Virus record (IMG/VR): IMGVR_UViG_3300001827_000045 | Coordinates: 1 to 28,501 of that record | DNA from: a virus | Reading direction: 5' to 3' (one strand) | DNA: 28,501 nucleotides | Part shown: piece by piece, positions 1-28,501 of the stretch | How the letters are laid out: the number at the start of each line of letters is the position of its first letter | Position numbering within the stretch: position 1 is the stretch's first letter | Made by a program: the position numbers and the translations under genes | Notes under the pieces: generated by a model | What the model was told of the DNA's origin: nothing | Seen by the model: only the letters and a program-made list of their open reading frames with translations | Database searches by the model: none

Positions 1-755
1 CAGGTAACGTAACAGGTAACGCTACTACAGCTACTAAACTTGCAACAGCAAGAACTATTGCTGGTGTTTCTTTTGATGGTTCTGCAAATATTTCTATTGC
101 ACCTACAAACTTGACTGGCGTCACAGCTACTGCTGCAGAGTTAAATATCCTTGATGGCGTTACGGCTACGACTGCGGAACTAAACAAGCTGGATGGCGTT
201 ACGGCTACGACTGCGGAGTTAAATATTCTCGACGGAGTGACGGCTACTACTACTGAGCTTAACTACGTTGACGGTGTTACTAGCAATATCCAGACGCAGC
301 TAAACACTAAAATATCTGGAAACCAAACAATCACACTTAGCGGTGACGTAAGTGGGTCTGGGACAACTTCTATTGTGGTTACTGTGGCTGATGACAGCCA
401 CAACCACGTCATCAGCAATGTTGACGGCCTTCAGACTTCCTTAGACGCAAAGTTGAAGCTGCCGAACTACACTAGCTGGACGACCATTGGCACAGTTACA
501 ACATCCCAAAGACAGCAAGTAACTAGAGGCGAACACTATGTTTTGTCCAGAACCGCCAACGACGACAGCTTCTATGTTTATTTAATGAGCGCAAGCAGCG
601 GCGGCTCACAACTCAGCAACGGTTTTTTCACTGGCGATGACATCAACAGCAACCGTTCGGGTAGTGGCGGTGGCTGGACTAAGGGCTTTTACGCACTTCG
701 AGACGGTTGGATTTATGTCACCTCTGGCAGTTTTACTTTGTATAGAACCACATAG
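1..755 (+). CDS. Tail fibre / receptor-binding protein, 3' part (5' end outside window)
   Basis: The frame is open from the first base, so this is the C-terminal part of a longer protein; the TTG at 111 is not a start. Upstream residues read GNVTGNATTATKLATARTI, a motif common in phage tail fibres. Then come five copies of a 13-residue unit of type GVTATTAELNxLD (bases 117-311), followed by a Gly/Ser-rich C-terminal domain without a recognisable fold, ending YRTT. Repeats of this kind occur in many tail-fibre and tail-spike proteins, where they form an extended stalk; the last ~130 residues would be the tip that contacts the host. Being first in the virion block and upstream of the lysis genes fits. 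The tail-fibre class is well supported by the repeats; the receptor is unknown. Confidence 0.8.
   Translation, partial: GNVTGNATTATKLATARTIAGVSFDGSANISIAPTNLTGVTATAAELNILDGVTATTAELNKLDGVTATTAELNILDGVTATTTELNYVDGVTSNIQTQLNTKISGNQTITLSGDVSGSGTTSIVVTVADDSHNHVISNVDGLQTSLDAKLKLPNYTSWTTIGTVTTSQRQQVTRGEHYVLSRTANDDSFYVYLMSASSGGSQLSNGFFTGDDINSNRSGSGGGWTKGFYALRDGWIYVTSGSFTLYRTT
117..311 (+). repeat. Tandem 39-bp (13-residue) repeats in tail fibre
   Basis: Five in-frame units begin at 117, 156, 195, 234 and 273. Units two and three share a long identical DNA stretch starting ggcgttacggctacgactgc; the outer units are more diverged. The encoded unit is GVTATTAELNxLD, and the fifth has decayed to GVTSNIQTQLNTK. 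Confidence 0.85.
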
Positions 756-764
756 TCCGGCATG

Positions 765-793
765 ACGGGATACGATTTGCATCTACGGGATAC
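765..793 (+). repeat. Direct repeat ACGGGATAC x2 in the tail-fibre/800 gene gap
   Basis: The 9-mer ACGGGATAC occurs at 765-773 and 785-793, 20 bp apart, in the 44-base gap before the start at 800. The GGGA of the second copy sits 9-10 bases before the ATG and may act as a weak ribosome binding site. TATAAT at 796-801 overlaps the start codon but has no matching -35 element. Confidence 0.5.
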
Positions 794-799
794 ACTATA

Positions 800-1057
800 A
801 TGTCTGACTTTTCATTGACACCAGAGCAACTTGAAGCTATGCTGGACCGTGCGGCTAAGCGTGGTGCTAAGGAAGCTTTGTCAGCTATTGGCTTACATGA
901 TGAGACTGCAGGTAAAGACATTAACGAAATGCGTGACTTGTTGATTTCATGGCGTGAAACTAAGAGAAGCGTTTGGTCTACTTTTATTAAGATTACAACA
1001 ATAGCTATACTCAGCTTTATTGCTACGGCTGTGTATATGCAATTAGGGAACGAATAA
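800..1057 (+). CDS. Small one-TM phage protein (DUF6127-like), holin candidate
   Basis: An 85-aa protein with an amphipathic Ala-rich N-terminal half (residues about 8-30), a charged middle (EMRDLLISWRETKRS), and one C-terminal transmembrane helix (about residues 60-80, ending TAVYMQLGNE). From memory the pattern 'AAKRGAKEALSAIGL-HDE' resembles the phage family DUF6127, whose function is unknown. It starts 44 bases after the tail fibre and ends one base before the next ATG, so it is part of the virion/lysis operon. A single TM helix with a short tail would suit a small holin or membrane accessory factor, but nothing in the sequence proves this. The next lysis genes are 2.3 kb further on. Confidence 0.75.
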   Translation: MSDFSLTPEQLEAMLDRAAKRGAKEALSAIGLHDETAGKDINEMRDLLISWRETKRSVWSTFIKITTIAILSFIATAVYMQLGNE

Positions 1058-1058
1058 T

Positions 1059-3320
1059 ATGGCTAAGAAGTTTGCAGGATTTACACCACAGCAAATGGCT
1101 GTACTGCTACCCAAAGTAGGGTACACAGGAAGCTCTATGCAAACAGACGAGGTTAACGCTTTCTTAGCTGCTAACCCTGCTGCTGCTGCTAAGATGGGCA
1201 AATACACTCTAGCTGCACGTAGAGCTATTGAAGGTGAGCCTGTCAAGATGGCTGAAGGTGGTCTTGCTGAACGTGCTCTCCAGCTAGGGCTTCTGGTTAA
1301 AGATGGGGCACTTGGTGCTAATGTACCTACGCCAGTCACTGAAAATACATATGGTTTTGGTTACCAAGGTCCAGATACCATCCCCGGTACTCCGGGGTAT
1401 AATCGCTACGTAGAATGGATGAACCTAAAGAATAAGACGGCCCCCACAGAGGGTTCAGAATCTGTAGATAGTAGCTTGTATCAAGCCAGAGTAGATGAAG
1501 CTCAAGCTAACGTAGCTGATAAGCGTAACGCTTTAAATCAGGCAAACCAAGCCCTTGCTGCTAATCCTTCTGATACCTCCCTTAAATCAAAAATAGATAG
1601 TGCACAAGCTGCTCTGACTTCTGCTGAAGCTGCTCTTAGTGCAGCCATGAAAAACTTAAGCACTGCAGGCACTCCTACTGCCACTGAAGCTACAAGTACA
1701 GCGTTTAATGATCCGGCATCTATGGTTACCACTGCAGATGTAGCTACTGTTTCTGAAGCAGACAAGGCTGCTGGTACTATCGCAGCGGATACAGGTCAAC
1801 TTGGTGCAGCCCCTACTGCCACTGTTACTAAAGCTGCCCCTGCTGCTGCTGTCGCTGCTCCTGCGCCTATTGAAGCTGCTACTATTACGGCTGAACAAGC
1901 TGCACCCGCTGCTCAACAGACACTTGATACACTTACTGCAGCTACTGGTAAGCCTAGCGATGAAGCTTTAGCTCAGGCTGCTACTATGTCGCCTAACCAA
2001 CTAGCCTCTCTTGGCCTTACTGCTGCACAAATCACACAAGCTCAGCAAGCACAAGCTGCTACTCGTGAAGTGGCTGCTGGTGAAATGGTTACTGGCCCTA
2101 CAGTAGACATGGCCCGTGTTAAAGCTGAGACTAACTTTGCTGCAGCTACTGGTGCTCCCTCTACAGACGCTACAGTACAGGGTCAGCTTACTGGCTTGAT
2201 GGAGCAGTTTGAAGGTGGTGAACCTCCTGCTTGGGCTGCTGGAGCTATGAGAGCCGCTGCTGGAGCTATGGCTTCCCGTGGTTTAGGCGCTTCGAGTATG
2301 GCTGGTCAGGCTATTATTCAAGCTGCTATGGAAAGTGCTCTGCCCATTGCCATGCAGGATGCTCAGACTTCTGCAACATTTGAGTTACAGAACCTGTCCA
2401 ACCGTCAACAGAGTGCCATGTTTGCTGCTGAGCAAAGAGCAAACTTCCTTGGCATGGAGTTTACACAGGCATTCCAAACTCGTGTAGCTAACGCTGCTAA
2501 GATCAGTGACATCGCTAACATGAACTTTAATGCTGAACAGCAAGTGGCCCTTGAGAATGCTCGTATGGCTCAGACTGTTGATTTAGCTAACCTTGACGCA
2601 CGTAACGCTAAGATCATGGCAGACGCTGCAGCTATGACGCAGCTTGACATGGCTAATCTTGATAACCGTCAGCAAGCTGCTGTACAAGCTGCTCAAGCCT
2701 TCCTGCAGATGGACATGAAGAACCTTGACAATCAGCAACAGACTGCTGTGTTCAAGACACAAGAGATGCTTAATGTCTTGCTCAGCGATACTGCTGCTCG
2801 TAATGCTGCTGCACAATTCAATGCTACATCTGAGAACCAGACTAATCAGTTCTTTGCTTCGCTGTCAAGCAACATTGCTCAGTTCAACACGGAACAAGCT
2901 AACGCAATGACTAGGTTTAACGCTGGTGAAGCTAACGCTATGGCACAGTTTAACGCCAGCCTTTCTAATCAGCGTGACCAGTTTAATGCCACCAATGCTC
3001 TTGTAATTGCACAAGCTAACGCACAGTGGTTCCAGAACATTACTACTATGGAGAATGCAGCACAGAACCAAGCTAATAGAGACGCTGCTATTGCTTCAAA
3101 TAATCTTACTATGTCTGCCTATAATAACACTGTTCAGCGTGAAAGAGATTTACTTGCTTGGGCTTGGCAGTCTTCAGAGAATGCGAGGCAGCGGGATGTT
3201 GACTTACTTGTTGCCAAGGTTAGCAAAGGTAAAGATTCTAGTGATTCTCTCTGGAGTTCTGCTGCTGGTACTTTCTTGTCAGCCCTTGTCACTAATATCG
3301 CTGACGCTATCCCCTTCTAA
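1059..3320 (+). CDS. Ala/Gln/Asn-rich virion structural protein
   Basis: A 753-aa protein. The N-terminal ~90 residues are a small ordered region ([20 protein letters not shown]). Then comes a long low-complexity Ala/Thr region (about 135-360), and from about 370 onward a helical Ala/Gln/Asn-rich part. Its last third carries spaced repeats such as [27 protein letters not shown] and [10 protein letters not shown] remember very similar [11 protein letters not shown] repeats in virion proteins of marine T4-like and T7-like phages, so a conserved structural or internal-core protein is likely; no enzymatic domain is visible. The start at 1059 follows the preceding TAA by one base, with AGGGA about ten bases upstream. 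The composition is skewed to GCT (Ala) codons. A role as a long fibre or scaffold is a less likely alternative. Confidence 0.75.
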
Positions 3321-3339
3321 GAGTAAAGGTAATACTGAA

Positions 3340-4614
3340 ATGGCTATTGCTCCCGTAACCTCCATTAGACCTGTAGCTAGAACAGATAGCCCCGCTAAGA
3401 AAGGCGTAGGCGATGGCATTGGTGCAAGACAAGAACAGAAGGCAGAAGAAGAATTAGGCTTTTTTGATAGGGTGTCTAACTTCTTTACAACTTTTGGAGG
3501 TATGGCTTTACAACAAGGTAAGCCCGAAAAGCCAGACAATAGAACGCTTCACATGAAAGTCTACGAAGAGATGGACATGGAAGACGAGGCTCGTAGAAGT
3601 GCAGAGCTTGCCCGTCAAGATAAACAAGGGGCTGGCATAACAAAATCACTGACTTCAGAAGAATGGGCACAGATGTTTTCTAATGAAAAAGCTATTACGC
3701 CTAGTACTACACCTCCTTTCTGGCATCAAGGGGAAGAGCATAATGAGGCACTAGATGTTACTCCTGTAGAGGTAACAGCAGTATCTACTCAACAAACTAC
3801 AGGTCAAGGCTTGATGGCTCGTGATAGAAATGAACCCTCTGAGCCTACTCTTCCTGTGCCTATGCCCTATGCTCCTTATATGTTCTCTAAAGAAGGAAAC
3901 AAAGTTACACCTAACATGTCTTTTGTAGAACGGTTTGCAAAAGATACATTTACTAATCCAGTTGCAGCAGCAGCATTTGTAGCGACAGTTGAACATGAGT
4001 CTTCAACAAGCCTTTTAGAAGGGGGTAGGCTATATAGCGGAGCGCTTAACAGAAATAGAACACCAGCAGAAATAGCAGAACATCTCGGCGGAAATGCGGA
4101 TAGAAAACAAGCTTTTAAAGATTTGGCGAAAAACCCAACGTATATAAATGGCAATGACGCCACAAAGAATAATATGATTTTTGATATCTACTATGATGAC
4201 CAATACAGAAGTGAACGCTATAAACTTGGTAATACACAAGTAGGTGACGGTAGTAGATTTAGAGGAAGAGGACTTATTCAAATCACAGGCAGGAATAACT
4301 ACAAAAAAATAGGCGATGCAATAGGTGTTGATCTTGTGGCAAATCCAGATTTACTAATAACAGACATGGATGTTATGTTGAAAGCTACTCTTGCATACTT
4401 GCAAGATAAAGGTTTTGATACAAAGAACATTACATCTGATAGTCTAAGAAATATTGTTGGTCATGCTGGAGGTGCCACAGAAGCATCAACTAGATGGACA
4501 GATGCTAAGGCCGCATACACAAGAATGTACGGAGGTACAATGCCCGTAGACTCACGTTCCGTACCACCTATGAGTACATCTCCAAGACCTCAAGCTAGAC
4601 CTACACAAGAGTAA
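3340..4614 (+). CDS. Virion-associated muralytic protein, GH19 chitinase/lysozyme-type C-terminal domain
   Basis: The protein is 424 aa from the ATG at 3340; the frame is open further upstream but overlaps the previous gene out of frame, and AAAGG precedes 3340. Residues 1-190 are disordered and charged, with an amphipathic FFDRVSNFF segment. Residues about 195-400 match the GH19 fold used by phage endolysins: [11 protein letters not shown] (likely catalytic Glu220 after His219) and the signature [15 protein letters not shown] (307-321), followed by [11 protein letters not shown]19 domains cleave beta-1,4 bonds in chitin or peptidoglycan. The long N-terminal extension and the position among structural genes suggest a virion-borne lysin, although the gene directly before a putative holin could also be the endolysin. 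The C-terminus is Pro/Ser/Arg-rich. Confidence 0.85.
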
Positions 4615-4617
4615 AAC

Positions 4618-5064
4618 ATGTTCGGCTTACCCCTTGAATTAATCACCATGCTTGGCTCCACTGTTTTAGGTGGGGTCATGTCTATCATGGGTCAACGCAT
4701 GAAGGCACAACAGGAGCAACAGAAGATGCTCATGGAACGTGCCAACTTCAGTGCTAAACAAGTTAATGCTGCCCGTGATGCAGGCAAGACAGATAAGCAC
4801 TTTGCTTGGACAAGACGCCTCATTGCCCTTTCTTCTGTGTTTGCTATTATCGTATTGCCAAAGCTCGTAGCTGTATGGTATCCTGATGTATCTGTCATTG
4901 TTGGCTACTCGGAAATGCAGACTACTCTCTGGGGTATGATCTTCGGCGGTGACACAGAAGTAGTTAAGTGGCAGGCTGCTAGAGGCTTTGTAATTACTCC
5001 CCTTGATACACATATAGTTTCAGCCATTGTAGGATTATACTTTGGTGCAGGCTTCACAAAATAA
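4618..5064 (+). CDS. Putative holin, multi-TM membrane protein
   Basis: A 148-aa protein with hydrophobic stretches at about residues 3-24 (LELITMLGSTVLGGVMSI), 67-90 (LIALSSVFAIIVLPKLVAVW) and 128-146 (SAIVGLYFGAG), separated by a charged coil (QRMKAQQEQQKMLMERANF) and a soluble loop. It begins three bases after the stop of the GH19 gene, so the two form a lysin-holin pair. The arrangement recalls the three-TM holins of phages and gene transfer agents (GTA_holin_3TM type, from memory); the 'RRLIAL' entry into the second helix fits. It would form inner-membrane lesions that release or activate the lysin. The family assignment is moderate; that it is an integral membrane protein is clear. Confidence 0.65.
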   Translation: MFGLPLELITMLGSTVLGGVMSIMGQRMKAQQEQQKMLMERANFSAKQVNAARDAGKTDKHFAWTRRLIALSSVFAIIVLPKLVAVWYPDVSVIVGYSEMQTTLWGMIFGGDTEVVKWQAARGFVITPLDTHIVSAIVGLYFGAGFTK

Positions 5065-5077
5065 ATAGGACAAAGAT

Positions 5078-5659
5078 ATGACAAGAGTATTTGAAGCACC
5101 GATTCCGGGCCAGTCTCTTACAATGGAGCCTAAGAGTGCCCCTTGGGAAAACCCTCCTGAGATTAACACTGTTGAGGAAGCGGCCAAGTATTACATTGAG
5201 AAGCTTGCAGACCAAGACATCATTGATGATCTCGCCGTTATGTGTGAGATGGGTGTTCCCCTTAAGCCTGTGGCAGAGAGCATTTACATGATGGGTGTCA
5301 TGCGTGGCGTCCACACTATTGATGTTGGTATGCTTGTTGCTCCAGTCATTACATCCTTCTTAAAGCAAGCTATTGAGTCCTACGGCATTACTGTAAAAGA
5401 AGAGCCGGGTGATCCTGCTAAGAAAGCTAAAGATGCTGAGATTAACAGGTTCAAACTCCTCGCCATGAAGTACCTACAAGAAGAAGGTACAGATATGCAA
5501 GACCCCGGTAAGAACCTTCTGTCTGAGCTTGTCGGTGAAGACGGAGAAGAAGTAGGGCCGGAAGAAGAGATGGAAACACCAGAGTTTGAAGAAGCTGAAA
5601 CTCCTGAGTATGAAGCTAAGGAAGAAGCGGCTCCTAAAGGTCTTATGGCGAGAGGATAA
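5078..5659 (+). CDS. Conserved marine-phage protein of the virion block, function unknown
   Basis: A 193-aa protein beginning MTRVFEAPIPGQSLTMEPKS. Residues 1-110 are ordered (EEAAKYYIEKLADQDIIDDL; VAPVITSFLKQAIESYGI) and residues about 150-190 are a very acidic, disordered Glu/Pro tail. From memory, proteins starting 'FxAPIPGQSLT' and containing '(G)xHTIDVxxxxAPVI' recur next to structural genes in marine T4-like and T7-like phages without an assigned function. A good Shine-Dalgarno (AGGA, 7 bases) precedes the ATG, and only 13 bases separate it from the holin gene. A chaperone-like or connector role would be guesswork. Confidence 0.7.
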   Translation: MTRVFEAPIPGQSLTMEPKSAPWENPPEINTVEEAAKYYIEKLADQDIIDDLAVMCEMGVPLKPVAESIYMMGVMRGVHTIDVGMLVAPVITSFLKQAIESYGITVKEEPGDPAKKAKDAEINRFKLLAMKYLQEEGTDMQDPGKNLLSELVGEDGEEVGPEEEMETPEFEEAETPEYEAKEEAAPKGLMARG

Positions 5660-5664
5660 GAAGA

Positions 5665-7221
5665 ATGGCATTTGATTGGAAAGCTTTTGGTGCAGCGTTT
5701 CTTGAGGGCCAAACTCAGGCTATGCAAGAACGCAGAAGCGAAGCTAAAGCGTATGAAGAACGTCAGCGCCAACTAGCTGAGCAGAACAATATCTTACGTG
5801 CTCAGAGAGAAGCTCGTGCTAGACAGGCTGCTCAGTTGGGCAGAAATGCTATGGCTCTTATGGACCCCGGTATTCCTCAAGCACAGAAAGAAGCTATGGT
5901 AGCTAATGCTATGGCTACTGGTCCTGCTGGTATCCAAGACTTTTATAACCAACTGCAGGCTGCATCTAGTCAGCGTGGCATGGGTAGCACTCTTTCTATG
6001 GATGACATTCAAGCTGTCGTGCAGATGCCTGCTAACCTGCCTCCGGTTAACATGAGCCTTGTTGACTATGCCATGCAGACTTATGGAGCTAGACTGCCAG
6101 AGGGTGCTGCTGCTACTCCGACAACAACAGATCGTTCTGTCGTCTCACAACTGTTTGGGTTTGGTGCTAGAGAAGCTGCTGAGAAGCGTCTTGCAGAAGA
6201 TGTATCGTATGGCGGTATGTCTATCAGAGAGATTAACCAGCTTGCTTCGCTTAGTGATTATAGCTCCATGTATGATGATGCATGGATGACTTTCTCTGAG
6301 CGCCCCTTTATTACACCTGAGGTGTCCTTAGACTTTGCTACTACATTTACTGAGACCCTCTCTGACTATAAGACTTCGGATGAAGCTGAGCAGTATGCAA
6401 GAGACTTAAGGATGAAGTTCTTAGAGGATAACCCAGATGCCTCTATTAATGAACAGAATGATTATGTAAGCACTAGACTAGATGCTTGGGCCTTGTACAA
6501 AGCTCAGCCTATTGTTCTGTCTATGCTAGATACGTATGGACCTGCTGTCTTTGATAACCGGATTATGGCTGATATTATTAGAAATAACTATGGTCTTGAA
6601 GAGTTTAACAGCCTTAGAGAAAGCGTTGGGCTTGATCCTATTGGCTTGGCAGCAGAGGAAGAACAGCAACCCTCTGGAGAAGGCGAGCCTTTAGGTGAGG
6701 ATATTACACCAGAGAAAACAGACAGTGCTCTTCTAGACGAAGATGCTGTTGTACCTGAGGATGACAAGTTCAAGCCTGCAACACCCTTAAGTGAAGAAGG
6801 TAAGGCTATCGTAGAGGATGCCCTTAAAGGCTTTGCTATCTTTACAGATGCAGAGGATAAATACACTGACCTGTACACCAGAGAGCAGTGGGATAGTATG
6901 ACACGTAAGCAGCGGAGAGAAAGAGGTCTTCCTGAGACAGCCATTGGCGGTTTGAACTTCTACTTCCGTGATGATATTGAACAGTACATTGAAAAGCCTA
7001 TGGCTAATCTTAACATTGTAAACAACCCTGTAGATGCTGAGTATAGAATTACTATCAAAGGCAGGGTTGGTGCATACAACGTAACTAAGGATCAGCTTGC
7101 TCTTATCCCAGAACAATATTTGACAGGGGCCAGTCCGACTGTTACAATTAGACCTTATGAGGAAGGCGAAGACAGAGGCCGTAGCATTAGCGACAGCAGA
7201 CTTACTAGCATCTTAAGGTAA
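5665..7221 (+). CDS. Probable internal virion protein (518 aa)
   Basis: The N-terminal ~70 residues form a charged coiled coil (GQTQAMQERRSEAKAYEERQ). The rest is helical and acidic, with a disordered Glu/Pro/Asp-rich linker around 330-375, followed by a smaller C-terminal domain (about 420-515). No enzymatic motif was recognised. It sits between the 193-aa protein and the 1163-aa protein, separated by 5 and 8 bases. In podoviruses this position is typical of the internal core or ejection proteins (T7 gp14-gp16 analogues), which is the basis for the call. GAGG lies nine bases before the ATG. Sequence homology to T7 proteins is not evident by eye. Confidence 0.6.
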   Translation: MAFDWKAFGAAFLEGQTQAMQERRSEAKAYEERQRQLAEQNNILRAQREARARQAAQLGRNAMALMDPGIPQAQKEAMVANAMATGPAGIQDFYNQLQAASSQRGMGSTLSMDDIQAVVQMPANLPPVNMSLVDYAMQTYGARLPEGAAATPTTTDRSVVSQLFGFGAREAAEKRLAEDVSYGGMSIREINQLASLSDYSSMYDDAWMTFSERPFITPEVSLDFATTFTETLSDYKTSDEAEQYARDLRMKFLEDNPDASINEQNDYVSTRLDAWALYKAQPIVLSMLDTYGPAVFDNRIMADIIRNNYGLEEFNSLRESVGLDPIGLAAEEEQQPSGEGEPLGEDITPEKTDSALLDEDAVVPEDDKFKPATPLSEEGKAIVEDALKGFAIFTDAEDKYTDLYTREQWDSMTRKQRRERGLPETAIGGLNFYFRDDIEQYIEKPMANLNIVNNPVDAEYRITIKGRVGAYNVTKDQLALIPEQYLTGASPTVTIRPYEEGEDRGRSISDSRLTSILR

Positions 7222-7229
7222 TAGCACAC

Positions 7230-10200
7230 ATGGAAAACTACAGCCAGTTAAAGCAAGAGCTTATGCGCTTTGAGCAAAACAGGAATACCTTTGGTGGTAG
7301 GTCTGTGCTGCCTACACAAGAGTTTGACGATAGCCTCTTAAAGTCTGACGCTACATTGAAACAGGCTGACTTGTTAAAGCCTGAGTATAACAATATCCTT
7401 CGTGACTATATGATTGAACGTAAGGGTACTGACTATCAGTCTGCCTCTCCTGAAAAAGTAGTAGACGACTTTGTAGAACAAATGCGTTACTTCAATGCAA
7501 ACGTTGTTTCTACAGCAGGCGAGGTACGCTTTATCTCTAAGGCAGATGCCCGTCAGAAAGAGATTGCCTCTCGTGCCTATCAAATCTATGACAGGCTGGG
7601 CAATGTCTTTGTTAACGATGGCTTTGCTGGTGCAGTTGAGGGTGTAGCAGAGTACATTGGTGCTGCTGCTAGTGACCCTACTAACTACATTGGTCTTCTT
7701 ACAGGCGGCATTGCAAGGGGTGCTGCAGTAGGCACGACTATTGGTGGTAGGGCTGCTATTCGTAGTGCCTTGAGCCAAGCAGGACGTTCTACTTTTAGGG
7801 CAACAGCTAATCAGGCTGCAGCTAAAGAGGCTTCTGAACGTGCTGGCATTGAAGCTGCACGTAGACTTGTCAGAGAAGGCTACAACACCAGAGTTGCAGG
7901 CGGGGTATACAAGACTGTAGCTGAAAGAGTTGAGCGTGAAGGCTTAGCTGCTCTAGGCAGACAGGCTCGTACTAAAGCCTTGCAAGCTGCAGGAGACAAG
8001 GCTGCTAAACGGTCCTTGCTTTATACTACTGCACTGGACTCCAGCTTTGCCATGTTGCAAGACGTACAAATCCAAAGCGTTATGCTGGATGTAGGTGCAC
8101 AAGAAAAGTATAGCAAGCTGCAGACAGGCTTTAGTGCTCTGGCTGGCGGTATTGCTGGCTTAGCTCAGCTTGGCTTTGGTAAGTTCCGTGGCGCTTCTGG
8201 CCTACAAGACACTGGTGATCCCCTTGAGAGAGTGTCTAACGCTGTCATTGAAGCTTCTATACCTAAACTTAGTAAAGAGGCTACCGATAAAGCTGCTGGT
8301 AACATTGTTGCTGCTATCAAAACTTGGTCTGCTAAAGTGCAAGCTGGTAAGCAGTATGATGCACTTCCAGTTGAAGTTTTTAAAGAAATAGTATTAGGTA
8401 AACAGACAGAAACTGCAGGTAAGGTAATCTATGAGGGTGGTATTCTCGGAGCTTTCAAAGATGCTAACGTAAAGTTCTCTCGTAATGATACGATCTCTGA
8501 CGTTATGACTAACTTTGTTAGTTTCTTAGATGATAGTCAGCTTAAAGAGATTAACGATGTGCTTGAGATTACTGGCATTAAGCTGGGAGAGTTATCTGAG
8601 ACACGTGTTAAACTTGGAGAATTGCTTGCTAAGCAGATTAGCGAAGACGCTAAAGTGCTTAACACTATGTCTATCTTCCGTAGACAAGTAGACGCTCAGC
8701 TTGTAGCCGCTACAGATTCTTTGGATGCAAAGCTTGCTGCTGTTAATGCTAAGGAAACTATTGATGAAGCTTTAGATAACCCGGATAAACTGAAGTATAT
8801 GCAGTCTGTTTGGAAGCGTCTGCTTGTGTCCTCGCCTGCAACAACTATGGCTAACGTTGCTGGCTTTACTCAATACTATGCAGGGCAAACACTAGCAGAC
8901 CTATTCAATGCCACTACTCTTGTAGGCTCTGCTATGCTTAAAGCACCCTTTAATAAGCAAGGTGCTTCTGAAGCACTTCGTCAAGCAAGAGCATTGAGTA
9001 CACTGCAAGCACAAAAGCTGCGTAACTTGATGGACCCCTACACTACGCATGACGCATATCTCAACTTCCTTAAAGTAAACCCTGATGTTGAGAAGCTTCT
9101 GTTTGAGACTGTGACGAGCGGCGTTGAACGTACATCTCGTAGGTTTGGTGTTAATCCTGAGGCAAAATGGTTTAAGCGTACTGAAGCTTTTGCTAATGGC
9201 GCTAACATGATTACAGGTGTCCGTGTTCAAGACAGCTTCACTAAGTCCCAGATGTTTATGGGAGAACTTGATAAGTATCTTCGCTTGAAGAAGGGTACTA
9301 CTCTGCGTGAAGCTATGCAGAATGGTGCTGTAGATACTATAGATGATGACGTTTTGAATGCCGCTACAGATACTACGCTGCGTTCTGTTTTTGCTAAGGA
9401 CTACACAACACTAGATCAGCCTGAGCTTCTTCGCAGTGCTGCCTCTTTAGTAGAGAAGTTCTCTGCTACTCCAGTGCTGGGTACAGTCCTTCCTTTCGGA
9501 CGCTTCTTTAATAACGTTCTTGCAACAGCGTATCAGTGGACACCTCTTGCTGCACCAGAGTTACTTATTAAGTTTGGGTACAGGACAATTAAAGGCGGTG
9601 AAAAGAGCTTAACAGAAGCAGACGCTCTCTCTAGAATGCTTGTAGGCACTACTGCTCTTGGTCTTGCAGCACAGTATGACAAGGGTCGCAGAGAAAAAGG
9701 TCTTGATACCTTTGAAGTAGAGACTGCTGGTGGTACTATTATTGACGCTAAGAATACGTATCCCTTCTCTCTGTTCCTTGCACTAGGCAGAGCTATTAAT
9801 CTTAAAGCAAGCGGTGAATCCATTCCAAAAGAGCTTCAAGAGGATGCTCTTATCCAACTAGGCGTTGGACAGCTTGCAAGAGATGCTCAGTTTGGTAATG
9901 ACTTGTACAACCTGTTTGACCTTGTGTTTAACGGTGACGAAGGTAGTGCTCGTGGTGGTCAAACCGCTGCTGCTTTTGCTAAAACCTTTGGTAACTTTGC
10001 GGCTGGCTTTACTCGTCCTCTTGATGCAGTCAATAAGATTGCTGGCTTTGCAATGGAAACAGATACGGCAAAGGATATCAGGCAGGCCGGAACAGCAGGT
10101 GAGACTTTTAGCCTTAGTGCTACCAAGTACATTGACAATATCATTGAAGCTTTCATTGACAAGACAGACAGTATCACAGGCGAAGAGCTACGTGTAGGTA

Positions 10201-10721
10201 CACGTGAAGGGGAGCTATACGATCCTAACCCATTTGCTCGTATCTTTGGTGTTACTGTTGTACCGGGTCGTACTGCTACTGAAAAAGCATACTCTATGTC
10301 TCAGATGCACAAGTGGACTGCTAATGAACGTAGCAACCTACCTGCGTATGACCGTATATTCAACACCATGCTTGCCCCTCTGCTTGAGCAAGAGACACAA
10401 CAGCTTATGAGAAGCAAGCAGTTCCAGCAAGCTGACCTTAACGGCAGACGAACCATGCTAAAGAACAGGCTTACAGAAGTAAGAGCAGAAGTGCGTAATC
10501 GTATGGAGCAAGGCTATGCAGGTGGTGATGGACTACGGCTAAGACTTGTCAGTAAGGTTAGCCGTAAAGGCACAAAGGAACAGCGTAACATGGCTATGAA
10601 AATCCTTAGGGAAGACTACAATGTTCAAGCAGATATTAACGATCTAAACATAGCTGAGCTTGATTTGCTAGATGACATTCTAAAGGGAGTCATAGAGACA
10701 TACAAGAACATCCAGTACTAA
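7230..10721 (+). CDS. Large internal virion / DNA-ejection protein (1163 aa)
   Basis: This is the largest protein in the window and the last gene of the virion block. The N-terminal 130 residues are charged. A Gly/Ala-rich, weakly hydrophobic segment follows (GAVEGVAEYIGAAASDPTNY, then GLLTGGIARGAAVGTTIGG, about 128-168), then long Ala-rich helices. Around 745-765 is 'TPVLGTVLPFGRFFNN', a pattern I associate with very large phage ejection proteins. No lytic transglycosylase motif was seen, unlike T7 gp16. By size, position and composition it should be an internal core protein that helps carry DNA across the envelope. The stop is at 10719-10721, immediately before the terminator. Confidence 0.65.
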   Translation: MENYSQLKQELMRFEQNRNTFGGRSVLPTQEFDDSLLKSDATLKQADLLKPEYNNILRDYMIERKGTDYQSASPEKVVDDFVEQMRYFNANVVSTAGEVRFISKADARQKEIASRAYQIYDRLGNVFVNDGFAGAVEGVAEYIGAAASDPTNYIGLLTGGIARGAAVGTTIGGRAAIRSALSQAGRSTFRATANQAAAKEASERAGIEAARRLVREGYNTRVAGGVYKTVAERVEREGLAALGRQARTKALQAAGDKAAKRSLLYTTALDSSFAMLQDVQIQSVMLDVGAQEKYSKLQTGFSALAGGIAGLAQLGFGKFRGASGLQDTGDPLERVSNAVIEASIPKLSKEATDKAAGNIVAAIKTWSAKVQAGKQYDALPVEVFKEIVLGKQTETAGKVIYEGGILGAFKDANVKFSRNDTISDVMTNFVSFLDDSQLKEINDVLEITGIKLGELSETRVKLGELLAKQISEDAKVLNTMSIFRRQVDAQLVAATDSLDAKLAAVNAKETIDEALDNPDKLKYMQSVWKRLLVSSPATTMANVAGFTQYYAGQTLADLFNATTLVGSAMLKAPFNKQGASEALRQARALSTLQAQKLRNLMDPYTTHDAYLNFLKVNPDVEKLLFETVTSGVERTSRRFGVNPEAKWFKRTEAFANGANMITGVRVQDSFTKSQMFMGELDKYLRLKKGTTLREAMQNGAVDTIDDDVLNAATDTTLRSVFAKDYTTLDQPELLRSAASLVEKFSATPVLGTVLPFGRFFNNVLATAYQWTPLAAPELLIKFGYRTIKGGEKSLTEADALSRMLVGTTALGLAAQYDKGRREKGLDTFEVETAGGTIIDAKNTYPFSLFLALGRAINLKASGESIPKELQEDALIQLGVGQLARDAQFGNDLYNLFDLVFNGDEGSARGGQTAAAFAKTFGNFAAGFTRPLDAVNKIAGFAMETDTAKDIRQAGTAGETFSLSATKYIDNIIEAFIDKTDSITGEELRVGTREGELYDPNPFARIFGVTVVPGRTATEKAYSMSQMHKWTANERSNLPAYDRIFNTMLAPLLEQETQQLMRSKQFQQADLNGRRTMLKNRLTEVRAEVRNRMEQGYAGGDGLRLRLVSKVSRKGTKEQRNMAMKILREDYNVQADINDLNIAELDLLDDILKGVIETYKNIQY

Positions 10722-10724
10722 CAA

Positions 10725-10757
10725 AAAGAAGAGGGGCCATTCGGCCCCTTTACTTTA
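10725..10757. terminator. Bidirectional rho-independent terminator between convergent blocks
   Basis: The stem AGGGGCC (10732-10738), loop ATTC and stem GGCCCCT (10743-10749) are perfectly complementary. The plus-strand tail is TTACTTTATT; the reverse strand reads hairpin then CTTCTTTTTGT. The hairpin ends the + block and probably also the - block, whose last stop codon (10750-10752) abuts the stem. Confidence 0.85.
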
Positions 10758-10953
10758 TTCCGTGTAGCTCTGCTGCTTCTTCTGCCCATAGAATGCTAGA
10801 GTGTAGCTGTCTTAATGCGTTGTCTTTTTCGTGACTATCATATAGATTAGCATTTATATACTTAATCATAGTCAGTTGAAGATCACGTAACTCTTCATTG
10901 AACAGCTTCTTCTTACTCAGGGCATACGCTCTTGCCTCGTCTTCCAACCCCAT
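10750..10953 (-). CDS. 67-aa protein resembling Acb2/Tad1-type anti-CBASS sponge
   Basis: A small, all-helical, charged protein and the last gene of the - block. The C-terminal half reads YDSHEKDNALRQLHSSILWA followed by EEAAELHGIK. This matches the pattern I remember for the Acb2/Tad1 hairpin family: '(D)SREKxxALxxLEEAxxWAxxAI' after an N-terminal helix rich in Lys/Arg. Acb2 proteins bind cyclic oligonucleotide second messengers and so block CBASS defence; Tyr10 and the Lys14-16 cluster fall where the family has its ligand-binding aromatic and basic residues. That is inference from pattern only. The ATG at 10953 lies just after the PhoH stop, with AGGG nine bases upstream. If not Acb2, it is an unassigned small helical phage protein. 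Confidence 0.6.
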   Translation of the reverse strand: MGLEDEARAYALSKKKLFNEELRDLQLTMIKYINANLYDSHEKDNALRQLHSSILWAEEAAELHGIK

Positions 10954-10956
10954 TAC

Positions 10957-11667
10957 TCATAGCCCTTCCTTCATAAATATCTTAACCCATTCAGCGCAGA
11001 TGTCAGACCTTACAATGTCTTCTACGCTAAACTCAATAATGGGGATAGGCAACATATACTTCTTAGCTAGGTGGATAATCTTAGATAGTCCGTCTACTTC
11101 TTTAAGGTCTGACTGTTGCACATCGCCATTCAGTACAATGGTACTACCTTCACCTACACGTGTCAACAACATCTTTAACTCGTGTGTTGTGATGTTCTGA
11201 GTTTCATCTACAATAATGAAAGCATTCTCAAAGCTACGGCCCCGCATCAGAGCTAGTGGTGCCATCTCTATGTTGCCATTCTTTATGCCAGTCTCTACAG
11301 CACCTCTTCCTAAGTGTTTCTGTAGAACATCCAGCACGGGTAGCGCCCACGGGTATGTCTTTTCTTCTAGTGTACCGGGAAGAAAGCCAAGCTCTTTACC
11401 TACTGCTACGTGAGGGCGAGTAATAACGATCTTGTCAATCTCTTTGAGAGTATACAGATCAGCAGCATACGTAGCTGTAACGTAAGTCTTACCTGTTCCT
11501 GCAGGGCCAAGCACAAACACTTGTTCACTTTGCTTTATGGCATCTAGTAAAGCCTTTTGCTTTTCTGTCTTAGGGACTAGGCCAGAGACAGGCTTAGCTT
11601 CTGCATTCTTATAATTAGTCTTGCGGCGAGTGCGGGACTGTTTGACAGGAGGTTCATTGGTGTTCAT
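10957..11667 (-). CDS. phoH: PhoH-like P-loop ATPase
   Basis: A 236-aa protein with Walker A GPAGTGKT at residues 54-61, Walker B 'FIIVDETQN' about 150-158, and the PhoH-typical stretches 'VITRPHVAVGKELGFLPGTL' and 'RVGEGSTIVLNGDVQQSDL'. The N-terminal ~30 residues are basic and disordered. PhoH genes are very common in marine phages. The protein is a cytosolic ATPase, possibly acting on RNA, but its role in infection is unsettled and not necessarily tied to phosphate. The ATG overlaps the stop of the endonuclease VII gene (ATGA), so translation is probably coupled. Confidence 0.92.
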   Translation of the reverse strand: MNTNEPPVKQSRTRRKTNYKNAEAKPVSGLVPKTEKQKALLDAIKQSEQVFVLGPAGTGKTYVTATYAADLYTLKEIDKIVITRPHVAVGKELGFLPGTLEEKTYPWALPVLDVLQKHLGRGAVETGIKNGNIEMAPLALMRGRSFENAFIIVDETQNITTHELKMLLTRVGEGSTIVLNGDVQQSDLKEVDGLSKIIHLAKKYMLPIPIIEFSVEDIVRSDICAEWVKIFMKEGL

Positions 11668-12074
11668 AGTTCGCCTTTTAGGTACATTAGTACACGCTCT
11701 GCGTTCTCAACAGTATCTCCTATCAAACCTACGCCCCTATTGCATCTGTGGCACAACCACCCACGAAAGGTTTCTTTTGTATGGTCATGATCTAAAGACC
11801 AAACAGCCTTGTCCGGTTTTGTTGGGCAGACAAGTTCATCCGCTTTCCTAAGACAGATAGGACAGGCATGATCTGCAGGGGGCTTAGGTGTAATACCTCG
11901 TAAGGCATTAATGAGTTTGTTGTGCTTATTGCTACATTTTCTGCAAGTGGTATTCCTGTAGTTACCCCCAGATGCAAAACTAAAAGCTTCAAAAGGCTTT
12001 AGCTCTTTACACTTAATACACACAATGCCTTTATGTGTATCTTTAGGTAGATCGTTAAACAAATCTAGCTGCAT
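11664..12074 (-). CDS. Recombination endonuclease VII (HNH, zinc-binding)
   Basis: A 136-aa protein with four CxxC pairs: Cys19/22, Cys44/47, Cys71/74 and Cys108/111. The catalytic segment is 'SLDHDH' (94-98), and the C-terminal signature 'FRGWLCHRCNRGVGLIGD' is followed by a helix ending YLKGEL. This is the endonuclease VII/HNH family found in T4 and many phages, which resolves Holliday junctions and other branched DNA before packaging. The first CxxC pairs form an extra N-terminal zinc module common in phage homologues. It overlaps its neighbours by one base upstream (TGATG) and four bases downstream. Confidence 0.88.
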   Translation of the reverse strand: MQLDLFNDLPKDTHKGIVCIKCKELKPFEAFSFASGGNYRNTTCRKCSNKHNKLINALRGITPKPPADHACPICLRKADELVCPTKPDKAVWSLDHDHTKETFRGWLCHRCNRGVGLIGDTVENAERVLMYLKGEL

Positions 12075-12229
12075 CAGCCTTGCCCTCGGTAAGCCTTATA
12101 GCTACGCTTCTTTCCTTTGTTCATAGAAGACAGCTTAATAGAGCTACGTGTCTTACCTTGTGCTGTTTTCTTTTTGTGAGGCTCTGGTTTCCACTTATTT
12201 GCGCCGATACCAGCCTTAATTTTAGCCAT
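12074..12229 (-). CDS. Small very basic protein (51 aa)
   Basis: The sequence reads MAKIKAGIGANKWKPEPHKK and continues with Lys, Arg and Ser to YKAYRGQG; about a third of the residues are Lys or Arg. A strong AGGAG lies 7-8 bases before the ATG at 12229, and the stop (TGA) shares its A with the ATG of the endonuclease VII gene, so it is almost certainly translated and coupled. It could bind nucleic acid or be a minor virion protein, but no family was recognised. It lies just after tRNA-Leu in the direction of transcription. Confidence 0.75.
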   Translation of the reverse strand: MAKIKAGIGANKWKPEPHKKKTAQGKTRSSIKLSSMNKGKKRSYKAYRGQG

Positions 12230-12245
12230 TTACTTCTCCTTTGTT

Positions 12246-12332
12246 TGGTGCCAACTGTCGGACTCGAACCGACACGCCCATAAGAGCAAGAGATTTTAAG
12301 TCTCTGGTGTCTACCTATTCCACCAAGTTGGC
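12246..12332 (-). tRNA. tRNA-Leu (anticodon UAA)
   Basis: Reading the minus strand, acceptor GCCAACT pairs with AGTTGGC, followed by A and an encoded CCA. The anticodon arm is AGAGA-CTTAAAA-TCTCT, giving anticodon UAA. There is a long type II variable arm, and the T arm is GTCGG-TTCGAGT-CCGAC. All arms fold. The 5' end overlaps the 3' end of the upstream gene by 22 bases. Confidence 0.95.
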
Positions 12333-13021
12333 TTAGTCATTAGTTTTTTATGTTTAGAATACTTGGATAGAAACACATTACGAGATGCGTACTTATTTCG
12401 CAAGGTATCCCATTCATCTTTTGATACTAGCTTATGCTCAAACTCAACTTGTTTTTCTGTCATAGGATATAGGATAGCCAAGGGAGTATTTGCGTGAATA
12501 GTAAACTGTGGTGTATCTCTAGGCATTGCTATGTTTATGTTTAAGCAGTGCTGATACTTGAAGTCCAATACACCAGTAGCTATACGCCAAGGGGCATTAA
12601 AGTTAGAGTAGTAAGCATCCGTTAGAACAAAGTCTATGCCTGTAGTCTCTTCTAAAATCCACGAACTGTCAATCTTTATATGGCCTACATCATATGCTCC
12701 TTTCTGCTGTATAGAAAACTCTTTAATTCTTTCCGCAGCAGATGCATTTGGTGTTACCCATCTTGGGTTTCCTTCTGTACTTTCAATAATAACATCTGTC
12801 TGACAAGGTATCAACACACCTTTAGATAGAGTAGAAATAACAGCAGGGCACCTTTTTATCGTAGGTACTGGCATCCTTATGCCATTAACATCAAGCTCAT
12901 ACTCTGATGCAGTGTCTTTAAACCAGTTAGGAATGTTTGACGTTGCCTTACGTAACTTGTAGAACTCGTAATGATTTGGGTCATGAGTATACGCAGTCAC
13001 AATCGCTTTACGTCTAAACAT
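12311..13021 (-). CDS. Conserved phage protein, DUF6065-like
   Basis: A 236-aa protein with no catalytic motif I can name. Features seen: 'NIPNWFKD' near the N-terminus, 'IKRCPAVISTLSKGVLIPCQ' (about 55-74), 'DVIIES', 'SWILEETTGIDFVLTDAYY', and 'FTIHANTPLAILYPMTEKQ' near residue 190. This resembles the DUF6065-type layout (P-x-W...CP...GxxIP...D...GTPL) known from phages and a few bacteria without assigned function; that is from memory. The last seven codons (KPTWWNR) lie inside tRNA-Leu, so transcript processing would cut the message there. The start at 13021 has AAGGATGC just upstream. Confidence 0.65.
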   Translation of the reverse strand: MFRRKAIVTAYTHDPNHYEFYKLRKATSNIPNWFKDTASEYELDVNGIRMPVPTIKRCPAVISTLSKGVLIPCQTDVIIESTEGNPRWVTPNASAAERIKEFSIQQKGAYDVGHIKIDSSWILEETTGIDFVLTDAYYSNFNAPWRIATGVLDFKYQHCLNINIAMPRDTPQFTIHANTPLAILYPMTEKQVEFEHKLVSKDEWDTLRNKYASRNVFLSKYSKHKKLMTKPTWWNR

Positions 13022-13038
13022 TGTGCATCCTTAGTGTA

Positions 13039-13476
13039 TTACAGATTGATAGTCTCAACTTCAGCATAGGGAATGTGATAAAACAACTCTCCCTTTAGGA
13101 TGTTACGACCACTAGCTTCTTTCAATCGTTCTGGCTTAAGTGCGCTGTCCTTGATACGGAAACACTGCTTAAAGTCTTTACGGAAGATGTAGAAGTTTAG
13201 AAACCCAGAGCCATACTTATCCAGCAAACGAGTCTTACGTTCAGGGATACGTACTTCGGCCCAGTGTGTAGGCCACGGGCCATCCCATGCTACCTTAACC
13301 TCTGCTTCGTTGTAGTATGTGTTACCGTTTTTAGTAGACACGATATCTACGTAGAAGTCTTCGTCTGTTTTGGTGATGGTGTGACCACGGTTAATGAGCA
13401 AACTGTTAAGTGCGGTTTTTGCTGAAGCATCGTATGCTTGATATAAGGCACGGTTAAAAGGTTTGCGTACAGCCAT
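13039..13476 (-). CDS. Putative PD-(D/E)XK nuclease-like protein (145 aa)
   Basis: The start chosen is the ATG at 13476, preceded by AAGGAAAG seven bases upstream; the frame is open back to 13521 but only because it runs through tRNA-Thr. 'FYVDIVS' (Asp44) and, 15 residues later, 'EAEVKVAW' (Glu59-x-Lys61) give the D...ExK pattern of PD-(D/E)XK nucleases. It is followed by 'WAEVRIPERKTRLL' and 'FLNFYIFRKD', where strands of that fold would lie. Alone this is suggestive only. Homologues are, as I recall, annotated as hypothetical in roseophage-type genomes. It sits between two tRNA genes, outside the main nuclease cluster. Confidence 0.55.
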   Translation of the reverse strand: MAVRKPFNRALYQAYDASAKTALNSLLINRGHTITKTDEDFYVDIVSTKNGNTYYNEAEVKVAWDGPWPTHWAEVRIPERKTRLLDKYGSGFLNFYIFRKDFKQCFRIKDSALKPERLKEASGRNILKGELFYHIPYAEVETINL

Positions 13477-13491
13477 TGTCTTTCCTTTTGA

Positions 13492-13567
13492 TGGTGCTGG
13501 CAGTAGGACTTGAACCCACAACCTCCTGATTACAAATCAGATGCTCTGCCAGTTGAGCTATGCCAGC
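13492..13567 (-). tRNA. tRNA-Thr (anticodon UGU)
   Basis: On the minus strand, acceptor GCTGGCA pairs with TGCCAGC, followed by A and an encoded CCA. The anticodon arm is TCTGA-TTTGTAA-TCAGG, giving anticodon UGU. The T arm is TGTGG-GTTCAAG-TCCTA type with a normal GTTCAAGTCC loop. It is 76 nt including CCA. Confidence 0.95.
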
Positions 13568-13572
13568 GAATG

Positions 13573-13646
13573 CCTCCCCCGTAGGACTCGAACCTACAAC
13601 CTACAGATTAGAAGTCTGTTGCTCTATCCAGTTGAGCTAGGGGGAG
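13573..13646 (-). tRNA. tRNA-Arg (anticodon UCU)
   Basis: On the minus strand, acceptor CTCCCCC pairs with GGGGGAG, with discriminator G. The anticodon arm is ACAGA-CTTCTAA-TCTGT, giving anticodon UCU. The T loop is GGTTCGAGTCC. CCA is not encoded (GCA follows). It is only five bases from tRNA-Thr, so the two are likely cut from one transcript. Confidence 0.95.
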
Positions 13647-13654
13647 TGTCTCAG

Positions 13655-13810
13655 TTATTTACCGTCGATGTAGTCAACGGCTTCTTCATAGTAATGTTTA
13701 GCAGTATTACCTGCTTTCTTCGTCATGTCAATGCCAAAGGTAATGGCATTTGCAGCAAAGGTTACAGTAACAATCCCTACAACAAGGGCAGAAATCATAG
13801 ATGCGAACAT
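13655..13810 (-). CDS. Small membrane protein (51 aa)
   Basis: The protein starts MFASMISALVVGIVTVTFAA, one hydrophobic N-terminal helix (about residues 4-25), and ends in a soluble, charged tail (MTKKAGNTAKHYYEEAVDY then IDGK). GAGGA lies about 8 bases upstream of the ATG at 13810, and the gene starts ten bases after the RNR stop, so it is in the same operon. It could be a membrane-anchored peptide of unknown role. No homologous family was recognised; the good ribosome binding site and its fit between RNR and the tRNAs argue that it is real. Confidence 0.7.
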   Translation of the reverse strand: MFASMISALVVGIVTVTFAANAITFGIDMTKKAGNTAKHYYEEAVDYIDGK

Positions 13811-13820
13811 CTTTTAGTCC

Positions 13821-15734
13821 TCATGTTAAGTCAACTATTTCACAGACTTCACCAGTGCAAGCAAACGTTTGACTGCCCTTGGTGTTATCCTGCTTCTCAT
13901 ACTCTGAAAGCTTAGACCAGTCAATAGCCTTTGGCATAACCGAAAGCAATGTCTCGTAGTCTGTCTTTCCTACTTCTTGATAAGGTGCCTGTTGGTATGT
14001 GTGTTCGTTGTAAGGCAGGAACGATACACCAGACATCTCGTCAAAGTGTTTGTAGACAAAAGCGCCAACCTCAAACCATTCGTCTTTACGTACATTGATA
14101 GTGACAGACGGTTTGTGTTCGCACCAGTGTCGCTGATACATAAGCCACATTTCTAGCTGGTCAATAGCCGACAAGTCAGAAGTAACTACAGCATTGTCAG
14201 GTGCCTTAACAGGGAACGAGAACACTGTGGTAGTCTGTGGCTTCATTACACAAGGCTCTGATGGGATGCCTTGATCTTGCATGAACTGCGTCAGGGGGTC
14301 TTTGTTGTCTCCTCTGACGGTTCTAATATAGTAGTGACTATGCCTTGCGTGGATACCGGATGCACTGTCAACGAGTTGCGAGACAGTTCCAGATGGCTTG
14401 ACACAAGTAATAGCAGAAGAAGCATTAATACCCAGTTTAGCAGCCCACTCAGCGTTTGTGTCAATGGCAACATTACGTAGGTGTTCAAGGGTTTTGTCCA
14501 AGCCTGCATTTTTTCTAGTCATCAATGGGTTATCCATGATGCCAGTAAGGCTGACACCAAGGAGACGTTCTTCTTCTGTGTTCTTCTGCCAAATCTTACG
14601 CAGGTAGGGGAACTTAGTGTAGGTACTCTGAATGGTGCCAAGGATAGTAGCTAGACGGACCTTGCGTGTCAAGCTGTCAATGTCATCCGTTGCACGAACA
14701 ACTACCTCAGTGAGATTGCAGAACTGATACGGACGCAGGATGATCTCAGAGCATGGGTTAGTACCAAACTCAAAGTTAGGATCACGACGACCATTCTTAT
14801 TGGCTTGCTTGACAGAAGCCTGACGGTTGAAGATGCCACGCTCACCAGAGCCAGACTCAACAAGAGCCATCCACTCACGCATGAAGCTGACAGCATCAGG
14901 CTTCTCGGTGTACGACACAGAGTTGTTAGCCAAGGCTCGTTGCGGCTCATTCTCCCACCAGTTACCTGACTTAGCATGACGCATACGGTCATCACTCAGG
15001 TTAGAAAGTGAGATCATGGCACTGCGACGAACACCACCAACAACTACAACCTCACCAATCTTACACATAATGTCATGACATTCAATGGAAGACAGCTTGC
15101 GGTTCTGTGCTTCCTTGAACTTAGCAATGACAAAGTTGAACAGGTCAACCAGAGGGGCAGGGCCAGAAGCACGACCACCAAAGGTCTTGAGTCGTGCACC
15201 CGCAGGACGAACACGTGACACATCCCACTTAGGAATCTCACCACTATAGAGGAGTGCAATCACCTGACGCAGAGCCTTTGCCCAACCCTCCTTGCTATCC
15301 TTAACGACGACAACTGTGTCACTGTTGAAAAGCTGTGGCACCTCAGGCAGCTTCGACACGAACTGGCGCTCAACAGAGAAGCCAACTCCAGTACCGCAAA
15401 GCAGGATGAACATAGCTTCATCGAAGGACTTAGGGTCATCTACGGGTAGGTAGCTGCAGTTGTATCCAGCCGTGTTGTCACGTTCAAGGGCAGGGCCAGC
15501 AGTCATTACGGCTCGCATAGAGGGCATGACCTCAAGGCCAAGGATTGCATCCTGAATGTCGAGTGCCGCACTACCCGTGTAGTCAATCTCTGCAAGAGCT
15601 TTATTCACTACATTATCGACATAGCGGCCCACAGTCTCGCCCCAGCTTTCACGGCGGTTCTCATCTTCAAGCCAACGAGCATAGCGGCTAGTATGGATAA
15701 AGGCTTGGTAGTCAGTTGGTAGTTGGTTGTTCAT
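13821..15734 (-). CDS. nrdJ: Adenosylcobalamin-dependent (class II) ribonucleotide reductase, monomeric RTPR type
   Basis: The enzyme reduces ribonucleotides to deoxyribonucleotides in the cytosol, using vitamin B12 coenzyme to make the thiyl radical. All expected cysteines are seen: Cys93 in 'YNCSYL' and Cys339 in 'FCNLTE' are the active-site redox pair, Cys328 in 'NPCSE' (with Glu330) carries the radical, and a C-terminal CxxxxC pair (Cys626/631) does the reduction shuttle. The 11-residue spacing of Cys328/339 equals that of Cys408/419 in the Lactobacillus enzyme. At 637 aa it is about 100 residues shorter than that enzyme (739 aa). No intein or break is visible. No small subunit gene follows, as expected for class II. 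GAGGA lies five bases before the ATG. B12 must come from the host or its surroundings. Confidence 0.93.
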   Translation of the reverse strand: MNNQLPTDYQAFIHTSRYARWLEDENRRESWGETVGRYVDNVVNKALAEIDYTGSAALDIQDAILGLEVMPSMRAVMTAGPALERDNTAGYNCSYLPVDDPKSFDEAMFILLCGTGVGFSVERQFVSKLPEVPQLFNSDTVVVVKDSKEGWAKALRQVIALLYSGEIPKWDVSRVRPAGARLKTFGGRASGPAPLVDLFNFVIAKFKEAQNRKLSSIECHDIMCKIGEVVVVGGVRRSAMISLSNLSDDRMRHAKSGNWWENEPQRALANNSVSYTEKPDAVSFMREWMALVESGSGERGIFNRQASVKQANKNGRRDPNFEFGTNPCSEIILRPYQFCNLTEVVVRATDDIDSLTRKVRLATILGTIQSTYTKFPYLRKIWQKNTEEERLLGVSLTGIMDNPLMTRKNAGLDKTLEHLRNVAIDTNAEWAAKLGINASSAITCVKPSGTVSQLVDSASGIHARHSHYYIRTVRGDNKDPLTQFMQDQGIPSEPCVMKPQTTTVFSFPVKAPDNAVVTSDLSAIDQLEMWLMYQRHWCEHKPSVTINVRKDEWFEVGAFVYKHFDEMSGVSFLPYNEHTYQQAPYQEVGKTDYETLLSVMPKAIDWSKLSEYEKQDNTKGSQTFACTGEVCEIVDLT

Positions 15735-15741
15735 TTGTTCC

Positions 15742-16188
15742 TCACACTAAGTCTTTTAGGTTTACTTTTGGGTAGTCAGGGTTCTTGATAATCTTACCGT
15801 CTTCTCGTCGCTTAACTGTGCCATCAGGCTGTACACACCTGCCCATGTTATTAGCATGAACTCTACGGAAGGACTCGTCTACGTCCCACCCATTAGCTAA
15901 GGCGTATCCATAGATGACATATAGCAGGTCTGTCAACTCTTTTAGCTCATGCTCTCTATCCATGTGCTGCCTTGCTGCAGCCCACTCATTAAACTCTTCG
16001 TTAATCAGGGCGGCATACAGGTAGGGCTTAGGCTCCTGCCCCACAAGACTGGTAAACTCCATTACCATACTAATATTAGTAGCGGCCTTGCTCTTCTTAC
16101 TCTTTTTAGCAAAGGTATCAGGTGCCCAATAAGCAAACATTTCTAGTTGATCTTCTGCCATAGAATCAATATCGTCTTGGCTAATCAT
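15742..16188 (-). CDS. MazG-like / phosphoribosyl-ATP pyrophosphohydrolase-type NTP hydrolase
   Basis: A 148-aa protein. The helical metal-binding pattern of the all-alpha NTP pyrophosphatases is present: 'INEEFNEW' (Glu64, Glu65, Glu68) and 'ELKELTDLLYVIYGYALANG' (Glu84, Asp87), then 'SFRRVHANNMGR' and the C-terminal 'RREDGKIIKNPDY' seen in phage members. Such enzymes cleave (d)NTPs or related alarmones to monophosphates, so it may rebalance nucleotide pools alongside RNR. The first ~55 residues form a helical extension. Its ATG overlaps the stop of the upstream 56-aa gene (TAATG), and the RNR start follows seven bases after its stop. Confidence 0.85.
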   Translation of the reverse strand: MISQDDIDSMAEDQLEMFAYWAPDTFAKKSKKSKAATNISMVMEFTSLVGQEPKPYLYAALINEEFNEWAAARQHMDREHELKELTDLLYVIYGYALANGWDVDESFRRVHANNMGRCVQPDGTVKRREDGKIIKNPDYPKVNLKDLV

Positions 16189-16358
16189 TAAGACTTCTCC
16201 TTTACTACAAGGTTCTCTAACTTAAAGTCGTCTACGTCATACAAAATATCTTCGATGATATCTTTTACATCTTCTTCATGTGCTTCTTCAAAAGAAGACA
16301 GGATGTTGTTCCTCTCTGGGATAATAATGATGAAGGATACATTAAACTTTTTCTTCAT
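16188..16358 (-). CDS. Small acidic protein (56 aa), unknown
   Basis: The protein starts MKKKFNVSFIIIIPERNNIL and continues with an acidic helical part (EEAHEEDVKDIIEDILYDVD). It begins inside the 3' end of the DUF3310 gene in another frame (17-base overlap) and its stop shares a base with the start of the MazG-like gene (TAATG), so translation is probably coupled on both sides. The N-terminal 'NVSFIIIIP' looks like a beta strand rather than a membrane helix. No family was recognised. The tight fit and continuous open frame support it as a gene. Confidence 0.65.
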   Translation of the reverse strand: MKKKFNVSFIIIIPERNNILSSFEEAHEEDVKDIIEDILYDVDDFKLENLVVKEKS

Positions 16359-16587
16359 GCTGCTCTAGCTCACTGATAAGTCTATCAAGATACCACTTTG
16401 CTTTACGCAAATCCTCTAGCCCATTCTTGTAAGGCCATCGCCAGAGATACTTAAAGGAGTTTTGCCAACAGTAAGCAGCGTGGGGTTCTACATTTGTTCC
16501 CTCTGTCATGGCCTTCATTGCATCAATACATTCAATGCCAGACTGATTGTAGTGCGAGGGTTTGTTTACAGGGTCATGCATTTCCAA
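16342..16587 (-). CDS. DUF3310 protein (T7 gp1.7 C-terminal-like)
   Basis: An 81-aa protein with the DUF3310 signature: 'DPVNKPSHYNQSGIECIDAM' at the N-terminus, 'YCWQNSFKYLWRWPYKNG' (about 38-56), and 'DLRKAKWYLDRLISELE'. The family includes the C-terminal part of T7 gp1.7, reported as a nucleotide kinase, and is common beside nucleotide metabolism genes in phages. A TTG at 16587 is eight bases after GGAG; an ATG two codons later (16581) is 14 bases away, so I prefer the TTG, without certainty. It overlaps the upstream gene by 14 bases. Confidence 0.88.
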   Translation of the reverse strand: MEMHDPVNKPSHYNQSGIECIDAMKAMTEGTNVEPHAAYCWQNSFKYLWRWPYKNGLEDLRKAKWYLDRLISELEQHEEKV

Positions 16588-16930
16588 ATGTCTTACTCCA
16601 TTTGCTCAGCTTAATGACGTTGCCTTCTATTTCATACTCTGTCTTCTCTCCCTCTAGTTCTAGCAATGCTTCCTCGTATGCATCAGGGAAAAGCTCTTTT
16701 AGGATATCCTCTCTGTATTCATCAAGCTCGTCTGAAAAGTCAGGATAATCTGTAAGAAACTCAAGGAAAGCAGCAATGGTGACAGCTACTTCAAGGCCAC
16801 CTGCAGTAGCTGCAGTAGTTTTATCTTGGTCAAACGCAAGGCCCGTAGAAAAAGTACCATCCCACTGACCCTCTTTTTCATTGGCTCGGATCAGGAAAGC
16901 AACCTCGCCTTTTTCAATCTTTACTTTCAT
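16574..16930 (-). CDS. Hypothetical phage protein (118 aa)
   Basis: The N-terminal half looks like a small alpha/beta domain (MKVKIEKGEVAFLIRANEKE; GTFSTGLAFDQDK; GLEVAVTIAAFLEFLTDYP). The C-terminal half is strongly acidic and helical (DELDEYREDILKELFPDAYE), ending KLSKWSKTFGNA. No motif of a known enzyme was seen. It starts one base after the endonuclease I stop, with AAGGGA six bases upstream, and its stop lies inside the DUF3310 start region. It is likely a member of the replication and nucleotide operon, but I do not recognise its function. Confidence 0.75.
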   Translation of the reverse strand: MKVKIEKGEVAFLIRANEKEGQWDGTFSTGLAFDQDKTTAATAGGLEVAVTIAAFLEFLTDYPDFSDELDEYREDILKELFPDAYEEALLELEGEKTEYEIEGNVIKLSKWSKTFGNA

Positions 16931-16931
16931 A

Positions 16932-17366
16932 TCAGTCCCTTCGTTTAACTATGAGTTTCTTATTCTTAGTACGTGAACCTGCTTCTGTCAACCACTCTTC
17001 GGGTATAACTCTGTGTGACCACTTAAAATTATTCTTGTCACACCAATCACAGTAGCGTGTCTTAGCACCCTTGTACAGCTTGGCTTTAGAATTGCTGAAC
17101 ACAAAGCGTATATCTAGGTTAGGGTGCTGTCTCTGTATCTCTAAGTGCTTATGTCTATCTTCGCTGTCAAAGATGCCTTTAGTCTCAACAAGGATGCCAT
17201 TGTCTAACTCAAAGTCTGGCGTGTAAGTACGGTAGCGTAGGTCTTCCCACTCAATCCTTAGCTCTTCGTAGCATACTTTCTTCTGCCGTTCTTTAAGGAA
17301 AGCAGCGGCCTCTTTTTCAAGGCCACTGCGATACCGTCTTACGTTATGCTTCCGTGCTGTCGTCAT
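16932..17366 (-). CDS. T7-type endonuclease I (Holliday junction resolvase)
   Basis: A 144-aa protein, close to the 149 aa of T7 gp3. The catalytic set lines up by eye: Glu17 in 'SGLEKE', Asp51 in 'YTPDFEL', Glu61 and Lys63 in 'VETKG', equivalent to T7 Glu20, Asp55, Glu65 and Lys67. The end contains 'YCDWCDKNNFKW' and 'IPEEWL', also typical. It nicks branched DNA and, in T7, helps degrade host DNA. It overlaps the exonuclease gene by 23 bases and precedes a hypothetical gene by one base. Together with endonuclease VII the phage has two resolvase families. Confidence 0.92.
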   Translation of the reverse strand: MTTARKHNVRRYRSGLEKEAAAFLKERQKKVCYEELRIEWEDLRYRTYTPDFELDNGILVETKGIFDSEDRHKHLEIQRQHPNLDIRFVFSNSKAKLYKGAKTRYCDWCDKNNFKWSHRVIPEEWLTEAGSRTKNKKLIVKRRD

Positions 17367-18210
17367 TGATTAGCACGTAGTCTACTTCTGGAAGAACCTT
17401 AGCTGTTGATACTCTAGAGGGAAGTGTTTGTAGTTGTGGGAAACACTTCCTCTTGTAGTCACAGAACTTACACCCATCAGCTAAGATTAGATTGCCTGAT
17501 GGCTTCTTTCTGTATGTCTCAGGGATAGGCGTAAAGCAACGCTTGAAGGGTTCATCGTTGTCAATGTAGTTTACTACAGATTGGATTTCCTGCAGCACAG
17601 CATCCTTATCTACGTCAGATGCATCTACATATTTGAACATTCCGTTAGCTTTATTAACTACCCACCAGCCACCTATATCTTTGTTAGCTGCAGTAGCGTA
17701 GCCTACAAGCTGTGACACGTAACCAAAGCTGTCACCCTTCTGTAGAGTTTCAAGGGAGTCAAACTTATTCTGGTAAGACCAAGGCGATGCGCTCTTAACG
17801 TCATCAATCTTACCGTCCAACTCCATGTCATACTCACCATTAATCTCACGACCATTGGCTAGTTTGAGGGTGACACTATCGTTGTCCTTGAAGTCTACAC
17901 CTGCTGAGCGAAGCAGCCCTTTGAACACAGCCTCAATGATATCACCGAGGATCATGTTCATCAGGAAGTGCGGCGGCAGGGGCGTCTTGTCTGTAGGATC
18001 ATTCTTCTCAAACCATAGCTGACACTTAGGCTTACCAATGTTAGACATACGCAAGCGGAACTCGTCACGTGGACCTGAGTTAAACTGCTTGTGTAGTGCA
18101 GCCTTAACATCGGAGGCAACCTTATCAGCCACCTCCTCAGTCATTGTAGCATCGCCAGCCATAGCCTTCTGCAAGAATGCATAGACCATTAGCTCTGCTG
18201 GATGGTTCAT
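17344..18210 (-). CDS. Cas4/RecB-like PD-(D/E)XK exonuclease with Fe-S cysteines
   Basis: A 288-aa protein. The nuclease core is seen as 'GEYDMELDGK' (Asp128), 'DDVKSASPW' (Asp137-x-Lys139) and 'SQLVGYATA' (Gln167...Tyr171, the QxxxY motif). Cys63 plus a C-terminal trio Cys247, Cys250 and Cys256 ('CKFCDYKRKC') form the one-plus-three cysteine pattern that binds an iron-sulfur cluster in Cas4 and AddB nucleases. Expected activity is DNA exonuclease, the counterpart of T7 gp6 in host DNA breakdown and recombination. The start overlaps the upstream stop by ATGA. A CRISPR-linked role is unlikely given the phage replication context. Confidence 0.87.
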   Translation of the reverse strand: MNHPAELMVYAFLQKAMAGDATMTEEVADKVASDVKAALHKQFNSGPRDEFRLRMSNIGKPKCQLWFEKNDPTDKTPLPPHFLMNMILGDIIEAVFKGLLRSAGVDFKDNDSVTLKLANGREINGEYDMELDGKIDDVKSASPWSYQNKFDSLETLQKGDSFGYVSQLVGYATAANKDIGGWWVVNKANGMFKYVDASDVDKDAVLQEIQSVVNYIDNDEPFKRCFTPIPETYRKKPSGNLILADGCKFCDYKRKCFPQLQTLPSRVSTAKVLPEVDYVLINDDSTEA

Positions 18211-19088
18211 TCGTCTACGTCCACGAAGTCGTTGTCGATAATGCCCTTGACCATAGCCTCATCTTCTTTGGTCAAGCCACTGCCGCAACGTTCCGCATGA
18301 AGGTCAAGGATTTTACCGTTGGTATACTCAATGACTTCGATGAAGTTACGCAGGGTATCGTTGTCTTCCGGTGTAATATCACAGACGTTACCAAGAGAGG
18401 CATCAACGAAGCCAAACTTAGCACCCGTAGGGATAGAGCCTTCCTTAGAACTAAGCACAAGCTCACACATAATAGGAAGCATATTCTTTCCTGTGATCTT
18501 CTTTACTGCAGCGTCAACGTTCTTGATGCTGTTCTGGTTCTTCACATCAAAGACAAAGGGAATGCTTGTATAATCTGCAGTAAGATCATTCCCCTTAGCA
18601 TCCTTAGGATTATCAATGCTCAGGGTGCCATAGATAACCTTAGTGCGCTTGACTGAACGGATGACTTGCTTAGTCTTATCCGGCAGTGCGTCGAAGTCTT
18701 CGATGTAACCGGAAGGCCGACCAAGGTTGAACCCACCAATGTTATCCTTAAGATCGCCGTTCAAGTTGTTAGCAAGAACAGTCTTTTCCATTTCATTAGT
18801 GTCAGCGTTCCAGCGTGTCCACTGTTGACGCATTGCGAAGATGCGGATACGAAGCTCAGTTGCATAAACAACTTCCTCGCCACGGGTGACAGTGTACGTA
18901 CCGATAGGCAGAACCTCTGTCTTGATCTTCTTGCCGTTGAAGTCTACCTCACCCATGACAGGCTGATGGATCATGCCTACACGGGAAAGACTGGGGGTGG
19001 CTTGAGAGGTAGAACCTCCTGTGCTGATACCCATAAGGTCTGCCATAGACTGACCACGTTCATTTGCAATAGTAAGTTCTGTGCTCAT
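18207..19088 (-). CDS. Candidate single-stranded DNA-binding protein
   Basis: A 293-aa protein. No direct homology was recognised, but features fit an SSB. A beta-rich core is suggested by 'KIKTEVLPIGTYTVTRGEEV', 'ELRIRIFAMRQQWTRW' and 'SIPFVFDVKNQ'. The tail is acidic and flexible, ending in DNDFVDVDE, like the partner-binding tails of T7 gp2.5 and bacterial SSB. It lies between DNA polymerase and exonuclease, with its own strong sigma70 promoter and an AAGGAG six bases before the ATG, as expected for a protein needed in large amounts. Alternatively it is another replication accessory protein. The gene is certain; the role is inferred. Confidence 0.6.
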   Translation of the reverse strand: MSTELTIANERGQSMADLMGISTGGSTSQATPSLSRVGMIHQPVMGEVDFNGKKIKTEVLPIGTYTVTRGEEVVYATELRIRIFAMRQQWTRWNADTNEMEKTVLANNLNGDLKDNIGGFNLGRPSGYIEDFDALPDKTKQVIRSVKRTKVIYGTLSIDNPKDAKGNDLTADYTSIPFVFDVKNQNSIKNVDAAVKKITGKNMLPIMCELVLSSKEGSIPTGAKFGFVDASLGNVCDITPEDNDTLRNFIEVIEYTNGKILDLHAERCGSGLTKEDEAMVKGIIDNDFVDVDE

Positions 19089-19120
19089 AGTATCTCCTTA
19101 GAGCTTATCAAAGAGTCCTA

Positions 19121-19149
19121 GTTATACCGTCATACGTCCTTTGTGTCAA
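19121..19149 (-). promoter_or_regulatory. Sigma70-type promoter for the SSB-candidate gene
   Basis: On the minus strand, TTGACA (19149-19144) and TATAAC (19126-19121) are separated by exactly 17 bases. It overlaps the last codons of the DNA polymerase gene and lies about 32 bases upstream of the start codon at 19088. The -35 is perfect and the -10 has five of six consensus bases. Confidence 0.75.
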
Positions 19150-21178
19150 GCCAATTCGGACCTATTTTTGCTTCCAAAAGTAGCTCGACGTTTAACTTTA
19201 TGCCGTAAGTATCCTCTACCAAAGAGTTAATGTTCTGGTTGAGGCTATCAATAATATGTATCACCCTATCTTTTTCTGACGGGTGTACATCAACAACCAT
19301 ACTGTCGTGTACTGTGTTTACAAGTACCGACTGCAAGGGCTGCAGCATACGAGCCAACTCGTTAAACACAACAGGTACTACATCCCCTGTAGCAAAGCCC
19401 TGCACAGGGTAGTTCTTAATCATAGTGAAGTGCGTAGGCGTTCCGTTAGCCCTACGTGCTATGTCAGGGAAGGCATACTGTCTGCCGCTTACGTTAGTGA
19501 TCTTCATAAAGCGCAGCGCCTCATTAGCCAGCTTCTTGTGCCAAGCCCCTATGCCCTGATACTTCTCAGTGAAGTGCGTGTAGTATGCCTGCTCTGCCTT
19601 GCTACGGCCATAACCTGTAGCACCAAACAGCGGTGCAAAGGTATGTTCTTTAGCTGCCTGCCGGGACGTAGGCTGGCCTGCATCAGTAATAACTTTAGCA
19701 GTGTAGCTGTGAACATCAAACCCTGTCTCAATCTCCCGCATTGCAACACTATCCTGTGCCAGAAAGGCAGCAGTGCGAAACTCTAGTTGTGCAAAGTCAG
19801 CTTCCATGATGTAGCCACCATCCCACCGAGAGGTGAACACACGTTTAACTGGGAACGTACCGCCACGTGGCATATTCTGCATATTAGGATTACGACCAGA
19901 GAAGCGGCCAGTAGCTGTTATGTGCTGCGTCAATCCTACATGAAGGAAGTCGTCATGCTTAGTGTAGCCTTCGATACCATCTACAAAACTAGATAGGTAA
20001 CTAGACACAGCGGACAGCCTCTTAAGATCAGACAAGAATGTAACTGCATCCTGCATGTTGTTATTCTTAGCTGTAGAGATAAGCGTGTCAAGGTTATCTT
20101 TGCCCGTGCTGAAACCATTAGCACTGACCCATGCCTTACTTGGTGCTGTAAACTTAAGTCCAGCCACCTGCTTAGTCTCTTCTAGTTGATAGCCACGGGC
20201 ATCGCAGTCCTTACATTTGTTAGGCTTGCTATACTTTGTGCCATCCTTCCTTACTTTGTAGGTTTTGCCTTGTCCCTCACAGGTAGGACAAGTGAATGCC
20301 TTAGTGCGATACAAGGTCTTACTGTTTGCATTGACTGCAGCTTTAAACTCTTGTGGTGTATTCGTAAAGTTGAACAGGTCTACCCATTCTTTCTTATTGT
20401 TTACACTACGAGAGAACACAACCTGAGACATTTGCTCTGGTGAGTTGAGGTTAATAGGCGTATCGCCCATAAGCTCACGCACTTTGTATTGCAAGCGTGT
20501 CTCAATGTCAGCACGTTCCTTCTCAAACAAGTCACGTACTTTGTTTAGTTCTTGCCTGTCTACTTTGAACCCTGACATATACATTCGGGTAAGGGTTTTG
20601 CAGGTTCTGAAAGTAACTCCTCTAACGGTTGAAAGGGAGTTGGATTCGGGCTTGGCATAATCCCGTTCGATTGAGTGGAACAACTCACTAGTAGTGAGAA
20701 GGTCACACCGGAGATAATGGCTAAGCTCACGAAGAGGAATCTCGTTAGTATTACATCCTTGCTTAAAGTAAGTCTTAAGCGTGTCATCTTTCTGTACCTC
20801 TAGGTTGCGCCGCTCAGCACAAGCGGCAAGAGACAGTGGCTGCTTCTGTCCACGTAGCAACAGATACTCTGCAAGCATAGTGTCATATACGTCACCGTCA
20901 TACTTGAAGCCACTCTCCCACAGCCACATCAAGTCGTGCTGTAGGTTGTGACCAATAAGCAGGGTAGTCATGTCTAGTACTTGCTGTACAAAGGCACGAC
21001 CTAGCCCTGACTTGTCTTTGTATTCTACGTGATCCAGTGTTACAATGTGCAACTCTTCGTGATTGTCTACGTTAAGAAGGCCCACTTGAGTCAAGCTATT
21101 CAAAGGTTCAAACGGATCAATGTGATCCCGTCCATCCCGCTTAGTGATACTATTCTCTACGTCTAGTACAAGTCGCAT
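19130..21178 (-). CDS. Family-A (T7-like) replicative DNA polymerase
   Basis: A 682-aa protein (T7 gp5 has 704). The 3'-5' exonuclease domain shows Asp6/Glu8 ('LVLDVEN'), 'GHNLQHDLMW' (Asp82) and 'YLRCDL' (Tyr155, Asp159). The polymerase domain shows motif A 'MEADFAQLEFR' (Asp461), motif B 'RQAAKEHTFAPLFGATGYG' (506-524) and motif C 'TVHDSMVVDV' (His624, Asp625). All catalytic residues are present, so it should be active with proofreading. In the thumb region residues 297-325 form an unusual CxxC...CxxC zinc-ribbon-like insert, about where T7 polymerase has its thioredoxin-binding loop. The helicase gene ends 11 bases upstream. It is the phage replicase. Confidence 0.95.
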   Translation of the reverse strand: MRLVLDVENSITKRDGRDHIDPFEPLNSLTQVGLLNVDNHEELHIVTLDHVEYKDKSGLGRAFVQQVLDMTTLLIGHNLQHDLMWLWESGFKYDGDVYDTMLAEYLLLRGQKQPLSLAACAERRNLEVQKDDTLKTYFKQGCNTNEIPLRELSHYLRCDLLTTSELFHSIERDYAKPESNSLSTVRGVTFRTCKTLTRMYMSGFKVDRQELNKVRDLFEKERADIETRLQYKVRELMGDTPINLNSPEQMSQVVFSRSVNNKKEWVDLFNFTNTPQEFKAAVNANSKTLYRTKAFTCPTCEGQGKTYKVRKDGTKYSKPNKCKDCDARGYQLEETKQVAGLKFTAPSKAWVSANGFSTGKDNLDTLISTAKNNNMQDAVTFLSDLKRLSAVSSYLSSFVDGIEGYTKHDDFLHVGLTQHITATGRFSGRNPNMQNMPRGGTFPVKRVFTSRWDGGYIMEADFAQLEFRTAAFLAQDSVAMREIETGFDVHSYTAKVITDAGQPTSRQAAKEHTFAPLFGATGYGRSKAEQAYYTHFTEKYQGIGAWHKKLANEALRFMKITNVSGRQYAFPDIARRANGTPTHFTMIKNYPVQGFATGDVVPVVFNELARMLQPLQSVLVNTVHDSMVVDVHPSEKDRVIHIIDSLNQNINSLVEDTYGIKLNVELLLEAKIGPNWLDTKDV
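20204..20290 (-). other. Zinc-ribbon-like CxxC...CxxC insert within the DNA polymerase
   Basis: Codons 297-325 of the polymerase encode CPTCEGQGKTYKV and, after a Lys-rich loop, CKDCDARGY. The CxxCxGxG start is like the DnaJ/zinc-ribbon type. It lies between the thumb helix (SPEQMSQVVF, about 246-255) and the continuation 'STGKDNLDTLIST'. Metal binding is inferred from four well-spaced cysteines. Confidence 0.65.
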
Positions 21179-21189
21179 CTGTCTCTCCT

Positions 21190-22413
21190 CTAGGACGTAT
21201 AGATAGAACGCCCTCCGTCTAGCTCTGTATGGATCACACCGTGATATCCACCCTTAAGCTTATTCTTGGCAATGTTCAAGTGCCTTTGAGTGTCTTGCTC
21301 TTCTGCACCCTCAACTACAGGGTTCTTAGAGATAAGGATCATTAGGTCAGCCTCTGCTGCCTTACCTGTCTTAGAGCCTTCCATCATGGACTGGTCAACA
21401 AAGACCTTACCCTCTGCTACTGCAGACAACTGTGACATCCATACAACACAACACTTGTATTGCTTGGCAATGTTACGTGCGTGGATAGCTGCATCCTTCA
21501 AGTAAATGTCAGACTTGTCACTGCTCTTGGTGGCAAACTTGTCACCCATATCTAGGATAACAATGTCAGGCTTCTCGTGTTTAACGACTGCCTCAACCCA
21601 ACGCATATCTTTGTTGGTGCTATCCTTGATGCGAATGTTCTGACGTACGGGCTCATAACGTGAACGAGCTAGAGAAATGTTAGCACGAACCTCGTCCATA
21701 GTCATGTTAGTTGCAGCGCATAGATACCGTGCACCTACACGTTCATAACTCTCTTCGTTACACAAGATGATACACTTGGCACCCTGCTTAGCCCAACCAT
21801 CAGGGCCAGCTACAAGACTGGCATGGAAAGAAGTTTTACCAGTATTAGGACGAGCACCAACCAGAAGGAGATGCCCCCCACTAACACCTTCCACTTTTCT
21901 ACGGAGAGTGGGGATGTTAAACTTCCATTGTGTCTCCAGATCATTAGCAGTAAGCAGCGTGTCAATACTAATATCATTCCACTCAATACGTAGATTGGGA
22001 GTAAAGTCATCCTTGTAATCCTCAAGTAGTCGGCGCAAAGGTTCAAGTGTAGTCTTCGTACCGTTCACAAACTCAAAGCCAATGTTAGCTACCTGATCCC
22101 CAACATACTGCTGGAACATACTAGATAGAACATCCTCTGCAATCTCTGGCTTGATAGGCTCTGCCTTGTCAATCTTACGGAACAGATCATCGTATGCAGA
22201 CTTAGTTGCAGTAGTCATGCTCTGGTTCTGAGCTTGGAATACAGCGTGTAGGTCTTGCACTGTAAGGTCAGTGTCGTAAACTTCCATAGCAGAATCAAGG
22301 GCTTGCTTTAGCTTACGAACATCCTTGCTAAAGATGTTATCAGGACAGCGGATACCCTTGTGCTGCTCATAGAAGTCCTTGTTGAGTAGCGTCTTAAGTA
22401 GTGCCAACTCCAT
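21190..22413 (-). CDS. DnaB/T7 gp4-type replicative helicase (no primase domain)
   Basis: A 407-aa protein. The RecA-like motor is in the C-terminal two thirds: 'GGHLLLVGARPNTGKTSFHA' with Walker A at 186-194, 'CIILCNEES' (H1a), 'DIVILDMGDK' (Walker B, about 284-293), 'CCVVWMSQLS' (H3), and 'HLNIAKNKLKGGYHG' with a late arginine as in DnaB-family hexamers. The N-terminal 150 residues are helical and serve as a linker and oligomerisation part. It unwinds DNA 5'-3' ahead of the polymerase. The primase is a separate gene 1.3 kb upstream, unlike the fused T7 gp4. The ATG lies within the 3' end of the upstream gene (20-base overlap). Confidence 0.92.
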   Translation of the reverse strand: MELALLKTLLNKDFYEQHKGIRCPDNIFSKDVRKLKQALDSAMEVYDTDLTVQDLHAVFQAQNQSMTTATKSAYDDLFRKIDKAEPIKPEIAEDVLSSMFQQYVGDQVANIGFEFVNGTKTTLEPLRRLLEDYKDDFTPNLRIEWNDISIDTLLTANDLETQWKFNIPTLRRKVEGVSGGHLLLVGARPNTGKTSFHASLVAGPDGWAKQGAKCIILCNEESYERVGARYLCAATNMTMDEVRANISLARSRYEPVRQNIRIKDSTNKDMRWVEAVVKHEKPDIVILDMGDKFATKSSDKSDIYLKDAAIHARNIAKQYKCCVVWMSQLSAVAEGKVFVDQSMMEGSKTGKAAEADLMILISKNPVVEGAEEQDTQRHLNIAKNKLKGGYHGVIHTELDGGRSIYTS

Positions 22414-22654
22414 TATATCTCTCTCCTCGTATTAGGTGCACCTTGAACAAGCCCTCAGTTTTATGCATAGAGGCTATCATGTCAAGGAATTGTTTGTATG
22501 AAACTTCAAGTACAGAAAACCTGTCTAAACTTTCTTGCCACTGTCGTATAAATACAACACCGTCAGACAGGATGATCTGCAAGTCTTCGTGCTTACCGTC
22601 TTCGTCAAGACAGGTAACTATAGTGGAGTCGAACTCATGCTCAACACTGAACAT
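22394..22654 (-). CDS. Hypothetical protein (86 aa)
   Basis: A small alpha/beta-looking protein (MFSVEHEFDSTIVTCLDEDG; LQIILSDGVVFIRQW), with a helix 'YKQFLDMIASMHKTEGLF' near the C-terminus. No family was recognised. The beta-strand-rich start and the phrase 'DGVVFIRQW' suggest a small binding domain, nothing more. Its start shares a base with the stop of the preceding 69-aa gene (22654), and its end overlaps the helicase start by 20 bases, so it belongs to the replication operon and is probably translated by coupling. Confidence 0.7.
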   Translation of the reverse strand: MFSVEHEFDSTIVTCLDEDGKHEDLQIILSDGVVFIRQWQESLDRFSVLEVSYKQFLDMIASMHKTEGLFKVHLIRGERYNGVGTT

Positions 22655-22863
22655 TATACTTTGTCCAGCTTGGCTAGAGTAAGTCTAATCATATAAGCAG
22701 TGTCACAAGCAGGGACGCCATCATCAAGGTCTTGAAGAGTAGCCTCAACCAAGGCCATCAGACTGTCATACTTATTTGACATAGCTTCAAGAGCCTCACG
22801 ATTACCATGCCGTGCTTCTTCATTAGCTACTTTCTCTAGTTTACTCAAGTCCCATTTAGCCAT
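22654..22863 (-). CDS. Hypothetical helical protein (69 aa)
   Basis: The protein is all-helical by eye: 'MAKWDLSKLEKVANEEARHG', then 'EALEAMSNKYDSLMALVEAT', then 'DTAYMIRLTLAKLDKV'. There are no Cys pairs and no TM helix. It overlaps the previous gene by eight bases and the next by one. GGAGATAAAGAAG upstream provides a ribosome binding site about 8-10 bases from the ATG. It is likely a small accessory protein of the replication operon; I do not recognise the family. Confidence 0.7.
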   Translation of the reverse strand: MAKWDLSKLEKVANEEARHGNREALEAMSNKYDSLMALVEATLQDLDDGVPACDTAYMIRLTLAKLDKV

Positions 22864-23104
22864 CTTCTTTATCTCCTACATTAGCCTCTTCATAGTCATC
22901 TGTCTCATACCTCACATGATCCTCTATAAAGTCATACACTACCTGTATATCTAATCCAGCGGCAGCGCAGTATAGCACCAGCTTCAAGCCTTCTTCTGCT
23001 AGTAGCCCACGGCAGTGTGCATCCATGTGAAACTTGTATGTTGCACTACCATCCTCGTGTTCTTCTACGGTTTCGACACCAATAATACCTGCATCACTCA
23101 TCAT
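22856..23104 (-). CDS. Hypothetical acidic protein (82 aa)
   Basis: The protein reads MMSDAGIIGVETVEEHEDGS, a strand 'ATYKFHMDAHC', a helix 'GLLAEEGLKLVLYCAAAGLD', and an acidic tail 'YETDDYEEANVGDKEDG'. The centre is amphipathic rather than a membrane helix. It overlaps the ThyX stop by four bases (ATGA) and the next gene by eight. The function is unknown; from its position between thyX and helicase it may affect nucleotide supply or replication, but there is no direct evidence. The second Met at 23101 is an equally possible start. Confidence 0.65.
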   Translation of the reverse strand: MMSDAGIIGVETVEEHEDGSATYKFHMDAHCRGLLAEEGLKLVLYCAAAGLDIQVVYDFIEDHVRYETDDYEEANVGDKEDG

Positions 23105-23772
23105 TCTTCATACGCCCTTAATGCTTCCCATGCTACAGGAAACAGTTCCCCCATCTTCTCACTGATCTGATCTGCCACGATCCTGCTTTCGTACTGTGTG
23201 TCACTGGCGCAGCGTAGTTTGCACATGGCAGCAAAGGCATCTAGTGATCCTGACCAATACCACTCGGTCATTGTGCTTTGAGGCAGGACCATGCGGGCTT
23301 GCTCAGGTGCTACTCCATGTCTAAGCAAATCATTATATGCAATAAGACACGCCCAATTAGTGTCTCCCCAATCACCTACATCAACGACACCTTCAGACCC
23401 TTGCTTCTTATCAGCACTACGACCACGCCATGTGTCAGGCACATAGAACTCAGGCTCTTCGTCTACGTAACGACGACTGATCTCATTCCAACGCAGGAAC
23501 TTATGCTTCACTAGCTGTCGGGCCACGAAGATAGGTGCCTTGACATGAAAGGATGCGAAGGCATGACCGAAAGGCGACAGGTGCTTGTGCTTGGCTAGGT
23601 ATTTGATTAGCTTGGTGTCACGTGCATCAACTACAGGCATATCACCCGACCAATCACCCATTTCCACCCAGCGTATCTCTTCACAATGTGATTTCTTACC
23701 AAAACTAACCCTTGCTGCGTTCACTACGCTTAGGTCACTCCCCATGTGGTCAATGTATGTAGCTTTAATCAT
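23101..23772 (-). CDS. thyX: FAD-dependent thymidylate synthase ThyX
   Basis: A 223-aa protein that makes dTMP from dUMP with FAD, NADPH and methylene-THF. The ThyX signature RHRxxSxNExSxRY appears as 'KHKFLRWNEISRRY' (89-102). Both arginines of RHR are lysines and the first serine is an arginine, while Asn96, Glu97, Ser99 and Arg101 are kept. The C-terminal dUMP/FAD-binding element is seen as 'LRCASDTQYESRIVA', matching RxxxxAQxEIR. An N-terminal 'ARVSFGKKS' fits substrate binding. Similar KHKFLR variants are, as I recall, frequent in phage ThyX, so it is probably functional. It overlaps the primase end by eight bases. It works with RNR to supply dTTP. Confidence 0.9.
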   Translation of the reverse strand: MIKATYIDHMGSDLSVVNAARVSFGKKSHCEEIRWVEMGDWSGDMPVVDARDTKLIKYLAKHKHLSPFGHAFASFHVKAPIFVARQLVKHKFLRWNEISRRYVDEEPEFYVPDTWRGRSADKKQGSEGVVDVGDWGDTNWACLIAYNDLLRHGVAPEQARMVLPQSTMTEWYWSGSLDAFAAMCKLRCASDTQYESRIVADQISEKMGELFPVAWEALRAYEE

Positions 23773-24565
23773 TCCTTTTTATCCCCTTTAGCTTCTCTAT
23801 GTCCTCTGCGTTACGATACTTGATATCGTCACTTAGTTTAATAGCATAAGTAGGCAAGCCTGTCCATGCCTCTATCTCCCTGCGATACTCAATAGTTTTT
23901 TGTATAGCGTCAGGGTCAAGGGCTACTACTGCTTTAGTATACTCACCTATCTTTTGTATATGCCTGTCAGTTAAGCTAGTGCCAAGGATAGCCATAGCTG
24001 TTACGTTATCTAGATACTGAGTGGCTACGATAGCAGACACAACATCCTCTACGATAAGCAAGGTGCCACCTTTACCTACAGTAAAGTAATCAGCCACACC
24101 AGTGTAGCGGTACCACTTAGGTAGCTTACGTTGTCCTACTGCACGGCCTACAGCATCAATGATCCTACCTTTGTATAAAATAGGGAACACTACACGTTCT
24201 TGCTTTACGTCATACATCAAGCCGGGATAGTTATAGATACCCCACCTACGCACAAAGTGTTGATAGTTCCAGTGCTCACTAGTAGGGCTAACTAGATAAG
24301 CAGGTATCTCCATAGTATCAGGCTCAGCTTTCTTTGGCTTACTATCAGGACGTAGCTTAGCCCTGACTTGCTGTGCTGTAAGACCTACAGCTATCTTACC
24401 TTTTATGTTGCAGCCCAGTTTGTAGCAGTTGTATACAATAACCCCGTCGATGTCAGCAGATGTAAACGTATTACTGCCACCACACGCAGGACAGTTGCCA
24501 CGATACGTGCCATCCGTAGGCGTCATGCTTTCAGCAAAGCGTCTGTGTTTCTGCCAGTCAGTCAT
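23765..24565 (-). CDS. DNA primase (zinc finger plus TOPRIM), stand-alone
   Basis: A 266-aa protein. The N-terminal zinc finger has Cys25/Cys28 ('CPACGGSNTF') and Cys47/Cys52 ('YNCYKLGC'), the layout of T7 gp4 primase. The catalytic core follows: 'VFPILYKGRIIDAVGRAVGQ' (RNA-polymerase-like part), then TOPRIM 'GGTLLIVEDVVSAIVATQYL' with Glu173, and 'ALDPDA' with Asp217/Asp219. It makes RNA primers for lagging-strand synthesis. The helicase half of T7 gp4 is a separate gene downstream; thyX and three small genes lie between. The start at 24565 overlaps the integrase stop by eight bases. Confidence 0.92.
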   Translation of the reverse strand: MTDWQKHRRFAESMTPTDGTYRGNCPACGGSNTFTSADIDGVIVYNCYKLGCNIKGKIAVGLTAQQVRAKLRPDSKPKKAEPDTMEIPAYLVSPTSEHWNYQHFVRRWGIYNYPGLMYDVKQERVVFPILYKGRIIDAVGRAVGQRKLPKWYRYTGVADYFTVGKGGTLLIVEDVVSAIVATQYLDNVTAMAILGTSLTDRHIQKIGEYTKAVVALDPDAIQKTIEYRREIEAWTGLPTYAIKLSDDIKYRNAEDIEKLKGIKRND

Positions 24566-25484
24566 CGTCTGTGTCGTTTCCTCTAGCTGCTAGTGCCTTA
24601 CTCGCACCACTGAATGTGTTGACCATGTAAGGCTTCACTGAGTTAGGATTACGGTGACCTGTTACTTGCATGATACCTACCAAGTCAACACCTGCTTCCA
24701 TCATTTCCGTTACTGCAGTGCGGCGCAAGTCCATAGCTGTAAGTTCACGTGGAAGATTAGCTTCGGCTAGTATGCTATTGATATGATTAGATACTTGGTG
24801 TAACCTGTATGGCTTGTATGCACCATCACTAGGTGTGACGTTTGGTGCTACATACTTCTGAAAGCCAAACTCTTCCTTCTGTTGGCGCAGCATCTTACAC
24901 AGATTGTTGCTGATGGGGAGGTGAACATCAGCGTTACGTTTACTCTGCGTGAGATCAAGTCTGCAGGCTTCGAGGTCAAGCGAGTCCCATGTCATGACTC
25001 TCATGTCACCGACACGCTGCCCCCAATCGTAAGCCATATGGACGATCAATCCAATGCTGCGCCAACGGAAGTCGGAGTAGGCAACACTCAAGAAGCTACG
25101 AAGATGCTCACGCTTCCACTTAACCTTGCGAGGCTTAGTTTGCTGCGTCTTAACAAGAGCAACTGGATCATGTTGCATAATGTCATAACGCATAGCGTGT
25201 CTCCAAGCTACCGAGAGTGCGGCTTTCCTGTAGTTAGCAGTGCGAATACCAGAGGAGGAGAGCCAGTATTCGTATGCTTGTGTCAGGTGTCGCACTCTGA
25301 GGTTGCCACTCCGATAATCCCCAAGAGCACGGCCTTCAACCACAGTAATGAGCATGGCTTGGAGGTTAGCTTCATACTCTTTCTGTGATCTAGCGGTCAG
25401 TCGTAGGAAGTCTTCTGACTTTAAGTAGAAGGCTACAACGTCACGCAGTAGGCAGTTCTTCTTGGGGATTATTCTCTTTACCAT
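24558..25484 (-). CDS. int: Tyrosine recombinase / integrase
   Basis: The start chosen is 25484 (AAGGA just upstream, seven-base overlap with the preceding gene), giving 308 aa; an in-frame ATG ten codons earlier is less well placed. The N-terminal SAM-like core-binding domain covers about 10-110. In the catalytic domain are Arg157 ('WGQRVGD'), Lys182 ('SKRNADVHLP'), Arg254 ('MDLRRTAVTEM'), His277 ('VTGHRNPNS') and the nucleophile Tyr286 ('VKPYMVN'). The box II histidine of HxxR is replaced by Met251. It could integrate the phage into a host attachment site or resolve concatemers. No attP-like tRNA fragment was found beside it. It is embedded in the replication operon, so it would be expressed early. 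Confidence 0.87.
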   Translation of the reverse strand: MVKRIIPKKNCLLRDVVAFYLKSEDFLRLTARSQKEYEANLQAMLITVVEGRALGDYRSGNLRVRHLTQAYEYWLSSSGIRTANYRKAALSVAWRHAMRYDIMQHDPVALVKTQQTKPRKVKWKREHLRSFLSVAYSDFRWRSIGLIVHMAYDWGQRVGDMRVMTWDSLDLEACRLDLTQSKRNADVHLPISNNLCKMLRQQKEEFGFQKYVAPNVTPSDGAYKPYRLHQVSNHINSILAEANLPRELTAMDLRRTAVTEMMEAGVDLVGIMQVTGHRNPNSVKPYMVNTFSGASKALAARGNDTDDD

Positions 25485-25717
25485 TCCTTCCTTACCTTCC
25501 AGTATGCCCAACATCTCTTACAGTGATCTTTACCACAGATCAAGTCAATAAGCCAGTGGATGTTAGGCTCTTTGTTTCGTTGACGTTCCCAGTTCCTAGC
25601 ACTAAACGTCTGGTTTAGGCTTCCGCCAGTTAACACGTTTACTAGGACGCTTGTCGCTATCCCTACCCTCTTTAGGTAAGTTGCCAATGTGTTCTGTCCA
25701 CTCGTCATGGGGATCAT
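25478..25717 (-). CDS. Conserved small phage protein with KRVG...FSARNW...HC..W motif (79 aa)
   Basis: The start chosen is ATG at 25717, which overlaps the stop of the 27-aa gene (ATGA); 25708 is an alternative, and the reading frame open to 25831 is not used. Core segments: 'YLKRVGIATSVLVNVLTGG', 'NQTFSARNWERQRNKEPN', 'HWLIDLICGKDHCKRCWAYW'. I remember this pattern (short helix, 'QTFSxRN', then a C-terminal HC..W) as a common small protein of phages in alpha- and gammaproteobacteria, function unknown. Cys/His residues near the end could bind metal. The 5' half overlaps another open frame (25602-25763) in a different phase. Confidence 0.75.
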   Translation of the reverse strand: MIPMTSGQNTLATYLKRVGIATSVLVNVLTGGSLNQTFSARNWERQRNKEPNIHWLIDLICGKDHCKRCWAYWKVRKEW

Positions 25718-25763
25718 CTTTCTCTGTAGTCTTTGACTGTGAAGTAGATAAGTCCTGCGACAT
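25602..25763 (-). CDS. Overlapping small charged protein (53 aa)
   Basis: The protein begins MSQDLSTSQSKTTEKDDPHD and ends NWRKPKPDV; it is hydrophilic throughout and probably disordered. A near-perfect AGGAG stands six bases before the ATG at 25763, the best ribosome binding site in this area. It overlaps the 3' part of the 27-aa gene and 116 bases of the conserved 79-aa gene in different frames. Either both long frames are expressed or the good site is a coincidence. The gene is supported by the ribosome binding site and an open frame of natural-looking composition, not by recognised homology. Confidence 0.5.
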   Translation of the reverse strand: MSQDLSTSQSKTTEKDDPHDEWTEHIGNLPKEGRDSDKRPSKRVNWRKPKPDV

Positions 25764-25797
25764 ACATAACTCCTAGTAAGATTATAGGGCCGAACAT
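25714..25797 (-). CDS. 27-aa one-TM micropeptide
   Basis: The sequence starts MFGPIILLGVMYVAGLIYFT and ends VKDYRER: one hydrophobic helix followed by a charged tail, a typical small membrane-peptide layout. Its ATG shares bases with the stop of the 63-aa gene (TAATG) and its TGA shares bases with the start of the 79-aa gene (ATGA). There is no clear ribosome binding site of its own, so it would be read by re-initiation. A short frame can look hydrophobic by chance, so confidence is moderate. Confidence 0.5.
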   Translation of the reverse strand: MFGPIILLGVMYVAGLIYFTVKDYRER

Positions 25798-25988
25798 TAA
25801 AAGTTTGGATACCATACTTCACCCTTATCAATCATGGCTTGCACCTCTTCTAGTTGTGTGTCTAAGAAGGACACATCTTTATCGCCATACCACAAGGCTT
25901 CATCAATAGCCTTGGTTAGTTCTTTCTGTCTACGGGAAAGGCTGATTAGCCTTGCGTCCTTAGTAGGGGCTATAATTTGGACTTTCAT
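25797..25988 (-). CDS. Hypothetical protein (63 aa)
   Basis: A soluble helical protein, 'MKVQIIAPTKDARLISLSRR' then 'QKELTKAIDEALWYGDKD', followed by another helix ('LDTQLEEVQAMIDKGE') and a short tail WYPNF. The first 29 bases overlap the end of the 51-aa gene in another frame. No family was recognised. It is one member of the chain of coupled small genes between the integrase and the glycine-zipper protein. Confidence 0.65.
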   Translation of the reverse strand: MKVQIIAPTKDARLISLSRRQKELTKAIDEALWYGDKDVSFLDTQLEEVQAMIDKGEVWYPNF

Positions 25989-26115
25989 AGGTTATCTCAG
26001 TTGTTACACATTTAGGGAGGCCACTAGCATAACTAATAGCTTCCTCTTTTGTCCTGCGTGAAGTGTAGCATACTAGCTTCCCGTTAGTATCGAATATCTT
26101 TACATAGACTGTCAT
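25960..26115 (-). CDS. Hypothetical protein (51 aa)
   Basis: The protein starts MTVYVKIFDTNGKLVCYTSR, a probable beta hairpin, and continues RTKEEAISYASGLPKC (helix) and VTTEITYESPNYSPY. This looks like a compact small alpha/beta fold. GGAG lies nine bases upstream of the ATG at 26115, and the ATG overlaps the stop of the 30-aa gene (ATGA). No known family was recognised. Confidence 0.65.
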   Translation of the reverse strand: MTVYVKIFDTNGKLVCYTSRRTKEEAISYASGLPKCVTTEITYESPNYSPY

Positions 26116-26204
26116 CTGTATATACTCCACACCATTAGGGCTAGGTCAAAGGCTACGGCAATAGATGCCATAGCCAAGATTACTGTGAGGAAGTCCCACT
26201 TCAT
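26112..26204 (-). CDS. 30-aa one-TM micropeptide
   Basis: The peptide reads MKWDFLTVILAMASIAVAFD then LALMVWSIYR, a single transmembrane helix covering nearly the whole chain. Its ATG overlaps the stop of the HTH gene (ATGA) and its TGA overlaps the next start (ATGA); this double coupling is the main support. Its place suggests co-translation with a small regulator and the following soluble protein. The function is unknown. Confidence 0.6.
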   Translation of the reverse strand: MKWDFLTVILAMASIAVAFDLALMVWSIYR

Positions 26205-26404
26205 GCTGACGCTAGGACGTAGCGAGTGTAACGCTGACCAGTGACAGGGTGGTTAGACTTGATGCCCACAATGTCATGGCCTTCCTTGCGTAGCTCAGAG
26301 ATACGCTTAGTGAAAGACTGGATGCTGTAATCTACCAGTGCTTCACGCACAGACAGGCCACCAGCTTTACGGAGATGGTTGAGGATTTGTTCATGCTGTT
26401 TCAT
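26201..26404 (-). CDS. Small winged-helix DNA-binding protein (HTH_39-like)
   Basis: The start at 26404 is preceded by GGAG at nine bases; the frame is open to 26491 but only over the upstream gene. It is 67 aa: MKQHEQILNHLRKAGGLSVR, 'EALVDYSIQSFTKRISELRK' (helix-turn-helix with recognition helix) and the wing 'VTGQRYTRYVL'. The pattern 'xILxHLxxG..L...EAL..Y.....xxRIxxLRKEGHxI' is that of a small phage HTH family (HTH_39 type, from memory). It probably binds DNA and may regulate early phage genes. It starts one base after the glycine-zipper gene stop. Confidence 0.78.
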   Translation of the reverse strand: MKQHEQILNHLRKAGGLSVREALVDYSIQSFTKRISELRKEGHDIVGIKSNHPVTGQRYTRYVLASA

Positions 26405-26405
26405 T

Positions 26406-26843
26406 TTACTTGCTCCTGTTGATGTCAGTAAACATAAGTTCATACTCGTATCCACCATATGTAAAGTGAATAATTGAGTAGTCGTATTCACGAATTGTTT
26501 TCGTGTTGTAACGTTCTACCTCGGTGCATTCTTGTCTGGTGCCGCTGTTCTTAGCACCCTCATTAGCACCAATGATACCACCTACGATGGCACCTGCTGC
26601 TGCACCATCATCCTTACCTGTGACAGCTTTACCACCGATGCCACCGATAATCATACCAAGTAGTGCACCGCCTGCTGCATTGTTTTGTTGCACAGTGCGG
26701 CACTCACGCACACGGTAAGGCTCAAAGATAACACGGTCAAAGAAGTGATCCTCTACGTGGGCATCTATAACCTGTGTTGCGTATGCTGCTGAACAAGAGG
26801 ATAAACCACAGGCCAGCGTTGCTATTGTCAATAGTTGTTTCAT
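26406..26843 (-). CDS. Exported glycine-zipper protein, probable outer-membrane lipoprotein
   Basis: A 145-aa protein. The N-terminal signal peptide MKQLLTIATLACGLSSCSAA has a lipobox-like 'LSSC' (Cys17); cleavage by signal peptidase I after 'AYA' is the alternative. Residues about 55-100 are a glycine zipper (GGALLGMIIGGIGGKAVTG, then AAAGAIVGGIIGANEGAK), as in the 17-kDa Rickettsia antigen and SlyB families, which insert in or lie along the outer membrane. Two cysteines (Cys48 and Cys104) flank the zipper and could form a disulfide. It is unusual in the early region of a phage; a change to the host envelope, such as superinfection exclusion, is a reasonable guess, not shown. Confidence 0.8.
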   Translation of the reverse strand: MKQLLTIATLACGLSSCSAAYATQVIDAHVEDHFFDRVIFEPYRVRECRTVQQNNAAGGALLGMIIGGIGGKAVTGKDDGAAAGAIVGGIIGANEGAKNSGTRQECTEVERYNTKTIREYDYSIIHFTYGGYEYELMFTDINRSK

Positions 26844-27674
26844 TTATGCTGCTTCCAGTTCGATGAAACGCTTGTCAGAAACCCACTGGCTGACTTCATG
26901 TTCACGTTTCCACATTGAGATAGATTGAGTATCATTGCCAGTGTTCTTCAAGTTGAAGCCATTGCGATCATCTGCATAGCTTGCGTAGTTAGTGAAGGCA
27001 GAGTAGAGTGCCCACTTATTATGTCCACGGGTAGCTGCCTCTGCCAAGTAGAGATGATACATCTTCTCTGCCTTGCGTTCAGAGTTTAGCATATCTTCAA
27101 GCAACTTAAGCACAGTGCTGCCGTTAGTCTTAGTCTGAGCCCAGACCTGCATCTTAGATGCTTCCTCATAGAAGTCACGCCGTGCACGTGCTAGTTCAAA
27201 GATGAAGCTACCAAGTGTGAAGTTGGCTGTGTTCTTACGTTTGATTTTATCATACTCTCCACGGATCATGCCATTGGTGCAGAAGAAGTCAATCTGTCCA
27301 AAGTAAACTTGGTTGCTGCACGTTCCGTCGATACCGTGAAGGGCAATGATACGATTGCCAAGCTCAGTGCTGTGCTGTTCAGTCTCAATACGTGTCACCA
27401 TGTTAGGCAGGGTAATGTCAAGCATAGACCAGCCACCCTTGTGGGCAGTGCGCCACTTAAACTTAGCATCAAGCAACTCCGCTTGGCTAAACTCTTGTGT
27501 CACTGTGTCATACACTTCACGATAGAAGTCACCGTGAGATGCACACGTAAAGTTTTGGCCTACGATGGCAACAGGTTCACCAGTCGTAGCATTGATGACA
27601 TACTTCTTGTCGTCCAGTTTAGTAGGCTCGAAAGCTACGTCGAAGTCAATGTTAGTAGGGATATCAAAAGCCAT
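26844..27674 (-). CDS. DUF932 family protein
   Basis: A 276-aa protein from ATG 27674, which stands eight bases after GGAGG; the earlier in-frame ATG at 27689 lies within the ribosome binding site region and is rejected. Family features: 'YVINATTGEPVAIVGQNFTC' near the N-terminus, 'YREVYDTVTQEF', 'GIDGTCSNQVYFGQIDFFCT', 'NGMIRGEYDKIKRKNTANF', then helical 'KLLEDMLNSERKAEKMYHLY' and a C-terminal 'SQWVSDKRF'. DUF932 proteins are common in phages and plasmids; no function is established. The gene stop lies directly at the next gene's start. An 84-base gap with repeats upstream probably contains control sequences. Confidence 0.85.
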   Translation of the reverse strand: MAFDIPTNIDFDVAFEPTKLDDKKYVINATTGEPVAIVGQNFTCASHGDFYREVYDTVTQEFSQAELLDAKFKWRTAHKGGWSMLDITLPNMVTRIETEQHSTELGNRIIALHGIDGTCSNQVYFGQIDFFCTNGMIRGEYDKIKRKNTANFTLGSFIFELARARRDFYEEASKMQVWAQTKTNGSTVLKLLEDMLNSERKAEKMYHLYLAEAATRGHNKWALYSAFTNYASYADDRNGFNLKNTGNDTQSISMWKREHEVSQWVSDKRFIELEAA

Positions 27675-27734
27675 GTCATGTTCCTCCATTTGTTTGGCTT
27701 AAGTTGTGTAACACAGATAGAACATCAATTCTAC

Positions 27735-27776
27735 TGTGGTATTTATGTCATACTTAGTAGTGTTGCATTTATGTCA
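27735..27776 (-). repeat. Two direct repeats of TGACATAAAT, 26 bp apart, upstream of DUF932 gene
   Basis: On the plus strand TGTGGTATTTATGTCA (27735-27750) and TGTTGCATTTATGTCA (27761-27776) match at 14 of 16 bases. They occupy the gap between the 85-aa gene and the DUF932 gene; the second covers the TGA stop of the 85-aa gene. They could be operator sites. TAGAAT (minus strand, 27733-27728) between the repeats and the DUF932 start resembles a -10 element, but no good -35 pairs with it. Confidence 0.5.
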
Positions 27777-28031
27777 CAGTTGTGGGATTACAGTTTCCCA
27801 TCCGTCTTGTTCTGGCTTAGATACAAGAGCCTCTTGCTTGAAGGCTTCCTCTTCTGCAAGCCTAGCTTCCAAGTCAATGCTGTCGATAGACAAGGTTTCA
27901 GTCCAAGTAGGGTCTAGCTTTTCTAGTTCTTGCCATAGGAAGATTATGTAGTTTTCAATCTCACCGTCCATATGTAAGTTCTGCACTAGGTCATCAGCTA
28001 AAGCTCGGTATTGTTCATCTGTTAGTTTCAT
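27774..28031 (-). CDS. Hypothetical acidic protein (85 aa)
   Basis: A soluble, very acidic and largely helical protein: MKLTDEQYRALADDLVQNLH, 'IENYIIFLWQELEKLDPTW', then 'DLEARLAEEEAFKQEALVSK'. No membrane helix or cysteine motif was seen. Its ATG overlaps the stop of the previous gene (ATGA). GGAGATGACC upstream supplies a ribosome binding site. The function is unknown; small acidic proteins expressed early in phages often bind host proteins, but nothing here says which. Confidence 0.75.
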   Translation of the reverse strand: MKLTDEQYRALADDLVQNLHMDGEIENYIIFLWQELEKLDPTWTETLSIDSIDLEARLAEEEAFKQEALVSKPEQDGWETVIPQL

Positions 28032-28264
28032 TTGGTCATCTCCTCTGTGAAGATCATGTCAGGTTCACCGTCATAGTCAGTCAGTTCAGGTTCTATGTAT
28101 CTGAAATCCCAATCAGCCGCTTCGTATTTCTCAGTAAACTCACCACCTGTTCCGTTGTATTCATACCACTCCGTAATGTCCTCTTTTGTCCAGTCATCTG
28201 GCACTTGAACATAGGCATTGTAGTATGTCGATACTTTAGCCCTTACTTTGTATACTTTAGGCAT
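28028..28264 (-). CDS. Hypothetical protein (78 aa)
   Basis: The protein starts MPKVYKVRAKVSTYYNAYVQ and continues with 'VPDDWTKEDITEWYEYNGTG', then 'AADWDFRYIEPELTDYDGEP'. It is rich in Tyr, Trp and acidic residues, and looks like a small mixed alpha/beta domain. The first strand plus 'VPDDWTKEDI' recalls small phage and plasmid proteins with no assigned role. GGAGG stands nine bases before the ATG at 28264. It lies downstream of the TATAAC array, so that array may control it. Confidence 0.75.
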   Translation of the reverse strand: MPKVYKVRAKVSTYYNAYVQVPDDWTKEDITEWYEYNGTGGEFTEKYEAADWDFRYIEPELTDYDGEPDMIFTEEMTK

Positions 28265-28282
28265 TGTCTAGTTCCTCCGACT

Positions 28283-28291
28283 TAGTTATAC
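28283..28291 (-). promoter_or_regulatory. Possible -10 element (GTATAACTA) before the 78-aa gene
   Basis: The minus strand reads AGTATAACTAAG here, almost the same as GGTATAACTAGG at the strong promoter near 19121. A matching -35 is not seen 16-18 bases upstream, where the TATAAC array lies instead, so an activator-dependent or phage-specific promoter is possible. Weak evidence. Confidence 0.3.
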
Positions 28292-28302
28292 TATCAATAT
28301 GC

Positions 28303-28338
28303 TATAACTAGTTATAACTATGTATAACTATGTATAAC
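28303..28338 (-). repeat. Four TATAAC boxes with 10-bp period and a 14-bp palindrome
   Basis: On the plus strand TATAAC occurs at 28303, 28313, 28323 and 28333, exactly ten bases apart. The palindrome TATAACTAGTTATA spans 28303-28316. The array lies just upstream of the 28264 start and runs into the 3' end of the 59-aa gene. Regular helical spacing suggests protein binding to one DNA face, or a promoter cluster. Confidence 0.6.
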
Positions 28339-28497
28339 AGTGTTCTCAATCTCCTGTTCAATGTAAGACCAAGCACATTCATAGGCATGATCCCAATTAA
28401 AATATTCACCAGTTGCTACATCATCATCAGCCAAAGCCATAGCCCAATGGTTAAGGCTAGGTTCATGGTCTAAAGGCAATTCTAATTGATTAGGCAT
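28318..28497 (-). CDS. Hypothetical acidic protein (59 aa)
   Basis: The protein reads MPNQLELPLDHEPSLNHWAM, then 'ALADDDVATGEYFNWDHAYE' and 'CAWSYIEQEIENTVIHSYT'. It is acidic, with several Trp and Tyr, and without a membrane helix. The ATG is at 28497, four bases from the edge of the window, so the ribosome binding site cannot be seen. The last codons lie within the 10-bp repeat array. It is the first gene visible in the - block; upstream early genes lie beyond the window. No family was recognised. Confidence 0.65.
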   Translation of the reverse strand: MPNQLELPLDHEPSLNHWAMALADDDVATGEYFNWDHAYECAWSYIEQEIENTVIHSYT

Positions 28498-28501
28498 GGT
28501 C

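Follow-up and report, generated by a model that had tools for sequence, protein, structure and literature searches.

The last gene in the early block of this marine virus encodes a 67-aa protein that is very probably a remote relative within the Acb2/Tad1 hairpin superfamily, and its likeliest mechanism, held with moderate confidence, is that of a divergent hexameric nucleotide-signal sponge with altered specificity. The window, which is the whole stretch of 28,501 nt analysed here (IMG/VR record IMGVR_UViG_3300001827_000045), carries the gene as a minus-strand open reading frame of 67 codons running from 10953 to 10750, with the translation MGLEDEARAYALSKKKLFNEELRDLQLTMIKYINANLYDSHEKDNALRQLHSSILWAEEAAELHGIK in the ORF list. 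The first-pass annotation, made from the sequence alone, had proposed at this place an Acb2-like sponge against CBASS without stating the strand, and the reading frame it described is present. The features discussed below are collected in Table 1.

Table 1. Features of the 67-aa gene, its product and its surroundings in the window
Feature	Position	Strand	Basis
67-aa gene, divergent Acb2/Tad1-type hairpin protein (very probable)	10750..10953	-	ORF list; syntenic orthologues, purifying selection; profile match to PF24729 members and T4 Vs.4
Helix 1, residues 3-36 (predicted)	10846..10947	-	AlphaFold2
Helix 2, residues 40-64 (predicted)	10762..10836	-	AlphaFold2
N-terminal motif LEDEARAY, residues 3-10 (family [LI]ExEAxx[FY])	10924..10947	-	Column composition; motif scan
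Family signature DSxEKxxALxxLxxSxxWAxxA, residues 39-60, with the counterparts of T4 Vs.4 A66, A73, A77 (hexamer interface) and W76	10774..10839	-	Ungapped profile-profile alignment; T4 roles from PMC10097602
Conserved C-terminal tail HGIK, residues 64-67	10753..10764	-	Column composition
phoH, directly upstream in the block	10957..11667	-	PF02562, 9e-66
RBS-like AAGGAAGGG, purine-rich, within the 3' end of phoH	10963..10971	-	Sequence
Intrinsic terminator-like stem-loop closing the early block	10732..10749	-	Terminator scan and fold
Converging 1163-aa gene, hypothetical, conserved neighbour	7230..10721	+	ORF; same neighbour in most orthologous loci
DNA polymerase with DnaJ-like zinc insert CPTCEGQG...CKDCDARG (CxxCxGxG-type)	19130-21178	-	Translation

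Genomic context and conservation of the gene

The window contains genes for PhoH, endonuclease VII, ribonucleotide reductase, a ThyX-like protein, a DUF3310 protein and DNA polymerase. A DNA polymerase with a DnaJ-like insert is a mark of the HMO-2011-type phages, one of the dominant groups of phages in the sea (PMC9038755). The window falls in this group, in agreement with its earlier description as a marine phage. The 67-aa gene lies 3 nt from the phoH stop codon and is the last minus-strand gene of the early block, after PhoH and before the terminator, which agrees with the place assigned to it earlier. The terminator-like stem-loop is strong, GC-rich and accompanied by a T run, with a z of -3.2 against shuffles; it stands between the 67-aa gene and the converging plus-strand gene, and would by its sequence be bidirectional. 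The product of the converging gene is presumably an internal virion protein.

Other genes of the window include a plus-strand gene (111-755) for a tail-type protein built of repeated TAAELNxLDGVTAT units. On the minus strand, a hypothetical 236-aa protein (12311-13021) matches phrog_7084 at 2e-19 and has no Pfam family, while a 160-aa protein (13039-13521) has no match in Pfam, PHROGs or PADLOC and an almost identical copy in the near twin of the window.

The nearest annotated relatives of the 67-aa gene are found in the HMO-2011-type Roseobacter phages CRP-2, CRP-603 and CRP-207, at 37-39% identity. Orthologues occupy the same genome place in these three isolated phages, and viral contigs contribute more than 45 others. 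Beyond a near twin (L001, 97%), the scans recovered 24 and 23 orthologous loci, and a profile added a few more. Wherever a locus has enough flanking sequence, the gene nearly always comes directly after PhoH or endonuclease VII, with the 1163-aa gene facing it. Exactly one strong copy was found in each of the 12 phage records searched. The median dN/dS was 0.15 and 0.17 in two clades of the family, indicating purifying selection. Since the orthologues hold the same position and dN/dS is about 0.15, the 67-aa reading frame is a genuine, selected gene, and all members of its family are annotated as hypothetical protein. Among 84,980 genomes of bacteria and archaea, a clade A member used as query found no relatives. 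Tblastn matches in Bacteroides phage SJC03, Pseudomonas phages and Planktothrix phages were weak and were set aside, as profiles gave them no support.

Relationship to the Acb2/Tad1 hairpin superfamily

Searched singly, the window protein matched no family in Pfam or NCBIfam, and PADLOC and the PDB returned nothing useful, the weak PDB matches being designed helical proteins. The HMM search against the Acb2/Tad1 hairpin family that the first-pass annotation had put forward as a check came back empty for this protein in Pfam. Its relatives gave a different picture. The hairpin family PF24729 (Acb2_Tad1_hairpin) was matched by 15 of the 20 family members taken one at a time (E 0.024 to 0.0012), no other family recurring, at scores that stayed below the curated cut-off of 27 bits in every member and reached 17-19 bits in the best orthologues. 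Members also matched phrog_1454 with E values down to 1.8e-6, compared with only 7e-4 for T4 Vs.4, itself a proven sponge. Because gp99 of Gordonia phage Sephiroth matches both phrog_1454 (2.9e-29) and PF24729 (7.5e-20), these two represent the same hairpin family.

Profile-profile comparison extended the relationship. By hhalign, the 67-aa family aligned with ten bona fide PF24729 proteins at a probability of 94.8 and a P of 5.2e-8 over 46 ungapped columns, and the real score of 42.1 exceeded the maxima of 18.7 and 26.5 from two sets of 300 column shuffles. The comparison with 31 relatives of T4 Vs.4 gave a P of 9.4e-7 and a score of 36.8, against shuffle maxima of 19.8 and 28.9 (600 shuffles). 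Actinophage PF24729 proteins compared with Vs.4 scored 34.3, which is no better than the 36.8 of the 67-aa family. A search of the family profile against PDB sequences did not find Acb2. The assignment to Acb2/Tad1 made earlier can be kept as a remote relationship, through the profiles of the relatives, which reach PF24729 members and T4 Vs.4 beyond shuffles, but not as a direct match of the single sequence to any Pfam or NCBIfam family. The name Acb2 should not yet be given to the 67-aa protein.

The spacing DSxEKxxALxxLxxSxxWAxxA, on which that assignment had been based, is found at residues 39-60 (DSHEKDNALRQLHSSILWAEEA), and the remark about a Ser at a position often occupied by Glu in the family also proved accurate, residue 52 being Glu in 33 of 35 family rows and Ser in the other two, those of the window and the near twin. 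With PF24729/phrog_1454 the protein shares the two-helix hairpin, the E-K...A-L...L...(M)W-A spacing within the ungapped alignment and, as an early phage protein, the small size of 60-90 aa. It differs in that its family lies under the Pfam cut-off, the Thr of 'LALT' is replaced by Lys, Arg or Glu, the 'NAAIAR' ending gives way to the HGIK tail, and an N-terminal LExEAxxF of its own is present. The likeness to T4 Vs.4/Acb2 (PDB 7uq2, phrog_717) includes helix 2, where the motif A-K-[ETQD]-[RK]-L-x-E-A-x-M-W-A is nearly the same in one clade, which reads AKERLMEAKMWA where the Vs.4 relatives read AKERLKEASMWA.

Predicted structure

AlphaFold2 predicted the window protein (model m9a82c6161cd1) as an antiparallel two-helix hairpin with a mean pLDDT of 93, bearing out the small helical-hairpin layout that had been noticed, and a clade B member was likewise predicted as a two-helix hairpin. 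Helix 1 is unbroken in the model, whereas Acb2 has a short N-terminal helix; this helix and the loop insertion are missing from the 67-aa protein, which compares with 88 aa for T4 Vs.4. With Tad1 (PDB 8smd, 7uav) only the C-terminal helical hairpin is shared, and the N-terminal beta domain with the gcADPR pocket has no equivalent in the window protein, which is all helical in the model.

When the model was searched against viral models by Foldseek, many of the best matches other than orthologues were named Acb2/Tad1 hairpin, with weak E-values and rmsd values between 1.0 and 1.5 across about 45 residues. In the PDB search Tad1 came second at an E of 1.4, which is not significant. T4 Vs.4 superposed on the model with a Z of 6.8 over 65 residues, a value that unrelated helical folds equalled. 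Acb2 was absent from the VIA-align list for the model, which says little, as this tool re-ranks the list produced by Foldseek itself. Two-helix hairpins match many folds, and structure alone would not settle the family membership.

Packing and ligand-contact residues

In T4 Vs.4 the hexamer packs through L29, F33, A66, A73 and A77, and cGAMP is contacted by Y8, H11, K23, R79 and F82 (PMC10097602). The two sets behave differently in the 35 rows of the 67-aa family alignment. Residues 29 and 33, the counterparts of L29 and F33, are Leu in 30 rows (Met 2, Ile 2, Val 1) and Ile in 29 rows (Leu 6), respectively; residues 46, 53 and 57, the counterparts of A66, A73 and A77, are Ala 31/Ser 3/Val 1, Val 19/Ala 14/Ser 2 and Ala 32/Ser 3. 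As judged from the alignment, the hexamer-interface positions of T4, comprising these Ala and Leu positions, are kept in nearly all rows.

In contrast, four of the five cGAMP contacts (H11, K23, R79 and F82) are not retained as a set across the family. K23 corresponds to residue 23, which is Arg in the window and mostly Gln, Arg or Asn elsewhere; R79 corresponds to residue 59, which is Arg in 22 of 35 rows and Glu in the window; H11 and F82 have no counterpart in the alignment. For Y8 alone is a family-wide counterpart plausible, namely F/Y10, in a register uncertain by 2. The family has a fixed set of its own, K/R14, H/Y64, G65 and K67 together with E4, E6 and A7, and its C-terminal tail is uniform (H/Y, G, I/L/V and K, each 35/35). 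At the open end of the hairpin, the site of the cGAMP pocket in Acb2, the N-terminus and the C-terminus of the protein come together, so that a ligand pocket rebuilt from the protein's own F/Y10, K/R14, H/Y64 and K67 is possible. Going by these residues, the ligand probably differs from that of T4 Acb2. The T4 change T68M lowers binding (PMC12657230); loss of this Thr was considered as evidence against ligand binding and dropped, since only 5 of the 31 Vs.4 relatives have Thr there.

The N-terminal motif in an unrelated protein

CRP-13 gp34, CRP-9 gp35 and more than 100 relatives in viral contigs possess a C-terminal domain unrelated to the 67-aa family and an invariant KKKTLEQEAQEF, which fits the [LI]ExEAxx[FY] of the 67-aa N-terminus. 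In CRP-13 the gp34 gene closes the early block behind PhoH, as the 67-aa gene does in the window. Scanning about 84,000 residues of stop-to-stop frames gave seven occurrences of [LI]ExEAxx[FY], four in the 67-aa family, two in the CRP-13/CRP-9 family and one elsewhere in the window, within a 144-aa protein. The LExEAxxF peptide is either a shared docking element or a chance occurrence in helix-rich sequence. The small terminal genes of P12053L, ICBM2, CRP-13 and CRP-9 were also considered as hairpin homologues and were ruled out by Pfam.

The CRP-13/CRP-9-type family (L156:2203-2454 (+), L159:2708-2956 (-), L160-L239) is characterised by a YFAGxALSGLLASGK...DEAYxYxxxML domain, and some members have an AT-hook-like basic start. 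The 144-aa protein (16932-17366, minus strand) contains YRSGLEKEAAAF... and resembles a phage endonuclease I type resolvase.

Proposed function

We favour a nucleotide-signal sponge because of the descent, the fold, the kept packing residues and the early position of the gene. The functional half of the earlier proposal, binding of cyclic di- and trinucleotides and neutralisation of CBASS, is less certain than the family assignment. The small early protein would form a hexamer of helical hairpins as Acb2 does, of which the present model represents a monomer. Such a hexamer may bind and sequester a host nucleotide second messenger, and with the signal removed a CBASS-type or related abortive defence would not be triggered. 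A pocket rebuilt as described above would confer a different ligand range. If this is true, the phages of Roseobacter-type bacteria in the ocean are under real pressure from CBASS-like defence, a sponge family missed by present annotation becomes visible and testable in the isolates CRP-2, CRP-603 and CRP-207, and the changed pocket residues provide a test case for the evolution of sponge specificity. Several points speak against the sponge: no member passes the PF24729 cut-off, most T4 cGAMP contacts have changed, the first helix of the model is unbroken, the Foldseek E-values to solved structures are not significant, and conservation of LExEAxxF may not concern a ligand, because a protein of unrelated make-up carries the motif at that locus too.

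In a possible though doubtful alternative, the protein has inherited the hairpin fold and the oligomer from Acb2/Tad1 and lost cyclic-nucleotide binding. It would act as a small adaptor, with the N-terminal LExEAxxF docking on a partner from host or phage and the hairpin serving for oligomerisation. The ligand contacts are largely gone, yet E4, E6, A7 and F/Y10 are among the most conserved parts, and the same motif is invariant in CRP-13 in front of an unrelated domain. On the other hand, such an adaptor has no known partner, and the motif is helix-like and recurs in the endonuclease-like protein of the window, so its sharing could be chance. Moreover, loss of the T4 residues is no proof of lost binding, because other functional PF24729 members also diverge from T4 at the ligand positions.

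A bolder form of the sponge proposal, which we regard as unlikely, would make the 67-aa family a new subfamily of the Acb2 superfamily, found in HMO-2011-type marine phages, with its pocket rebuilt for a host nucleotide signal outside those known. Its N-terminal LExEAxxF would be a module exchanged between two unrelated small proteins that take up one and the same place in the genome.

Convergence, by which the protein would be an unrelated small amphipathic two-helix protein such as an accessory of PhoH or endonuclease VII, appears quite improbable. In its favour, the window sequence alone has no Pfam match, and two-helix hairpins are common, the structural Z-scores lying within the background for helical proteins. 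However, the ungapped profile-profile match keeps residue identities and beats 600 of 600 shuffles for PF24729 and 600 of 600 for Vs.4, PF24729 alone recurs among the members, and the gene is tied to neither PhoH nor endonuclease VII, since it follows the one in some phages and the other in others.

A sponge for a non-CBASS nucleotide, such as an ADPR-type signal of Thoeris, a cyclic oligoadenylate of type III CRISPR or a decoy of the Panoptes type, is very improbable. In its favour, the superfamily includes Tad1, which binds gcADPR plus cyclic di- and trinucleotides (PMC12043709), and the pocket residues of the 67-aa family are unlike those of T4 Acb2; against it, the beta domain that helps to form the gcADPR pocket of Tad1 is missing.

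A separate observation concerns an unusual fusion, SUFG_00048 of the Roseobacter-type Sulfitobacter phage phiCB2047-B (L056, NC_020862.2 54471-55037), in which a RyR domain (PF02026, 2e-10) is joined to an Acb2/Tad1 hairpin (PF24729, 1.5e-7, over the cut-off).
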